NCBI RefSeq assembly: GCF_001757355.1
Contig: NZ_MINO01000016.1
Location: 1-64,000 of the forward strand
Direction of reading: 5' to 3'
Source of the DNA: Sphingobium phenoxybenzoativorans
Lineage (GTDB): Bacteria > Pseudomonadota > Alphaproteobacteria > Sphingomonadales > Sphingomonadaceae
DNA length: 64,000 nucleotides
The position numbers and the translations under genes were made by a program. Position 1 is the stretch's first letter. Every line of letters starts with the position of its first letter. The notes below the pieces were generated by a model. It was not told the origin of the DNA. It was given only the letters and a program-made list of their open reading frames with translations, and searched no databases. Of the stretch, positions 1 through 64,000 are shown one piece after another.

Positions 1-330
1 GCAGGGAGGCAGACTGGGGGCTTGGCGGAGGGCCGGGGAAGGAGGCGGGGCGGCGCGGCGCGGCGGCTCCTGCACAGCGCGCCCGCGCATGACGCCAGGG
101 AGCTGCATGCCGCGCAAGGGGCGGGGGCGGACCTGCTGTTCGTCTCGCCGGTCTTTCCGACTCGCTCGCATCCCGGCGCACCGGCATTGGGCCGCGTCCG
201 CTTCGCCCTGCTCGCCCGTCAGGCGCGCATTCCCGTCATTGCGTTAGGCGGCATGAACCGGCCGCGCGCCGCTTCGCTCAGATCGTCCGGAATATGGGGA
301 TGGGCGGCGATCGATGCGCTAACCCGGTAG
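1..330 (+). CDS. Thiamine phosphate synthase-like protein, C-terminal part (cut by window edge)
   Basis: The reading frame is open from the first base and ends at TAG 328-330, so only about 109 C-terminal residues are present and the start lies outside the window. The segment LLFVSPVFPTRSHPG followed by IPVIALGGM is typical of the ThiE/TenI TIM-barrel family: the VSPVF(P)T strand and the ALGG phosphate-binding strand. The family joins a hydroxymethylpyrimidine pyrophosphate to a thiazole phosphate to make thiamine phosphate, or acts as the TenI-like regulator/isomerase. Sphingomonads often carry such a short ThiE-like gene away from thiC, as here (thiC is 60 kb away). Which of the two activities it has cannot be told from this fragment. 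Confidence 0.72.
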   Translation, partial: AGRQTGGLAEGRGRRRGGAARRLLHSAPAHDARELHAAQGAGADLLFVSPVFPTRSHPGAPALGRVRFALLARQARIPVIALGGMNRPRAASLRSSGIWGWAAIDALTR

Positions 331-339
331 AGAGGCGGA

Positions 340-1071
340 TCAGAATTTGAAGATCGTGCCCAGATAGACGGCCTGATTGTCCTGCCGGTCATCCGTCAGC
401 GGGGCAAGCCGCGCAGCCGGGCCGCCGCGATAGCGGATGCCTGCGGTGACGTTCAGGTTGCGGGTCAGCGAATAGGAGCTGCCCAGATCGACCGAATAGG
501 TCTTGTCCCCGGCAAGCGTCGCCGGAGTCGCGCTCATGTCGCGCTTGGTGTCGACCAGGACATTGGTGCTGAACCGGGTCTTTTTCTGCTGCTCAAGCGC
601 GAAGCCCTTGGCGCCGCTGCTCAATGTTTCCACAGCGACCGGATCAAGCTGCTTGCGGCCCATGCTGTCGGGCAGGGCGAACTTGCGCCAGCCGCGCGAC
701 ACGTCCAGGTTGAACGCGACCGGCGTGATGCCGACGGCGGGCAGGGTGCGGGCGACATTGACGCCGCCCTTTTCGCCCGCGCGGACCAGCACGGTGATCG
801 ACCGGCGGCCGCTCATCGACCCGCTGGTCGGCGTGAAGCGGAAGCTCAGATGATTGCCGCTCAGCGCCGCCTTGGCATAGGCGGCGGCAAGGCGCGGGTC
901 CTTGGTGGTCGGCGTGAAGGAGGAAATGCTGCCCAGCGACACCAGCGAAACGGGGTTGTCGGCGCGCATGGAAAGCAGGCTGGAGACCGAGCCGATAGCC
1001 GGGGAGAGGGCAAGGCCGAGCGCCGCGAAAGCCGCGCCACCCAATGCCATATATGTCGCCGTCCTGCCCAT
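340..1071 (-). CDS. Hypothetical envelope protein with signal peptide, probable outer-membrane beta-barrel end
   Basis: About 243 residues. I chose the ATG at 1071 because it places a signal peptide at the N terminus (MGRTATYMALGG, then a hydrophobic Ala/Leu stretch ending near SPAIGS); an upstream ATG at 1179 would add 36 polar residues. The middle is Ser/Thr/Gly rich. The last 60 residues alternate polar and hydrophobic residues (YSVDLGSSYSLTRNLNVTAGIRY) and the protein ends in ...GTIFKF, with the terminal Phe typical of outer-membrane barrels. I do not recognise a named family. It converges on the thiE-like gene with only 9 bases between them. Location in the outer membrane is inferred from the C terminus. 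Confidence 0.6.
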   Translation of the reverse strand: MGRTATYMALGGAAFAALGLALSPAIGSVSSLLSMRADNPVSLVSLGSISSFTPTTKDPRLAAAYAKAALSGNHLSFRFTPTSGSMSGRRSITVLVRAGEKGGVNVARTLPAVGITPVAFNLDVSRGWRKFALPDSMGRKQLDPVAVETLSSGAKGFALEQQKKTRFSTNVLVDTKRDMSATPATLAGDKTYSVDLGSSYSLTRNLNVTAGIRYRGGPAARLAPLTDDRQDNQAVYLGTIFKF

Positions 1072-1372
1072 AGCTCTAAAAACCGAGTCTCGTCCCTGGA
1101 TTCTCTTTGGGTTGGCCTTATCACCAACGCGCGGCGATTGGCTAGTGCATGGAATCGCTTTCGGGTTGGATTGTTGCATCCATCACACAGAAAATTATCG
1201 TTTATGTTGGGCGCGGAACTGGAAAGATCGCGCAGCCGGGGTGGGGATAAGGCTGGGCCGGGCTGGCGACAGGCCGATAACGGAGACGACTCCTCCGCCA
1301 AACGCGGGCTTGCCGATTGACGCGGGACCACTATAGATGCCCGTTCTGCCCCAAAAGCATCAAGGATGCGTC

Positions 1373-1825
1373 ATGTCCCGCCGGTTCCTTTCCCGTTTCG
1401 CCATCGCCGCACTTGCCGTTGCCGCTGTCCTGCCTCTGGGCGCCTGCGGGTCCAAGCGCGAGCGGCCCAAGGCCGACTTCGCCGCGTCGAAGGTCACGCA
1501 GATCGGCGTGAACAGCTATCTGTGGCGCGCGACGCTCGAAACCCTTTCCTTCATGCCGCTGGTGCAGACCGATTCCAACGGCGGCGTCATCGTCACTGAC
1601 TGGTACGCCAATCCGAACTCGCCCGGTGAGCGGATGAAGCTGACCGTCTCGATTCTCGATCAGGACCTGCGCGCGGATGCGCTCGCCGTCGCGGCCAGCC
1701 GTCAGGTGAACCAGAACGGCCAGTGGGTCGACGCCCCGGTTCAGGCCGCCACCGTGCAGAAGCTTGAGGAAATCATCCTGTCCAAGGCGCGCGACCTGCG
1801 CCGCTCGGCCATCGGCGCCGGTTGA
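1373..1825 (+). CDS. DUF3576 family lipoprotein
   Basis: About 150 residues. The ATG at 1373 (MSRRFLSRF) starts a classic lipoprotein signal peptide with lipobox LGAC, Cys at residue 25; an ATG 12 codons upstream would only lengthen the n-region. The mature part contains GVNSYLWRATLETLSFMP and a WYANPNSPGERMKLTV segment, which I recognise as DUF3576, a conserved alphaproteobacterial envelope lipoprotein of unknown role. It lies 44 bases upstream of leuS, a gene order usual in sphingomonads, and may be cotranscribed with leuS-lptE-holA. The link to an LPS-assembly lipoprotein (LptE) downstream suggests an outer-membrane role, but that is inference. Confidence 0.85.
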   Translation: MSRRFLSRFAIAALAVAAVLPLGACGSKRERPKADFAASKVTQIGVNSYLWRATLETLSFMPLVQTDSNGGVIVTDWYANPNSPGERMKLTVSILDQDLRADALAVAASRQVNQNGQWVDAPVQAATVQKLEEIILSKARDLRRSAIGAG

Positions 1826-1869
1826 TCTGGAGGCGGCGACCGCGCCGCCCGCCCATATTGGAGTAACGC

Positions 1870-4458
1870 ATGCAAAGCCGCTTCAACCCGCTTGAGGCCG
1901 ATGCCCGCTGGCAGAAGGTCTGGGACGAGAAGCAGAGTTTCCGGGCATCCGACGACAGCGGCAAGCCCCGGTCCTATGTGCTGGAGATGTTCCCCTATCC
2001 GTCGGGGCGCATCCATATCGGCCATGTCCGCAACTATTCGATGGGCGATGTCCTCGCGCGCTTCCGCCGGATGACGGGGCATGAAGTGCTGCACCCGATG
2101 GGCTGGGACGCCTTCGGCATGCCCGCCGAAAATGCGGCGATGGAAAAGAAGGTGCATCCGGGCGACTGGACCCGCTCCAACATCGCCTCCATGCGCGCGC
2201 AGCTCAAGAAGCTTGGCTTCGCGCTCGACTGGAGCCGCGAACTGGCCACCTGCGAACCCGATTATTACGGGCAGGAACAGGCACTGTTCCTCGACCTCTA
2301 TGCTGCGGGCCTCGTCTATCGCAAGGAAAGCGCGGTCAACTGGGACCCGGTCGACATGACCGTGCTCGCCAATGAGCAGGTGATCGACGGCAAGGGCTGG
2401 CGCTCCGGCGCGCCGGTCGAAAAGCGCAAGCTCAGCCAATGGTTCCTCAAGATCACCGACTTCGCCGACGAACTGCTGGACGGCCTTTCGACCCTGGACC
2501 AGTGGCCCGACAAAGTGAAGCTGATGCAGGAAAACTGGATCGGCAAGTCGATGGGCCTGCAGTTCAGCTTTGCCGTGGAGGGTCCCTCGACTGCGCTCGG
2601 GACGAACGGGGCAGGGGACACTAACCAACATCCGTTCGTGTCGAGCGAAGTCGAGACACTGATCGCGCAACGGCTGGAAGTATTCTCCACCCGCCCCGAC
2701 ACCATTTTCGGTGCCAGCTTCGCCGCGATCGCCGCCGATCATCCGATCGCGCTGGCGCTGGCGAAGGATAACGCCGCGCTTGCCGCCTTCGCCGACGAAT
2801 GCCGCCAGACCGGCACCGCCGCCGCAGAGGTGGAAACGCAGGAGAAGAAGGGTTTCGACACCGGCCTGTCAGTCGTCCACCCCTTCGACCCAAACTGGAA
2901 GCTGCCGCTGTTCGTCGCCAATTTCGTGCTGATGGATTATGGTACCGGCGCTGTCATGGGCGTGCCCGCGCACGACCAGCGCGACCTTGATTTCGCCCGC
3001 AAATATATGCTGCCCGCCGAGCGCGTCGTCGCGGCTGATGGCGATGCGGACAAGCCGATCCATGACGAGGCCTATACCGGCCCCGGCAAACTCGTGAACT
3101 CGCGCTTCCTCGACGGCATGACCGTCGAACAGGCCAAGGCCGAGGTGATCAAGCGCGCCGAGGCGGAAGGCTGGGGGCAGGGCACCACCGTCTGGCGGCT
3201 GCGCGACTGGGGCGTCTCGCGCCAGCGTTACTGGGGCACGCCGATCCCGATCATCCATTGCGATACATGCGGCCCGGTTGGCGTGCCGAAGGCGCAACTG
3301 CCGGTCGTGCTGCCGGAGGACATCAGCTTCGACATTCCCGGCAACCCGCTGGACCGGCATCCCACCTGGAAGCATGTCGACTGCCCATCCTGCGGCAAGC
3401 CCGCCCGGCGCGAGACCGACACACTCGACACCTTCGTCGATTCAAGCTGGTACTTCATCCGCTTCGCCAGCCAGCCGTCGGACAAGCCGTTCGACCGCGC
3501 AACGGTCGAAAAATGGATGCCGGTCGGCCAGTATATCGGCGGCGTCGAACATGCGATCCTGCATCTCCTCTACGCCCGCTTCTGGACCCGCGCCTTGAAG
3601 CATATAGGCATGCTGGACATCGCCGAGCCCTTCACCGGCCTGTTCACGCAGGGCATGGTGACGCATGAGACCTACAAGGCGGGCGATGGAAGCTGGCTCT
3701 CGCCGCAGGAAGTGAAGAAGACCGGCGACGACTGGATTCATATCGAAAGCGGCCAGCCGGTCACCGCCGGCCGTGTCGAGAAGATGTCCAAGTCGAAGAA
3801 GAATGTCGTCGATCCCGATGACATCATCGACCAGTATGGCGCGGATGCGGTGCGCTGGTTCATGCTGTCCGACTCTCCGCCGGAACGCGACCTGCCCTGG
3901 ACCGAAAGCGGCATCGAAGGGTCGTGGCGCTTCGTCAACCGCCTGTGGCGTCTGTTCGGTCAGATGGATGCAGCGGCGACTGGCGACGACAAGGCGGTCG
4001 ACCGCAAGCTGCACCAAACGATCGACGGCGTCGCCCGCGACATCGAGGCACTGGCCTTCAACAAGGCGGTCGCGAAGATTTACGAGCTGACCAACACGGT
4101 GGAGAAGGCCGCGCCGTCCGCGTCGCGCTCCGCCGCCATCCGCACGCTTGCCCTGCTGGTCGCGCCGATGACGCCGCATCTGGCCGAGGAAGCGTGGGAA
4201 TTGATGGGACAGGAAGGCCTGATCGCCGACGCTGCATGGCCCGCCGTTGATCCGGCGCTGCTGGTCGAGGATGAAGTGACCGTCGCCGTGCAGGTGATGG
4301 GCAAATTGCGCGACACCATCACCGTGCCAAAGGGGACTGCGAAGGACCAGTTGGAGGCGCTGGCGCTCGCCGCCCCGAATGTGCTTCGCACGTTGGATGG
4401 CGCGACACCGAAGAAAGTGATTGTGGTCCCGGATCGATTGGTCAATCTGGTCCTATGA
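1870..4458 (+). CDS. leuS: Leucyl-tRNA synthetase
   Basis: 862 residues. Cytoplasmic class I aminoacyl-tRNA synthetase that charges tRNA-Leu with leucine. Visible signatures are the ATP-binding HIGH motif (IHIGHVRNY, about residue 50), the CP1 editing-domain motif STRPDTIFG (about residue 275), a Cys-rich zinc-like knuckle ([10 protein letters not shown]) and the KMSKS loop ([12 protein letters not shown], about residue 638). The C terminus [13 protein letters not shown] is the usual anticodon/C-terminal end. Residues 238-264, just before the editing motif, are encoded by an inserted palindromic repeat (see 2582-2659), so the protein is slightly longer than expected. The stop overlaps the lptE start by 4 bases (ATGA), indicating translational coupling. 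Confidence 0.97.
2582..2659. repeat. Palindromic repeat (family 2) inserted in frame inside leuS
   Basis: Two 29-base arms (2582-2610 and 2631-2659) are imperfect inverted complements, 23 of 29 positions matching by hand count, around a 20-base centre. The right arm contains TTCGTGTCGAGCGAAGTCGA, identical to the left arm of the intergenic copy at 51921-52011. The 78 bases are a multiple of three and are read without a stop. They encode the sequence beginning [11 protein letters not shown] and ending in VSSEVETL, which looks unlike LeuRS and is placed between GLQFSF and EVFSTRPDT. This is a mobile or amplifying palindrome tolerated in an essential protein. Confidence 0.82.
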
Positions 4459-4982
4459 CGCGCCGTAACACCCTCGCTTTCACCATCGCCTTTGCGGCGC
4501 TGTTGTCGGGCTGCGGCCTGCGCCCCGTCTACAGCAATGGCAGCAACGGCGCGGTGGCGAAGGCGATCGGGCATGTCGAGGTCGCCCCGATAGAGGGCAA
4601 GGCCGGATGGCTGGTGCGCAATGCGCTCAATGACAAATTGGCGGCGATCAATGGCGGAACGGGTCCGGCCTATCGCCTGGTCATAAAGCTGGATGACAAT
4701 ATTCAAGGCTTCGGCGTCCGCACCGACGACACGATCACCCGCGAACGCCGCACCCTGCGCGCGCGATACCAGTTGATCGACGGCGCCACCGGAACGCAGG
4801 TTCTGGACGACACCGCCGGGTCCGATGTCGGCATCGATGTGGTCAGCAGCGAATATGCGACCATCGCCGCGGAGGATACCGGGCTGGAGCGCTTGTCGCA
4901 GACCATCGCTGATCAGATCATCTCGCGCCTCGCCCTGTTCGCGATGCAGGACAGCAAGCGGGCCGCGCCCGCCGCGCCATGA
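4455..4982 (+). CDS. lptE: LPS-assembly lipoprotein LptE
   Basis: 175 residues. It starts within the leuS stop (ATGA overlap). The N terminus is a lipoprotein signal with lipobox LSGC (Cys20), followed by GLRPVY, the hallmark start of mature LptE/RlpB proteins. The body shows the alternating strands and the helix [10 protein letters not shown] seen in the family, and ends with a conserved-type helix ([19 protein letters not shown]). LptE is the outer-membrane lipoprotein plug of the LptD barrel that places lipopolysaccharide in the outer leaflet. The leuS-lptE-holA order with overlapping genes is common in alphaproteobacteria and supports the call. Confidence 0.9.
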
Positions 4983-6004
4983 AGGCGAACCGCAGCCAGG
5001 CCGAAAAGGCGCTGGATGCACCGGGCGGCGACATCCGCCTTTTCCTCCTCTACGGTCCCGATGAAGCGGGCAGCGCGGCGCTCGCCAAGCGGCTGGAGCG
5101 CGCCATGGGGCCGGACGCGGAGCGGATCGACCTCGACGGCGCGACGCTGAAGGCGGACCCCGCCCGGCTGGCGGATGAGGCCGCCTCTTTCTCCATGTTC
5201 GGCGACAAGCGCTGGATTCGCGTGATGCCCGTGGGCGACGAGGCGCTGCCCGCGTTCGAGGCGCTGCTGGAGGCGGAGCAGGCGGGTAATCCCGTGGTCG
5301 CGCTCGGCGGCCCGCTGAAGGCCACGGCCAAGATCGTCAAGCTGGCGCAGGACAGCAGGGCGGCGATGGCCTGCATCAGCTATGTGCCGGACGGCCGCGA
5401 CGCGGACCAGATCGCCATCGCCATCGCCCGCGACGGCGGCCTGCGCCTGCCGCCGGAGCTTGCCCGGCGGATCAGCGAGATTTCGGGCGGCGACCGGGCG
5501 CTGATGGCGGGCGAGATCGAAAAGCTCATCCTCTATCTGGACGCCGCGCCCGATCGCCCTGTCGAGGCGACGATGGAGGCGTTCAACGCCCTGTCAGCCA
5601 GTGCGCAGGAAGAAGATATGGGCGTGCTGGTCAACGCCGTGCTGGGCGGCGACCTGAAGGTCATGCGGCAGCAGCTTGCCGCGCTTGGCGCTGTCGGCAC
5701 GAATATGGGCGCGGTCCTCCGCCCGCTGCAGAACCGCGCGATCCTGCTCGCTACGATCCGGGGGGAATATGACCGGTCCGGCCGTCTGGACGCTGCCGTG
5801 GAGTCGGCCGGAAAGGCGGTATTTTGGAAGGACAAGTCGGCGGTGCAGCGGCAGGTGAAGCTGTGGGACGCGCCCGGCATCGCCCGCGCCATCCGCCGCC
5901 TCAGCGCCGCAGAGCGTGCCAGCCGCTCCAGCCGCAATGCGGGCGACGTGCTGGTGACGCACGAACTGCTCGCCATCGCGCGGCAGGCGGCACGGGAAAG
6001 ATAA
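4979..6004 (+). CDS. holA: DNA polymerase III delta subunit
   Basis: 341 residues, ATG overlapping the lptE stop by 4 bases. HolA is the clamp-loader subunit that opens the beta sliding clamp. The N-terminal part has FLLYGPDEAGS (the delta-family YG-[PSD] strand, without a functional P-loop) and RIDLDGATLKADPARLADEA, followed by the FGDKRWIRV strand typical of delta. The helical C-terminal collar domain (LGAVLRPLQNRAILL) is intact. Length fits alphaproteobacterial HolA. It is the last gene of the leuS operon; 167 non-coding bases follow. Confidence 0.93.
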   Translation: MKANRSQAEKALDAPGGDIRLFLLYGPDEAGSAALAKRLERAMGPDAERIDLDGATLKADPARLADEAASFSMFGDKRWIRVMPVGDEALPAFEALLEAEQAGNPVVALGGPLKATAKIVKLAQDSRAAMACISYVPDGRDADQIAIAIARDGGLRLPPELARRISEISGGDRALMAGEIEKLILYLDAAPDRPVEATMEAFNALSASAQEEDMGVLVNAVLGGDLKVMRQQLAALGAVGTNMGAVLRPLQNRAILLATIRGEYDRSGRLDAAVESAGKAVFWKDKSAVQRQVKLWDAPGIARAIRRLSAAERASRSSRNAGDVLVTHELLAIARQAARER

Positions 6005-6171
6005 AGCGCAAACGTCTAGTCATCAGGCGCTGCGGCATTGCGCGCCGGGAGAGTATCGAGACAGGATTCGTGCGCGGGCGCATCGCAGGGGGATCGACCG
6101 CCGCTTCGGACCGTTCATGCAGATTGCACGCCCGACCTTCCCCACCGCACATGGCTGAGAACGCCTGAAAG

Positions 6172-7248
6172 GTGCCCGCCATCGCCCCGCCATCCGCCTT
6201 TATCAACGCCATCGGGACCGCCGTTCCCGGACATGACATCCACGCCGCCTTCATCGACTGGGCGGCTGGCCGTCTGGCGGAGGAGCGCGACCGGAAACTG
6301 TTTGCCCGCATGGCGGCGCGCAGCGGCATCGGCCATCGCTGGTCGGTCCTCGCGCCCACGGCCGATGGGGGGTCGCCCATCGAACCGGGCGGCTTCTATG
6401 CGGGCGATTGGCCCGGCACGGCAGCGCGCATGCAGATGTATGAGGCGCTTGCGCCCGATCTCGCGGGACTGGCGGCGGAGGCGCTGGCCGCCAAAGCACC
6501 GCTCGACGGCATCACCCATCTCGTCGTGGCGAGCTGCACCGGCTTCGTCGCGCCGGGCATCGATCAGATCCTTGCGGAACGTCTGTCCCTCGGTCCGTCG
6601 GTGGAAAGGCTGCTCGTCGGCTATATGGGCTGTTACGCCGCCGTCGCCGCGCTGCGCAGCGCGCGCCATATCGTCCGCTCCGAACCGGAGGCGCGCGTGC
6701 TCGTCATCTGTGTGGAGCTGTCCTCGCTCCATCTGCAGGCCGTCGATGCCATCGAGCCATTACTCGCCCTGCTTCAGTTCGGCGACGGCGCGGCCGCCGC
6801 GCTGGTGACGGGCGAGGCATCCGGTCTTGCGATCGGCCAGCCCTTCGCTACTACCCTGCCGGACAGCGCAGGTCTCATCCGATGGGAAATCGGCGATCAT
6901 GGCTTCGCCATGCATCTTTCCGGCGAAGTGCCCGGCGCGATCATGGCGGCGCTGGGCGATGCGCACACTCGCGCCACCCTGTTCCCGACGCCGCCCGAAG
7001 ATGTCGACGCCTGGGCGGTGCATGCAGGCGGCCGGTCCATCCTCGATGCCGTCGAACATGGCCTCGGCCTCTGCCCCGATGCGCTGGCGGATAGCCGCGC
7101 AATCCTCGACGCCTTCGGTAACATGTCCTCCGCCACCCTCATGTTCGTGCTGGACCGCATGATGGCCGCGCCCCCGCGCCGGGGCATGGCGCTTGCCTTC
7201 GGCCCCGGCGTCGCGGCCGAGGGCTTCGCTTTTTCGGCGGCGTCATGA
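6172..7248 (+). CDS. Type III polyketide synthase (chalcone/stilbene synthase family)
   Basis: 358 residues with a GTG start. The thiolase-fold catalytic triad of type III PKS is visible: Cys122 in VVASCTGFVAPG, His284 in WAVHAGGRSILD and Asn317 in FGNMSSATLMFVLDRM. The C-terminal GPGVAAEGF loop matches the family GFGPG motif. Such enzymes extend acyl-CoA starters with malonyl-CoA to give alkylpyrones, alkylresorcinols or similar. Its stop overlaps the next gene (methyltransferase), and an FAD oxidoreductase follows, so a tailored polyketide is the likely product. The starter and the product cannot be read from the sequence. Confidence 0.92.
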   Translation: MPAIAPPSAFINAIGTAVPGHDIHAAFIDWAAGRLAEERDRKLFARMAARSGIGHRWSVLAPTADGGSPIEPGGFYAGDWPGTAARMQMYEALAPDLAGLAAEALAAKAPLDGITHLVVASCTGFVAPGIDQILAERLSLGPSVERLLVGYMGCYAAVAALRSARHIVRSEPEARVLVICVELSSLHLQAVDAIEPLLALLQFGDGAAAALVTGEASGLAIGQPFATTLPDSAGLIRWEIGDHGFAMHLSGEVPGAIMAALGDAHTRATLFPTPPEDVDAWAVHAGGRSILDAVEHGLGLCPDALADSRAILDAFGNMSSATLMFVLDRMMAAPPRRGMALAFGPGVAAEGFAFSAAS

Positions 7249-7943
7249 TGCGAGACCTGTCCATCCGCGCGCAAGAGGAGGAGCAGATGGACGCCGCCGA
7301 CCTGCCGCCCGCCGACTATGCGCAGGTGCTGGCGGGCCTAGCGCGGGTGAATGTCGCCACCCTGGCGATGCGGCCAACCCTGAATTTCCTCGCCCGCGCC
7401 GGGGCAGTGCGCGCGCCGTTCCGCCTGCTGGACGTGGGCTATGGCGACGGCGGCATGCTGCGCGCGATCTGGCGCTGGGCGCAGAAACATGGCGTCGCCT
7501 GCACCCTCACCGGCATCGATCTCAATCCCAAGAGCGAGGCGGTGGCGAAGGCGCGGCACCCGGCCGGAGCGGCGATTATATATCGCACCGGCGACTATCG
7601 GGCGCTCTCGGACGAACCGTGGGATTTCATCGTGTCGAGCCTCGTCACCCATCATATGGATGATGGCGAACGGCGGGATTTCCTGCTCTTTCAGGAGCGT
7701 TATGCCCGGCGCGGCTGGTTCGTGAACGACCTGCACCGCCACGCCTTTGCCTATCATGGCTTTCCGCTGCTTGCCCGGATGCTCTGCGTGCACCGGATCG
7801 TCCGGCAGGATGGCCAGCTTTCTATCGCGCGCAGCTTCCGTCCGCCGGAGTGGCGGGCGATGCTGGACAACACCGGCCTTGCCGAAGTCGCTCAGGTCCG
7901 CCGCATCTTTCCCTTCCGGCTGTGCGTAGAGCGCCGCCGCTGA
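7245..7943 (+). CDS. Class I SAM-dependent methyltransferase of the polyketide operon
   Basis: 232 residues, starting inside the PKS stop (ATGA overlap). Motif I is LLDVGYGDGGMLRAI (about residues 63-77), followed by motif II GIDLNPKS and the strand FIVSSLVTHHMDD. These show a Rossmann-type SAM-binding fold of the UbiE/Methyltransf_25 kind. In this gene context it probably O- or C-methylates the polyketide made by the upstream synthase. The same trio (type III PKS, methyltransferase, FAD oxidoreductase) recurs in many proteobacteria; the exact substrate is unknown to me. Confidence 0.87.
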   Translation: MMRDLSIRAQEEEQMDAADLPPADYAQVLAGLARVNVATLAMRPTLNFLARAGAVRAPFRLLDVGYGDGGMLRAIWRWAQKHGVACTLTGIDLNPKSEAVAKARHPAGAAIIYRTGDYRALSDEPWDFIVSSLVTHHMDDGERRDFLLFQERYARRGWFVNDLHRHAFAYHGFPLLARMLCVHRIVRQDGQLSIARSFRPPEWRAMLDNTGLAEVAQVRRIFPFRLCVERRR

Positions 7944-9013
7944 TCGCCGGCGGCGGCCCCGCCGGGGCGGCGGCGGCCATCGCCCTGGCGCGCGCGGGCG
8001 TCAGAGCGACTGTGCTGGAAAGGGGCGACGGGACGGGAGACGCCATTTGCGGCGGGTTTCTCAGTTGGGCGACATTAGATCGCCTCGGTCATCTGGGCAT
8101 CGACGCGCCCGCGCTGGGCGGACATGCCGTCAGCCGTCTTGCGCTGTTCCTGGGCGGTCGCGAACATGTCCTGACCCTGCCCGGAACCGCGCTTGGCCTC
8201 TCCCGGCGGCGGCTGGATGCGGCATTGCTCGCCAGAGCGGAGACGCAGGGCGCGGAAGTGCGGCGGGGCGTCGCCATCCGCTCGGCGGAGGGCAGGGCGC
8301 TCACGTTGGTCAGCGGAGAGCGATTGTCCTGCGAAACCCTGTTCCTCGCGACCGGCAAGCATGACCTGCGCGGCCTTGCCCGGCCCAAGGATGCAGCGTC
8401 ACCCGACCCGGAACTCGGATTGCGCTGCCGCCTGCCGCCCTCGTCGCAAAGCGCCCGTCTGATCGCGGACCGGATCGAGCTGCACCTGTTCGATCGGGGC
8501 TATCTGGGCCTTGTGCTGCAGGAGGATGGGTCGGCCAATGCCTGCCTCGCTATCCGCAAAAGCCGTCTGGCGGAGGCGGGGGGCGATCCCGCGACGCTGA
8601 TGACCCAGCTTGCCGATGCCGCGCCCGCGCTGGCGGATCGCCTTGCCGGTTTCGATGCCGGGACGCGCTTCGACGCGATCGGCCATGTGCCCTATGGCTG
8701 GCGCGCCCGGTCGAGTGGACCCGGCATATTCCGGCTCGGCGATCAGGCCGCCGTCATTCCTTCCCTTGCGGGTGAGGGGATCGGCATAGCTCTGGCCAGC
8801 GCGGATCTGGCCATCCGCCATTGGCTTTCGCAGGGACCGGAGGGGGCGGCGGCATATCAGCGCCAGTTTGCGCGCGCGGCCCGCCGTCCGCTGGCGATGG
8901 CCGGGCTGCTGAAGGCGCTGGCCGGGCGTCCCGCCCTCGCCGCACTGCCCGCCGCATTGATCGCGTCAGTGCCCGGAGCCGCAGCGCTGATGGCGCGGCT
9001 CACCCGGATCTGA
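7922..9013 (+). CDS. FAD-dependent oxidoreductase (geranylgeranyl reductase/monooxygenase-like)
   Basis: About 363 residues from a GTG at 7922; this overlaps the methyltransferase end by 22 bases and puts the FAD-binding motif LIAGGGPAGAAAAIALARAG directly at the N terminus. A longer in-frame start at 7850 would only read through the methyltransferase gene. The second FAD motif is present at the C-terminal side (FRLGDQAAVIPSLAGEGIGIA, with GD and a G-rich loop). The middle has LSRRRLDAALL, typical of the class A flavoprotein monooxygenase/GGR superfamily. It is the third gene of the type III PKS operon and likely oxidises or reduces the polyketide. Confidence 0.85.
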   Translation: MRRAPPLIAGGGPAGAAAAIALARAGVRATVLERGDGTGDAICGGFLSWATLDRLGHLGIDAPALGGHAVSRLALFLGGREHVLTLPGTALGLSRRRLDAALLARAETQGAEVRRGVAIRSAEGRALTLVSGERLSCETLFLATGKHDLRGLARPKDAASPDPELGLRCRLPPSSQSARLIADRIELHLFDRGYLGLVLQEDGSANACLAIRKSRLAEAGGDPATLMTQLADAAPALADRLAGFDAGTRFDAIGHVPYGWRARSSGPGIFRLGDQAAVIPSLAGEGIGIALASADLAIRHWLSQGPEGAAAYQRQFARAARRPLAMAGLLKALAGRPALAALPAALIASVPGAAALMARLTRI

Positions 9014-9016
9014 CCC

Positions 9017-9511
9017 TTATTGCTTCTCCAGCGCGGGCATGAACTGGCCATAGCCGCCGCGCAGGAACAGCAGCGGGTGGACGTCCCGTTCCGTCGACAT
9101 GGCGTTCACTTCGCCCAGCACGATGAAATGGTCGCCCGCCTCATGCACCTGATGCAGCGAGCAATCGATCCAGGCGACAACATCGTCGATGATCGGCTGG
9201 CCGTCATCGGACAGGCGGTGGCTGATATCCTCGAACTTGTCCTCGGCCTTGGACGCAAAGCGGCGGCACACCCATTCCTGATCGTCCGCCAGCACATTGA
9301 CGCAGAATTTGCCGGTCTTTTCGATCTTCGGCCAACTGCTCGATCCCTTGTCCGGGAAAAAGGCCACCAGCGGCGGGTTGAGCGATACCGATGTGAAGGA
9401 CCCGACCGCCATGCCGATCCGCTTGCCATCTTCCTGTACGGCGGTGACGACGCATACGCCGGTTGGATAATGGCCCAGAATGTGCCGGAACTCTTGCGGG
9501 GAAATCGACAT
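9017..9511 (-). CDS. Flavin reductase-like (HpaC/FMN-binding split barrel) protein
   Basis: 164 residues. The sequence HYPTGVCVVTA, then GMAVGSFTSVSLNPPLVAFF and FCVNVLADDQ, is the standard signature of the flavin reductase/HpaC family, which uses NAD(P)H to supply reduced FMN or FAD to a partner monooxygenase. It faces the FAD oxidoreductase gene convergently with a 3-base gap and is therefore not in that operon. No partner monooxygenase is directly adjacent in its own direction. The ATG at 9511 begins MSISPQEFRHILGHYPTG, the normal start for the family. Confidence 0.88.
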   Translation of the reverse strand: MSISPQEFRHILGHYPTGVCVVTAVQEDGKRIGMAVGSFTSVSLNPPLVAFFPDKGSSSWPKIEKTGKFCVNVLADDQEWVCRRFASKAEDKFEDISHRLSDDGQPIIDDVVAWIDCSLHQVHEAGDHFIVLGEVNAMSTERDVHPLLFLRGGYGQFMPALEKQ

Positions 9512-9726
9512 GCAGGTCCTCTGATGCGGCTGTTATTATGTATGCGGCTGCATCAAATATGTTCGATACGCAAGTGAGAAGGGCGCAACGCTGCCTTTAC
9601 AAAAGGGCGCAGATCGCCGTTCCGCCAATGTCCCGGTCCGGTACAGCGTTGATACTATAGTGGTTTTGGAAAGCTTTTTGCGCGATGGCGGCCGGGGGAC
9701 TTGGTGCGGCGCAGGATGGTCGGGAC

Positions 9727-10386
9727 ATGAATATCGCCACGGGTCTCAAGCTTGGATTGCCGTTGCTGATGGCTGCGGGCCTCTGGGGCGTGAACGCGCT
9801 TTCCGCTGACGCGCCGGTGGCGACTCCGGCGAAGGCGGTGCAATCCCCGCGCGCCGCGCCCGTCCAGAAAATCGCCGCGCCGGTCAAGCCGGGCGGGGCC
9901 GCCGCCACGGCCGCGGATAATGATCCCCTTGTCGTGAAACGCATCCTGCCGATCACCGGTCCGTTCCGTCACGGCGATTATGTCTGGGATGACAAGGGCG
10001 TGCCCGCAGGTCCCATCGTCATCACGGTCGATCTGGCGGCGCAGACGCTGTCCGTGTTTCGCGGCGGCTATGAGATTGGCGCGGCGGTCATCCTCTATGG
10101 CGCGGACAATATGATGACCCCGCTCGGCACCTTCCCGATCACGCAGAAGGACGCCGATCACTGGTCCAACCTCTATGACGCGCCCATGCCCTATATGCTG
10201 CGCCTCACCGATGATGGCGTCGCCATCCACGGCAGCGACGTGGAGCTTGGCTCGGCGACGCATGGCTGCATCGGCGTGCCGACCAAATTCGCCGCGCTCC
10301 TGTTTGCGCAGGCGAAGCTTGGCGACCGGGTGATCGTCACCAACGGCAAGATGATGGACACGGGCGGCCTGAAACCAGCGGCCTGA
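9727..10386 (+). CDS. L,D-transpeptidase (YkuD domain)
   Basis: About 219 residues from the ATG at 9727 (MNIATGLKLG), which starts a signal-anchor/signal peptide; an earlier in-frame ATG adds 14 residues. The catalytic YkuD motif is complete: IHGSDVELGSATHGCIGVP, with the essential His and Cys. A Pro/Ala-rich linker (about residues 30-65) separates the membrane end from the domain. The enzyme crosslinks peptidoglycan through 3-3 bonds or attaches proteins to it in the periplasm. The last codons lie in a 14-bp tandem duplication (10366-10379 and 10380-10393), yet both copies give the same C terminus, PAA-stop. Confidence 0.88.
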   Translation: MNIATGLKLGLPLLMAAGLWGVNALSADAPVATPAKAVQSPRAAPVQKIAAPVKPGGAAATAADNDPLVVKRILPITGPFRHGDYVWDDKGVPAGPIVITVDLAAQTLSVFRGGYEIGAAVILYGADNMMTPLGTFPITQKDADHWSNLYDAPMPYMLRLTDDGVAIHGSDVELGSATHGCIGVPTKFAALLFAQAKLGDRVIVTNGKMMDTGGLKPAA

Positions 10387-10431
10387 AACCAGCGGCGTAA
10401 TACGCCTACAGTCCGGACCGTTCAGGCAGAC

Positions 10432-10517
10432 GTGCTACTGCGACCCGAAGGGCGGCGAAGTCAACGCAGGAGCCCAGTTCCGACCTAGCAGCCAGTCTCC
10501 TGCTTTCGCCGGAGCAC
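10432..10517. repeat. Diverged copy of the sphingomonad 66-bp palindromic repeat
   Basis: The ends GTGCT... and ...GGAGCAC and the inner blocks GCAGGAGCCCAG and CTCCTGCTTTCGC match the repeat at 40356, 41823, 48346 and 51797, but the left arm is interrupted by about 20 extra bases. It fills most of the 159-base gap between the L,D-transpeptidase and the glutamate dehydrogenase stop. Confidence 0.7.
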
Positions 10518-10545
10518 GCCGCGTTTCAAACAGGTCAGGACGAAC

Positions 10546-13500
10546 CTACCGCGCCAGCAACCCGCGCGCCTGCCCGGCCAGTTCCGCCAGCATCGCGACA
10601 TTCGGGGCCGCCGCCTGCTTCGCCCGCTTGATGAGCGCACGGAACTGCGTGATCCGGGGCGTCTGCCGCTCCAGCCAGCTATCGATATAGGCGCTGACGT
10701 CCGTGCCGCGCGTTCCGGCGAGAAAGTCCAGCCGCACCTGCTGCATGTCCCGCGCCACGCCGGAAATCAGCAGGCGCTCCCACGGATCGCTCGGCTCCAT
10801 GCGCGCGGCGGCGGACTGCACCCAGTCAATGCCCACCGCCTCGCCCAGCCGGGTGAAGGCGCGGGTGATGTCGATCTCGTCGACCTTCAGCTTCAGCGCC
10901 AGATTGGCGAGGCCGATCGCCCCGTCCATCTTGAACAGCGTCACTGACCGTTCGACCAGTTCGGCGGGCGCGCCAAGCGCTGTCAAATCATCGATGATGA
11001 AGCGGCTGCGGCGCAACGCCTCGTCGGTCAGCAGCGAATCGACCTGCGACGCCAGCTTCCCGACGCCCGGCGCCAGCGCGGCGACGCCCGCCTGCGGCAA
11101 TGTGCCGGTGGGCAGGCTGCGCAGCATGTCGGCGATCTGCGCGCGCATGCCGGTCGCGATATGGCCGAACAGCGCCAGCCGCGCGCCTTCGGACATCGCC
11201 GTCGCATCGATATCGTCCCACAGCTTCCGCACGCCATAGAGCCTTTCGGCGATGACGAATGCGCTGGTCAGGTCGGACAGCGAACAACCTTCTTCCTCGG
11301 CCAGTTCGAACGGGTGGATCAGGCCGAGCCGGTTGATGATGCGGTTCGCCAGCTTCGTGGCGATGATCTCGCTCCGCAACTGGTGGTGGGCGATGGCGTC
11401 GGCTTCGCTGGCCTGCATGGCTGGCGGGAAGGCCTGGGCCAGTTCACCGCCCATGCTTTCGTCGGCGCCGATCTCGCTCTGCTCGATCGCGTCCTGCAAG
11501 GCGAGCTTGGCGGTGGACAGCAGCACCGCGAGTTCCGGCCGGGTCAGCCCCTTGCCGTCCTGCCCGCGCCGCAACAGTTGCTCGTTGGTGCCCAGCCCCT
11601 CGACCACACGATCCAGACGGCCATGCTCCTCGAACGTCTCCATCAGGCGGACATAGCTGGCCAGGTCAGTCGCGCCGCCGGACTCGGCGATGGACAGGCC
11701 CAGCGCCTGCAACCGGTTATCCTCCAGCACCAGTTCCGCCACCGCATCGGTCATGCTGACCAGCAATGCGTTGCGATCCTCGAAGCTCAGGCGGCCCTCA
11801 GTCATCTCCTTGTTCAGCGCGATCTTGATGTTCACTTCATTGTCGGAACAATCGACGCCCGCGCTATTGTCGATGAAGTCGGTGTTGATCCGGCCGCCGT
11901 CCAGCGCGAAGGCGATGCGCCCCGCCTGCGTCACGCCCAGGTTGGCGCCTTCGCCCACCACCTTGACCTTCAGATCCTCCGCATTGACGCGCAGCCGGTC
12001 ATTGGCCGGGTCGCCGACATCGCCGTGGCTCTGCGCCGCCGCCTTCACATAGGTGCCGATGCCGCCGAACCACAGCAGATCGTTGGGCGACTTCAATATG
12101 GCGGAAATGACCGCGGCAGGCTCCATCTCCGTCTCGCTCGTGCCCAGTATCGCCTGGATTTCCGGCGTCAGGGTGATGCTTTTCAGGCTGCGAGGGAATA
12201 CGCCGCCGCCCTTGGAGATCAGCTTCTTGTCATAATCGTCCCAGCTTGAGCGGGGCAGGGCGAACATGCGGCTGCGCTCCTTCCACGCCGCCGCCGTGTC
12301 GGGATCGGGGTCGAAGAAGATGTGGCGATGGTCGAACGCCGCCACCAGCTTGATCGCCTTGCTCAGCAGCATGCCGTTGCCGAACACGTCGCCCGACATG
12401 TCGCCGCACCCGACGACGCGCACCGGCTCCTTCTGTACGTCGATGCCCATTTCGGCGAAGTGCCGCTGGACGGAAATCCACGCGCCCTTGGCGGTGATGC
12501 CCATCGCCTTGTGGTCGTACCCGTTCGATCCGCCGGATGCGAAGGCGTCACCCAGCCAGAATTTCCGATCGAGCGCGATGGCGTTGGCGACGTCGGAGAA
12601 GGTCGCCGTGCCCTTGTCGGCGGCCACGACGAAATAGGGGTCGTCGCCGTCGCGAATGACGATATGGGCGGGATGCTTGACCTTGCCCGACACCAGATTG
12701 TCCGTGACCGACAGCAGCGCGCGGATGAATATGCGATAGCTTTCCGTGCCCTCGGCCATCCAACCGTCGCGGTCGACCTGCGGGTTGGGCAAATGTTTGG
12801 GATAGAAACCGCCTTTCGCGCCGGTCGGCACGATCACCGCGTTCTTCACCCGCTGCGCCTTCATCAGTCCCAAGACTTCGGTACGGAAATCGTCGCGCCG
12901 GTCGGACCAGCGCAGGCCGCCGCGCGCCACTGGCCCGGCGCGCAGGTGGATGCCCTCGACGCGCGGGGAATAGACCCAGATTTCGCGCCAGGGCAGCGGC
13001 GCGGGCAGGCCGGGGACCTTTGCGCTGTCCAGCTTGAACGCCAGCGCCTCGCGCCCCGCAGGCACGAAGAAATTGGTGCGCAGCGTCGCGGTGATGACGG
13101 CGCGGAACAGGCGCAGGATGCGATCCTCGTCGATCGCGGTGACCTTCTCCAGCCCCTCATTGATCGTCTCGCTGGCCTCGACGGCAAGCTTCTCGCCGTC
13201 CGTCACGCCGGAATCGTGCAGCGCGGAGAATAAAGACACCAGCGCATGGGTGATCCCGCGCTCGCGCCGCAGCGTGTCGGCGACGGTGTTCATGCCGTAG
13301 GTCAGGCCGGTCTGGCGCAGATAGCGGAACAGCGCGCGGAACAGGATCACCGCCTGCGGGTCCAGCCCGGCAGTGACGATCAGTTCGTTGAACCGGTCGT
13401 TCTCCGCCGCCCCTTCCAGCACCTGCGCAACGGCCTCCCGCACGATGTCGGCGCGCGCGATCACCGCCGCCGCGTCGCCGCCGCCCTGCAGGTCCAGGAC

Positions 13501-15195
13501 GAAGCGCTGGATATAGCCCTGCGCTCCGCCCTCGACCGGGGTGGTGATTTCGTCGATCGCGCGGAAGCCGAAATTCTCGAACGTAGGCACGGCCTCGGAC
13601 AGCGCGACCGGTTCGGAGCTGTAGAGCTTCAGGCGCAGGCGGGCCGCGCCATCTTCCGCATTGCGATACAGCCTGACGCTGCGATCATTCCCGCCCGCCA
13701 GGCGATACAGTTCGGAGATATCCAGCGCCGCTTCTTCCGGGCCTGCGCCGTTGCGGTAATTGGCGGGCAGGGCGTTGGCGTAGCGCTGGGCGAGGGCGGC
13801 TGCGCGCCCCGGTTCCTCGATGGTGGCCAGCGCGGCCTCCACGGCGGGGACCCATCCGCGCACCATTTCCTTCAACTGGCGGTCGAGCGCCTCGTCATCC
13901 GGCACGACGCCTCCGTCGCGCAGGTCCAGCGTGATGCGCAGGAGGGCCAGGCCGCCTTCCTCCAGCGCGATCGACCAGCTCAGCACCGTGGCGTTCGCGG
14001 CCTGCGCCAGCATGTGCTGCACGCTGATGCGGCGGGCGGTCGTTACTTCATCGCGCGGCAGCCAGACAAAGGCATAGAGGTGCCGGGCCAGCGCATCCGT
14101 CGCCAGCGCCAGTTTCGGGCGCGGCCGGTCGGCCAGCGACATGAAGGTCAGCGTCAGCCGCTCCAGCGCCTCGCGGTCGAAACCGATCAGCACATCGTGG
14201 GGCAGGGCGGTCAATGCGTGGACCAGCGCCTTGCCCGCATGGCCGGCGGGGTCGAACCCGGTCTTTTCCATCAGCGCCAGCAGGGCGGAGCGCAGCACGG
14301 GAATCTTGTCCGGCGCGGCGGACAGCGCCTGGCTGGTCCACATACCGGCATGGATCGACAGGGCCGTGATCTCCTTGCCCTCGCGCACCGGCAGGATGAT
14401 CAGATCGACCAGCACGCTGCGATGGATGCGGGACAGCCGGTTTGACTTGATGATCAGCGGCACCCGGCCGCCCTTTTCGAACCAGTCGAACGCGGCCTCG
14501 ATCGTCGCCTTGGCCAGCAATTCCTCGCCGGGCAGGGTGCAGATGCCCGCCTTGCCCTCCGCCTTGCCGTCGCGGCGGCGGATTTCATGGCCGGTCTGGG
14601 TCAGGTTCTTGGTCAGGAACCAGCGCAGCAGTGCGGCGCTTTCCTGATCCTGCAGCGCATCGGCGTCGGTGCGCATCGCTTCCTGCAGCTTGGGCCAGTC
14701 GGCCACGGCGGCGCGGACATGCGCCAGCGTCTTGGTCAGGTCCTGCTCCAGCGCACGGCGGGTTTTCGCGTCCGCCCGCTCGGCCTCGATATAGATCATC
14801 GACTCGCGGCGCGCGCCCGGCGCGTCGGCCTCCAATATCGCGGTCAATGCGCCGTCCGCGTCGCGCTCGACCGACAGGACGGGGTGGATCAGGCGGTATA
14901 TGGTGATGTTGGCGGCGGCCAGCGTATTGGCGATCGAATCCACCAGAAACGGCATGTCGTCATTGATCAGCGCAATCCGCATGAAGCGTTCGCGCGCGCC
15001 TTCGCCCAGGGTTTGCAGCGCGATCGTCGGGGCGCCGGGTTTCCGCACGGCGGCGGTGTCGGAAAGGAAGGCGGCGGCGCGTTCCGTCGCGCCTTCGTCG
15101 AAACCTTCGATTTCTTCGGGGAGCGCACCCTGCGCCAGTGCGACGCGCAGCGCGTCCCTCACGGTTGCCACACCGGGTTCCGCCAGCATCGTCAT
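10546..15195 (-). CDS. NAD-specific glutamate dehydrogenase (large, about 180 kDa type)
   Basis: 1549 residues from the ATG at 15195, chosen because GAGGTGAG lies just upstream; an ATG at 15261 would add 22 residues. Oxidatively deaminates glutamate to 2-oxoglutarate with NAD. The N-terminal 700 residues hold ACT-like and helical regulatory segments typical of the large GDH class. The catalytic core shows GGLRWSDRRDDFRTEVLGL and KNAVIVPTGAKGGFYPK (substrate Lys region), then DMSGDVFGNGML and GEGANLGVTQAGRIA of the NAD-binding domain. Length matches the 1500-1650-residue family. The following 140 bases upstream are its promoter region. Confidence 0.95.
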   Translation of the reverse strand: MTMLAEPGVATVRDALRVALAQGALPEEIEGFDEGATERAAAFLSDTAAVRKPGAPTIALQTLGEGARERFMRIALINDDMPFLVDSIANTLAAANITIYRLIHPVLSVERDADGALTAILEADAPGARRESMIYIEAERADAKTRRALEQDLTKTLAHVRAAVADWPKLQEAMRTDADALQDQESAALLRWFLTKNLTQTGHEIRRRDGKAEGKAGICTLPGEELLAKATIEAAFDWFEKGGRVPLIIKSNRLSRIHRSVLVDLIILPVREGKEITALSIHAGMWTSQALSAAPDKIPVLRSALLALMEKTGFDPAGHAGKALVHALTALPHDVLIGFDREALERLTLTFMSLADRPRPKLALATDALARHLYAFVWLPRDEVTTARRISVQHMLAQAANATVLSWSIALEEGGLALLRITLDLRDGGVVPDDEALDRQLKEMVRGWVPAVEAALATIEEPGRAAALAQRYANALPANYRNGAGPEEAALDISELYRLAGGNDRSVRLYRNAEDGAARLRLKLYSSEPVALSEAVPTFENFGFRAIDEITTPVEGGAQGYIQRFVLDLQGGGDAAAVIARADIVREAVAQVLEGAAENDRFNELIVTAGLDPQAVILFRALFRYLRQTGLTYGMNTVADTLRRERGITHALVSLFSALHDSGVTDGEKLAVEASETINEGLEKVTAIDEDRILRLFRAVITATLRTNFFVPAGREALAFKLDSAKVPGLPAPLPWREIWVYSPRVEGIHLRAGPVARGGLRWSDRRDDFRTEVLGLMKAQRVKNAVIVPTGAKGGFYPKHLPNPQVDRDGWMAEGTESYRIFIRALLSVTDNLVSGKVKHPAHIVIRDGDDPYFVVAADKGTATFSDVANAIALDRKFWLGDAFASGGSNGYDHKAMGITAKGAWISVQRHFAEMGIDVQKEPVRVVGCGDMSGDVFGNGMLLSKAIKLVAAFDHRHIFFDPDPDTAAAWKERSRMFALPRSSWDDYDKKLISKGGGVFPRSLKSITLTPEIQAILGTSETEMEPAAVISAILKSPNDLLWFGGIGTYVKAAAQSHGDVGDPANDRLRVNAEDLKVKVVGEGANLGVTQAGRIAFALDGGRINTDFIDNSAGVDCSDNEVNIKIALNKEMTEGRLSFEDRNALLVSMTDAVAELVLEDNRLQALGLSIAESGGATDLASYVRLMETFEEHGRLDRVVEGLGTNEQLLRRGQDGKGLTRPELAVLLSTAKLALQDAIEQSEIGADESMGGELAQAFPPAMQASEADAIAHHQLRSEIIATKLANRIINRLGLIHPFELAEEEGCSLSDLTSAFVIAERLYGVRKLWDDIDATAMSEGARLALFGHIATGMRAQIADMLRSLPTGTLPQAGVAALAPGVGKLASQVDSLLTDEALRRSRFIIDDLTALGAPAELVERSVTLFKMDGAIGLANLALKLKVDEIDITRAFTRLGEAVGIDWVQSAAARMEPSDPWERLLISGVARDMQQVRLDFLAGTRGTDVSAYIDSWLERQTPRITQFRALIKRAKQAAAPNVAMLAELAGQARGLLAR

Positions 15196-15339
15196 TGCCT
15201 CACCTCGTTTTCGTTCGGCCTGTTGCGGCTCTCTATAGCCCCGCTCACTGGCGAGGCTCAACCTCTTTCTGGAAAGAAAGTTTCATTCTGCTGCAATAAA
15301 ATAATAGCGTGCGACGATGGCGGACATCGGCGCGGGACA

Positions 15340-16617
15340 TCAGGCGGTGGCGGCGATCACCTGCTGCGTCAGCTTCGCGCCGTCCGGCAACGCCGCGACG
15401 ATGCTGACGGTGCCGTCGGCCTCCCGCCGCGCGACGACGACGGCCAGCCCGTCCGCATCGACGGGCAGCGCCGCGGGCGCGATGGCGGGCGCGACACGCA
15501 GCTTCGCGCGCGCCTCGATCGCCGGATCGGCCTTTGCCGCCGGTTCGGGGCGGCGCGATGCGCGCACGTCGCGCACCAGACCCTTGATGCCGCCAATATA
15601 GGCTTCCAGATGGTCGGCCAGGCTTCCGGCCGGCATCATCATGCCCTGCGCATAATCCAGAATCGTTGCATATTCAGTGACGCGCGTCTTGTCGTAATCC
15701 ACACCAAAAATCAGCTTGATCACCGCCGTCATCGGGCTGCGCGCCTGCACCGCAATGCCGGCATCCTCCAGCATCTCGGCATAATCTTCCGGCGCGTCGC
15801 GGGTGGCGAGCGCGAAATCATGGGCAAGGCCGATGGCGCGATACAGGGCGGACCGGGTGCGCGCGTCGCTGTTGCCGGCCTCTTGCGCGAAATCGCGGGC
15901 CAGCGCCAGACGGTCGGCCAGGCCGGCATCATCGTCCAGGCTGTCGATCCGCTCATCACCGAATTCGGCCATGCGCGACGATTCGCCGGACGGGCCATCC
16001 GCCCATATGGGCCGGGTGCCGATCGACTGCGGCGCGCTGCGCAATGCCTGGTCGACTTCCTCGACCAGCGCGTCGGTCAGGTCGCGGCTGGCCATCTCTT
16101 TCCAGTTGATGACGCCGTAGATGAAATCGATCGTATCCCCATCGGAGGAGAAAGGCATCAATATGCCGCGATAGACGATTTCCGCCCCGCGCTGGTTGAT
16201 GAACTCCGCCTCGAATCCGATCGGCGCGGCATTGGCCAGGATCTGCAGATAATGGTCAGTGAGTCGCGACAGCAGCGAGCGTGAGGGCACTTCGCTGATA
16301 TGGTCGATATGCCCTTCAATCTCGCATTCGCGCCGCAGCGCGCCGCCCAGATAGGCAACGGCCGGGTCGTCCACGCCCACGGTGAAGTCCAGCAATACGC
16401 TGTGCGGCCCGAAATCCTCGATATCCGACGGATTCAGGTCCTCGATCGACGGCAATGCCCGGTCGCCAAGCAGCGAAGCCCAATAATTATAGGCGCGCAC
16501 ATGCATGCGGCGCTCGTCGCTGCCGATCTCCGGCGGCGCTTCGATCGCCGGATCCTCGACGGCGTAATCGACCTCATCATGGTCGTTGGCGATGTCGCGT
16601 CCCCGCAGAGTATCCAT
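15340..16617 (-). CDS. PAS-domain protein of unknown function
   Basis: 425 residues, cytoplasmic, no membrane segments. The part from about residue 40 to 175 (YWASLLGDRALPSIEDLNP ... VYRGILMPFSSDGDTIDFIYGVINW) looks like the alphaproteobacterial PAS_5-type domain: the start RMHVRAYNYWASL and the closing 'dG.. I..IyG...W' strand are typical. The remainder is acidic and helical with no recognisable output domain, and the C-terminal 90 residues are Ala/Pro rich followed by a short strand region. It is upstream of, and on the same strand as, the glutamate dehydrogenase, 145 bases away. A signalling or localisation role is possible; nothing in the sequence decides it. Confidence 0.72.
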   Translation of the reverse strand: MDTLRGRDIANDHDEVDYAVEDPAIEAPPEIGSDERRMHVRAYNYWASLLGDRALPSIEDLNPSDIEDFGPHSVLLDFTVGVDDPAVAYLGGALRRECEIEGHIDHISEVPSRSLLSRLTDHYLQILANAAPIGFEAEFINQRGAEIVYRGILMPFSSDGDTIDFIYGVINWKEMASRDLTDALVEEVDQALRSAPQSIGTRPIWADGPSGESSRMAEFGDERIDSLDDDAGLADRLALARDFAQEAGNSDARTRSALYRAIGLAHDFALATRDAPEDYAEMLEDAGIAVQARSPMTAVIKLIFGVDYDKTRVTEYATILDYAQGMMMPAGSLADHLEAYIGGIKGLVRDVRASRRPEPAAKADPAIEARAKLRVAPAIAPAALPVDADGLAVVVARREADGTVSIVAALPDGAKLTQQVIAATA

Positions 16618-16843
16618 GTCCCGCCTTGTCCCAACTGGCTGCTTTGATGGCTTTCGGGCCGATGAATGGCATGGCGATGGTAAACATGTCGTAAATATGT
16701 GGCCGGGCCGGGCGGGCGGAGGGCATCGGCCGGGCCGCCGTTCAGGGTCATGGCCAGGGTCCTGTCCAAGGTCCTGTCTTGTCAGCGCCCGGATGTGCTG
16801 GTAAGCGCGCCGCTTCAGGCCCGGCCCACCCGGCCGGCCCGGC

Positions 16844-16919
16844 GCCGCTTTAGCTCAGTTGGTAGAGCATCGCATTCGTAATGCGGGGGTCACAGGTTCG
16901 AGTCCTGTAAGCGGCACCA
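16844..16919 (+). tRNA. tRNA-Thr (anticodon CGT)
   Basis: A 76-base cloverleaf with acceptor stem GCCGCTT/AAGCGGC, D-arm around AGCTCAGTTGGTAGAGC, anticodon arm GCATTCGTAATGC with anticodon CGT (reads ACG, threonine), T-arm CAGGTTCGAGTCCTG and an encoded CCA end. Its 3' part from 16870 is the attachment site of the integrative element that follows, and the element's own copy of that part completes the gene. Confidence 0.96.
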
Positions 16920-16924
16920 TTTTT
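16870..16924 (+). repeat. Attachment site, tRNA side (attL)
   Basis: The 3' end of tRNA-Thr from the anticodon stem through CCA plus five T residues. It is identical base for base to 29000-29054, and the identity stops on both sides (A/T before, T/C after). The crossover itself lies somewhere within this block, commonly in the anticodon loop for tyrosine integrases. Confidence 0.92.
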
Positions 16925-16965
16925 TCGTTATAAATCAATAAGATGGTGCTCGGCGACTTTGATTT

Positions 16966-16999
16966 GCTGGGTATTATAAATGGTATTATAATACCCAGC
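16966..16999. repeat. Perfect 12-bp inverted repeat beside attL
   Basis: GCTGGGTATTAT at 16966-16977 is exactly complementary in reverse to 16988-16999, with a 10-base AT-rich spacer. It sits between the attachment site and the first integrase, where integrase arm sites, an excisionase site or the integrase operator would be expected. It has no T-run, so it is a poor candidate for a terminator. Confidence 0.65.
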
Positions 17000-17020
17000 T
17001 TCGTAACCTAAGTACCTGGG

Positions 17021-18264
17021 ATTATTCATATTTCTGGATCTACTGAAGCCATAACCATCAGACGGGGCCTTAGCCTTTACAAACAGCCACTCGGCAAGGC
17101 CAAGGGCAGCCCAAACTGGTATGTCCGAGTCTACATGCCTATGAATGGCCGAAAGCTTCATACCAAAAGTGCAAAGACGTCCGATGTGAAGCTCGCCAGA
17201 AAGTTTGCCGAGGAATTCTACACCGAATGCTTCATCAAAAAGCAGGCACTCGAAGGGAAGCTACCTCGATCCATGCTTCCCCGTGCGACGCCTGAACGGA
17301 GGTTCGACAAGATAGTTGACCGGTGGCTAGCGGCTTTGGAAAAAGCTGCTGGGACAAATGAACAAGCCCGGAGAAGGTGGAAAGATTATTCCGGCGCAGC
17401 TTTAGGCGTTCATGGGTTTGCACGGTTTTTCGAAAAACGGATGTCGCTGAGATTACGACAGCCAAAATCAGAGCATTCATCCAGCATAGACACTCTACGT
17501 CAAAATATGGAGAGCTTGCTCCCACGACGATAAAGCGAAATCTCGTCGCTTTGAATGTGTCACTGAAATTTGCTTACGAGCAGCAACTCCTTTCGTCAGT
17601 GCCGCTCATGCCAAAAGTCAGAACCGAAGATCGACCTCGGGCTTGGTTCGAGTATGAGGAGTACCGGCGGCTACATATGGCGGCCCGAAACAAAGCAAGG
17701 GCGGCTAAGCAGAAGGGTGATGTGAAAAAGGCCGATCATCTAACCGAGCTATCCGATTTCATCATTTTCATGGTGCATTCGTTCCTACGGCCGAGCGAAT
17801 GGAAATCGCTGCAACACAAGCATGTGAAGATGATTGAACACGGCAATAATCCGCATTTAGAACTCACCGTGCGAGGAAAAACAGGCCTCCGCAAATCGAT
17901 CACAATGCAGTCGGCTGTGGACGTCTACAAACGGATCATTGGACGATCGGGCAAAGAGCCGAACGACTTTTTGTTTATGCCCTTGTATTCCAATCGAAAA
18001 ACGGCAGCGACTCGTATGGCCCGCAGCTTTATGGATTTGCTGGAAGAGCTCGATATCAAGATTGATGCTAATGGTGAGAAGAGAACGACCTACAGTCTTC
18101 GGCATTCCGCTTTAATGTTCAGATTCAAATTTGGTGAGAAGCCTGACTTACTTGCTTTGGCTAAAAATGCAGGAACGAGCATCGACCAGTTGGAACGGTT
18201 TTACCTTCGAAGAGTCAATCCGGGGGACAAGATTGCAAATCTCCAAAATATCTCAAGAGTTTGA
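17021..18264 (+). pseudogene. Tyrosine integrase, frameshifted and without a clear start
   Basis: The frame beginning near 17021 aligns throughout with the intact integrase at 18362: ISGSTEA..IRRGLSLYKQP, SPNWYVRVYMP, FDKIVDRWLAALEKA. At the run of five A residues near 17435-17439 the match leaves this frame and continues one frame back (TDVAEITTAKIRAF ... SFLRPSEW ... TTYSLRHSALM ... IDQLERFYLRR). One extra A would restore a single open frame. No ATG, GTG or TTG exists at the expected start (ATT occupies the place of the paralogue's TTG). The catalytic Arg, Arg and Tyr are still present. It is most simply a decayed copy; slippage on the A-run or a sequencing error are alternatives. Confidence 0.8.
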
Positions 18265-18361
18265 AGCGATTTAATAAGGTCAAATTTTTCGTTGTTAGAG
18301 GGTTTCGAGCTAGGATAGCGAATTCCGCCGCTATATATGCGGCTGGGTTTAACTATCTGGT

Positions 18362-19621
18362 TTGATTGACATTTCGGGTAAAACACAGTCCGTCTTGATC
18401 CAACGGGGCTTAAGTCTTTACAAGCAACCGGTGAGTAATCGGCGAGGTAGCCCCAACTGGTATGCCCGTGTTTATCTGCCAATGGATGGCCGATCGATTC
18501 ACACGAAAAGCACGAAGACAACAGACGAGAAGCTTGCTCGCCGTTTAGCGCTAGAGTTCTACGGAGAATGTCTTGTCCAGAAAGGTGTTCGGGATGGGAC
18601 GCTCCCGTTAGCTAAGGAAGCAGTCCGAAAGTCGAACCTGCGCTTCGATAGGATCGTGGATCGATGGCTTAATAAGTTGGAAGCGGAGGCGGGAGATGAT
18701 CCGAGACGGGTCCGCCATTGGAAGGATTGTCGATCAACCGCTTTAGGAAAGACCGGGTTTGCCAAATATTTTGGCAAGGATGACGTAAACACCATCACAC
18801 CAAATCGAATTGATCAGTTCATACTGTTCAAAAAAGCAAACAGCTCGGCGGAGAATTTAAAGCCGACGACGGTCAAAAGAAATATCGTTCTCTTGAACGT
18901 CGTACTGAAATTTGCTCACGCTGATCGATTGCTCACTTTTCTGCCGACAATGCCGAAGGTGCGGACCAAAGATAATCCGAGGCCTTGGTTTGAGCACGCC
19001 GAATATCAGCGCCTCCACAATGCTGCTCGGGACAAAGCGAAGGCAGCCAAAAATATCGGCGATTCGGAAGCTGCTGATTACTGGGACGAGTTGTCAGATT
19101 TTATCATTTTCATGGTCGGCTCTTTTCTTCGGCCCGGAGAATGGCCAGAACTCAAACATAAGCATGTGAAAATTGTCACTAGCGACCCACCGTATCTCGA
19201 ACTGGACGTTATCAAGAGTAAGACGACCCAGCGAAAATCGGTGACTATGCAAACAGCTTTGTCGGCGTACAAGCGGATCGTGAAACGGAATAAGCGGTCG
19301 CCAGAAGCCTACGTTTTTAAGCCAACATATCTCAACCGCCAAACTGCGAGAGAACGAATGGCTGACGCTTTCGAGGCATTGCTGGATGATCTAGGGATGA
19401 AGGAAGATGTCTACGGAAGGAAACGCTCGACCTATAGCTTGCGCCATACCTCCCTCATGCTCCGCTTTATAAAAGGCGATAACGTCGACATTCTGGCGCT
19501 AGCAAAGAATGCCGGCACCAGTGTTGATCAGCTCGAACGATTTTATCTCAATCGGATCAACGTGGCAGATAAGATTGTCAGTATTCAAAGTCTGCGTAGA
19601 GGGGCTGCTAGGCGATACTAA
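18362..19621 (+). CDS. Tyrosine-type site-specific integrase (intact paralogue)
   Basis: 419 residues with a TTG start, chosen because the N-terminal DISGKTQSVLIQRGLSLYKQP matches the upstream broken paralogue from this point. Order: arm-binding N-terminal domain with PNWYARVYLP (30-40), core-binding SAM-like helices (95-190), catalytic domain with Arg257 (SFLRPGEW), Arg361 (TYSLRHTSLM) and nucleophile Tyr395 (VDQLERFYLN). It would catalyse integration and excision at the tRNA-Thr site. It lies about 100 bases after the broken copy in the same direction, so it probably arose by tandem duplication or by stepwise insertion of two related elements. Confidence 0.9.
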   Translation: MIDISGKTQSVLIQRGLSLYKQPVSNRRGSPNWYARVYLPMDGRSIHTKSTKTTDEKLARRLALEFYGECLVQKGVRDGTLPLAKEAVRKSNLRFDRIVDRWLNKLEAEAGDDPRRVRHWKDCRSTALGKTGFAKYFGKDDVNTITPNRIDQFILFKKANSSAENLKPTTVKRNIVLLNVVLKFAHADRLLTFLPTMPKVRTKDNPRPWFEHAEYQRLHNAARDKAKAAKNIGDSEAADYWDELSDFIIFMVGSFLRPGEWPELKHKHVKIVTSDPPYLELDVIKSKTTQRKSVTMQTALSAYKRIVKRNKRSPEAYVFKPTYLNRQTARERMADAFEALLDDLGMKEDVYGRKRSTYSLRHTSLMLRFIKGDNVDILALAKNAGTSVDQLERFYLNRINVADKIVSIQSLRRGAARRY

Positions 19622-19663
19622 GGCAAACCGCCTTGTCCGTTCGTTCCTCACTTGGATTTAGTT

Positions 19664-20437
19664 ATGAGCAAGAAAGTTTCAAAACAAACTGGCTGCATCT
19701 TTTGCAATGGCGGTCCACTGAGCAAGGAGCATATTTGGGCGAAATGGGCTCACCAAATCATACCGAGCTCGCCCTTTTCGACGATAAAGAGTGTTTCCGG
19801 AGATATAATCTCTGAAGCGAAGAAAATAAATAAAGATCAACGCAGGCAAGGCGGCACGAAAAACATTACCACCGGCCGAATTTGCATGAAATGTAACAGT
19901 GGATGGATGTCCCGCCTTGAGAACGAAATTAAAAACACATTTTCTCCACTAATTCAGGGCCATCCAGTTAAACTGGAACGACATGACCTATCAAAAATAT
20001 TCCGATACGTATGCGTTAAAGTTTGTGTGATCGATTCTAGAGATAAGCTACCAGCACTTGATAAAAATTTTGTGCAGGCAATCTATAGTGAAACTGACGC
20101 TCCCGGTCGCATACAAATATATTTGTCAAAGACCGAAACAAGTGATTGGGGAAGCGGCCTGAAATCTTATTCGACAGGGTATAAACCTGCCAGCGACGAA
20201 CGGATAACCATAGCAAGCTATACCTGGGGATTGGGTAAGCTACTGATTCACATCCTATACTGTTCTTCTAAAAAGATTGAAGTCGAAGTGTGCCATCCAG
20301 GTCTGATAAATATACTAGCTCAGATTACTTCAAAAAAGGAATTGAATTGGCCTCCATCCTATGTGTTCACAGCAAACGATGCCGATTATGTTGCCCAAAG
20401 TCTAGCCATCTTGCACCGAGCCGGCTTTCCCGTGTAA
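19664..20437 (+). CDS. HNH-like treble-clef protein of the integrative element
   Basis: About 257 residues from the ATG at 19664 (a TTG four codons earlier is possible). The N-terminal 80 residues carry a zinc-knuckle HNH pattern: Cys11-x2-Cys14, SKEHIW (Glu22-His23), then ICMKCN with Cys74 and Cys77-Asn78 and a following WMSRLE helix. This is the C-x2-C...EH...C-x2-CN layout of many HNH nucleases. The remaining 170 residues are of unknown fold. It begins 42 bases after the integrase stop, in the same direction. The activity (nuclease, restriction or only DNA binding) is inference; the canonical third catalytic residue is not obvious by eye. Confidence 0.6.
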   Translation: MSKKVSKQTGCIFCNGGPLSKEHIWAKWAHQIIPSSPFSTIKSVSGDIISEAKKINKDQRRQGGTKNITTGRICMKCNSGWMSRLENEIKNTFSPLIQGHPVKLERHDLSKIFRYVCVKVCVIDSRDKLPALDKNFVQAIYSETDAPGRIQIYLSKTETSDWGSGLKSYSTGYKPASDERITIASYTWGLGKLLIHILYCSSKKIEVEVCHPGLINILAQITSKKELNWPPSYVFTANDADYVAQSLAILHRAGFPV

Positions 20438-20511
20438 GCTAAATCTTCTCAAGTATTCTATTGATTGAAGCTTAAGTGTGCTATGAATTACCAAGAGATA
20501 GCAATTATAGT

Positions 20512-21213
20512 TCAGTCGGCCTTCTTGGCTTTCAGTCGTTGTCGGGCTTTGTGAGCAAGTTTTGCTTGGCGCGCTAGATTTTGTGATAATCTGGACTGGC
20601 TATTGCTTTTCGCTATGTGCTTTCTCCGGCCACGTTCATTTGGGTAAGCCGACAGAAACTGCTTGAGCGGCTCATCTCGCCAAGCCTCTAGATGCAGCCG
20701 ATTGACTAGCTGAGGAATCACACTTTCTGCCATCTTAGCAAATGCCCCGAAAGCATCACCAGGATAAGCATTGACGTGCAAAAAAACCTTTTCGCCTTCT
20801 ATTCCGACGGTTTCTTGGACTTGAAAAGCAATATTTCCTTCTTCGGTTTTGCCTAAAAGTCTGCCGTGAGCGACAGTGTTCCGACATCGGATGATATCCC
20901 GATAGTGATCATTGCCGAAGCACTCGTCATATAGCTTAATCGCTATTTCCCCCTGTGACACCGCAAAGGATCTTGTTGCAGCCAAGCGTTGGGAAGTTGA
21001 CGCTCTGCCAAGAAGAAATATAGCTTGAGCATGGGTTATTTTCGCCAAGCTACACAAATATCCAGTAACAATATCCTCTATTTCGGCACATGCCCTTATT
21101 AAACGGCCGATATTAAGCAATTCGCTATCAGACAGTGTATGGGGGGCTAGCTTCGATCCAACGGTGCTATAAATACCAACCAATAAAACCCCCATTTTAA
21201 ATGCGTCTGTCAC
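20512..21213 (-). CDS. HEPN-like protein with an RX4H motif
   Basis: 233 residues (GTG at 21213; an ATG at 21195 is an alternative). The N-terminal half is all-helical. The segment DIIRCRNTVAHGRLL at about residue 106-120 contains Arg111-Asn112-x3-His116, the R-(N)-x4-H signature of HEPN ribonucleases, and the same R-N-x-x-A-H-G phrase is seen in many Abi- and MAE_28990-type helical proteins. The C terminus from residue 190 is very Lys/Arg rich. No antitoxin-like partner (MNT) is adjacent. It may be an RNA-cleaving defence or toxin protein, but helix-bundle proteins with RNxxAHG that are not nucleases also exist. Confidence 0.5.
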   Translation of the reverse strand: MTDAFKMGVLLVGIYSTVGSKLAPHTLSDSELLNIGRLIRACAEIEDIVTGYLCSLAKITHAQAIFLLGRASTSQRLAATRSFAVSQGEIAIKLYDECFGNDHYRDIIRCRNTVAHGRLLGKTEEGNIAFQVQETVGIEGEKVFLHVNAYPGDAFGAFAKMAESVIPQLVNRLHLEAWRDEPLKQFLSAYPNERGRRKHIAKSNSQSRLSQNLARQAKLAHKARQRLKAKKAD

Positions 21214-21247
21214 TGCCCAATCGGGCTGACATCTATGTTGTTTCCAT

Positions 21248-21433
21248 TCAATATTTTCGTAGCCCTAAGCACGCTCTAACCGGGAAATTTCGAACATATC
21301 GCCTACCATTGTCGTCCGGTGTCGAGACAACGCCATCCTGCTCCATCATGACCATAAGTTCATAAGCTTCAAGATATGAAATCTGGAGCTCACGGTGAAG
21401 ACGATTTGTCGACCCGTTGCCTGATTTGATCAC
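21248..21433 (-). CDS. FtsK gamma-domain-like winged helix (short, possibly a fragment)
   Basis: 61 residues from a GTG. The sequence STNRLHRELQISYLEAYELM followed by VMMEQDGVV resembles the gamma (KOPS-reading) winged-helix domain of FtsK, where a similar S..RLQRxLRIGYNRA...MEExGIV pattern is found. The open frame runs on upstream to a stop at 21518-21520, and the matching region (IDLTKYESAVVSVIKSG) seems to begin before the GTG, with only a CTG at 21463 as another candidate start. It may be a stand-alone DNA-binding adaptor or the remnant of a larger gene. It lies 34 bases upstream of the HEPN-like gene on the same strand. Confidence 0.5.
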   Translation of the reverse strand: MIKSGNGSTNRLHRELQISYLEAYELMVMMEQDGVVSTPDDNGRRYVRNFPVRACLGLRKY

Positions 21434-21607
21434 GCTAACAACGGCGGATTCATACTTGGTCAGATCGATATCACGATCTCCAAAATGCCATGCCGGACAC
21501 CTTATTAAAGTACCGCTTTATAACGGCTTAGAGCATGGAAAAGCTAGGAATAATCTGCATTTTCTGTTCAGTTCTATCTATTGTCATGGACAGAAGGTTT
21601 GCAGAAA

Positions 21608-21808
21608 GTGAACGTCGATGCATTGTTTGAGTGGATAGCCGAATATCTAGAAATGGACCCCGACCATTGGAACAAGGAGAAGGGAGAATTTCAATGGGGA
21701 ACTGATCTTTGCAGGTTCAGGAAGACAGTTGATTACATTTCGATCGAAGTGGCAAATGCCGAGCATAAGGTTGATCGTTTCGATTTCCAGCCTTGGTTAA
21801 AAGATTGA
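21608..21808 (+). CDS. Small hypothetical protein
   Basis: 66 residues if the GTG at 21608 is used (AGAAGG lies 10 bases upstream); the frame is open from a TTG at 21581. The product is acidic with many aromatic residues (FEWIAEYLEMDPDHW, DRFDFQPWLKD) and has no signal or membrane segment. I recognise no family. The gene stands alone between the FtsK-gamma-like and PEP-CTERM genes. Whether it is expressed is uncertain. Confidence 0.4.
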   Translation: MNVDALFEWIAEYLEMDPDHWNKEKGEFQWGTDLCRFRKTVDYISIEVANAEHKVDRFDFQPWLKD

Positions 21809-21878
21809 ACTCATCGCTAAGTTGCTCGAGCCGGCGATATCGGCCACCAAGCACCGGCACACGAAATAAATGAGGGGT

Positions 21879-22613
21879 CTAAAGAGCTGCGGCATGACGA
21901 TAAATCGGACGCCGCCTAAGAGCGATGCCTATTATCGCAAACCCAAAGATCATAGTCAGCCATGTGGAAGGTTCGGGGACGGCAGAAACGGAAAAATTGC
22001 TGATAGCGACTCTACCCATAGCTCCACTGGCAATCCCGTCCGAAAATGAAAAAAATCCTTCTCCCGATGAGGATATATCGAGGTCGAAGTTCACATATTC
22101 GTTTAAATTCAATTGGTTAAAGATGTTCAAGCTACTGGAAACGTCAACGCCTGATTGTGTGAAATCAGCGTCGAACCCCCCAAAATGAATGCCGTCTTGA
22201 TAAAATACATTGCCGCCGCCATCCATATTTTCAAATCCATTTTCTTTACCGAAGCCCCAATATTTATTGGTGATCTTTTTCGTGACATCATTGATCGTTA
22301 CGTACGATTGAAACGGGTCTACGTTATTCGGGCTGTAATAATTCTCGTAATATTTGCTGACGAAGGTTTTGCCATCGGTCGAGCTCGCATAAGGTTGCGC
22401 ATGCTGGTAATATATGAAGGTGAAAACAGCTTTCAGGCCATCTAGCGATTCCTCGGTCGCAAAGATTGATCCATTATTTATGCTGTCAAAGATGGTTCCA
22501 GTGAAGGTGGCTTTCGCCTTAAGTTTATAGGATGCTGGGTCTTGGGCCGCCAAAGCAGGCACCGCACCCACTAGCGCCATTACCGCAATAACCCCTCGAA
22601 CCCACTGAAGCAT
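21879..22613 (-). CDS. PEP-CTERM sorting-domain protein
   Basis: 244 residues. N-terminal signal peptide (MLQWVRGVIAVMALVG...ALAAQ). The last 33 residues are a complete PEP-CTERM sorting tail: VPEPSTW, a hydrophobic helix (LTMIFGFAIIGIAL) and RRR. The middle is Ser/Gly/Asp/Asn rich with predicted strands, as in other exported members. Such proteins are handled by an exosortase (EpsH/XrtA family) and end up in the envelope or extracellular matrix. No exosortase is encoded in the window, so the host must supply it. It is unusual cargo for a small integrative element. A 230-base intergenic region with no evident gene lies upstream. Confidence 0.88.
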   Translation of the reverse strand: MLQWVRGVIAVMALVGAVPALAAQDPASYKLKAKATFTGTIFDSINNGSIFATEESLDGLKAVFTFIYYQHAQPYASSTDGKTFVSKYYENYYSPNNVDPFQSYVTINDVTKKITNKYWGFGKENGFENMDGGGNVFYQDGIHFGGFDADFTQSGVDVSSSLNIFNQLNLNEYVNFDLDISSSGEGFFSFSDGIASGAMGRVAISNFSVSAVPEPSTWLTMIFGFAIIGIALRRRPIYRHAAAL

Positions 22614-22843
22614 AAATCCCCCATCCCGTTAACAATCCTTACCTACTCGGCAAGATCGGTTCGTAGAAAGGGGAAAGAGACGAGAATGGATCTATATCTG
22701 CGGAGTTGGTCCTCGGGCACACGGTCCTACGCTCCTCGCATATATTCCATCAGACTTCTCATCACATTTTCAGTTTCTGATTGTCTTGCAGCATTGGTAA
22801 AAAGTTTGAATTCAATCTGGTCTAGAGTTGCGATGTAGAAGCA

Positions 22844-23710
22844 TCACGTCCAACCGTCGAAAGATCTGGCCGTCTTATTTTTCTTTTGCTCGGCAAGTAT
22901 CATCGCATTCTTAGCGATGCTTGATTTCATAGCCTTTTTATAACTATCATACCGCAAATGCCGCTCATCGTGTTTTGCTCGAAGTAGGGCCTCACCGGCC
23001 CGTTTAACAATTCCCCGCTTGTTGACGACGCCTAGCGGCAGGGCCACGAGGCCGTTCACACTAGTGCTAGGTCCCCGGATTAACCTTGCCAACACGACCA
23101 CTAAATCTCCCTCGCTTCCAGCGTCGTCACAATCAATGTCAATAATTGTAGTATTCGGTTCTGGGGTGCCCAAGCCTTGTTGGATAAACTCGAGGTCAAG
23201 AGCCGGATCTACAGGGTTGATAGATTTAAGCCGTTTTGACCCGTTCACGCCGCCATTCGCTGAAAGCCACGCAACAAACGCATTCTGCGAGGCTTCAACC
23301 CCTTGCTTTTTTGCTCTCTTCAATGCGGACAGCCATTGGCATTTTGTTACCTTGTGCTCTTTATCGAAACCCAGGAGGAGGGTGAGGAAAAGTTCTGCAG
23401 CAGTCTTTCGTGCAGGAGCCCATCTTTTGATGCCATGCGCAACTCTCATGTTTTCAACAGCCATAACAAGTGTAGCCTTGAAATGCTTCGAAGAGTCAAA
23501 AGAGTCAGAAGACTGATAAATTTGTCCCAGCATCGCCCACAGCTTTTTGGTAGCACTGCCAGCGGCACTAGCCCATTCAGAGTATAGATCACGGAGTTTT
23601 TCGATGATATCTGACGGAGGCTCTTGCTCAACAACCGTTAACGATTTTGAAATCGGTATTTCGGAAGCAACTGCGCCCTGCAGCATATTTTCGAGAGGAA
23701 AATTGTTCAT
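22844..23710 (-). CDS. Hypothetical protein of the integrative element
   Basis: 288 residues from the ATG at 23710, preceded by GGAGAC; a start at 23752 is less likely. The N-terminal 110 residues are helical (IIEKLRDLYSEWASAAGSATKKLW), the middle contains a second helical part with LFLTLLLGFDKEHK, then TIIDIDCDDAGSEGDLVVVLARLI, and the C terminus is strongly basic (KKAMKSSIAKNA, EQKKNKTA). No signal peptide or membrane segment. I do not recognise a family. Its isolated place and a long upstream non-coding region suggest its own promoter. Confidence 0.6.
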   Translation of the reverse strand: MNNFPLENMLQGAVASEIPISKSLTVVEQEPPSDIIEKLRDLYSEWASAAGSATKKLWAMLGQIYQSSDSFDSSKHFKATLVMAVENMRVAHGIKRWAPARKTAAELFLTLLLGFDKEHKVTKCQWLSALKRAKKQGVEASQNAFVAWLSANGGVNGSKRLKSINPVDPALDLEFIQQGLGTPEPNTTIIDIDCDDAGSEGDLVVVLARLIRGPSTSVNGLVALPLGVVNKRGIVKRAGEALLRAKHDERHLRYDSYKKAMKSSIAKNAMILAEQKKNKTARSFDGWT

Positions 23711-24166
23711 AGTTTGTCTCCATATCTTACGGAGACTCTCTATTAGTACCAATTCTAAAGAAAACTACAGATATCATTTCTGAATTAAATAATCGGATAC
23801 CATATTGAATTTGCAATATTAAACGCAATGCTCTCATCAAGAGGTGCCCAAATCCGTGATATTATTATCACTATTTACGAGTCTCAAGATTCAATGACTG
23901 AGCCAATCAAGTTGAGCTGCCTGCCGCATCGTGGTTTAAGAGTTGCCTAAAGGCACATCCCTACGGGCTGTTGCTTGCTATCTCATTTCAATCTCAATCT
24001 GCTTCATCGAAACGAAGATTGATTAGATATGACTTCTGCTAAGCCTTGAAACATGAACGATCAACGCTTGCAGGAGAGGACAAACCCGATTTTGGCAGGG
24101 GACATATAAGAACGTCCAGCGAGCTGAGCCTTGCTGTCAGTTACAAGGTCACGGGATCATCGGTTT
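23711..24166. other. 456-base non-coding stretch inside the element
   Basis: Stops interrupt all frames and I see no RNA gene. It contains a 16-base inverted repeat at 23856-23871 (GTGATA, four bases, TATCAC), an AT-rich block around 23760-23820 and a CTTC...GAAG hairpin near 24003-24020. It lies between the outward promoter of the 23710 gene and the end of the Rep-like gene, so it could hold a replication or transfer origin; that is only a possibility. Confidence 0.4.
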
Positions 24167-24700
24167 TTAGAAGCTGACGCAGTTCAGCAAGAGGGAATCC
24201 CAGCCCTCCTTCAAAGCATAATAAGCAAAATCGCCTTGACGCTCTTCGATCTTCACATCGGTCATTGACCATGAAGAAGTGGCCCAACTGTTCCGTATAG
24301 TTTGTTGGAAAATTTCTAGAGGAATCCAGTCCGGCCTGCGAAACATCATGTTCAAGTGATAACGCATATGTCGAGGGCCGGACTGAAAGCCATTGGAAAA
24401 TGATGGGGGGTCAGAGCGTCGGGCAACTGCTTGCCCATTCCCATCGCCTTCCAGAGTGACGGCAACTGGCAGTAATTTATGGTGACGGCGCCAATCATTT
24501 TTGCCCTTGCAGGCGATAGTGAGCCTTTTCAAAAATTGCTCTACTGCCGCTTCGTATCGATAAGGGTTTCCTCGCTCCCAGTATTTCCCGTTCCCGGAAA
24601 AATGACCGATACTCTGCTTTATGGTGGCGGTAACGACAATGTCGGGACGTAGTTCGGAATTAATCCAGGCGGCGGCTTCGGCTTGGGTGAGTTTTCTCAT
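24167..24700 (-). CDS. Possible HUH-type replication/relaxase-like protein
   Basis: 177 residues. Three features recall single-Tyr HUH endonucleases (Rep proteins): an N-terminal strand DIVVTATIKQ in the position of motif I; a central LPVAVTLEG strand then MRYHLNMMFRRPDW in the position of the HUH motif (here only one His, H-L-N); and FAYYALKEG near residue 162, which fits the catalytic Y-x-x-K helix. The spacing and the W/D-rich segment between motifs II and III also fit. The incomplete HUH motif is a weakness. If correct, it would nick DNA to start rolling-circle replication or transfer of the element. It is divergent from the small recombinase gene at 24959. Confidence 0.42.
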   Translation of the reverse strand: MRKLTQAEAAAWINSELRPDIVVTATIKQSIGHFSGNGKYWERGNPYRYEAAVEQFLKRLTIACKGKNDWRRHHKLLPVAVTLEGDGNGQAVARRSDPPSFSNGFQSGPRHMRYHLNMMFRRPDWIPLEIFQQTIRNSWATSSWSMTDVKIEERQGDFAYYALKEGWDSLLLNCVSF

Positions 24701-24777
24701 GATGTTTGGTCCTCGTTATCACGAGGTATTTAGTTGGATTGCGAGCCTCAAATCGCTCACTATGGCAAAAAAATCCC

Positions 24778-24870
24778 TTCGTTATGAAATTATAGTTTTA
24801 TAACGAACCGCAGTTTTCCGCGAGTTTCCGCAAGTCTTGGAGTAGAGCTAGGAACCCCTTCGTTATGAAA
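24778..24870. repeat. Three copies of TTCGTTATRAAA between divergent genes
   Basis: TTCGTTATGAAA occurs at 24778-24789 and 24859-24870, and its inverted form with one change (reads TTCGTTATAAAA on the minus strand) at 24796-24807. The first pair forms a 12-bp near-perfect inverted repeat with a 6-base spacer. A fourth version (TTCGTTATAAAT) is found at the left end of the element at 16924-16935. The position, between the starts of the Rep-like gene and the small recombinase, suits an operator, iterons or integrase arm sites. Confidence 0.6.
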
Positions 24871-24958
24871 CTAATATATAGATATGATTTAATAATCCTA
24901 GAGACATGCCATTCTACAGCGACAAGCCAAGACGCTTAGCCAAGCCCAAATCAAGGCC

Positions 24959-25492
24959 ATGCTGACATATCTAAGTCAGACGAAGCACCCAGTACGCAAT
25001 TGCCTCATCTTTCTGTTTTCCCTACGGGCAGGGTTGAGGGCGAAAGAGATAGCGCACATTACATGGGCAATGGTGACAGATGCAGAAGGTGAAGTTTCGG
25101 ACTGCATCCGCCTCACTGATATAGCCAGCAAAGGCCGGAGTGGAGGCGTTGTGCCCCTCGCTCAAGATTTGAAAAGTGCACTGCTCCAGCATCGAGCATC
25201 GGTTCAAACTTTTAACCCAGCGGATCGGATCATCAGGACAACCCGAACAAGACAGGTTTCCGCTCAAGTGATCGTGAACGCATTTGCTCGATGGTATAGA
25301 GAACTCGGATTTTTAGGCTGCTCAAGCCATTCGGGGCGACGGACTTTCATAACCCGTGCAGCCAGGAATATTGGCAGGTTTGGGGGGAGCATTCGAGATG
25401 TGCAGGCATTAGCCCGTCATCAATCGTTAGCTATGACACAACGCTATATCGAGATAGATGCTAATGCGATGAGGAAAGTAGTTGACGCTTAA
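24959..25492 (+). CDS. Small tyrosine recombinase, catalytic domain only
   Basis: 177 residues from the first in-frame ATG. Complete tyrosine-recombinase residues: Arg27 (AGLRAKEI), Lys59 (ASKGRSGG), His124 and Arg127 (SHSGRRTF), His154 (ARHQSL) and Tyr163 (MTQRYIE). It belongs to a family of very short integrases (about 180-190 residues) seen in alphaproteobacteria that lack the arm- and core-binding domains. Related proteins usually begin with an ...AKTLS.AQI... segment, which is present here in frame upstream (24926-24958) but without a normal start codon; an ATG at 24906 is in another frame. The N terminus may therefore have suffered a small indel, or an unusual start is used. Confidence 0.72.
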   Translation: MLTYLSQTKHPVRNCLIFLFSLRAGLRAKEIAHITWAMVTDAEGEVSDCIRLTDIASKGRSGGVVPLAQDLKSALLQHRASVQTFNPADRIIRTTRTRQVSAQVIVNAFARWYRELGFLGCSSHSGRRTFITRAARNIGRFGGSIRDVQALARHQSLAMTQRYIEIDANAMRKVVDA

Positions 25493-25517
25493 CAACTCTG
25501 TTCGAGAATTCGGAGCG

Positions 25518-26225
25518 TCAGCGAATCTCAATTCCTAGAGCGGAGAAATTGTCTTGCGGGTGGGAACCGATGACCACTGTTTCTAGTGCCTCGACAAATT
25601 TACCGATGGTTTCGTTCTCAAGAGAAAGATTGAGCACTCCTCCTCGCAGGACTTTTTCGTAGACCCCATCTGTGAGAAACAAAAGGCGATCACCCGGTAA
25701 GATGTTGGTAGTGAACTGATAGATCTCATATTCGCCCTTTGGCGAAAGAGCTGATGTTAGGACGTTCCGACGATGATAGCGTCGGGCTTGATAATCTGAC
25801 AAAATTCCTCGTCGACGTAATTCCTCCACTTCTGTCTGATCTTGCGTTAGATTTTTTAATCCTGGACCTCGAATATGGTAGATTCGAGTGTCTCCTACAT
25901 GCCCGATTTCTACCTTGAAGTTTTGGATGGTGACCAAAGAAAGTGTAGTTGCCATCTTGGAAAGTTGAGGCTGATGCGATGAAACCCTTTGTAGTTCAGC
26001 AACGATGTCAGAAAATAGCTTCTGGAAGTCGGCGGAATCACCAGAGAATTCTGCCGAGCACCGTATAGCGATTTCAGCCGCCTCTCCTCCCCCAGATGCC
26101 CCACCAACGCCATCAGCAATCGCAGCTACCATCGCCCCATTACCAGCAATTATGGGTGGCAAGATTCGATCTTGATTAGCAGTCCTAGGCCCTAATCCGG
26201 AAAAGGATGCCTGATCGAATTTCAT
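25518..26225 (-). CDS. PP2C-family Ser/Thr protein phosphatase
   Basis: 235 residues. All metal-binding motifs of bacterial PP2C are present: NQDR (Asp19), AIADGVGGASGGGEAA (Asp38), GHVGDTRIY, LTDGVYE and the final PQDNFSALGI Asp. It should remove phosphate from Ser/Thr using two divalent metal ions. Its ATG overlaps the kinase stop by one base (TAATG), so the two are translationally coupled. It most likely reverses the partner kinase's autophosphorylation or acts on the same targets. No membrane segment. Confidence 0.92.
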   Translation of the reverse strand: MKFDQASFSGLGPRTANQDRILPPIIAGNGAMVAAIADGVGGASGGGEAAEIAIRCSAEFSGDSADFQKLFSDIVAELQRVSSHQPQLSKMATTLSLVTIQNFKVEIGHVGDTRIYHIRGPGLKNLTQDQTEVEELRRRGILSDYQARRYHRRNVLTSALSPKGEYEIYQFTTNILPGDRLLFLTDGVYEKVLRGGVLNLSLENETIGKFVEALETVVIGSHPQDNFSALGIEIR

Positions 26226-27538
26226 TAGAGAAAGAGCGCTTGGAGGGCCGGATGCAAGTCCTCAACCTGGGCTTTGATGCCGGCCGCTAACCAGCCGAAT
26301 TCTCGCTGAAAGTCGATTTTGAGAACCTCCAATTCTACAGCGATCCTTTGCCCTAATGCCTCGTCCCGATGTTTTCCGGCCATATTCATGAATTTTCGCT
26401 CAACAAACCATCGGTTATGATTGGTGCCAAGCAATAGCATTGCAATAGCGGTCTGCGCCTTCAATCCAATATCGCCGAGGTCGTAAAAAATCTGACCCTT
26501 CGATGCAAGTACGTCGCAGTAATCAAAGTCAAATTTTCCATCCCTGCAATGGTCAGCAAAAAACTTGCCCATCGCTGATAGTAGGCCCGCATCTTCCTCA
26601 GCAAGCTGAACAATATGTTCACGCCGAATCACTCGAAAAATATTTCGGACAACCTGTTCGTTTTGAAGATTGTCGTCCAAAAATCCAAAAATGTGATCCC
26701 AGTCATCCGAAGAGGGTAAATTTTCTTCGTCGGCTAAAAGCTTGACAAGCTTCTCTTCTTCATCGGAATCGAACTGAAAAACGAACGAATTTAATGCAGA
26801 GAATAATGCCTCCCGAAGTTCCGCAACATCCTTATATCTGCGGTGAGCGTTCCGCTTCGTACATTTTTCCACCACCGGCCCGACATCACCAGGTACAGTC
26901 AGTTCATCGTGTGGTAATCGTTTTGGGTTCGTAGCGAAAATATCATGGAGAATTGCACCGAACGAATAAATGTCGGAGCGTGCACTTGCTCGATGGAAAT
27001 TCCCTGCGCATTCCGGGGCTTGATAGAGTGGTGTTCCCCCCGCAGCTCCAGATGGAGTTAGAGTGGAGCTAGCGTCTTCCCCGACAGCAATAAGCCCAAA
27101 ATCAGAAAGAGCGTAAGTTGGCTCACCATCTTCATCCAAAAACTTGAGAACATTGTGTGGTTTTAAATCTCGGTGGAAGTATCCCCTACCGTGGATCTCT
27201 TCTAGTCCACTAAGAATATGAAAAAGAGCTACACTCGGGTTTCCGCCGAGACGTCGGTCGATTTGTAGCTCGTCGTGAAGGCTTTGCTCGGCCAGTGGCA
27301 TTACAAACCAAGGAGGATCGGCCGCCAAATCGCATGCTAAGATAGGAACAACATTCTCATGAGCGATAGCGCTTTGATACTTTATCTCACGTTCAAAACG
27401 GCGCTTCATTTGCGCTGAATCTAGAGCGGGTGGTATCGATAATGTCTTACGAGCATAGCGACATTGAGCACCGTCAACGACTTCATGGACTATGCCAAAG
27501 CCGCCCCGGCCTCGCTCCTGCACTTCAACGTAGGCCAT
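26225..27538 (-). CDS. Eukaryotic-like Ser/Thr protein kinase with C-terminal helical domain
   Basis: 437 residues from the ATG at 27538; a TTG three codons upstream is possible. Complete Hanks-type kinase domain (residues 5-255): glycine loop GRGGFGIV (10-17), Lys31 (ARKTL), Glu51 on helix C, HRDLKPHN (122-129), DFG (146-148) and YQAPECAG with SDIYSFGAILHDIF. The remaining 180 residues are acidic and helical with no membrane span, unlike PASTA or PknB kinases, so it is cytosolic. Forms an operon with the PP2C gene. Kinase-phosphatase pairs on islands are known in anti-phage systems (for example the vWA-PP2C-kinase TerY-P triad), but no vWA protein is present here. Target unknown. Confidence 0.92.
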   Translation of the reverse strand: MAYVEVQERGRGGFGIVHEVVDGAQCRYARKTLSIPPALDSAQMKRRFEREIKYQSAIAHENVVPILACDLAADPPWFVMPLAEQSLHDELQIDRRLGGNPSVALFHILSGLEEIHGRGYFHRDLKPHNVLKFLDEDGEPTYALSDFGLIAVGEDASSTLTPSGAAGGTPLYQAPECAGNFHRASARSDIYSFGAILHDIFATNPKRLPHDELTVPGDVGPVVEKCTKRNAHRRYKDVAELREALFSALNSFVFQFDSDEEEKLVKLLADEENLPSSDDWDHIFGFLDDNLQNEQVVRNIFRVIRREHIVQLAEEDAGLLSAMGKFFADHCRDGKFDFDYCDVLASKGQIFYDLGDIGLKAQTAIAMLLLGTNHNRWFVERKFMNMAGKHRDEALGQRIAVELEVLKIDFQREFGWLAAGIKAQVEDLHPALQALFL

Positions 27539-27679
27539 TCGGCGCAATCTCTCATCATCTACTAACCCGATTATTTTTTTGGCTTAGCTCTATGCAGCGG
27601 CTATTGCCAGCGTCGCCGAAACGAAGACCCACATGGCCAAATTGGCAGGTGATTAAGTGCGCTAACGAAAGATAGCTTT

Positions 27680-27940
27680 TCATCCGCATGCCTTATCGGT
27701 GACCGCCGCCAAGACAGTTTGCATTAGCTTTTCAGGGCCAATACCAATTGCTTGACTGATCTGAACAAATTCCAAGATGTCTAGACGGCGCTCAAGCAGT
27801 TCAATCTTGTTCACAAAAGAAGGTGGCTTCCCTAGCCGCCGAGCCAGTTCACGTTGAGAGATCTTCTGTGCAATCCGGGCAGCTTTGATAGCGTCTATTG
27901 CCGCTCGATAGTCGGGAGAAACAACCCATTCCCGTTGCAT
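27680..27940 (-). CDS. XRE-family helix-turn-helix regulator
   Basis: 86 residues. The helix-turn-helix is ISQRELARRLGKPPSFVNKI (about residues 27-46), followed by helices ERRLDILEFVQISQAIGI, the standard Cro/C1-type layout. Small single-domain repressors of this type control mobile elements and toxin or defence operons. It is on the same strand as and 141 bases upstream of the kinase-phosphatase genes, and divergent from the membrane-protein pair. The palindrome at 27992-28008 in the divergent promoter region is its likely operator. Confidence 0.88.
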   Translation of the reverse strand: MQREWVVSPDYRAAIDAIKAARIAQKISQRELARRLGKPPSFVNKIELLERRLDILEFVQISQAIGIGPEKLMQTVLAAVTDKACG

Positions 27941-27991
27941 CGGCTAGCCCTGCTTGAACCCAAGCCGAACCTCATATAGCGCTCATGCACT

Positions 27992-28008
27992 GTCCCCATT
28001 TTGGGGAC
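27992..28008. promoter_or_regulatory. Perfect palindrome, likely operator of the XRE regulator
   Basis: GTCCCCA-TTT-TGGGGAC, a 17-base perfect dyad lying 52 bases from the XRE start on one side and 45 bases from the first membrane-protein start on the other. The location and size suit a dimeric Cro-like repressor controlling both directions. Confidence 0.6.
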
Positions 28009-28052
28009 GTTAGTTCCGAGCAAAAATCGGAATGTTATGTGGGGGAAAGCTC

Positions 28053-28352
28053 ATGCGGTTCATCGTAAACCTTCTTCGCATCCTCATTTATGCGTCGTGC
28101 GCCTCGATCATCGTCCTACTGACGATCTTCGCTGCTTTCATCGTCGACGGGGGAATTATCGACACTCCGTTAGGAGCGCTGGGAAACTTCGTCATTGTGT
28201 ATGTCGCAATTCTGACGGTGGTGGGCCTCAGCTCGATCGCTTTGTTCATCTCACTTCATGATCGTCATGCCGAGATCGTTGTTCAGCTTAAGCAGATAGC
28301 GAATGCTCTCTCAAATTTTGATCGCACGAGGGGGACTAGCGATGTGGAGTAA
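28053..28352 (+). CDS. Small membrane protein with two transmembrane segments
   Basis: 99 residues from the ATG at 28053 (preceded by GGGGGAAAG); a start at 28032 would add 7 residues. Two hydrophobic helices (about residues 3-32 and 44-70) flank a short loop, with a short soluble C-terminal tail rich in charged residues (HAEIVVQLKQIANAL). No family recognised. It overlaps the next gene by 11 bases, so the two form a unit, divergent from the XRE regulator. A role in phage exclusion or as effector of the neighbouring kinase locus is conceivable but unsupported. Confidence 0.68.
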   Translation: MRFIVNLLRILIYASCASIIVLLTIFAAFIVDGGIIDTPLGALGNFVIVYVAILTVVGLSSIALFISLHDRHAEIVVQLKQIANALSNFDRTRGTSDVE

Positions 28353-28944
28353 GCACAATCTGCAAGGGCTAAGCTTCGTTTTGGCCTGCATCGGAATAGG
28401 TCTTGTCATATTCATTCTTTCTCGACGGCCATCGGAGCCGCCCGACGTCGGGACAGCAAACATGCCAATCATTGCCAACGCTAACGTTGATGCTGATATC
28501 GCATACAATAATGACATACCCGATGATTCCGGCTCGCAGATGCTCAATGGCAATTTATCAGAGCCTCCGTCGCCAGATACTTATCTCGGCCTCAGCTTCG
28601 ATAGAGGCATTTCCGAAGTGCAGGATAGATGGACGAAAAATGTTTCGAGGTCTCAAGGCCAATGCGAATTTGCCGTTGGTGAGCGGTCAATCTTCCAGGG
28701 AGCTTGCATTATATCACATGACGACCTTGGGAACTTCGCTCTCTATGACCTAGTTGGCCGCAAAGATGCTGTCTTCATTTCCCCTACCGACAATGCAGTG
28801 CAGGGCTACTGGACAAAAAACATTCACGCTTGGCAGAGTGCGAGTTTTGCCTCTCTCGATAGCCTCGCCCCTCAAGGAGACTGCTGGGCATCGGACGAAA
28901 TTAAAGTTTGTGCGACAGAAGCTGGTGATGATGAAAAGCCCTAG
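28342..28944 (+). CDS. Membrane-anchored hypothetical protein
   Basis: 200 residues from the ATG at 28342 (MWSKHNLQGLSF), preceded by GAGGGGG; it overlaps the upstream membrane-protein gene by 11 bases. One N-terminal hydrophobic segment (about residues 8-28) followed by RRP suggests a single anchor with the rest outside the cytoplasm, or inside if reversed. The soluble part contains two Cys-containing segments (GQCEFAVGERSIFQGACI and GDCWASDEIKVCA), which could form disulfides in the periplasm. No known family recognised. It is the last gene before the right end of the element. Confidence 0.65.
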   Translation: MWSKHNLQGLSFVLACIGIGLVIFILSRRPSEPPDVGTANMPIIANANVDADIAYNNDIPDDSGSQMLNGNLSEPPSPDTYLGLSFDRGISEVQDRWTKNVSRSQGQCEFAVGERSIFQGACIISHDDLGNFALYDLVGRKDAVFISPTDNAVQGYWTKNIHAWQSASFASLDSLAPQGDCWASDEIKVCATEAGDDEKP

Positions 28945-28999
28945 CTATTATAAATTATATTATAAAATCAATATATCTTTAATGTTATCAATGGCGAAT

Positions 29000-29054
29000 T
29001 CGCATTCGTAATGCGGGGGTCACAGGTTCGAGTCCTGTAAGCGGCACCATTTTT
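29000..29054 (+). repeat. Attachment site, distal side (attR), orphan tRNA 3' end
   Basis: Exact copy of 16870-16924: the anticodon arm, T-arm and CCA end of tRNA-Thr without the 5' half. It is not a functional tRNA. Before it the element's right end has TTATAAAATCAATATA, similar to TTATAAATCAATAAG just inside the left end; these could be integrase arm sites. Confidence 0.92.
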
Positions 29055-29277
29055 CCAAAAGCCAGATACCTAGGCGGATGATCGTCCATCGTGGCGGCTG
29101 TTCTGTTCGACTCGCGGAGCAATGTGCCGCGGCGGCGCCACCTAAGCATGGAAATGCCCGGTCTCTGAGGGTCCGGCACCCCTCCTGCGCCCCTGCGCGC
29201 CATGGCTCCCGCCTTGCATTCTTCGCCGCAAGCGCCGTCAGGCGTCTGCCGCCTCCGCGCCGCGGCCGGTCCTTCCT

Positions 29278-30060
29278 CTAGCGCTCGCTAAATTCTATCC
29301 GGTCGGCGGCCGCCCCGGCCATCATGAAGCCGATGGGGCGCTCCGCCTCCTCCTGCAGATGGCCGATCAGGCTCGCCGTCCGGGCGAGCAGGGAAATGCC
29401 CTTGAGAGCCGCCAGCGGAAAGCCGACGTCCAGCATCACCGCCGGGATCGCGCCATTGACGTTGATCGGCAGCGAACGGCCCAGAATGTCCGGCAGGACG
29501 TCCCGGACGGCGTAGAGCATGGCGATATGCGGTCCCTCGACGCCATGCTCGCGCGCCAGCGCCAGCAAGCGGTTCGCGCGCGGGTCGCCCGCGGAATGTT
29601 CGGGATGGCCCATGCCCGGTATCGCCTGCCGGTTGACCCGGAGCGCCGCCACGCCCGCCCGCGCCGCCTCTGCGCTGGAAAGGCCGTCCCGCTCCATCGT
29701 TGCGATCTGGCTGGCCAGGAATTTCCCGGCGGTCTCCGCGCTGCCCAGGACGACCGATCCGCACCCCAGCAGACCGGCGGCCACCGCCCCCTGAAAAGCC
29801 TCCGGCGCGGCGGCGATCGTCATGCGCGCCACGGCGACGCTGGGTACCAGGCCATGTTCGGCGATGGCGCACAGCACGGCATTGGCGAAGAATTCCTGCG
29901 TCTCCGTCGGCGCCTGGCCGGTTACCAGCATCCAGAAATAATGGGTGAAGTCGAGCTGCCCGATCACCTCGCTCGCCAGGTCCATCCCGCGCACGGTGAT
30001 GCTGGCCGCGTCGGACTTTGTGATGGAGGTATAAGCATTATCCTGTTTGCCGATGCGCAT
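29278..30060 (-). CDS. Citryl-CoA lyase / citrate synthase-family protein
   Basis: 260 residues, shorter than true citrate synthase (about 430). The small-domain signature GMGHPEHSAGDPRANRLLAL matches the citrate synthase His-containing GxGH...DPRA block, and a final region GFMMAGAAADRIEF aligns with the C-terminal CoA/citrate site. This short form is usually named citryl-CoA lyase and cleaves (or forms) a citryl-CoA-like thioester to acetyl-CoA plus a 2-oxo acid. It is transcribed divergently from the CoA-transferase; the tandem palindromes at 30074-30105 lie between them. Together they suggest activation of a tricarboxylate-like acid, then cleavage. The true substrate is unknown. Confidence 0.8.
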   Translation of the reverse strand: MRIGKQDNAYTSITKSDAASITVRGMDLASEVIGQLDFTHYFWMLVTGQAPTETQEFFANAVLCAIAEHGLVPSVAVARMTIAAAPEAFQGAVAAGLLGCGSVVLGSAETAGKFLASQIATMERDGLSSAEAARAGVAALRVNRQAIPGMGHPEHSAGDPRANRLLALAREHGVEGPHIAMLYAVRDVLPDILGRSLPINVNGAIPAVMLDVGFPLAALKGISLLARTASLIGHLQEEAERPIGFMMAGAAADRIEFSER

Positions 30061-30073
30061 GGCGCGGTCCTTT

Positions 30074-30105
30074 TTCGATAATCGAAGTTGATTTCATTAT
30101 GCGAA
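30074..30105. promoter_or_regulatory. Tandem 13-bp palindromes, probable IclR operator
   Basis: TTCGATAATCGAA (30074-30086, a dyad apart from its central base) and a weaker TTCATTATGCGAA (30093-30105), 19 bases apart start to start. The same arrangement with the same 19-base spacing occurs at 32107-32138. It lies in the divergent promoter region of the citryl-CoA lyase and CoA-transferase genes and is the obvious candidate site for the IclR protein encoded next door. Confidence 0.72.
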
Positions 30106-30145
30106 TTTTCTAGAAAGCGTGTCAAGTTACTCCGGGAGAAAGAAA

Positions 30146-31321
30146 GTGGCGCGACCTCTGGCCAATATGAAGGTGCTTGAAATGGGTACTTTCATTACCG
30201 GACCGGCCGCCGGCATGCTGCTGGCGGATCTGGGGGCGGACGTCATAAAGGTTGAGCAGCCGGTCACCGGCGATCCCTTTCGCGCTTATAAGGGCGGTCT
30301 CTACAGCCCGCATTATCAGACCTATAATCGCAACAAGCGCAGCATCACGCTCGACACGCGCAATGCCGCCGACCTTGCCGTCCTTGACGCGCTGGTGGCG
30401 GATGCCGACGTCTTTATACAGAATTTCCGCCCCGGCGTGGCGGCAAAGCTGGGCGTTGACGCGGATAGGCTCCGGGCGCTCAACCCCCGGCTGGTCTATG
30501 CGTCGATCTCCGGCTTCGGCCCCGAAGGCCCCGACCGCGACCGTCCGGCGTTCGACACCGTGGCACAGGCGGCCAGTGGTTTCCTGCGGCTGCTCGTCAA
30601 TCCGGCCAATCCGCGCGTGGTGGGACCGGCGATCGCGGACGCCATGACCGGCTTCTACACGGCATTGGGCATCGTCGCGGCGCTCAGCGAACGGCATGAA
30701 ACGGGGCGCGGCCGGCTGGTTGAAACGTCGATGTTCGAATCGATGTGCCATTTCAACCTGGACGATTTCACGCATCTTTTCTCCGCCGGTCAGATCATGG
30801 GGCCTTGGAGCCGGCCGCATGTTTCGCAATCCTATGTGTTCGAATGCAGCGACGGAAAATGGCTGGCCCTTCACATGTCGTCGCCCGTGAAATTCTGGGA
30901 AAATCTGACGGATGCGGTGGGCAGGCCGGACATGCTTTCCCTCCCTGAATTCAAGGGCAGGGATGAACGCATCGCCAATTATGAAAATGTGGTCGCCCTG
31001 CTCGCGCCGCTGTTCAAGCAAAAGACGCGCGACCAATGGTGTGAGGAACTGACGCGGCGCGAAGTGCCCCATTCGTCCATGCGCACGTCGGAGGAGGCGG
31101 CCCATTCTCCCCAGGCGGAGGCGCTGGGTCTGGTGGTGGAAGACGCAAATGGACCCCAAGGTCCATTTCGGACTATACGCTTCCCGGTCAGCTTTGACGG
31201 TGAACGGACGACGGATATTGTCGCGCCGCCATTGCTCGGCGCAGACAATGACGAAATCGTAGCACCGCTGCGAAAGAACAGCCGGGACCTCCATGACGAA
31301 CAAGGCCGACAAAGACCCTGA
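30146..31321 (+). CDS. Family III CoA-transferase (CaiB/BaiF type)
   Basis: 391 residues from a GTG at 30146, preceded by GGGAGA; a GTG at 30119 is possible. N-terminal MKVLEMGTFITGPAAGMLLADLGADVIKVE is typical (shown here in two parts: VLEMGTFITGPAA and LADLGADVIKVEQP), followed by YNRNKRSITLD and DVFIQNFRPGVAAKLG. By eye the catalytic Asp of formyl-CoA transferase aligns with Glu in SMFESM, a substitution seen in other members. The enzyme moves CoA between carboxylic acids, here presumably onto the acid to be cleaved by the lyase. Its end overlaps the IclR gene by 29 bases. Confidence 0.9.
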   Translation: MARPLANMKVLEMGTFITGPAAGMLLADLGADVIKVEQPVTGDPFRAYKGGLYSPHYQTYNRNKRSITLDTRNAADLAVLDALVADADVFIQNFRPGVAAKLGVDADRLRALNPRLVYASISGFGPEGPDRDRPAFDTVAQAASGFLRLLVNPANPRVVGPAIADAMTGFYTALGIVAALSERHETGRGRLVETSMFESMCHFNLDDFTHLFSAGQIMGPWSRPHVSQSYVFECSDGKWLALHMSSPVKFWENLTDAVGRPDMLSLPEFKGRDERIANYENVVALLAPLFKQKTRDQWCEELTRREVPHSSMRTSEEAAHSPQAEALGLVVEDANGPQGPFRTIRFPVSFDGERTTDIVAPPLLGADNDEIVAPLRKNSRDLHDEQGRQRP

Positions 31322-32102
31322 ATATCTTTCCACGCTGGAGCGCGGACTAAGGGTCCTAAGAGCCTTCGACGAACATAATCCGGAAATGCGGCTGAGCGAG
31401 GTCGCCGCCAAGGCCGATCTCAGCCCTGCGGTTGCCCGGCGTTGCCTCAATACATTGGTATCGCTTGGATATGTCGGCCAATATGGCCGCAATTTCCTGT
31501 TGAAGCCGGAGGTGCTGGCCTTCGGCTCCGCCTTCATGTCGTCGATGAATATTGAGCAGGTGGTGTCGCCTTCGCTTCAGAAACTGCGCGATGACATGGG
31601 CGACAGCGCGTCCATGGCGGTGATTGCGGGGAACGACATCCTCTATCTCGCCCATGTGTCCACGCGCAGGCAGATTCGCCTGGGCGCATCCGTCGGCACC
31701 CGCTTTCCCCTCCACGCCACGTCGATGGGCAAGGCGATCCTGGCGTTCCGGCCCGACGCCGATATTGAGGATTTTCTCGCCCGGGCGGACCTGAAGGCGT
31801 TCACGCCGAACACGATCACCCGGCCGGAGGCGCTGCGCGAACGGCTCATGCAGGTGCGGTCGCAGGGCTATGATTCGACGTGCGAGGAACTGGACATGGG
31901 CATCGTCTCGCTCGCCGTTCCGATCTTCGACGCCAGCCATGTCTCGATCGCCGCCATCAACTGTTCGACCACGACGGGCCGGACCAATCAGCAGGAGATG
32001 ATCGCCACGCGGCTCAATGGTTTGCGGGCCGCCGCAAACGAGATTCAGCAGGCGCTGCGACGATGGCCCGCGCTGCTCCACGCGGTGGGAGATTATCTAT
32101 AG
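31293..32102 (+). CDS. IclR-family transcriptional regulator
   Basis: 269 residues. N-terminal winged helix (STLERGLRVLRAF, then RLSEVAAKADLSPAVARRCL) and C-terminal effector domain with the typical VGTRFPLHATSMGKAILAF and DMGIVSLAVPIFD. Most similar in layout to PcaR/PobR-type regulators of aromatic catabolism. It overlaps the CoA-transferase gene and therefore is probably coexpressed with it and autoregulated through the operator at 30074. A second, matching operator precedes the TonB receptor gene. Confidence 0.93.
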   Translation: MTNKADKDPEYLSTLERGLRVLRAFDEHNPEMRLSEVAAKADLSPAVARRCLNTLVSLGYVGQYGRNFLLKPEVLAFGSAFMSSMNIEQVVSPSLQKLRDDMGDSASMAVIAGNDILYLAHVSTRRQIRLGASVGTRFPLHATSMGKAILAFRPDADIEDFLARADLKAFTPNTITRPEALRERLMQVRSQGYDSTCEELDMGIVSLAVPIFDASHVSIAAINCSTTTGRTNQQEMIATRLNGLRAAANEIQQALRRWPALLHAVGDYL

Positions 32103-32106
32103 TTTT

Positions 32107-32138
32107 TTCGATTATCGAATTTGACTTCGCATTTCGAA
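32107..32138. promoter_or_regulatory. Tandem 13-bp palindromes, second probable IclR operator
   Basis: TTCGATTATCGAA at 32107-32119 and TTCGCATTTCGAA at 32126-32138, again 19 bases apart. The first differs from the site at 30074 only in the central base. It begins 4 bases after the IclR stop, 76 bases before the TonB receptor start, and so likely controls the receptor-led operon. Confidence 0.72.
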
Positions 32139-32182
32139 AGTAATATAGACCCTCTCAATCAGATAATGATTGGGAGAGGGGC

Positions 32183-34345
32183 ATGCTTGCTGTGGCACGT
32201 AAGGGCTTGGCGTTTCTTCTGGCGTGTAGCGCGCTGACGCCTGCCTGGGCGCAAGAGAACGCGAAGGAAGGTGTGGACGATATCGTCGTGACGGCGTTGC
32301 GGCGGGACGCGAACCTTCAGGATACGCCCGCGGCCGTGACGGCGTTTACGTCGCAGGCCATTGAGAATGCCGGGATCGACCGGGCGGCCGACTTCGTCAA
32401 TCTGACGGCCAATGTGAACCTTGTGGAGACCCAGAATGCTGGAAACGCATTCGTGATCATCCGGGGCATCACCCAGGCGCGCAACAGCGAACCCTCGGTC
32501 GCGGTCGTCATAGACGGCGTGCAGCAGGTGAACCCCGCAGCCTTCAACCAGGAGCTGTTCGACATCGACCAGATCGAGGTGTTGAAGGGGCCGCAGGGCG
32601 GGCTTTACGGCCGCAACGCGATCGGCGGCGCCATCATCATCAACACCAAGCAGCCGAGCGACCAGTTTGAGGGCAAGGTGAAGCTTGGCGTGGACAATGG
32701 CTTTGGCTGGCAGGCGCGGGCCGGGATCAGCGGGCCGTTGTCGGAAAATGTGAAATTCCGCATCTCCGGCTCCTATGTCGACACCAACGGCTATCTCAGG
32801 AACAGCTTTCTCCGCGAGAAGGCCGATCCCTACAAGGACGCCGCCATTCGCGGCAATCTGCTGATCGATGCGGGCGGCGGCCTGGCCGTCGATCTGCGCG
32901 CTTCCTATGCGCGGCTTGAGGCGCAGGCGCTCTATTTCAACATCGTTTCGGACGTGAACGACACCAGCCTGCCCATTCGGGTCAATAATGCGGGGCAGAA
33001 TGATCGTGACCTGATGAATATCGCCGCCAAGATCAGCTACGACACCGACAATTTCTCCGTCACGTCGATTACATCCTACGACACGGTGAAGGAGGTTCTG
33101 ACCGGCGACGCATTCAACTTCCTGCCGATCCAGGAATCGCTGTTCTTCCAACTCCTGGGCTTCGACCTCAACCAGAGCCAGTATCTGAACGTCAAGGCGT
33201 TCAGCCAGGAGCTGCGCTTCCAGTCGCCGTCCAGCAGCAAGCTGTTCTGGATGTTCGGCGGCTATCTCATCGACACCAACCGGTTCATCTCGACCGGCAA
33301 TATGGTGGACACGGGCAATGGCGTCTTTCCCGTCTACCGCACGCCAAGCACCAATCCGCTGAACCCGCAGGCGACCTTCCTGTCGGACAAGCAGGACAAT
33401 TTCGCCTGGGCGCTGTTCGCCAATATGGGGTACGACATTCTGGAGCCGCTGCGCATCGATGCGTCGCTGCGGTACGATCATGACAAGCGGCGCAACACCA
33501 CGCTGACGCCGACGGCTTTCCTGCCCAACGTCCCCGGCGCGCCGCAGGGCGCAACCGGCGACGTCCGCCGCGAGACGTTCAGCGACTGGCAGCCGAAGGT
33601 GACGCTCACCTACAAACCCGCCGACGATGTGACGCTCTATGGCGGCTATAGCCGGGGCTTCCGGTCCGGCGGGTTCAACCAGACCGGCGTTGGCGCGGTG
33701 GCGGCGGCCAACGGCATTGTCGGCGTCGGCGACGTGTTCAGGGAGGAGACGGCCGACACGTTCGAGGTCGGCTTCAAGACGCGCTTTGCCGACCGCAAGA
33801 TCACGTTCAACGGCGCGGTCTATTCCACCGTGTCGAAGAACAGCTATTTCTTCGTGTTCCTGGCGGCCAACTCGACGCAGAATCTGGGCAATATTCCCAA
33901 GACGCGGCTCAAGGGCTTTGAGCTGGAGCTGAATGCGCGCCCGATGCCCGCCGTCGAGCTCAATGCCGCCGTCGGCTATACGTGGAGCGACATAAAGCAG
34001 TTCCCCGATCCCACCGTGATCGGGAATGAAGCGCCGCTGATCTCGCGCTACACCTATAATCTCGGCGCGCAGTTCACGCCCGATCTCGGCGGCGATCTGG
34101 AGGGGCTGTTCCGGGTCGACTATCGCCGCACCGGCAAGACCTGGTGGGAACCCTATAACACCACCGTCCGCAAGCCGGTCGATCTGGTCGATGTGCGCGC
34201 CGGCATAAAGACGGATGCCTGGAGCATCACGGGCTACGCCACCAACCTGTTCGACAAGAAATATAATGCGGAATTTTCGCCGGGCGGCTTCGTCTTCAAG
34301 GCGCGGCCGCGGGTCTATGGGCTGGAAGCGACCTACACATTCTAA
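32183..34345 (+). CDS. TonB-dependent outer-membrane receptor
   Basis: 720 residues. Signal peptide (MLAVARKGLAFLLACSALTPAWA), TonB-box-like DDIVVTALRR, plug domain with IRGI, VVIDGVQQ and EVLKGPQGGLYGRNAIGGAI, then a 22-strand-type barrel ending in GLEATYTF with terminal Phe. It uses TonB/ExbB energy to import a ligand across the outer membrane. Being led by an IclR-type operator and followed by catabolic genes, it most likely imports the substrate of this locus rather than an iron siderophore. An ATG with GGGAGAGGGG upstream supports the start. Confidence 0.95.
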   Translation: MLAVARKGLAFLLACSALTPAWAQENAKEGVDDIVVTALRRDANLQDTPAAVTAFTSQAIENAGIDRAADFVNLTANVNLVETQNAGNAFVIIRGITQARNSEPSVAVVIDGVQQVNPAAFNQELFDIDQIEVLKGPQGGLYGRNAIGGAIIINTKQPSDQFEGKVKLGVDNGFGWQARAGISGPLSENVKFRISGSYVDTNGYLRNSFLREKADPYKDAAIRGNLLIDAGGGLAVDLRASYARLEAQALYFNIVSDVNDTSLPIRVNNAGQNDRDLMNIAAKISYDTDNFSVTSITSYDTVKEVLTGDAFNFLPIQESLFFQLLGFDLNQSQYLNVKAFSQELRFQSPSSSKLFWMFGGYLIDTNRFISTGNMVDTGNGVFPVYRTPSTNPLNPQATFLSDKQDNFAWALFANMGYDILEPLRIDASLRYDHDKRRNTTLTPTAFLPNVPGAPQGATGDVRRETFSDWQPKVTLTYKPADDVTLYGGYSRGFRSGGFNQTGVGAVAAANGIVGVGDVFREETADTFEVGFKTRFADRKITFNGAVYSTVSKNSYFFVFLAANSTQNLGNIPKTRLKGFELELNARPMPAVELNAAVGYTWSDIKQFPDPTVIGNEAPLISRYTYNLGAQFTPDLGGDLEGLFRVDYRRTGKTWWEPYNTTVRKPVDLVDVRAGIKTDAWSITGYATNLFDKKYNAEFSPGGFVFKARPRVYGLEATYTF

Positions 34346-34354
34346 GGAGCGGCA

Positions 34355-34957
34355 ATGGCGAGAATATTGGTTCTCTATTATTCCAGCTACGGTCATGTCG
34401 AAACAATGGCGGAGGCGATTGCCGAGGGGGCGGGCGGCGTCGCGGGATGCGAATGCGTGGTGAAGCGGGTGCCCGAACTTGTGCCCGGCGACGTCGCGGC
34501 CGCATCGGGGATGAAGACCGATCAGTCGGCCCCCGTCGCGACCGTCGATGAATTGCCTTCCTATGACGCGATCATCTTCGGCACGCCCACGCGCTTTGGC
34601 AATATGGCGGCGCAGATGCGCAATTTCCTCGATCAGACCGGCGGCCTCTGGTTCATGCGCGCGCTCGTGGGAAAGATAGGCAGCGTGTTCGCCGCCACCG
34701 CAAGCCAGCATGGCGGGCAGGAAACGACGATCACCTCCTTCCACACCACCTTGCTGCATCATGGCATGGTCATCGTCGGACTGCCCTACAGCTTTGAGGG
34801 CAATACGGAGATGGGCGAGATCAGCGGCGGCACGCCCTATGGCGCGACGACGCTTGCGGGCGCTGACGGCAGCAGGATGCCCAGCGCGAATGAGCTTGCA
34901 GGAGCGCGTTTCCAGGGACAGCATGTCGCGGAAATCGCCAGGAAGATGTTTGGCTGA
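34355..34957 (+). CDS. wrbA: NAD(P)H:quinone oxidoreductase, WrbA family
   Basis: 200 residues. Flavodoxin-like fold with FMN loop [17 protein letters not shown] at the N terminus, [20 protein letters not shown] and [16 protein letters not shown], all hallmarks of WrbA. It reduces quinones by two electrons with NAD(P)H. Ten bases after the TonB receptor gene, same direction. In this locus it may protect from, or act on, quinones derived from an aromatic substrate. Confidence 0.94.
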
Positions 34958-34996
34958 TCCGGCCCGCGGATCGACGACACCCGAAGGACCCGAACG

Positions 34997-35551
34997 ATGA
35001 CCTCACCTTTGGCCAACCGATTGCATCACACCGCCTATGTCGTGAAGGACCTGGAGGCGACACGGCATTTCTACGAGGACATATTGGGTTTCCCGCTGGT
35101 CGCGACATGGTGTGAGCAGGAGGCGCTGTTCGGCTCCGTCCGCACCTATTGCCATTGCTTCTTCGGGTTGCGGGATGGCAGCGCGCTTGCATTCTTCCAG
35201 TTCGCCGATCCCAAGGATCAGGCGGAGTTCGGGCCTGACCTGCCCTCCAGCCCGTTCCGGCACATCGCCCTCAATGTCGATGCGGAGGCGCAGGCGGAGC
35301 TGGAGCAGCGGATCGCCGCCGCCGGCTTCGCGCCGCCGCGGACCTATGTGCTGGAGCATGGCTATTGCCGGTCCGTTTATGTCGTCGATCCCGACGAGAT
35401 GATCCTGGAATTTACGCTCGATGCGGGACATGCGGACAAAATCAACGCCCTGCGCGCCAGCGACGCGCATGATGAGCTGAAGCGTTGGCTGGCGGGCGAC
35501 CATCGGCCCAATAATGACGTGCGGCCCGACCATCTCGCCGCCGCGCATTAA
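34997..35551 (+). CDS. VOC-family (glyoxalase/extradiol dioxygenase fold) protein
   Basis: 184 residues. Two beta-alpha-beta-beta-beta modules; likely metal ligands are His at LHHTAYVVKDL, His at FRHIALNVDAE and Glu at MILEFTLD, in the order used by glyoxalases and extradiol dioxygenases. FYEDILGFPLV is the standard first-module phrase. The C-terminal 30 residues after the fold are polar and His/Asp rich. Single-domain size favours a lyase, isomerase or small dioxygenase. Substrate unknown; part of the receptor-led operon. Confidence 0.85.
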   Translation: MTSPLANRLHHTAYVVKDLEATRHFYEDILGFPLVATWCEQEALFGSVRTYCHCFFGLRDGSALAFFQFADPKDQAEFGPDLPSSPFRHIALNVDAEAQAELEQRIAAAGFAPPRTYVLEHGYCRSVYVVDPDEMILEFTLDAGHADKINALRASDAHDELKRWLAGDHRPNNDVRPDHLAAAH

Positions 35552-35568
35552 GGGGCACCTGACTGTCC

Positions 35569-36708
35569 ATGAGCTATGATCGTTTTCTGACCACGCATGT
35601 CGGCTCCCTGCCGCGCGAGGACGACCTGGTGGAGCGGATGTTCGCGCAGGAGGACGGCCAGTCCGTCGATGCCGCCGCTCTGGCGGCGCGGATCGAGCAG
35701 GCCGTGCATTTCGTCGTGACCAAGCAGGCGGAGGCCGGGATCGACGTCATCAATGATGGCGAACAATCCAAACCCAGCTACGCCACCTATATCAAGGACA
35801 GGCTGAACGGCTTCGGCGGCACCGGCAATTCCTATGTGTTCCAGGATCTGGAGGAGTTTCCCGCGGCCAAGGCGCGGATCGTCGCCGACCCCGGCCGCAA
35901 GCATCGCAAGACCCCGGCGTGCAATGCGCCGATCAGCGTCAAGGACATGACCGCCGTCGAAAAGGATGCGGCGACGCTCACCACGGCCCTTGCGCCGCAT
36001 AAGGGGAAACAGGCGTTCATGAGCGCGGCGTCGCCGGGCGTCACCGCGCTGTTCTTCCGCAACGAATATTATGACAGCGACGAGGCATATCTGTTCGCCC
36101 TCGCCGACGGGATGCGCCACGAATATGAGGCTATCGCCGCAGCGGGCATCATCCTGCAGATCGATTGTCCCGATCTCGCCATGGGCCGCCATACCCAGTT
36201 CCGCGAGCTGAGCCTGTCGCAGTTCCGCGACCGCATCATGCTGAATGTAGAGGCGATCAACCGCGCGACCGCCAATATCCCGGAAAACCAACTGCGCATG
36301 CATATGTGCTGGGGCAATTATCCCGGTCCCCATCATTGCGACGTGCCGTTCCGCGACGTCATCGATCTCGTCTGGCGGGCGCGCCCGCACGCGATCCAGT
36401 TTGAGGCGGCAAATCCGCGCCACGCGCATGAATTTGCGATGTTTGAGGATGTGAAGCTTCCTGAGGGCAAGATGCTCATTCCCGGCGTCATCGAATGCCA
36501 GTCCAGCTATCTGGAACATCCCGAACTGGTGGCGCAGCGGATCGGCCGTTACGCGCATCTTGTCGGGCGGGATAATGTGATGGCCGGCATCGACTGCGGC
36601 TTTTCCATCCATGTCGGGTCGGGCGGCGTGCCCCACGAAATCGTCTGGGCGAAGCTTGCGACCCTGGCCGAAGGCGCGGCGATAGCATCCCGCCGCTTCT
36701 GGCCCTGA
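35569..36708 (+). CDS. MetE C-terminal-like (cobalamin-independent methionine synthase family) protein
   Basis: 379 residues, about the length of the C-terminal barrel of MetE. Starts TTHVGSLPR, a family hallmark. Zinc ligands in the MetE pattern appear as His and Cys in MHMCWGNY, Glu in QFEAANPR and Cys in GIDCGFSIHVG. Stand-alone proteins of this type either synthesise methionine with other methyl donors or, in catabolic clusters, act as methyl- or alkyl-thiol transferases. Its place 17 bases after the VOC gene inside an IclR-type locus favours a catabolic role, perhaps demethylating a methoxylated substrate; that is inference. Confidence 0.83.
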   Translation: MSYDRFLTTHVGSLPREDDLVERMFAQEDGQSVDAAALAARIEQAVHFVVTKQAEAGIDVINDGEQSKPSYATYIKDRLNGFGGTGNSYVFQDLEEFPAAKARIVADPGRKHRKTPACNAPISVKDMTAVEKDAATLTTALAPHKGKQAFMSAASPGVTALFFRNEYYDSDEAYLFALADGMRHEYEAIAAAGIILQIDCPDLAMGRHTQFRELSLSQFRDRIMLNVEAINRATANIPENQLRMHMCWGNYPGPHHCDVPFRDVIDLVWRARPHAIQFEAANPRHAHEFAMFEDVKLPEGKMLIPGVIECQSSYLEHPELVAQRIGRYAHLVGRDNVMAGIDCGFSIHVGSGGVPHEIVWAKLATLAEGAAIASRRFWP

Positions 36709-36735
36709 TCAATCCTTGGCCGGAGGGCGCTGGGT

Positions 36736-37485
36736 TTGACGACTTTCATCCTGGTGCATGGCGCATGGCATGGCGGCTGGTGCTTTGACCGGGTTGCGGC
36801 GCTGCTCAGGGACGCCGGGCATGACGTGCTGGCGCCCGACCTGCCGGGCATGGGCGGATCGGAGGAGGAACTGGCGCGCGTCACCCTGCAGGGATGGGCG
36901 GATTTCGTGGCTGACCTGTGCCGCGCCGCGCCCTCGCAACCTGTCGTGCTTGCCGGGCACAGCCGCGGCGGGATCGTGATCAGCCAGGCGGCGGAGGCCG
37001 CGCCGGAGGCGGTCGGGGCGCTGGTCTATATCTGCGCGATGATGCTGCCGGACGGCATGTCCCGCGCGTCATTCCGGGCATCCGAACCGGCCAACGCCGC
37101 CTATGACGGCTTCGTGTCGCCCACGGCCGGCGGTCATGGCAGCCTGATCACCGGCGAGGCCCCGGAAACGCTGTTCGCGCAGCGCTCGCCTCCGGACGCA
37201 GCCGCCGCCGCGATGTCCAGGCTGGTCGCCGAACCGGAGGGACCGCGCCTGACCGCGCTGTCGCTTTCGCCCGGCCGCTGGGGTTCGATCCCGCGCACCT
37301 ATGTCGAATGCACCGATGATCGCGTCATTCCCCTGGCCAGCCAGCGCCGCATGCAGGCGCTTTGCCCCGGCACCCGCCGCCTGACGCTGGCGGCGGATCA
37401 TTCCCCTTTCCTGTCGCGGCCGCACGAGCTTGCCGCCTGCCTGATCGCCTCGACCCCGGAGACGCCCGGAGGCGCACCGGCCTAG
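36736..37485 (+). CDS. Alpha/beta hydrolase
   Basis: 249 residues with a TTG start preceded by GGAGGG. HGAWHGGWCFD provides the oxyanion region, Ser in AGHSRGGIV is the nucleophile, Asp in CTDDRVIP and His in ADHSPFLS complete the triad. The overall pattern resembles plant-type hydroxynitrile lyase/methylesterase and EstE-like bacterial hydrolases (MTTFILVHGAWHGGW opening). It closes the catabolic locus and could cleave an ester or a C-C ring-fission product. Confidence 0.9.
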   Translation: MTTFILVHGAWHGGWCFDRVAALLRDAGHDVLAPDLPGMGGSEEELARVTLQGWADFVADLCRAAPSQPVVLAGHSRGGIVISQAAEAAPEAVGALVYICAMMLPDGMSRASFRASEPANAAYDGFVSPTAGGHGSLITGEAPETLFAQRSPPDAAAAAMSRLVAEPEGPRLTALSLSPGRWGSIPRTYVECTDDRVIPLASQRRMQALCPGTRRLTLAADHSPFLSRPHELAACLIASTPETPGGAPA

Positions 37486-37588
37486 GCCATGTCCGCGGCC
37501 GCAGGGGTGTCTCATTCCACCGCATCACTAATCCTTCATTAACCCCCGCAATTTAGGGTGTTTTGGAAAACATCCATCGGGGTCCGGC

Positions 37589-38971
37589 GTGAGCATTGCA
37601 CAGACGGTAATGAAGGCGGCGAAGCTGTCGGGCGATCTTGGCCTGCGCACGCTCGATCTTCAGGCCGACATTTCAGAATTGGCGGAGCGCGTCGCCGAAC
37701 AGGCGGGCACGATCGAGACGATCGGCGGCGAGGCGATCCGGCTTGCGCATGAGGGCGACAGCGTCGCGGGCGCGGCGCATGAAGCGCGGCAGCAGGCCAC
37801 CGCCGCCCGCTCCGTGATCGAGGATTCCAGCCGCCAGCTTTCGGAGGCGACGGTCAATGTCGTCGACCTGATCGAACAGGTCAGCCGCATCCACGCCAGT
37901 CTCGGCAGCTTCAACGATGCGCTGAACACCGTCGCCCATGTCACCGGCGTCATCAGCGGCATCGCCAGCCAGACCAACCTGCTTGCGCTCAACGCCACGA
38001 TAGAGGCGGCTCGCGCGGGCGACGCCGGGCGCGGCTTTGCCGTGGTCGCCAGCGAGGTCAAGAAACTGGCGCAGGAAACCGCCGCCGCGACCCAGACGAT
38101 CGAGGAATCCATCCGCGTCCTGACCGGCGAGGCGGGCGGCATGCTCAAACGTGTCGGCCATGGCGTCGAAACCGCGAAATCCGCGCATCAGGGGACCAAG
38201 GATATAGAGGCGCTGGTCGGCCGCCTTGGCGCGCTGATGCAGGGGTTGACGGAAAACAGCGATTCCGTCGCGGACAGCATAGGCTCCATGGTGGCGTCGG
38301 TGGGGCAGATCAGGTCCGGCCTTGGCGATCTGGCGGACACATCGGCCGACAATGCGACGGGGCTTCTGCGCCTGTCCGATCGCGTGACCAGCGTCAGCGA
38401 CGACACCAATATCCTGCTGCAATATCTGGCCGAGAGCGGCGTCGATATCCCGGATTCACCCTATATCCGCTTCGGGCTGACCGCGGCGGAGCAAGTGTCC
38501 CGCCATCTGGAAAGCGCGCTCGACGCCGGGCTGATCAGCGAAGCGCAGATGTTCCAGGACAGCTATGCGCCGGTTCCGGGCAGCGACCCGGAAATCTTCA
38601 CCCATCCGATCCAGCCCTATATTACGGAGGCCGCCCGTCCGTTCCAGGAGGAGGCGCGCGCGCTCCCCGGCTTTTTCGGCATGACCTTCACCGACCGCAA
38701 TTCCTTCGGCGCGGTCGCGATGCCGGAACGCTCGCAGCCGCAGCGCAAGGGCGACCCCATCTGGAATGCGGAATATGCGCGCGTCGGCCTGATCTTCGAT
38801 TTCCCCGATACGCGCGAACAGTGTCAGATCACGCAGCCCTTCTCGCTCAAGGCGTACCGGCGCAAGGTCGCGGGCGGCGGCGTCGTCCTTTTGAAACAGG
38901 TCATCGCCTCCATCCATGTGCGCGGCCGTCACTGGGGCGTGCTGCAACTCGCCTACGCCAATCAGGGCTGA
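37589..38971 (+). CDS. Soluble methyl-accepting chemotaxis-like protein
   Basis: 460 residues with a GTG start. No transmembrane segment. Residues 20-290 are long coiled-coil helices with the conserved hairpin tip, here [20 protein letters not shown] followed by [20 protein letters not shown], which binds CheA/CheW. The C-terminal 170 residues form a separate globular part ([20 protein letters not shown]) resembling a sensor fold, an order (signalling first, sensor last) also known in cytoplasmic receptors. No che genes are nearby. Ligand unknown. Confidence 0.88.
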
Positions 38972-39030
38972 TCCCTCCGGCCCTGATCCCACCGGCCCTG
39001 ATCCCACCGGCCCTGACTCCTCCGGCCCCG
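38967..39030. repeat. 15-bp tandem repeat, about four copies
   Basis: The unit GGCCCTGATCCCACC is present twice exactly (38981-38995, 38996-39010) and twice with changes on either side. It begins in the last codons of the chemoreceptor gene and ends upstream of the MBL-fold gene. Probably replication slippage; no function is evident. Confidence 0.8.
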
Positions 39031-39103
39031 CCCTATCCGGGCGACGGCGGGCTTGCCGCTCAGCCATTTGACACTATTTCCACCGCTGCATTGCGGAGTG
39101 GAT

Positions 39104-40291
39104 ATGGCGCGCCTTCTGATCGGAACACTCAAGGGAGCGGGGACAGCATTGCTGTTCCTGATCATCGCCTTCTGCCTGATCCTCACTATCGCGCCGCCCT
39201 TTCTCGACGTCCGCTATTATGCGGGACCGGTGAGCGGCCATTATGACGGAGACCGCTTCGCCAACCCGGACGGCGCGATCCAGCCGCCCGGCGGGGGAGA
39301 CCGTCTGCGCAGCGGTTCGCCCATGCGCTGGCTGCTCGGTCCCGGCGCGCGTCCCGAATGGCCGCAAAGCGTCGCCATCGGCACGGATCGCCCGCCTGCC
39401 CGCGTCACGGCGCCGGGCGCGATGCGCGCCGTCTGGGTCGGCCATGCGACCATGCTTGTCCAGACGCAGGGCCTCAACATCCTGACTGATCCCATATGGT
39501 CGGACTATGCCACGCCCTTTCCGCCGGTCGGGCCGAAACGGGTGATGAAGCCCGGCATCGATTTCGCCGCCCTCCCCCGGATCGACCTGATCCTGATCAG
39601 CCACAATCATTATGATCATCTCGACCTGCCGACGCTGAAACGGCTCTGGGCGCGGGACCGGCCGCTGGTCGTCACCGGGCTTGGCAATGACAGCCTGCTG
39701 CGCGCCAACGGCATTGCGGCGCAGGCGCGCGACTGGGGCGGCGTTGTGCCCGTGCGTCCGGGGATCTCCGTGCATGTGACGCGCAGCCATCACTGGTCGA
39801 CGCGCTGGGGGACGGACCGCTCCCGCGCGCTCTGGTCCAGCTTCGTCGTCACCCTGCCCGGCGGCAATATCTTTTTTGCGGGGGACACGGGCGCGGGCGA
39901 CATGAAATGGCCGGCGGAGGCGGCCCGGCTCGGTCCCGTCCGCCTCGCCATCCTCCCCATCGGATCGTTCCGTTTCCAGCCCGGCGAGATGGCGATAGAC
40001 GCGCATATCGGCCCCCGCGAAGCGGTGCAGGCGTTTGAGGGGCTGGGGGCCACAACGGCGATCCCCATCCATTGGGGCACGTTCCGCCTGTCCTATGAGG
40101 GGTGGGACACGCCGCCCCGGATGCTTGACCTGTTCCGCCGCTGCGCCGGGATTCCCCGACGCGCCTTCGCACCGGTTCGCGCGGGGCAAGCGGTGGACGT
40201 GCCGCCCTATGCCGCGCCGGTCAGGGGACGGCCGGAGGCCAGCCCGGCGCAATGCCGCGACGGATCGCCCGAACTCAATGCATTGAAATGA
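39104..40291 (+). CDS. MBL-fold metallohydrolase, NAPE-PLD/RomA-like
   Basis: 395 residues from the ATG at 39104, preceded by GGAGTGGAT; earlier ATG at 39053 is less likely. One N-terminal membrane helix (LLFLIIAFCLILTIAPPFL) then the metallo-beta-lactamase fold: AVWVGHATMLVQ, the metal motif SHNHYDHLD, FFAGDTGAGD and IPIHWGTFRLS. This combination is typical of the N-acyl-phosphatidylethanolamine phospholipase D-like group, membrane-anchored hydrolases acting on lipids or phosphoesters. It stands alone. Confidence 0.88.
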   Translation: MARLLIGTLKGAGTALLFLIIAFCLILTIAPPFLDVRYYAGPVSGHYDGDRFANPDGAIQPPGGGDRLRSGSPMRWLLGPGARPEWPQSVAIGTDRPPARVTAPGAMRAVWVGHATMLVQTQGLNILTDPIWSDYATPFPPVGPKRVMKPGIDFAALPRIDLILISHNHYDHLDLPTLKRLWARDRPLVVTGLGNDSLLRANGIAAQARDWGGVVPVRPGISVHVTRSHHWSTRWGTDRSRALWSSFVVTLPGGNIFFAGDTGAGDMKWPAEAARLGPVRLAILPIGSFRFQPGEMAIDAHIGPREAVQAFEGLGATTAIPIHWGTFRLSYEGWDTPPRMLDLFRRCAGIPRRAFAPVRAGQAVDVPPYAAPVRGRPEASPAQCRDGSPELNALK

Positions 40292-40355
40292 TGCAAAGTC
40301 CGGCGTGCCGGGCATGTCCTGACTAGATGAATCTACTCTGGTGCGGAAACACAGC

Positions 40356-40421
40356 GTGCTCCTACGCAAGCAGGAGCCCAGTCCCAATGTCTGAACTGGA
40401 CTCCTGCCTTCGCAGGAGCAC
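40356..40421. repeat. 66-bp palindromic repeat (family 1)
   Basis: Inverted repeat with arms GTGCTCCT...GCAGGAGCCCAG and CTGGACTCCTGC...GCAGGAGCAC around an 11-14-base centre; each arm can itself fold as a hairpin. Some positions differ from the consensus (ACGCAAGC for GCGAAAGC). Lies in the 173-base gap between convergent genes. Confidence 0.88.
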
Positions 40422-40464
40422 ATCATGCTAAGCAGGATAAATTTACGCTACGCCCCGGACTTCA

Positions 40465-40959
40465 TCACCCCGGCGCGCATTCCCCCGTGCGCTTGCCCGC
40501 CAGCGTATAGCTGGTGCTCAGCGCCGTGTTGCCGCCCACCGTCTTTGCCATGTTCACGGTGAAGGCGATGCTGTCGGCCTTGTAATTGCCCTCGATCTGC
40601 AATTCGGACGTTCCGGCCCCGGCCTTGCAGGCCATCGACCCGACGAAGCGGCCGCCATTCATGTAGGTTTCCTTATATTTGCAGTCGGTGCCGTCATCCC
40701 CCGCCAGCGCGGTCGGATCGGCCTTGCCATCGGCCGCCACGGGCAGGCAGACGGATGTCTCGCTCTTGGTGCCGATCTTGGCGGTGTCCTCCGGCGTCGC
40801 GGTGGTCGAACTCTTATAGTCGGTGAAGGTGCGGGTCATGGCCCACTGCCCGCCTTTCAATGTGATCGGGGCATCCTCGGCGGCCTCCGGGGGCGCCTCC
40901 GCGCTGCACGCCGCCAGAAGTGCAGCCGTCATCAATAACGAAACCGTCGTTCCACGCAT
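40465..40959 (-). CDS. DUF3617 family lipoprotein
   Basis: 164 residues. Lipoprotein signal MRGTTVSLLMTAALLAACS with lipobox LAAC (Cys18). The mature part begins with GGQWAMTRTFTDY, the usual DUF3617 opening, has a Cys-containing SVCLPVA and a second Cys in DCKYKE, and ends GKRTGECAPG. DUF3617 proteins are small sphingomonad-type envelope lipoproteins of unknown role. A paralogue of similar layout is encoded 1 kb away at 41927. The stop lies 173 bases from the convergent MBL-fold gene. Confidence 0.85.
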   Translation of the reverse strand: MRGTTVSLLMTAALLAACSAEAPPEAAEDAPITLKGGQWAMTRTFTDYKSSTTATPEDTAKIGTKSETSVCLPVAADGKADPTALAGDDGTDCKYKETYMNGGRFVGSMACKAGAGTSELQIEGNYKADSIAFTVNMAKTVGGNTALSTSYTLAGKRTGECAPG

Positions 40960-40974
40960 TGCCCTCTCCTTCTT

Positions 40975-41790
40975 TTATGTGCGGGACAGACGATCTACCT
41001 CCTCGACGCTGAGTTCAAGCCCGAAGATGCTTGCCAAAATGGTGCGATAATCTGCGGCGTCTTGGATCGGGCGGCTCTCCGTGACGCCCGCCCGGTGCAG
41101 GGATAGCTGCCTGTCGGTCAGGGCGGCGAATCCGTCGGGCAGGATCAGGCTGACGATCTGCATCGTCAGGAAGCGCGTGCCGGGCCGGGTGGAGGTCCAG
41201 TGGTTGGACAGCTCCAGGTCGATCCCCTCGACCGGCGCGGTGGTGAAGCTATATTGCGGCTGCCAGTCGCGCGTATCCTGGCTGCGGCCGTCCGTCGCGC
41301 CCGGATCGCCCGCCCGCTCCAGCATCCAGCCCCCGTCCCGCCGCACCAGCCGGTGCGCGGTGCCGTCCGCCATCTGGCTGGTCGCGCCATCCTCCAGCGG
41401 CATGGGCGGGGAGAAGCTGCCGCCGAACCCGGCGTCCGCGATCCATTCCCGCCCGCCGATCGTCACCAGGTTGAATGTGTGGGTCAGCGGCGGCATGCCG
41501 TCGGCCATCAGCCACACCCGCGCCAGCAGCGGCCGGGCGTCAAACCCCGCCGCCCGCAAGGCGCGCAGGAAAAGCTGGTTCTGCTCGAAACAATATCCGC
41601 CGCGCCGCCGCGTCACCAGCTTGTCGAACACAATGGCGGGGTCGATGCTGATCCCCCGGCCCAGCGGAATATCCAGATTCTCGAACGGTATGGCCAGCCG
41701 GTGCGCCCGCTGCATCGCCGCCAGTCCCGCCGCATCCGGCGCGGGCGCGGCATCCATGCCGATCCGGGCGAGATAGGCGGGAAGGTCCAT
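40975..41790 (-). CDS. nat: Arylamine N-acetyltransferase
   Basis: 271 residues. The Cys-His-Asp triad is complete: Cys in RRRGGYCFEQN, His in LTHTFNLVTI and Asp in WIADAGFGGSFSPPMPL. These motifs, in this order and near the usual positions (about 68, 106, 121), are diagnostic for NAT enzymes, which transfer acetyl groups from acetyl-CoA to arylamines and hydrazines in the cytoplasm. It lies 15 bases upstream of the DUF3617 gene and may share its transcript. Confidence 0.93.
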   Translation of the reverse strand: MDLPAYLARIGMDAAPAPDAAGLAAMQRAHRLAIPFENLDIPLGRGISIDPAIVFDKLVTRRRGGYCFEQNQLFLRALRAAGFDARPLLARVWLMADGMPPLTHTFNLVTIGGREWIADAGFGGSFSPPMPLEDGATSQMADGTAHRLVRRDGGWMLERAGDPGATDGRSQDTRDWQPQYSFTTAPVEGIDLELSNHWTSTRPGTRFLTMQIVSLILPDGFAALTDRQLSLHRAGVTESRPIQDAADYRTILASIFGLELSVEEVDRLSRT

Positions 41791-41822
41791 GATCAGAGAA
41801 TATCCTTCTATGGGGAGGGCCA

Positions 41823-41888
41823 GTGCTCCTGCGAAAGCAGGAGCCCAGTTCCAAGCTCTGAGCTGGGCTCCTGCTTTCGCAGGAGCAC
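41823..41888. repeat. 66-bp palindromic repeat (family 1)
   Basis: Near-perfect copy: GTGCTCCTGCGAAAGCAGGA with GCCCAGTT, a short centre, then the inverted complement ending GCAGGAGCAC. Placed between the NAT start and the end of the DUF3617 gene, in the NAT promoter region. Confidence 0.92.
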
Positions 41889-41926
41889 TCCTCTTTATCG
41901 GCTAACCAGAATAGCCCCGGCTACGC

Positions 41927-42475
41927 CTATTCCCCGCCCGCGGGACAGTCGCCGATCCGTTTGCCGCTGCTCTTCATCTTCATCGTCATGCCCATGCCGT
42001 TCGCCATGCCAGTGGAATTGACGTCGATCGCGATCGCATAATGATCGGGCATATAGGTGCCCTTCATCGCCATCTTCATCTCCGCGCCGGGCTGCTGCGG
42101 AATCTGGCAGGTCGTTGCAGCCGTGATCGTGCCGCCCGCCATCTCCATATTGGAATAGGTGCATTTGGCGTCCTTCTGCGCCGCCAGGAAATCGGCGCTC
42201 GGCTTTTCCGCCTGCTCGGGCGTGATGCAATGTTTGAAGCTGGTCTTGTGGCCGATCATCGCCTTGGCCGCATCCGGCGCGCCCGCCGGCAGGCCGGTCA
42301 TCTCCACATCGGTGATTTCCTGCGTCGCCTCCCACTGGCCCGCCTGCAGCTTCACGCTGCTCATTTCCTTCGCCACATCCTCGGCGCTGATATTGCCGCC
42401 CTTTTCCGGTGATTTGCCGCAGGCGGTCAGGGTGAGGACCGCGACGGCGGCGGACATGAGGAAAGCAGCTTTCAT
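41927..42475 (-). CDS. DUF3617 family lipoprotein (second copy)
   Basis: 182 residues from the ATG at 42475. Lipoprotein signal [20 protein letters not shown] with lipobox LTAC. The mature part has [38 protein letters not shown] and ends [12 protein letters not shown], the same plan as the DUF3617 protein at 40465. The frame stays open upstream across the whole antisense strand of uvrB, but that is a shadow; the signal peptide fixes the start here. Confidence 0.87.
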
Positions 42476-42541
42476 GGGGCGATTCTCCTGACTGCGCGCC
42501 GACATTGCGAACGCGCTTCTGCGCCTCCATATCAATGCGGC

Positions 42542-44725
42542 ATGGCGATTCAAATCCGAACCACATTGGCCGAACCAGAAACGGGCGAGGATTTTGTCCC
42601 GCACCGTCCCGCGCGCCCGGAAAAGGGGGAGGGCGGCCGTCCGTTCAAGATCGTGTCGGATTACGAACCGGCCGGCGACCAGCCTGCCGCGATCGAGGAA
42701 CTGGTGCAGACCGCGCTTGGCGGGGAGCGGGATCAGGTGCTGCTCGGTGTCACCGGCTCCGGCAAGACCTTCACAATGGCGAAGGTGATCGAGGCGCTGC
42801 AGCGGCCCGCGCTCATCCTCGCCCCCAACAAGATCCTCGCCGCCCAGCTCTATGGCGAGTTCAAGAGCTTCTTCCCCGAAAACGCGGTCGAATATTTCGT
42901 CAGCTATTATGACTATTACCAGCCCGAAGCCTATGTGCCCCGGTCGGACACCTATATTGAGAAGGAAAGCTCGGTAAATGAGAGCATCGACCGGATGCGC
43001 CACTCGGCCACCCGCGCCCTGCTCGAACGCGACGATGTGATCATCGTCGCTTCCGTCTCCTGTCTCTATGGTATCGGCTCGGTCGAAACTTACTCGGCCA
43101 TGACCTTCTCGATGAAGAAGGGCGGGGTGGAGGATCAGCGGGAGATCATCCGCAAGCTCGTTGCGCTCCAGTATAAGCGCAACGACGCCGGCTTTGCGCG
43201 CGGCAATTTCCGGGTGAAGGGCGACAATCTGGAGGTGTTCCCCAGCCACTATGAGGACACCGCCTGGCGCATCAGCTTCTTCGGCGACGAGATCGAGGAA
43301 ATCGCCGAGTTCGATCCGCTGACCGGCAAGAAGGTCGCGACCCTCGACTATGTGAAGGTCTTTCCCAACAGCCACCACGTCACCCCCGGCCCGACGCTCA
43401 AGCAGGCGATGGAGGCCATCCGGCACGAACTGGCGGAGCGGCTGAAGGAATTGCAGGCGGAGGGCAAGCTGCTGGAGGCGCAGCGGCTGGAACAGCGCAC
43501 CAATTTCGACCTGGAGATGATCGCGGCGACCGGCTCCTGCGCGGGGATCGAGAATTATTCCCGCTTCCTCACCGGCCGCCTGCCGGGCGAGCCGCCGCCG
43601 ACCCTGTTCGAATATCTGCCCGAAAATGCGTTGCTCTTCGTCGACGAAAGCCATCAGACCGTGCCGCAGATCGGCGCGATGGCGCGCGGCGACCACCGGC
43701 GCAAGATCACGCTCGCCGAATATGGCTTCCGCTTGCCGAGCTGCATCGACAACCGTCCGCTGCGCTTCAACGAATGGGACGTGATGCGGCCGCAGACGGT
43801 CAGCGTCTCCGCCACGCCCGGCAAGTGGGAAATGGACCAGACCGGCGGCGTGTTCAGCGAGCAGGTGATCCGCCCCACCGGCCTCATCGACCCGCCGGTC
43901 GAGATCAAGCCGGTCGAGGATCAGGTCGACGACCTCATCAACGAGGCGCGCAAGACGGCGGCTGCGGGATACCGCACCCTCGTCACCACCCTGACCAAGC
44001 GCATGGCGGAGGACCTCACCGAATTCATGCATGAGGCGGGGCTGAAGGTCCGTTACATGCACAGCGACGTAGAGACGCTGGAGCGTATCGAGCTGATCCG
44101 CGATCTGCGGCTGGGCGTTTATGATGTGCTGGTCGGCATCAACCTGCTGCGTGAGGGGCTGGACATCCCCGAATGCGGCCTCGTCGGCATCCTCGACGCG
44201 GACAAGGAGGGGTTCCTGCGTTCCGAAACCTCGCTGATCCAGACGATCGGCCGCGCCGCGCGCAATGTCGACGGCCGCGTGATCCTCTATGCCGACCGTG
44301 TCACCGGCAGCATGGAGCGCGCCCTCAACGAAACCGGCCGCCGCCGCGAAAAGCAGGAGGCATACAACGCCGAACACGGCATCACGCCGACGACGATCAA
44401 GCGCAACATCGGCGACATCATCGCGGACGTCTCCAACAAGGACAGCGTGCTCGTCGAAACCGGCGACGAAAACCGCCCGCACATGGTCGGCCACAACCTG
44501 CGCGCCTATATCGAGGACCTCGAAAAGAAAATGCGCGCCGCCGCCGCCGACCTGGAATTCGAGGAAGCCGGCCGCCTCCGCGACGAAATCCGCAAGCTGG
44601 AAGCGGAGGAACTGGGACTGCCACAGGACCAGCAGGTCGCCGCGCCAAGGGGCCGGGCGCATGAGGGCAAGCCGGGCACGCGGAAGCTGCGGTACGGGAA
44701 GGTGCAGAAGAAGTTCGGGCGGTAA
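42542..44725 (+). CDS. uvrB: Excinuclease ABC subunit B
   Basis: 727 residues. Damage-verifying helicase of nucleotide excision repair. Walker [16 protein letters not shown] (about residues 62-76), the beta-hairpin [24 protein letters not shown]-like box [11 protein letters not shown], helicase motif [11 protein letters not shown], and the C-terminal UvrC-binding UVR motif ([23 protein letters not shown]) are all present. The tail [13 protein letters not shown] is normal for alphaproteobacteria. Divergent from the DUF3617 gene with a 66-base gap. Confidence 0.97.
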
Positions 44726-44736
44726 GGCTCGTCTGT

Positions 44737-45162
44737 TCAGGGCTTCAGTTCAAACGCGCCGTCGGAGATCGGCGGATAGATGACTGGCTTATCCCCATAA
44801 CGCGCATTCAACGCGGCTTCGCGGCGGTCTTCATCGAAATCCTCTACATCGACCTCGTCGGGATATCTGAATGACACCTCGAATTTGCCGTTCTTGACTT
44901 CATATTCCATTACGGACCAGCGCATCTTTTTCTCGTTCGAGGGCTCGGCATGCCACGCGTCCCAGAGAAGTTTGGACAGCAAGCGCGACGGTCGGTAATA
45001 GCGAACGATGTTGCCCTCATCTTTGAAAACATTGGGGCTGTCCCATCGGTCGCCGATTTCTGCGTATAAATAGACGCCATCGGGATCGCCTCCAACAATC
45101 TCGGCTAATTCCAAGCCTATGTCGTTCATGAGGGGACCCAGGACATCGAATTTATCTTCCAC
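44737..45162 (-). CDS. YezG/DUF600-like immunity protein
   Basis: 141 residues from a GTG at 45162, chosen because AAGGAG lies 9 bases upstream; the open frame continues upstream only as a shadow of the nuclease gene. The pattern of an acidic protein with GDPDGVYLYAEIGDRW, VRYYRPSRLLSKLLWDAWHAE and GKFEVSFRYPDEVD matches the YezG (DUF600) immunity family, which neutralises nuclease toxins. It starts within the end of the toxin gene (11-base overlap), the usual order of toxin then immunity. Acidic character fits binding to a basic nuclease. Confidence 0.75.
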   Translation of the reverse strand: MEDKFDVLGPLMNDIGLELAEIVGGDPDGVYLYAEIGDRWDSPNVFKDEGNIVRYYRPSRLLSKLLWDAWHAEPSNEKKMRWSVMEYEVKNGKFEVSFRYPDEVDVEDFDEDRREAALNARYGDKPVIYPPISDGAFELKP

Positions 45163-46150
45163 TTTTTGGCTCCTTCGCTTCGTTCGGGAAGTTTCGATTT
45201 TTTTCTTTTCCGTCGATGCTCCATGTGATTGCAATTTCATAAGGTCGTCTTGACGCGCCTTTATAGTGCGGTTCGATGGCGACGGAGACCTTCTGTCCTT
45301 CCCGTAAAGCCTTCGCCCATACGTCTTCCATGGAGCGATAGGCTCCTCGGTTGAAGTTGGCATCCTGGGCGAAATGGTTGAAGCTGTCGCTGGGGCCGTT
45401 GAAGCGGGCAGCAATGAAATGGCCGCCATCGTCGCTGCGACGGCGATCGGGATGTCCGGCTTGTGCTTGGTTGCGACGTGATCGCGCCGCCATCGGCCCC
45501 ATCGACAACTGGCCAAAAATCTTTCTCGGCCGCACAATGGCATCGATGTGAAAATCATAGCCATTTTTCGTCTCCTTTCTCCAGTTCGAATCGAGGATCT
45601 GGCTCTGCAAGGATGGCGGATTGGCTGGATCTGGCGGCAGCTTCCCGCCATGCGTGTCCATGTAATTTGACAGGGCAAGAAACTTGGCCCGGGCAGTGCG
45701 ACCGGCATCCAGATAGGATTGATGCGGTAGTTTTATCCGCTGCCCGATCACCAGTGGTCTATTGATCGGATGCTTATTCAACCATGAAAGATCATATGCC
45801 GTCAGCCCTCTTCGTTGGCGGGCAATTCGCACCAGCGAATCCCCAGGCCGAACGACATAGATGGAATGGTTTTTCGGATGATCCGCCCGAAGGTGGCTGC
45901 GATCTGGAACCCAGTCCTTATCTGGGCGTGCCCAATCCGACCTCGTCACTTTCCCGTCGACATTGACCTTTGCCGAGCTGCCCGCCGGAAAATATTTCCC
46001 CTGTCCGGCGAAGGTGAAGCGACCATTCTCCTCGTCATGCCAGGGATTATATTTAACCTCTATATGGCTGGCATCGACCCTGCGACCGGTGCGCAGATAA
46101 ATGCTGAACGCCGTAGGAGAAGTCCTGCGGCCCGACCCCTGATCTTGCAT
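45152..46150 (-). CDS. LysM-domain protein with DNA/RNA non-specific endonuclease domain (polymorphic toxin-like)
   Basis: 332 residues. Order: N-terminal segment with YNPWHDEENGRFTF (about 34-47), a phrase seen near the start of several sphingomonad secreted toxins; LysM (SIYVVRPGDSLVRIA ... GQRIKLP, 96-142) for peptidoglycan binding; then a basic nuclease domain with DDGGHFIAARF (240-250, Asp/His catalytic motif) and DANFNRGAYRSMEDVWAKAL, the pattern of Endonuclease_NS_2-type toxins. No signal peptide is visible, so export would be by an unidentified route. The immunity gene follows directly. Likely an antibacterial nuclease, supported by the DUF600 partner. Confidence 0.8.
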   Translation of the reverse strand: MQDQGSGRRTSPTAFSIYLRTGRRVDASHIEVKYNPWHDEENGRFTFAGQGKYFPAGSSAKVNVDGKVTRSDWARPDKDWVPDRSHLRADHPKNHSIYVVRPGDSLVRIARQRRGLTAYDLSWLNKHPINRPLVIGQRIKLPHQSYLDAGRTARAKFLALSNYMDTHGGKLPPDPANPPSLQSQILDSNWRKETKNGYDFHIDAIVRPRKIFGQLSMGPMAARSRRNQAQAGHPDRRRSDDGGHFIAARFNGPSDSFNHFAQDANFNRGAYRSMEDVWAKALREGQKVSVAIEPHYKGASRRPYEIAITWSIDGKEKNRNFPNEAKEPKSGR

Positions 46151-46299
46151 GATATGTCCCCCGTAGCTGGGCTATCCTCGCAATAAGAACAAATCAAGAA
46201 CAAATATATCGATATCGGATCAATCGCGCTGACTGGTCCTGTTCACACCGCCACGACATCCTGATTGACGTCATGCTGCACATGCGAGATTGCTTGCGC

Positions 46300-47427
46300 A
46301 TGCCGCATTCTTTATCCCTCGTCCGCCTCCTTCTTCTGCTTGCCTTCCTTCTGCCGCTCCCCGCACCCGCCGCCCCGCCACCCCCGCAAAAGCGGCTCGT
46401 CATCGTCGACGATGACATGATCGGCTTCAACGGTGTGCCGCTGCTCCTGCTGCAGGCGCCCGATGTGCAGGTGCTGGGCATCACCACCACCAGCGGATCG
46501 GTATGGCGCGACACGGCGACGGCTTATGCGCTGCGCACGCTGGAGATATTGGGGCGCGCTGATGTCCCCGTCCTCCCCGGTGCGGTGCTGCCGCTGCTCA
46601 ACAGCGCGGAGGCGACAAAGCGGTGGGAGGGGCTTTATGGCCGCCTCGTATTCAAGGGGCCGTGGACCGACTATTGGCCGGACGGCACCATTCAGGATCA
46701 TCCCGGCGCGAACGACCCGGCCCATGTGCCGGACCTGCCGATGGGCAACCCCAAAACCAGGCCGGGTAAGGAGATCGCCGCCGCCTTCCTCGTCCGCATG
46801 GTGCGCGAACATCCGGGGCAGATCACCCTGTTCGCCACTGGCCCCATGACCAACATCGCGATTGCACAGAGCCTCGACCCGACCTTCGCCGCCAATGTGA
46901 AGGAGATCGTCTATATGGGCGGCAGTCTGCTTCCGCATCAGGTGCTGGACGGCCCCTCCGCAGAGCAGTTCGCCCGCGAATTCGTCAACTCCCCCCGGCG
47001 GGAGTTCAACATCCGCTGGGACCCGGAGGCCGCCAAGATCGTCGCCCACACGCCGTGGCGCAAGATGACGATGATTCCGGTCGATCCCTCCACCGGCACG
47101 CAATGGACGCGGGAATTTCTCGACAGCCTCGCGGCCGCCAATACCCCGCTCACCGGCATGATGCGGACCGCGCTCCCTCCCGGCTTTCCCATGTGGGATG
47201 AGGTCGCCGCGATGGTCTGGCTCGCGCCGGACATCGTGACGAAGGCGGAAACGCTCTACATCGATTTCGAGACCAGCCAGACGGCGTCCTATGGCGATAC
47301 CCTGTCCTGGACGGAAGCGTATCGCCCGCATCTGGGCGAACGGGCGCAGCGGGTGATCCTCTCGGTCGACCGGGCGAAGATGGAGGCGGCGATGCGCGCC
47401 CTCTACATGCGGCCGACGGATAAATAG
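46300..47427 (+). CDS. Nucleoside hydrolase, secreted
   Basis: About 375 residues from the ATG at 46300 (others at 46273 and 46282). Signal peptide MPHSLSLVRLLLLLAFLLPLP. The calcium-binding start motif of inosine-uridine nucleoside hydrolases appears as IVDDDMIGFNG, followed by ITTTSG, LFATGPMTNIAIA and EIVYMGGS, and a late FNIRWDPEAAKIV. The enzyme splits ribonucleosides to base and ribose; a signal peptide places it in the periplasm for salvage. The family normally begins with D-x-D-x-x-x-DD; here one Asp-rich form VDDDMIG is present, so activity is probable but not certain. Confidence 0.87.
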   Translation: MPHSLSLVRLLLLLAFLLPLPAPAAPPPPQKRLVIVDDDMIGFNGVPLLLLQAPDVQVLGITTTSGSVWRDTATAYALRTLEILGRADVPVLPGAVLPLLNSAEATKRWEGLYGRLVFKGPWTDYWPDGTIQDHPGANDPAHVPDLPMGNPKTRPGKEIAAAFLVRMVREHPGQITLFATGPMTNIAIAQSLDPTFAANVKEIVYMGGSLLPHQVLDGPSAEQFAREFVNSPRREFNIRWDPEAAKIVAHTPWRKMTMIPVDPSTGTQWTREFLDSLAAANTPLTGMMRTALPPGFPMWDEVAAMVWLAPDIVTKAETLYIDFETSQTASYGDTLSWTEAYRPHLGERAQRVILSVDRAKMEAAMRALYMRPTDK

Positions 47428-47540
47428 CGGGCGATTTGCCAATGGCGCGCTTTGACCGCAGCTTCCGGGAAGCCGCCGGACACCCTCGCCTTTAGCATCG
47501 CCTTCATTGCCGAAGGACGCTGCCGAAGGAGAAGAAGCGC

Positions 47541-47654
47541 ATGCCATATCGACCCCGCCGCCGCGATGCGGGTTTGCCGCCGCTATTGCTCATCATCCTG
47601 TGGATCAGCGTGATGCCCTTGCCCTTCATCCCGCACGGAACGCCGCTCGCATGA
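47541..47654 (+). CDS. 37-residue hydrophobic peptide coupled to the downstream oxygenase
   Basis: ATG at 47541 with GAAGGAGAAG 4-14 bases upstream, ending TGA 47652-47654 so that the stop overlaps the next ATG (ATGA). The peptide is a basic start (MPYRPRRRDAG) followed by one hydrophobic helix (LPPLLLIILWISVMPLPFI) and a short tail. It could be a small membrane protein or act as a leader controlling translation of the 2OG oxygenase. No homology is known to me; the good ribosome site and stop-start overlap are the only support. Confidence 0.5.
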   Translation: MPYRPRRRDAGLPPLLLIILWISVMPLPFIPHGTPLA

Positions 47655-48328
47655 TCGACCTGTCCGACCTCGATCGCTACGGCGCCGCCATCCTCCCCGC
47701 GTTGCTCAGCCCGCAGCAATGCGCCGACGCCATTGCCCTGTGGGATGCCGCTCCCGCGACCTTCCGCAAGGATGTGAACATGGCCCGGCACGGCTATGGG
47801 CGCGGCCATTACCGCTATTTCGCCTATCCGCTGCCTGATCCCATCACGGACCTGCGCGAACGCCTCTACGCGGCGCTTGCGCCGGTCGCGAACCGCTGGG
47901 CGGAGGCGCTGGGCCAGCCGGATATCTATCCCGCCGCCCATGCCGATTTCCTCGCTCGCGGCCATCTCACCGGGCAGGACAAGGCGACGCCGCTGCTGCT
48001 CCGCTACGAAACCGGCGACTGGAACGCGCTGCATCAGGATGTCTATGGCTCGCACATCTTCCCGCTTCAGGCCGCGATCCTGCTCTCCCGCCCCGGCGAG
48101 GATTTCACCGGCGGCGAGTTCATCCTCAGCGAACAGCGCCCCCGCATGCAGTCCCGCCCCGAAGTGGTGCCGCTCACCCAGGGTGACGCCGTGGTCTTTC
48201 CGGTTCGCGAACGCCCGGTGCAAGGGACGCGCGGCATCCACCGCGTCCAGATGCGCCACGGCGTCAGCCGCCTGCGCAGCGGTACGCGCTTCACCCTCGG
48301 CATCATCTTCCACGATGCCGCGTCCTGA
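47651..48328 (+). CDS. 2-oxoglutarate/Fe(II)-dependent oxygenase
   Basis: 225 residues from the ATG at 47651. Jelly-roll iron site: His128 and Asp130 in NALHQDVYG, His203 in MRHGVS, with Arg213 (SGTRFTLGIIF) ten residues later for 2-oxoglutarate. YGRGHYRYFAYPLP (49-62) and FTGGEFILSEQRP are typical of the prolyl hydroxylase/alkylated-DNA-repair-like small oxygenases known as 2OG-Fe(II) family proteins. It hydroxylates an unknown substrate. Read-through upstream frame from 47507 is non-coding; start fixed by overlap with the peptide stop. Confidence 0.85.
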   Translation: MIDLSDLDRYGAAILPALLSPQQCADAIALWDAAPATFRKDVNMARHGYGRGHYRYFAYPLPDPITDLRERLYAALAPVANRWAEALGQPDIYPAAHADFLARGHLTGQDKATPLLLRYETGDWNALHQDVYGSHIFPLQAAILLSRPGEDFTGGEFILSEQRPRMQSRPEVVPLTQGDAVVFPVRERPVQGTRGIHRVQMRHGVSRLRSGTRFTLGIIFHDAAS

Positions 48329-48345
48329 TTAGCCAGATACACAGC

Positions 48346-48411
48346 GTGCTCCTGCGAAAGCAGGAGCCCAGTCCCGCCCTCTGAACTGGGCTCCTGCTTT
48401 CGCAGGAGCAC
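48346..48411. repeat. 66-bp palindromic repeat (family 1)
   Basis: GTGCTCCTGCGAAAGCAGGA plus GCCCAGT, a centre of about 12 bases, then the inverted complement to GCAGGAGCAC. Begins 17 bases after the oxygenase stop. Confidence 0.92.
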
Positions 48412-48569
48412 GCGCTCTCAAAAGGCCGATTGCACTCCCATCCTCTGCCCATTTCGACCAGCGTCGGCCCGCATCGACCGGCGTCGGCGGCGCGCCTTGA
48501 GGCATGCCCCGCCCGCGCGCATGCTCCGCGCGCAACAAGACGCTGCCACAAGCCAAGGGGAATGCCGCC

Positions 48570-49337
48570 ATGCGCCGTTCGATTCTCGCCGCCCTGATGG
48601 GCGCAACGCTCAGCCTGTCCGCCGCCAGCCTTCCGGCCTTCGCCAAGGCGCCCGACTTCGCCGCCGCCGTCGCTGACAAGGGCCGCCCGGCCGACGCCAT
48701 CGCCCTCGACGAAAGCCGCAAACCGGCCGAAATCCTCGCTTTCTTGGGTCTCAAATCCGGCGACAAGGCAGCCGACATCATGACCGGCTCCGGCTATTGG
48801 GCGGAAATCATGGCGAACGCCGTGGGCAAGAAGGGCAAAGTCACTGCCTTTGAACCCTCGCAATTTTACGCCAGTCCGGAGGAAATGAAGGTGTGGGACG
48901 CGCTCGGCAAGCGCCGGCCGGACATCAGCTTCGTCCGCTACCCGTTCGAGGCGTTCAGCGCGAAGCCGGACAGCTTCGACTTTACGATCATCAACCTCTC
49001 CTACCACGACCTCTACTGGGAATCGGAGAAATATAAGATACCCCGCACTGATCCGGCGGCCTTCGTAAAGACGCTCTACGCCGCGACCAAGCCCGGCGGT
49101 ATCGTCGGCATCATCGACCATGCCGGCCTGCGCGGCGACACCCGAAAGACGGTGGATACGGTGCACCGCATCGACCCCGCGCAGGTGAAGGCGGACTTCA
49201 CCGCCGCCGGTTTCGTGCTGGAGGCGGAAAGCCCGATCCTCGCCAATCCGGCCGACGATCACAGCAAGTTGGTGTTCGACCCCGCGATTCGCGGCAAGAC
49301 GGACCGGTTCGTCTATCGTTTCAGGAAACCGAAGTGA
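48570..49337 (+). CDS. Exported SAM-methyltransferase-like protein
   Basis: 255 residues from the ATG at 48570, preceded by AAGGGGAAT. Signal peptide MRRSILAALMGATLSLSAAS...AFA, then a class I methyltransferase fold: GDKAADIMTGSGYWAEIMA (motif I, with T-G-S-G-Y in place of the usual D-x-G-x-G), VTAFEPSQF (motif II), FTIINLSYHDLYW and PGGIVGIIDHA. Such secreted methyltransferase-like proteins occur in sphingomonads and other proteobacteria. SAM is not normally present in the periplasm, so its role there is puzzling and it may bind something else. Confidence 0.82.
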   Translation: MRRSILAALMGATLSLSAASLPAFAKAPDFAAAVADKGRPADAIALDESRKPAEILAFLGLKSGDKAADIMTGSGYWAEIMANAVGKKGKVTAFEPSQFYASPEEMKVWDALGKRRPDISFVRYPFEAFSAKPDSFDFTIINLSYHDLYWESEKYKIPRTDPAAFVKTLYAATKPGGIVGIIDHAGLRGDTRKTVDTVHRIDPAQVKADFTAAGFVLEAESPILANPADDHSKLVFDPAIRGKTDRFVYRFRKPK

Positions 49338-49370
49338 GGTAAATTTGGCTTAGCTCCAGCGATTCCCCCA

Positions 49371-49551
49371 TCCGTTCGTCCTGAGTAGCCACTGAGCGAA
49401 GTCGAAGTGGCGTATCGAAGGATTGGGACTTGGCGCATATGCTTCGATAATGAACAGGTGAACATGCCCCCGGCATGTTCAGGATCGTCCGGGGGACGAT
49501 CCGACCTGATCATCCTTCGCCAAGCTCAGTCCCTACTCAGCACGAACGGAG
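49371..49551. repeat. Composite palindromic element (family 2 related)
   Basis: Outer arms TCCGTTCGTCCTGAGTAGCC and TCAGTCCCTACTCAGCACGA ACGGA are inverted complements with mismatches, extending inward to AGCGAAG...GAAGGATT and ATCCTTCGCCAAGCT. The interior has two further hairpins: GAACATGCC/GGCATGTTC and GGATCGTCC/GGACGATCC. It fills most of the 403 non-coding bases before ftsH. Nothing else is visible in that gap. Confidence 0.8.
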
Positions 49552-49740
49552 TGTGAGGGAGGGAGACTGCACATCTACGCCCCAACCCCACGCCTCATCG
49601 TGGTAAACGGCGCATTCACCATTATTCAACCACTGTCGGGCAGGATCGACTCCGAAAACCCCTGATCCTGTTGGCATTGGCCTGTTGTTATTTGGGACGG
49701 GAGCCTTATCTTGGGCGCTGAAAGCGAGCGAAAGCGATAG

Positions 49741-51687
<1,947 letters not shown>

Positions 51688-51716
51688 CCCGCAGTCTCCC
51701 GGTTATGGAATGCGAA

Positions 51717-51744
51717 GGGGCCTCTGGAAACGGAGGCCCTTTTT
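51717..51744 (+). terminator. Rho-independent terminator of ftsH
   Basis: Stem GGGCCTC / GAGGCCC with loop TGGAAACG-like and a run of five T, about 30 bases after the ftsH stop. Confidence 0.88.
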
Positions 51745-51796
51745 CGTTCGAGTCTAGGACCCAACTCCGTTCGCCCTGGGGCGCTTAAAACGCAGC

Positions 51797-51862
51797 GTGC
51801 TCCTGCGAAAGCAGGAGCCCAGGCCCACGCTCCGAACTGGGCTCCTGCTTTCGCAGGAGCAC
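51797..51862. repeat. 66-bp palindromic repeat (family 1)
   Basis: GTGCTCCTGCGAAAGCAGGA with GCCCAGG, a short centre and the inverted complement ending GCAGGAGCAC. Downstream of the ftsH terminator. Confidence 0.92.
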
Positions 51863-51920
51863 GCCGACCCATAAAATGGGCAGTCCTAGCCTACCTCCCG
51901 CTCCGCCCCGTTCACCCTCT

Positions 51921-52011
51921 CCGTTCGTGTCGAGCGAAGTCGAGACACGGTCGCACAGCGTTTTGCCTCAAGGTTGCGCAGAGGCTTCTCGACTACGCTC
52001 GAAGCGAACGG
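51921..52011. repeat. Palindromic repeat (family 2), intergenic copy
   Basis: Left arm CCGTTCGTGTCGAGCGAAGT (51921) continuing to CGAGACAC, right arm CTTCTCGACTACGCTCGAAG continuing to CGAACGG; inverted complements with a few mismatches around a 34-base centre. The left arm equals the right arm of the copy inside leuS. Together with the family 1 copy and the terminator it accounts for the 353-base gap between ftsH and the HxlR gene. Confidence 0.88.
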
Positions 52012-52040
52012 GATGGCGGAATGCGGGCTTCGTCGGACCG

Positions 52041-52457
52041 TCACCCCTCCCGCTCCGCAAACGCCTTCCGCGCCGCCTCGATCTGCGCATGATAGGTTTC
52101 CGCCCATATCCACACGCCGCAGAACGCCGCGCCCAGCGTCCGGCCCAGCTCCGTCAGGCTATATTCCACCCGTGGCGGCACCACCGGATAGACGGTCCGC
52201 GCGACGAGGCCATCCCGCTCCATCTGCCGCACCGTCTTAGTCAGCATTTTCTGGCTGATGTCGCCGACATGCCGGCCAAGCTGGGTGAAGCGCAGCGTGC
52301 CATGATCCTCCAGCGCCTCCAGGATCAGCATCGTCCATTTGTCCGCGACCCGGCCGATAATCTCATCGACCAGCGCGCCGACGACCGGGTCGGTTTCCAT
52401 GGGCGGCGGATGCGCGCGCCGCGCCTCGATCATGGGGTCCGGCTGGGCCTTCTTCAT
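52041..52457 (-). CDS. HxlR-family transcriptional regulator
   Basis: 138 residues from the ATG at 52457 (MKKAQPDPM); the frame is open to 52508. Contains the winged helix signature IIGRVADKWTMLILEAL, RFTQLGRHVGDISQKMLTKTVRQMERDGLV and YSLTELGRTLG, which defines HxlR. It is divergent from the SDR gene 106 bases away, the usual arrangement where the regulator controls a neighbouring detoxifying oxidoreductase. The shared intergenic region contains GTAAGTATCGAACTTTCG and CCTACTTTCC, AT/GTA-type sequences near the expected operator. Confidence 0.9.
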   Translation of the reverse strand: MKKAQPDPMIEARRAHPPPMETDPVVGALVDEIIGRVADKWTMLILEALEDHGTLRFTQLGRHVGDISQKMLTKTVRQMERDGLVARTVYPVVPPRVEYSLTELGRTLGAAFCGVWIWAETYHAQIEAARKAFAEREG

Positions 52458-52563
52458 CCTACAGTATCCATGTGGTAAGTATCGAACTTTCGGGTGCCTA
52501 CTTTCCAAAGGAGAGTGTCATATTTATCTGGGAATCACAACAGCGATCAGAAAGGTTCGAACG

Positions 52564-53319
52564 ATGCAGATTTCCGGCAACACCATACTCATCACCGGCG
52601 GCGGCTCCGGCATTGGCCAAGCGCTGGCGGAAAAATTCCATGCCGCGGGCAATCAGGTGATCATCGCGGGCCGCAACGCCGCTAATCTGGACGCGGTGAC
52701 CGCGGCCAATCCCGGCATGGCCTCCATGACCTTCGACGTGGGCGACGCCGCCTCCATTACGGCTTTCGCCGCGCAGCTCGTCGCCGCCTATCCTGCGGTC
52801 AATGTCATCATCAACAATGCGGGCATCATGCAGATCGAGGATATATTGCAGGCGCCCGCCAACCTAGCCACTACGGAGGCGACGGTCGCGACCAACCTGC
52901 TCGGCCCGATCCGCCTGACCAGCGCCCTGCTGCCGCATCTCCTGAAGCAACCGGCCGCCACCGTGATGATGGTCACGTCCGGCCTCGCTTTCGTGCCGAT
53001 GGTCGCGACGCCGACCTACAGCGCCACCAAATCGGCGATCCACGCCTATGCGATGGCCCTGCGCGAACAGTTGAAGGGAACATCGACCGAAGTGGTGGAG
53101 ATCATCCCGCCCTATGTCCAGACGTCCCTGACCGGCGATCACCAGGCCAATGATCCGGCCGCCATGCCGCTCACTGACTTCATCGATGAGGTGATGGCGA
53201 TCCTTGCGTCCGACGCAAAGGTCCGGGAAGTGATCGTCGAACGCTGCAAGCCGCTCCGCTTCGCCGCCCAGCAAGGGAATTTCGATCAGATATTCGCCAC
53301 GCTCAACGCCCCCCGCTGA
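52564..53319 (+). CDS. Short-chain dehydrogenase/reductase, DltE-like
   Basis: 251 residues from the ATG at 52564. NAD(P)-binding TGGGSGIGQALAEKF (about 11-25), NNAG in IINNAGIMQ, catalytic Ser in TSGLAF and Tyr-x3-Lys in YSATKSAIHAY. The opening MQISGNTILITGGGSGIG is typical of the DltE/YvaG-like subgroup. It reduces carbonyl compounds or oxidises alcohols; substrate unknown. Divergently paired with the HxlR regulator, which probably responds to an electrophile or quinone and induces it. Confidence 0.92.
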   Translation: MQISGNTILITGGGSGIGQALAEKFHAAGNQVIIAGRNAANLDAVTAANPGMASMTFDVGDAASITAFAAQLVAAYPAVNVIINNAGIMQIEDILQAPANLATTEATVATNLLGPIRLTSALLPHLLKQPAATVMMVTSGLAFVPMVATPTYSATKSAIHAYAMALREQLKGTSTEVVEIIPPYVQTSLTGDHQANDPAAMPLTDFIDEVMAILASDAKVREVIVERCKPLRFAAQQGNFDQIFATLNAPR

Positions 53320-53481
53320 TCCGGGGCGGCGCGCGCCGCGAATAATCTTGCCGGAATAGTGGTTAATCGCCGTCCGTACGTTATGCTTACGTCACCGAAT
53401 ATATTTGGGGCGTTTCCGTCTGCGATATTCCTTTCGCAACCGCCCCGGCAGGCTTGAACCGGCATATTGAGGGGAAGCGAC

Positions 53482-54648
53482 ATGACCACCGCGCAGATTG
53501 ATCGTGAAAGCAGGCAGGAACTCGAAAGCCGCGGCTATTCCCGGCGGCAGATAGGGCGCATCGCCGCGCTTCTGGGCGCGGGCGCGGTCATGACGCAGGT
53601 GGCCCGCCCCGCCTTCGCCCAGCAGTCGGCAAAGGCGATGGTCGGTGCGGTGCGCATCGGCTCCAACGAATGCTGGACCGGCCCTTTCCCCGCTGGCGTG
53701 GAGGCGGCCGCGAAGATCGCCGCCGTCGGCAACTGGTATGAGCCGGACGACGAACATGCCAAGCTGACCGCCGCCGTCGCGCAGGTGGAGGGCGTTCCGG
53801 CCGAATGCGTCATGGCCTGGCCGGGGTCGAGCGATCCGCTCAACCGCTCCGTCATCACCTTCTGCTCGCCGGAGCGCGGCCTGGTGACCGCCAACCCGAC
53901 CTATGAACAAAGCTGGGCCACCGCCGCATGGCTGGGGGTAAAGCCCGATCGCGTGCCGCTGACCAAGGATTACCGCCACGATGTGAAGGCGATGCTGGCC
54001 GCCAATCCGAAGGCGGGCCTCTATTATATCTGCTCGCCCAACAACCCGACCGGCACGCTGACGCCGATCGAGGACATCGAATGGCTGATCGCCAACAAGC
54101 CCGCGGACTCGGTCGTCCTCGTCGACGAAGCCTATATCCACTTCGCCGGCACGCCCAGCGCCGCAAAGCTGGCGGGCACCCGCAACGACGTGATCGTCAT
54201 GCGGACCTTCTCCAAACTGTTCGGCATGGCGGGCATGCGCCTTGGCCTCACCATCGCGCACCCCGATCTCTACAAGAAGATGATGCGCTATGACGGGCAG
54301 CAGGTCAGCTTCATGCTGCCGATGACAGCGGTCGCCTGCGGCACCGCCAGCCTGGTCCTCGCCGACCAGATCGCCGCCCGCCGCGACCAGATGAACGCCG
54401 TGCGCGAGGAAACCTTCGCCCACCTGAAAAAACGGAAAATCCCCTACATCCCCTCGCACGCGAACATGTTCATGGTCGATTGGGGCAAGGGCAAGAACCC
54501 GAAGGACATGCAGGCCAAATTCGGCGCGGAAGGCATCCAGATCGGCCGCTCCTGGGACGCCTATCCCACGATGAGCCGCGTCACCGTGGGATCTGCGGAG
54601 GACATGCAGAAGTTCCGGGTGGCGCTGGACAAGATTTTGATGGGGTGA
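53482..54648 (+). CDS. PLP-dependent aminotransferase (HisC-like) with a Tat-type signal
   Basis: 388 residues from the ATG at 53482, preceded by GGGGAAG. N-terminal segment has GYSRRQIGRIAALLGAGAV then ...RPAFAQQ, a twin-arginine signal with hydrophobic core and AxA cleavage site. The rest is a fold-type I aminotransferase like histidinol-phosphate aminotransferase: IRIGSNEC start, YICSPNNPTGTLTP, VLVDEAYIHF and the PLP lysine in RTFSKLFGMAGMRLG, ending with an Arg-containing RVTVGSAEDM segment. Export of a PLP enzyme is unusual; folded export by Tat would allow it to leave with its cofactor. Substrate unknown. Confidence 0.86.
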   Translation: MTTAQIDRESRQELESRGYSRRQIGRIAALLGAGAVMTQVARPAFAQQSAKAMVGAVRIGSNECWTGPFPAGVEAAAKIAAVGNWYEPDDEHAKLTAAVAQVEGVPAECVMAWPGSSDPLNRSVITFCSPERGLVTANPTYEQSWATAAWLGVKPDRVPLTKDYRHDVKAMLAANPKAGLYYICSPNNPTGTLTPIEDIEWLIANKPADSVVLVDEAYIHFAGTPSAAKLAGTRNDVIVMRTFSKLFGMAGMRLGLTIAHPDLYKKMMRYDGQQVSFMLPMTAVACGTASLVLADQIAARRDQMNAVREETFAHLKKRKIPYIPSHANMFMVDWGKGKNPKDMQAKFGAEGIQIGRSWDAYPTMSRVTVGSAEDMQKFRVALDKILMG

Positions 54649-54659
54649 GGACAGAAGCG

Positions 54660-54687
54660 CGCAGCCCCGCTATAGAACGGGGCTGCG
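54660..54687. terminator. Hairpin between convergent genes
   Basis: Perfect 10-bp stem CGCAGCCCCG/CGGGGCTGCG with an 8-base loop, 11 bases after the aminotransferase stop and 18 bases from the stop of the opposite gene. No long T-run, so it may act in both directions only weakly. Confidence 0.6.
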
Positions 54688-54705
54688 TTCAACAGCGCTA
54701 TGGGA

Positions 54706-57609
54706 TCATGGCAATGTGATCCCGTACCGTCCATATTCTCTGTCAATACTCGGCTTTATGCGCCGGGCGATGGCAACGTCCTTGACGGATTCCGCATCCC
54801 TGTGAAGCATTTTCAGCACCGCAGCGCGCAGGAACCGGCTGTTGGCTTTTCCGGGCGAAGCAGCAAGTACAGCGTCAAGATCCGCCAACGCCTCGTTATA
54901 TCGTCCGGAGCGATACCAAACCAGGGCTCGGCTATCGAGCGGACCGGTAGTATCGCTGCTCAGCTCTATCGCGCTGGTGCAGTCTTTCAGGGCAGTGTCC
55001 AGCATCACCGAATGCGTCGCCTTTATCCAGCATCGGCCATTCATGAGCGATGGTGAACCGGGTTTCTCCGCAATCAATATATCATAGAGTTTGATGGCCT
55101 CATGCACGTCGCCGAAATCGCCTATCAGGTTTGCCTTGGCCTCGCGAAAAGATGATCGGGTCTCGCCACCCAGCGCAATGCGTTGATCAAGCAGGGCAAC
55201 GCCGCGGTCCAGATTGCCGAGTTCCGCCTCAAAATAGCTTACTCTTCCGATAGTTTCGCCTGATGCGGGGTCGAGAGCGCGCGCGGCCTCGGCGTCCGCC
55301 AATGCGCCTTTAACATCGCCCAGTTCGTAGGAAATGAACGCCCGCTGCAGGTATGAGCTTACGGAAGGGGCTATAGCTATCGCTCGCCCCATATCGGCAA
55401 GCGCGCCGCGCCGGTCTCCCGTTCCATTCAGAAATGCCGCCCGGCTGGTATAGCCTGTTGCCTCTTCGGGATCATCCTTGATCACCTTGTCGAAGACTGC
55501 CCGAATAGCCTTGACCTGTGTCGAGGCCGCCATTTCACTGGCTGTCAGGGTCCAGCGGCGGGCAGTGTCCACAGGTGCGACAAGACGAGGTGATCGCGCC
55601 TTGGCTGTGGCAACCGCGTCGCGTTCGGCGGGAATTTGCTTCGCCGCGATTTCTCCTCCCAGCGAATCGAAGCGCTCATCCAGCGTGACGATCCCACCGT
55701 CCATTTGCATCGAGCGGCTGAGATTGAATCCGGCCAGCCTTTCCTTCAGATTTGTTTCACCGTCTATTGCAAAGCCCCGGCCGTTGTCGGGCAGTTTCAG
55801 CCGCAGCCGGTATCGCATCCCTTGCGGTGGATTGACGGCGACCGGAATCTCCGCCCAACTGGGCTTGCTGCGATCCGGCGCAAAATCGAAGCCGCTCAGT
55901 GCGTACGCCACAGCGCGCTTGCGCCGCCGATCTTCCGTCGTCCAAGGCGTAGTGACGACGCCGTTGGCGCGCAATGTTACATCTCCACTCGCGCTGTCGG
56001 GCGTTATGGTGGCGTTCGTATATTGCCCCTCGCCGATAAACTGTTGCAGGAATTGTCGGACTGCTTCGCCCTGCTCCTTTTCGCCAAGTTGGGTTTTCGC
56101 CAATGCCATCGCCGCTGCTTGGGGGCCATGCACGATGAGTGTGGCATGGAACGCGCTTGGCAATTCCACGCTCGCGCTTTCGTCCGCATCAACGGAAAGA
56201 TCGATCAACGGTCGCGCATTGGCGTGCGTCTCAATGTTCATAAGGTCTGCGCCTGCAAGGCGCACCGGCAGGACATATTGGAACGGCGGCGTATCACGGA
56301 TATCGGCCATACGGGACCCGCTGCCTGTGCCGTCGAGCCAGAATGTTTCTCCGTCGATCACGGCGCGGACGAAAATATGATTGAACGCACCCGCGCTGGG
56401 CAGCCGTTCCGGGACAAAATCGCTCAGGCCGACATTGGCCAACACGGGTTCGGCCTCGATATTCATGGCGTGCAACATGGCGATCAGCAGCAGCGTCTTT
56501 GCCTTGCAATCGCCGTACCTTAGCTCCCAGGTCCGTGTCGGCTTTTGCGGGATATAGTTCCCGCCATCCATGCCGATCGCCAGATACCGGATTTTGTCCT
56601 GGACCAGTTGCAATGCGCGCTGAGCCCGGCCGATAGGCGTGGCCTCGGACGCCATGATCGCTGCAACCTCAGCGGCGACGGGACTTCCGGGCAAGATCGC
56701 ATGTTCGGTCCGGTAGAGCGTTGCCATGGTTTTGGAAACGTCCGCCCAATCTGAAAAGGTCGCTAATTCGATTAAAGGCGAACGGCGAAATCGGCTTGGC
56801 GCATCTTCGGGCATTTCGGGTTGCTTGGGCGCAGGTAGCGACAGGGTCATTTCGGTATATGCCCCCTTGCGGACAGGCACGCCCTTGACCCCGTCAGCGA
56901 TAATTTTCCAGCGAGGGGCGGCATTTGTCGGCCATGAAAAACGCATACGCGCAAATCCAACGCGTGCTGGCTGTGCTATGATGGGCATGATGTCCTGCAC
57001 GCGACCGGCAAGCGCATCATCTTTGGCCGTAACAGTGGCGCGAAGTTGAAGCACGTCGCCTACCTGCAGCCCTTCGACCGCTATGGTGGCCGTCAATATT
57101 CCTGTAAGTTCGCGCTGTTCCAGCGCTTGTTCACGACGAAGAACAGTAAATTTCTGACCATTGGCAATCAGGTCGATTTTCTCTGCTCCGCGAAGAATTG
57201 ATAGCTCGTGGATCAGAAGATCACCCTTATCAGGCGCCCATGGGATTGTCAGCGTTGCCGCCTGCGCCAGTATCTCTGGCGTAGAAATCCGGGTCGCTTG
57301 ATCGACATAGGACCAGAGGCGCCCGTCTTCGATGCGATGCTGAAAGTCCAGAATGAGAAGGGGAGGCGAATCTGACGTATTAGGCGGCATTACGGCAGGA
57401 AGGACCCATGCAGGGGCCGGCTGATAAAGCGGCGTATCACTCGCCAGCGCAGAATAAGGGGCGCAGGCGGCAGCCGCCGCCAGCACCGCTGGCAATAATC
57501 GTCCCAATTTACCCCCCAAAATTCTTGAAATGCGATATTGAGGAAGGGAAACTAACTTAGCCCTAACGAATGTCGAGCAGTTCGAACCAAGACGGTTGTA
57601 ATGGAACAT
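54706..57609 (-). CDS. DUF3857-transglutaminase-TPR envelope protein
   Basis: 967 residues from the ATG at 57609. The signal peptide core (GRLLPAVLAAAAACAPYSALAS) begins at about residue 36, so the TTG at 57507 is an alternative start. Order: DUF3857 beta domain (70-330), transglutaminase-like core with Cys in YGDCKAKTLLL, His in FNHIFVRAV and Asp in WLDGTGSG (about 400-470), a second beta region, then five to six TPR-like helix pairs (AAFLNGTGDRRGALADMGRA onwards). Secreted or periplasmic; members of this family may link or trim proteins or act as scaffolds. Base composition is lower in GC than neighbours, a sign of a later arrival. Confidence 0.88.
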   Translation of the reverse strand: MFHYNRLGSNCSTFVRAKLVSLPQYRISRILGGKLGRLLPAVLAAAAACAPYSALASDTPLYQPAPAWVLPAVMPPNTSDSPPLLILDFQHRIEDGRLWSYVDQATRISTPEILAQAATLTIPWAPDKGDLLIHELSILRGAEKIDLIANGQKFTVLRREQALEQRELTGILTATIAVEGLQVGDVLQLRATVTAKDDALAGRVQDIMPIIAQPARVGFARMRFSWPTNAAPRWKIIADGVKGVPVRKGAYTEMTLSLPAPKQPEMPEDAPSRFRRSPLIELATFSDWADVSKTMATLYRTEHAILPGSPVAAEVAAIMASEATPIGRAQRALQLVQDKIRYLAIGMDGGNYIPQKPTRTWELRYGDCKAKTLLLIAMLHAMNIEAEPVLANVGLSDFVPERLPSAGAFNHIFVRAVIDGETFWLDGTGSGSRMADIRDTPPFQYVLPVRLAGADLMNIETHANARPLIDLSVDADESASVELPSAFHATLIVHGPQAAAMALAKTQLGEKEQGEAVRQFLQQFIGEGQYTNATITPDSASGDVTLRANGVVTTPWTTEDRRRKRAVAYALSGFDFAPDRSKPSWAEIPVAVNPPQGMRYRLRLKLPDNGRGFAIDGETNLKERLAGFNLSRSMQMDGGIVTLDERFDSLGGEIAAKQIPAERDAVATAKARSPRLVAPVDTARRWTLTASEMAASTQVKAIRAVFDKVIKDDPEEATGYTSRAAFLNGTGDRRGALADMGRAIAIAPSVSSYLQRAFISYELGDVKGALADAEAARALDPASGETIGRVSYFEAELGNLDRGVALLDQRIALGGETRSSFREAKANLIGDFGDVHEAIKLYDILIAEKPGSPSLMNGRCWIKATHSVMLDTALKDCTSAIELSSDTTGPLDSRALVWYRSGRYNEALADLDAVLAASPGKANSRFLRAAVLKMLHRDAESVKDVAIARRIKPSIDREYGRYGITLP

Positions 57610-57699
57610 TACTCGCCGCGCGGAAAAATATGATATGCGTTCTCTGGTTACAGGGACACAATCCGTGACCGGCCTTTCCCAACCCCCTATACCCCTCCC

Positions 57700-58440
57700 A
57701 TGACCCCGCTCGCCGCCGCTATCCTCTCCGCGATCGCCATGACGCTCATCGTCGGCATCCGCTATCTCATCACCAGCGGCGGGTTTGCGCTGGCGACGCG
57801 CATCCGGCATCCCGGTCTCTATGCCGGCCTGCAGCCGCAAATGTGGCGGGAGGTCGGCTGGTCGCTGCTCTCCGCCGCCATTTACGGCATTCCTGCGGGC
57901 ATCGTCGCCTGGGGGTGGCGGGCGCATGGCTGGACGCGCATCTACACGGACATCCACGCCTTCCCGCTCTGGTATGCGCCGCTGTCGGTGCTGCTCTATC
58001 TGCTGGCGCACGACACATGGTTCTACTGGACGCACCGCTGGATGCATGTCCCCGCGCTGTTCCGCCGCATCCACACCGTCCATCACGCCAGCCGCCCGCC
58101 GACGGCCTGGGCGGCGATGAGCTTTCACCCGTGGGAGGCGATCACCGGCGCGGTGGTCATCCCAGCGCTGGTCTTTCTCATTCCCATCCATGTCGGGGCG
58201 CTGGGCGCGGTGCTGACGATCATGACCGTCATGGGGGTCAGCAACCATATGGGGTGGGAAATGTTTCCGCGCGCGCTGGTGCATGGCCCGGCGGGGCGCT
58301 GGCTGATCACGGCCAGCCATCATCAGCGGCACCATGACCTTTACGCCTGCAATTATGGCCTGTATTTCCGCTTCTGGGACCGGCTCTGCGGAACGGACAA
58401 GGGCATAGGGACCTTTGCCGGGCAGGCCAAAAGGGCGTGA
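57700..58440 (+). CDS. Sterol desaturase / fatty acid hydroxylase family membrane protein
   Basis: 246 residues, four to five membrane helices. The three His boxes that bind the di-iron centre are complete: HDTWFYWTHRWMH, HTVHHASRPP and HHQRHHDLYACNYG. The family hydroxylates or desaturates lipids, sterols and carotenoids. Lacking further context it could be a fatty-acid or ornithine-lipid hydroxylase or a carotenoid 2,2'-type enzyme; carotenoid genes are not nearby. Its stop overlaps the next start by four bases. Confidence 0.92.
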   Translation: MTPLAAAILSAIAMTLIVGIRYLITSGGFALATRIRHPGLYAGLQPQMWREVGWSLLSAAIYGIPAGIVAWGWRAHGWTRIYTDIHAFPLWYAPLSVLLYLLAHDTWFYWTHRWMHVPALFRRIHTVHHASRPPTAWAAMSFHPWEAITGAVVIPALVFLIPIHVGALGAVLTIMTVMGVSNHMGWEMFPRALVHGPAGRWLITASHHQRHHDLYACNYGLYFRFWDRLCGTDKGIGTFAGQAKRA

Positions 58441-58889
58441 ACATCATGAGGATTCTTGCGCGGATCGCTGGTCTGGGCGCTGTCGCCCTGCTGATCGGCG
58501 CGGCTCCGGCGGACCTGCCCCAGCCGCTGACCGTCGGCGTGGAGGGGCTGCGCTCGCCCCGCGGCCTGCTGCAGATTTGCCTCACGCGGTTGCCCGATCA
58601 TTTCCCCGACTGCACCGGGGACCCGGACAAGCGGCACTTCAGCATTCCCGCCGCACAGGCCGCCAATATGGCGCTCGGCGATCTTCCCGCCGGCGGCTAT
58701 GCGCTGGCGATCATCCATGACCAGAACAGCAATAAGAAGCTCGACACTTTCATGGGCATTCCGAAGGAAGGCGTCGGCTTTTCGGAAAATCCGCCGATCC
58801 GTTTTGGCGCGCCCAGCTTTCGCTCCGCGCGCTTCACCGTGGGCGGCGCGGCTGTGCGGCAGGACATAAGGATGAAATATTTCCTGTAA
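58437..58889 (+). CDS. DUF2141 family exported protein
   Basis: 150 residues from GTG at 58437 (GTGA overlap with the previous stop); an ATG three codons later is also possible. Signal peptide with LARIAGLGAVALLIGAAPA. The body LPQPLTVGVEGLRSPRG, QICLTR, ALGDLPAGGYALAIIHDQNSNKKLDTFMGIPKEGVGFSENP is the DUF2141 pattern, a periplasmic immunoglobulin-like domain that often follows fatty acid hydroxylase or lipid genes. Role unknown. Coupled translation suggests joint work with the hydroxylase. Confidence 0.9.
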   Translation: MNIMRILARIAGLGAVALLIGAAPADLPQPLTVGVEGLRSPRGLLQICLTRLPDHFPDCTGDPDKRHFSIPAAQAANMALGDLPAGGYALAIIHDQNSNKKLDTFMGIPKEGVGFSENPPIRFGAPSFRSARFTVGGAAVRQDIRMKYFL

Positions 58890-58985
58890 CCTGCGGGCAA
58901 CAGTCCGGAGGGAACCCGAAAGCTCAAGGGAACCTGCAACAGCCGTGAAACATTCTCTCGTTCGACCCTATCGAACAGGAAAATC

Positions 58986-59825
58986 ATGACATATCTCCGC
59001 CTCCCGCTCCTTTTCGCCGCGTTCGGCGCTGCCCTCGCCGTTCCCGCACAGGCCCAGGAAGCGGAGGACCGGTCATCCCTCACCATCGGCGCAGGCGCTG
59101 CCTATGTGCCCAGCTATGACGGGTCGGACGATTATATCGCGGTCCCGGTCGCTGCGGCGCGGGGCAAGGTCAATGATTTCGCCTTTTGGACACGCGGCAC
59201 CAGCCTCTATGTGGACGCGATCCCCAACACCGATCCCAATGGCTGGGACATAGAGGTGGGACCCGCCGTCAACGTCAACCTGACCCGGACCCAGCGGATC
59301 AAGGACCCGCAGGTCAGGGCGCTTGGCAAGCTGGACACAGCGATAGAGGTCGGCGGCTTCGTCGGCCTGGGCAAGACGGGCGTGATCACCAGCGACTATG
59401 ACAATCTGTCCGTCCGGGTCAGTTGGATGAAGGATGTTGGCGGCGCGCACAAAAGCTACGTCATCACCCCGGCCATCGAATATATGACGCCGCTATCGAC
59501 CACGACCTTCGTGGGCGTGGGCGCGTCGGCCGAATATGTCGGCAAGGGCTATGGCCGCTATTATTATGATGTCGACGCGGCGGGCAGCCTGGCGAGCGGC
59601 CTGCCGGTCTATACCGGCGCGGGCGACGATTCAGGGTTCAAGAAGGTCAGCATGAACCTGATCGCGGGGCATTCGCTGTCCGGCGATCTGCGCAAGGGTT
59701 GGGCGGTATTCGCGCTTGGCGGTTATCAGAAGATGCTGGGCGATTATAAGCGCGCGCCAATCGTCGAGATTGCGGGCAGCAGCAATCAGTGGATCGCCGC
59801 GATCGGCATTGGCTATACGTTCTGA
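58986..59825 (+). CDS. MipA/OmpV family outer-membrane protein
   Basis: 279 residues. Signal peptide MTYLRLPLLFAAFGAALAVPAQAQ, then the typical IGAGAAYVPSYDGSDDY start and IEVGPAVNVNLTRTQRIKD, repeated amphipathic strands and the terminal AIGIGYTF with final Phe. MipA/OmpV barrels link the murein machinery to the outer membrane or act as small porins. Nothing nearby indicates its exact role. It has 96 bases upstream with no gene. Confidence 0.9.
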   Translation: MTYLRLPLLFAAFGAALAVPAQAQEAEDRSSLTIGAGAAYVPSYDGSDDYIAVPVAAARGKVNDFAFWTRGTSLYVDAIPNTDPNGWDIEVGPAVNVNLTRTQRIKDPQVRALGKLDTAIEVGGFVGLGKTGVITSDYDNLSVRVSWMKDVGGAHKSYVITPAIEYMTPLSTTTFVGVGASAEYVGKGYGRYYYDVDAAGSLASGLPVYTGAGDDSGFKKVSMNLIAGHSLSGDLRKGWAVFALGGYQKMLGDYKRAPIVEIAGSSNQWIAAIGIGYTF

Positions 59826-59901
59826 CCGCACCGGCCCGGACGGTATGACCTGAACGGGCGTGACTCGAAAGGGTGTAACTCGAAAGGACGGGAGTGCGGG
59901 A

Positions 59902-60054
59902 TCAGTCCCGTTCGCCGCGGTCCGCCGCCAGCCAGCTTCTGGCCATGTAGGACAGCGCGAACCACAGGGCCAGCGGCGCAAGGAACAGGGCCTGTGCGCT
60001 CGTCAGGCGGCCGTTCGGGCGCTTTTCGCTCTGGCGTGACAGCGTGTTGTCCAT
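59902..60054 (-). CDS. 50-residue membrane peptide
   Basis: ATG at 60054 preceded by GGAGGATG. The product starts MDNTLSRQSEKRPNGRLT, followed by one hydrophobic helix (QALFLAPLALWFALSYMA) and a charged tail (RSWLAADRGERD). I recognise no family. The good ribosome site, positive-inside layout and clean gene space support it. It converges on the MipA/OmpV gene. Confidence 0.55.
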   Translation of the reverse strand: MDNTLSRQSEKRPNGRLTSAQALFLAPLALWFALSYMARSWLAADRGERD

Positions 60055-60214
60055 CAAATCATCCTCCACTCAGACCGGATTTTCATTGAATCCGTGAGCG
60101 CCAAGAATGCGCCTTGCTGTACGTTCCTACAATTGCCCTAACAATTGGTTGAGGTCCCGATTCAGGACATATTTTCAGTGGCTTCTTCGGCGTCTTGGCA
60201 ATGGGTGACCGGGC

Positions 60215-60502
60215 CTATCGCGGCAGGTGCGGCGCTTCTCCGCCCAGCCGCCTTTTATGATATCGCCCGCGCAGCAGCGCCGCCGCGACCAGGAACGGCG
60301 TCGCCAGCGCCACCGCGCCGAGCGCCAGGAAGCGCGGCGACCATCCGAACAGGCTGTGCACCCCCGACAGCGGCAGCGCCGCCAGGATCATCCCCGCGCC
60401 CAGCAGCAGCAGGCCCACCCGCCGGGGCCGCACCGCCACCATGCGCAGCTCATGCTTATACGCCTTGCGGCCGGCCTTGGTCGTCAGATCGGGATGGTTC
60501 AT
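60215..60502 (-). CDS. Small membrane protein with two transmembrane segments
   Basis: 95 residues from the ATG at 60502, preceded by GGAG; earlier ATG at 60607 would run into the TPP riboswitch of the opposite strand. A basic N terminus (TTKAGRKAYKHELRMVAVRPRR) is followed by two helices (VGLLLLGAGMILAALPL and ALGAVALATPFLVAAALL) and a basic tail. No family recognised. It is divergent from thiC and its promoter must lie close to or within the start of the riboswitch region. Confidence 0.62.
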   Translation of the reverse strand: MNHPDLTTKAGRKAYKHELRMVAVRPRRVGLLLLGAGMILAALPLSGVHSLFGWSPRFLALGAVALATPFLVAAALLRGRYHKRRLGGEAPHLPR

Positions 60503-60558
60503 GGATTCTCCAAACTTCGCTGGACCTTCTGCCTGTCCATCCCTATCCTTGCAAATAT

Positions 60559-62559
<2,001 letters not shown>

Positions 62560-62704
62560 TCCATCAGTATTATGCTGGCTATCCTACAGTGACCGTTGTG
62601 CAGTATGGCTTGACAAAGCGCTGGTATCTCGATTCAAACCAAAAATGTGAACCAAGTCACGCCAAAGGGGGTTATGGCATGATGAAGCTACATGGAGGTT
62701 CGCA

Positions 62705-62914
62705 GTGACAACGCTTGAAGAGCAATTCGCGCTCTTGATGGCCGATGTCGCGAACGCACCGTTTCGTACATCGCCTGACCTCACTAGAGGTACGTTTACA
62801 CCCCAGTCACAGCGGACGCGTACGGTATACAGCGTCGGAGAGGCGATAGGACATAGGGGGACGAATGCCAAATTGGGGGCAGGTACTAACCGAGATTCAG
62901 GCTCAAGACGCTAA
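62705..62914 (+). CDS. Small hypothetical protein upstream of the Clp-fold protease
   Basis: 69 residues with a GTG start, preceded by GGAGG at 62695-62699. The product begins MTTLEEQFALLMADVANAPFRTSPDL and ends in a basic Gly/Ser-rich tail. No family recognised. It overlaps the protease gene by 50 bases in another frame, suggesting coupled expression; both have lower GC than thiC and the gene that follows. The far end (from about residue 50) may be altered by the overlap, so part of it could be non-coding. Confidence 0.5.
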   Translation: MTTLEEQFALLMADVANAPFRTSPDLTRGTFTPQSQRTRTVYSVGEAIGHRGTNAKLGAGTNRDSGSRR

Positions 62915-63773
62915 ACTTACAAATAGTGCCCAGAGTGCTGTAGATATCGTTAGACGTCGATATCTTAGAAAGCTTTTCAAAAAAACAGGCAGAAATGTCA
63001 TAGCATATTATTCGGGTTGGCTGAGCAACCCGGGTGCATTCGGTACAGATGTGAATGATGAAGATAAAGCCGCGTTTATGATGGCTATTCATGGCCTGGA
63101 TAAAACTAAAGGCCTTGATCTGATCCTACATACGCCTGGTGGAGGCATTGCTGCTGCGGAATCTCTTGTTGACTACCTAAGAAGAATTTTTGGCTGTGAT
63201 ATTCGAGCGATAGTCCCTCATTTGGCCATGTCGGCAGGGACAATGATAGCATGTACTTGTAAATCGATCATCATGGGTAAACAGTCCAATCTTGGACCGA
63301 TAGATCCTCAACTAGGAGGTCTTCCTGCCGCTGCTGTAAAAAAAGAAATCGAGCGAGCAATTGCCGAAATTCAGGCTAATCCAGAGCGCCTTCAATTTTG
63401 GCAATTCGTACTTAGCAAATATACGCCTACATTTGTTGGTCAATGCGAGCAAGCCGTCACAATGGCTGCCGAATTTGTCCGGGACCGGCTGATTGACAAT
63501 ATGTTGAGCGACGATCCTGAAGCACCAACAAAAGCACAGGCAATTGTGTCAGGTTTATCTGATGTTGATGACAACAAGTCCCATGCTCGGCACATTCACA
63601 TAGATAAGTGCGAAGCGCTTGGCTTAAAAATAGAGCGTTTAGAGGATGATCAAGAGTTACAGGAAGCAGTACTTACGGTGCATCACTGTTTCATGCATAG
63701 CCTCAGTGTAAGCGGTGCTGCTAAAATGGTAGAAAATCAGAACGCTGCAGCTTTTATAAAACTGCCGGCATGA
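62865..63773 (+). CDS. SDH-type Clp-fold serine peptidase
   Basis: 302 residues, ATG preceded by AGGGGGACGA. Contains LILHTPGGGIAAAESLVDYLRR, PHLAMSAGTMIAC with candidate nucleophile Ser123, and GKQSNLGPIDPQLGG, the pattern of the SDH_sah/SppA-like family (PF01972), relatives of ClpP/S49 crotonase-fold peptidases. No signal peptide or membrane segment, so likely cytosolic. Members occur on islands and plasmids and are of unknown physiological role. Its Lys/Asn/Ile-rich codon use is foreign here, and it is flanked by thiC and a high-GC gene. Confidence 0.82.
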   Translation: MPNWGQVLTEIQAQDAKLTNSAQSAVDIVRRRYLRKLFKKTGRNVIAYYSGWLSNPGAFGTDVNDEDKAAFMMAIHGLDKTKGLDLILHTPGGGIAAAESLVDYLRRIFGCDIRAIVPHLAMSAGTMIACTCKSIIMGKQSNLGPIDPQLGGLPAAAVKKEIERAIAEIQANPERLQFWQFVLSKYTPTFVGQCEQAVTMAAEFVRDRLIDNMLSDDPEAPTKAQAIVSGLSDVDDNKSHARHIHIDKCEALGLKIERLEDDQELQEAVLTVHHCFMHSLSVSGAAKMVENQNAAAFIKLPA

Positions 63774-63807
63774 CGCTCTAATCCGGCTTAATAATAACCT
63801 AGTTGCA

Positions 63808-64000
63808 ATGTCCCCCACCACCGAACTCGCCATCCGCGCGCGCCGCGCCGCATTCAACCGCGCCATCGCGGAAGGCGACACTTCCGCCATTGGCCCGCTC
63901 CTCGCCCGTGATTGCGTCATGGTCACCGGTACGGACAGCGCCGTCATCGCCGGGCGCAATGCGCAGGTGAAGGTGTGGACGCGCGAGTTCGCCTCTCCGC
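63808..64000 (+). CDS. DUF4440/SnoaL-like (NTF2 fold) protein, N-terminal part
   Basis: The ATG at 63808 opens MSPTTELAIRARRAAFNRAI, then AEGDTSAIGPLLARDCVMVTGTDSAVIAGRNAQ, the typical start of DUF4440/SnoaL_3 proteins: a first helix, an AEGD turn and a strand leading into the conical NTF2 pocket. The gene runs past the window end, so 64 residues are seen. High GC and codon use agree with the chromosome. Members bind or isomerise small hydrophobic molecules, function unassigned here. Confidence 0.72.
   Translation, partial: MSPTTELAIRARRAAFNRAIAEGDTSAIGPLLARDCVMVTGTDSAVIAGRNAQVKVWTREFASP

Follow-up and report, generated by a model that had tools for sequence, protein, structure and literature searches.

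Introduction

Dimers of inverted REP hairpins are the usual dispersed form in the REPIN/RAYT systems of Pseudomonas, and in Rickettsia, as reportedly described by Ogata and colleagues, palindromic elements (RPE) occur in protein-coding genes. E. litoralis and S. alaskensis are related to Sphingobium, the genus under study here. In the part of PMC3767692 drawn on here, RPE are dispersed in-frame palindromes found in conserved genes at solvent-exposed places, and their hosts include DNA polymerase III alpha and two tRNA synthetases, with leuS missing from Table 1. Different RPE groups lie near one site in orthologues, all aligned Rickettsia orthologues carry an insert at the site, and the choice between a hotspot and a common origin is left open in that part of the paper, with a leaning towards common origin (PMC3767692). 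According to the main text of PMC3733652, the GTAG/CGTC REPs are short, mostly intergenic hairpins that form dimers with the tags outside (HH) or inside (TT); in the CGTC families TT dimers are rare and have variable spacers, and a dedicated transposase is lacking for CGTC REPs. Some REPs are in frame within genes, among them tRNA synthetase genes of X. oryzae, E. litoralis and S. alaskensis, and the same text records an in-frame palindrome in DnaE of R. conorii and a REP site shared by the recB genes of two Xanthomonas species, with differing sites in the remaining genes of this category (PMC3733652).

In the text of these two sources, protein-coding palindromes (Rickettsia) and intragenic REPs, including those in tRNA synthetases, are known already. 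Beyond PMC3733652, searches of an open-access library turned up no report of palindromes in leuS by title or abstract, and no paper there joining REPIN, RAYT and Sphingomonas. An earlier note on the DNA analysed here knew of no description for the palindrome family concerned, a statement that has to be narrowed given the intragenic REPs already present in PMC3733652 and that holds insofar as the text of that paper, supplement aside, names neither 'leucyl' nor 'leuS'.

Results

A REP dimer within the leuS reading frame

The window, i.e., the whole stretch of 64,000 nucleotides that was analysed, belongs to contig C16 of the draft assembly of Sphingobium phenoxybenzoativorans (G000; 5.04 Mb in 202 contigs). 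On its plus strand, leuS (1870..4458) encodes a leucyl-tRNA synthetase (LeuRS) of 862 residues with editing and catalytic domains (PF13603, PF00133), which among named genomes is closest to Sphingobium (best segment, 83 percent), and a search of the genome itself returned this gene as the single leuS match. The palindrome that the earlier note had placed inside this essential gene is indeed part of it. The whole REP dimer (2582..2659), whose tags face inward, consists of a first arm of 28 bases and subtype GTCCC/GGGAC on the minus strand (2582..2609) coding for PSTALGTNG, a spacer of 22 bases between the inward tags (2610..2631), and a second arm of 28 bases and subtype GTGTC/GACAC on the plus strand (2632..2659) coding for PFVSSEVET. 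The element has a minimum free energy of -45.2 kcal/mol and occupies, at residues ~238-264, the CP1 editing-domain loop that precedes the TRPDT motif. The leuS reading frame is uninterrupted across 2582-2659, in agreement with the claim of a stop-free insert, and with only one leuS in the genome and the frame intact, the insert is probably translated into the LeuRS protein.

The size and place of the insertion needed some revision. Its length of 78 bases had been stressed as divisible by three; the length is correct and the divisibility of no relevance, since the net change is 69 nt. Likewise, an insertion is present, but in place of the ~26 added residues first proposed the net gain over the empty loop is 23 residues (a loop of 58 residues in the window against the common loop of 35). 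Because the net change is 69 nt, about 9 nt of the former leuS loop seem, from the sequence, to have been overwritten. The insert does lie upstream of STRPDT, although not just before it, as it stops ~8 residues short of the motif, which starts at LeuRS residue 273.

A scan allowing up to 8 mismatches found the REP family at two window sites only, leuS and ~51.9 kb. The second copy (51921..52011) is an intergenic dimer with its CCGTTC tags outward, in contrast to the inward tags of the leuS copy, and the 26-base core of the plus arm in leuS (2632-2657) is exactly duplicated at 51921-51946. The stretch holding the ~51.9 kb copy has no coding signal, which bears out the earlier description of the other window copy as lying between genes. 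A second palindrome family, CTCCTGCGAAAGCAGGAG, has five window copies (at 10445, 40349, 41816, 48339 and 51790) and is rather like the CGTC-type REPs in the text of PMC3733652; both G334 and G240 have a hairpin resembling it in frame within dnaE. Identical 55-base repeats are located at 16870-16924 and 29000-29054, the first of them covering the 3' end of tRNA-Thr(CGT) (16844-16919), an arrangement that suggests they may be the ends of a 12 kb element integrated at this tRNA gene.

The arms belong to a dispersed hairpin family

The genome of S. phenoxybenzoativorans contains 31 half-sites in 21 elements at up to 3 mismatches and none for the pattern read backwards; the palindrome in leuS is therefore not a chance palindrome. 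Across the genus, 84 of 94 genomes carry between 1 and 122 half-sites each, with the backward control at zero in all 94. Using stop codons and a codon-usage scan independent of annotation, 20 of the 21 elements were judged intergenic, the leuS copy being the one element through which a coding frame runs open from one flank to the other. Six other elements lie between genes with the same frame label, yet the upstream gene's frame does not stay open through the element.

Each arm itself forms a hairpin with complementary variable stem bases, and the arms are therefore REP units, the hairpins of which are maintained by compensatory change. All three variable stem positions are complementary in 76 of 84 half-sites (against a mean of 23.8 and at most 38 after shuffling; half-sites from 60 loci, one pattern, up to 3 mismatches), and five complementary stem types occur among the arms. 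As is the case for REPs, the elements are short and dispersed, fold into hairpins with compensatory changes and are mostly intergenic. The genome is a draft in 202 contigs, and an assembly error or a chance palindrome might be invoked on that account, but such an explanation can practically be dismissed in view of the exact family arm, the open frame, the control counts of zero and the 14 further genomes in which other elements present the same picture.

PF01797, the RAYT domain, was found in 23 of the 94 genus genomes, and its presence does not track REP copy number in these genomes: G056, G062, G070 and G079 have 115-122 half-sites each and no PF01797, and G030, G076 and G087 have at least one PF01797 match and zero half-sites. 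A resident RAYT was consequently rejected as the general mobiliser, and comparing PF01797 with half-sites in the 94 genomes revealed no transposase attributable to the family. The sole PF01797 matches of S. phenoxybenzoativorans (C18:59598-59950; L111, L112, L206) are split into two pieces that differ in frame, and one of the pieces contains a stop.

The loop is empty in most relatives

LeuRS was obtained from 93 of the 94 genus genomes and the loop was read in all 93, giving loop segments of 33 (41 genomes), 35 (40), 43 (7), 44 (1), 49 (2), 58 (the window) and 74 residues (1). The loop is thus short, at 33 or 35 residues, in 81 of 93, and the insert of the window was found neither in the other 92 genus LeuRS nor in any of the 80 named LeuRS compared (L031-L110). 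Outside the genus, 58 of the first 60 family rows matched in two pieces could be parsed and all have segments of 31-36 residues; being the first listed, these LeuRS are more like the query. The alignment of relatives that the earlier note had proposed thus supports its case, and the situation it had named as fatal, an unlike segment in all close relatives, did not occur, the loop being empty in most of them. Long loops in L224, L227, L230, L234, L238 and L241 and in the genus loci L117-L125 (42-55 residues) were not counted as palindromes, as no repeat family was recognised in them. A second variable place in LeuRS is the region near residue 603-608, where L031, L093, L106, L109 and L110 are extended by lineage-specific segments 11 to 32 residues long.

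An AlphaFold model of the window LeuRS (mean pLDDT 82.6, built from 46 sequences) matches the fold of solved LeuRS with Z of 38 to 42 (LeuRS rows). Residues 239-265, which join strands 226-237 and 268-273, have pLDDT below 50, as do three other short stretches of the model, and the low values may partly reflect an insert that has no counterpart in the 46-row alignment. A low-confidence segment between two strands fits a flexible loop, albeit without proving one, and going by the model the insert most plausibly forms a floppy stretch that lengthens the loop preceding the TRPDT motif. Domestication of the insert, with a use in editing, tRNA binding or leuS expression, would agree with its retention in an essential gene and with the use of one and the same frame set by 11 of the 12 coding REP copies tallied. 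Such a use is nevertheless very improbable: relatives are without the insert or have unlike sequence in its place, any palindrome at all was found in at least 13 of 390 family LeuRS and in 0 of the 58 parsed two-piece rows, and the insert is predicted to be without order. We infer tolerance of the insert rather than benefit.

Unlike palindromes occupy the same loop

Palindromes from three or more unlike families fill the loop in at least 15 genomes, which bear nine genus labels. The 397 family genomes searched yielded 390 LeuRS matches, and 13 of the best 30 of these 390 loci hold palindromes as read from sequence and fold; the ranking used a query carrying an insert, and at least 13 of 390 is a lower bound. 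Together with G059 and G070, these 13 make up the count of 15. The REP type is present in the loop of G000, G168, G451, G290 and G121, the CCTCCCCG type in G070 and G183, and the GGGAGGGG type in G059, G412, G368, G260, G343, G321, G405 and G131. In G070, the nearest relative of S. phenoxybenzoativorans, the same loop contains the unlike palindrome CCTCCCCG...CGGGGAGG, which has more copies elsewhere in that genome, and copies of the CCTCCCCG type are dispersed in the genome of G183 as well. Six GGGAGGGG-type genomes show within-genome dispersal, with control counts of 2 in G131, 1 in G368 and otherwise 0. The assignment is weak for G059, whose palindrome, of this third kind, has one further genomic copy, and for G260, whose hairpin subtype gave 2 hits against 1 in the control and which was kept among the 15. 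The REP type, too, is dispersed within the genomes that carry it in leuS; the palindrome of G168 is partly decayed.

The distribution of these inserts was compared with the LeuRS phylogeny. A FastTree phylogeny of 238 LeuRS with the loop excluded requires 15 changes for four loop states and 12 for filled versus empty, and an IQ-TREE phylogeny of 53 rows requires 15 and 13, with at least nine changes forced by well-supported branches; the rows are enriched for long loops, and these counts are not frequencies. A single old insertion into leuS, inherited vertically or spread by gene transfer and later diverged or lost, might account for the similar flanks in G000 and G168 (ETLLAEGLEVF in G168) and for the frame and dimer topology common to the five REP copies. 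It is unlikely, however, because a single clade of the five REP-bearing rows is rejected on the loop-free tree (290 log-likelihood units worse, p-AU 7.95e-29), the spacers vary in both sequence and length (13, 16, 22 and 25 nt in the leuS copies with clear arms), the leuS arms of G290 (subtypes TTT, CTT) and G451 (TCC, TGT) are of the subtypes common in their own genomes, and two other palindrome families fill the same loop elsewhere. The loop inserts have several origins, and several families are found at one site.

Sister genomes can have different families (G451/G412, support 89; G121/G343, support 94), as do G000 and G070, which are nearest by distance (0.056) and whose fork is poorly supported in IQ-TREE. 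Either insertion is frequent in these lineages or the occupants replace one another. An occupant may have given way to another rather than a fresh insertion having entered an empty loop, but replacement is not favoured over fresh insertion because the 53-row tree shows no clustering of filled loops (13 changes, where shuffling gives a mean of 13.2).

Reading frame and orientation of the REP inserts

Eleven of the 12 coding REP copies tallied read both arms in the frames of PFVSSEVET and STSLDTNG and not in the arginine-rich frames (binomial 4.7e-5 for a chance of one in three), a tally that is partly biased, the protein queries having carried the found frame and the copies being partly dependent. 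The exception is the sir2 copy; the dnaE copies of G412 and G451, which are outside the tally, use the same frames as the majority. Stop codons were rejected as the factor forcing the frame choice, each of the six arm frames being open in some element of the own genome.

The tags point inward in all four leuS REP dimers that passed the script filter and, by eye, in the fifth (G168), versus outward in 41 of 41 other classified dimers (36 of 36 in the census outside leuS and 5 of 5 further ones in dnaE). Tolerance alone does not explain the tags-inward topology of the leuS copies. Because this topology occurs in 0 of 41 other dimers and the occupants differ between near relatives, the leuS loop could be a targeted hotspot with an insertion route of its own, which would yield tags-inward REP dimers and allow occupants to be replaced between near relatives; we regard this reading as possible, if doubtful.

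Inserts in DnaE and other genes

Two genes were surveyed, leuS and dnaE. For the DnaE site, 392 matches were obtained from 397 genomes, and 12 of the best 20 loci hold in-frame palindromes of about four kinds, as classified by reading in the 12 genomes; the other 8 of 20 (L353, L360, L362-L367) were left out of this count. The two lists (13 for leuS, 12 for dnaE) have six genomes in common (Fisher p 3e-7 with n set to 390 and kinship ignored), which makes repeat load the apparent driver at both sites. A single event may account for the dnaE copies of G412 and G451, as these are sister genomes.

The search for further intragenic copies suggested in the earlier note was productive. Among 30 REP loci in four genomes, copies are in frame in leuS and a soxA-like (sarcosine-oxidase-alpha-like) gene of G451, dnaE of G121 and sir2 of G290, and a further REP is located at the start of an EngB-like GTPase gene of G290, the real start codon of which is uncertain. 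The in-frame copies in dnaE, soxA-like and sir2 led us to reject leuS as the only gene hit. In the Sir2 gene of G290 (L318), the REP is situated in frame between two cysteine pairs that we take to be zinc-binding.

Discussion

The REP family is dispersed, its hairpins covary and the loop is empty in most relatives read. In our view, it is probable that a REP-type palindrome dimer in leuS is tolerated in a flexible loop and that several families have repeatedly entered the loops of leuS and DnaE. A REP dimer would have inserted into leuS and survived there by entering the flexible hairpin loop of the editing domain with the frame kept, and the frame used would give a stop-free peptide rich in Ser, Thr, Gly and Asn. 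The leuS loop and one loop of DnaE would be among the insert-tolerant places in essential genes. Since in-frame inserts are tolerated in these loops, unlike palindrome families would have entered them many times in Sphingomonadaceae, leaving close relatives with different occupants. The earlier suggestion of a mobile palindrome tolerated in an exposed loop gains from both the empty loop of most relatives and the in-frame copies in other genes.

The question posed by Rickettsia, a hotspot or a diverged ancestor (raised in the part of PMC3767692 drawn on here), is directly testable in Sphingomonadaceae, where some loops are empty, the filled ones hold several dissimilar families and near relatives differ in their occupants; the evidence favours repeated insertion at leuS. 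The inserts also matter as a case of selfish DNA acting as a source of new peptide segments in essential enzymes, and they provide natural insertion-tolerance data for LeuRS and DnaE.

Among the known systems, REPINs share with this family the tags-outward arrangement of inverted REP hairpins, seen in 36 of 36 census dimers outside leuS; in contrast to REPIN/RAYT, no PF01797 transposase tracks the family and the leuS dimers are tags-inward. With the GTAG/CGTC REPs, as portrayed in the text of PMC3733652, it has in common the short hairpins, the HH and TT dimers, the mostly intergenic location and the occasional in-frame copies, whereas by eye against that text its arm seems to differ from CGTC REPs in starting with CCGTTC and in lacking the AT stem start and the tail CCA. 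The likeness to the protein-coding palindromes of Rickettsia drawn in the earlier note is well founded, the insert being in frame in a conserved gene whose site is empty in relatives, and it extends to DNA polymerase III alpha as a host and to different groups near one site. Unlike in Rickettsia, as far as the part of PMC3767692 used here goes, the loop is empty in most relatives read, the families have dissimilar sequences and occupants differ between near relatives, and judged by the open-access library searched a repeated hotspot with changing occupants seems to be new.
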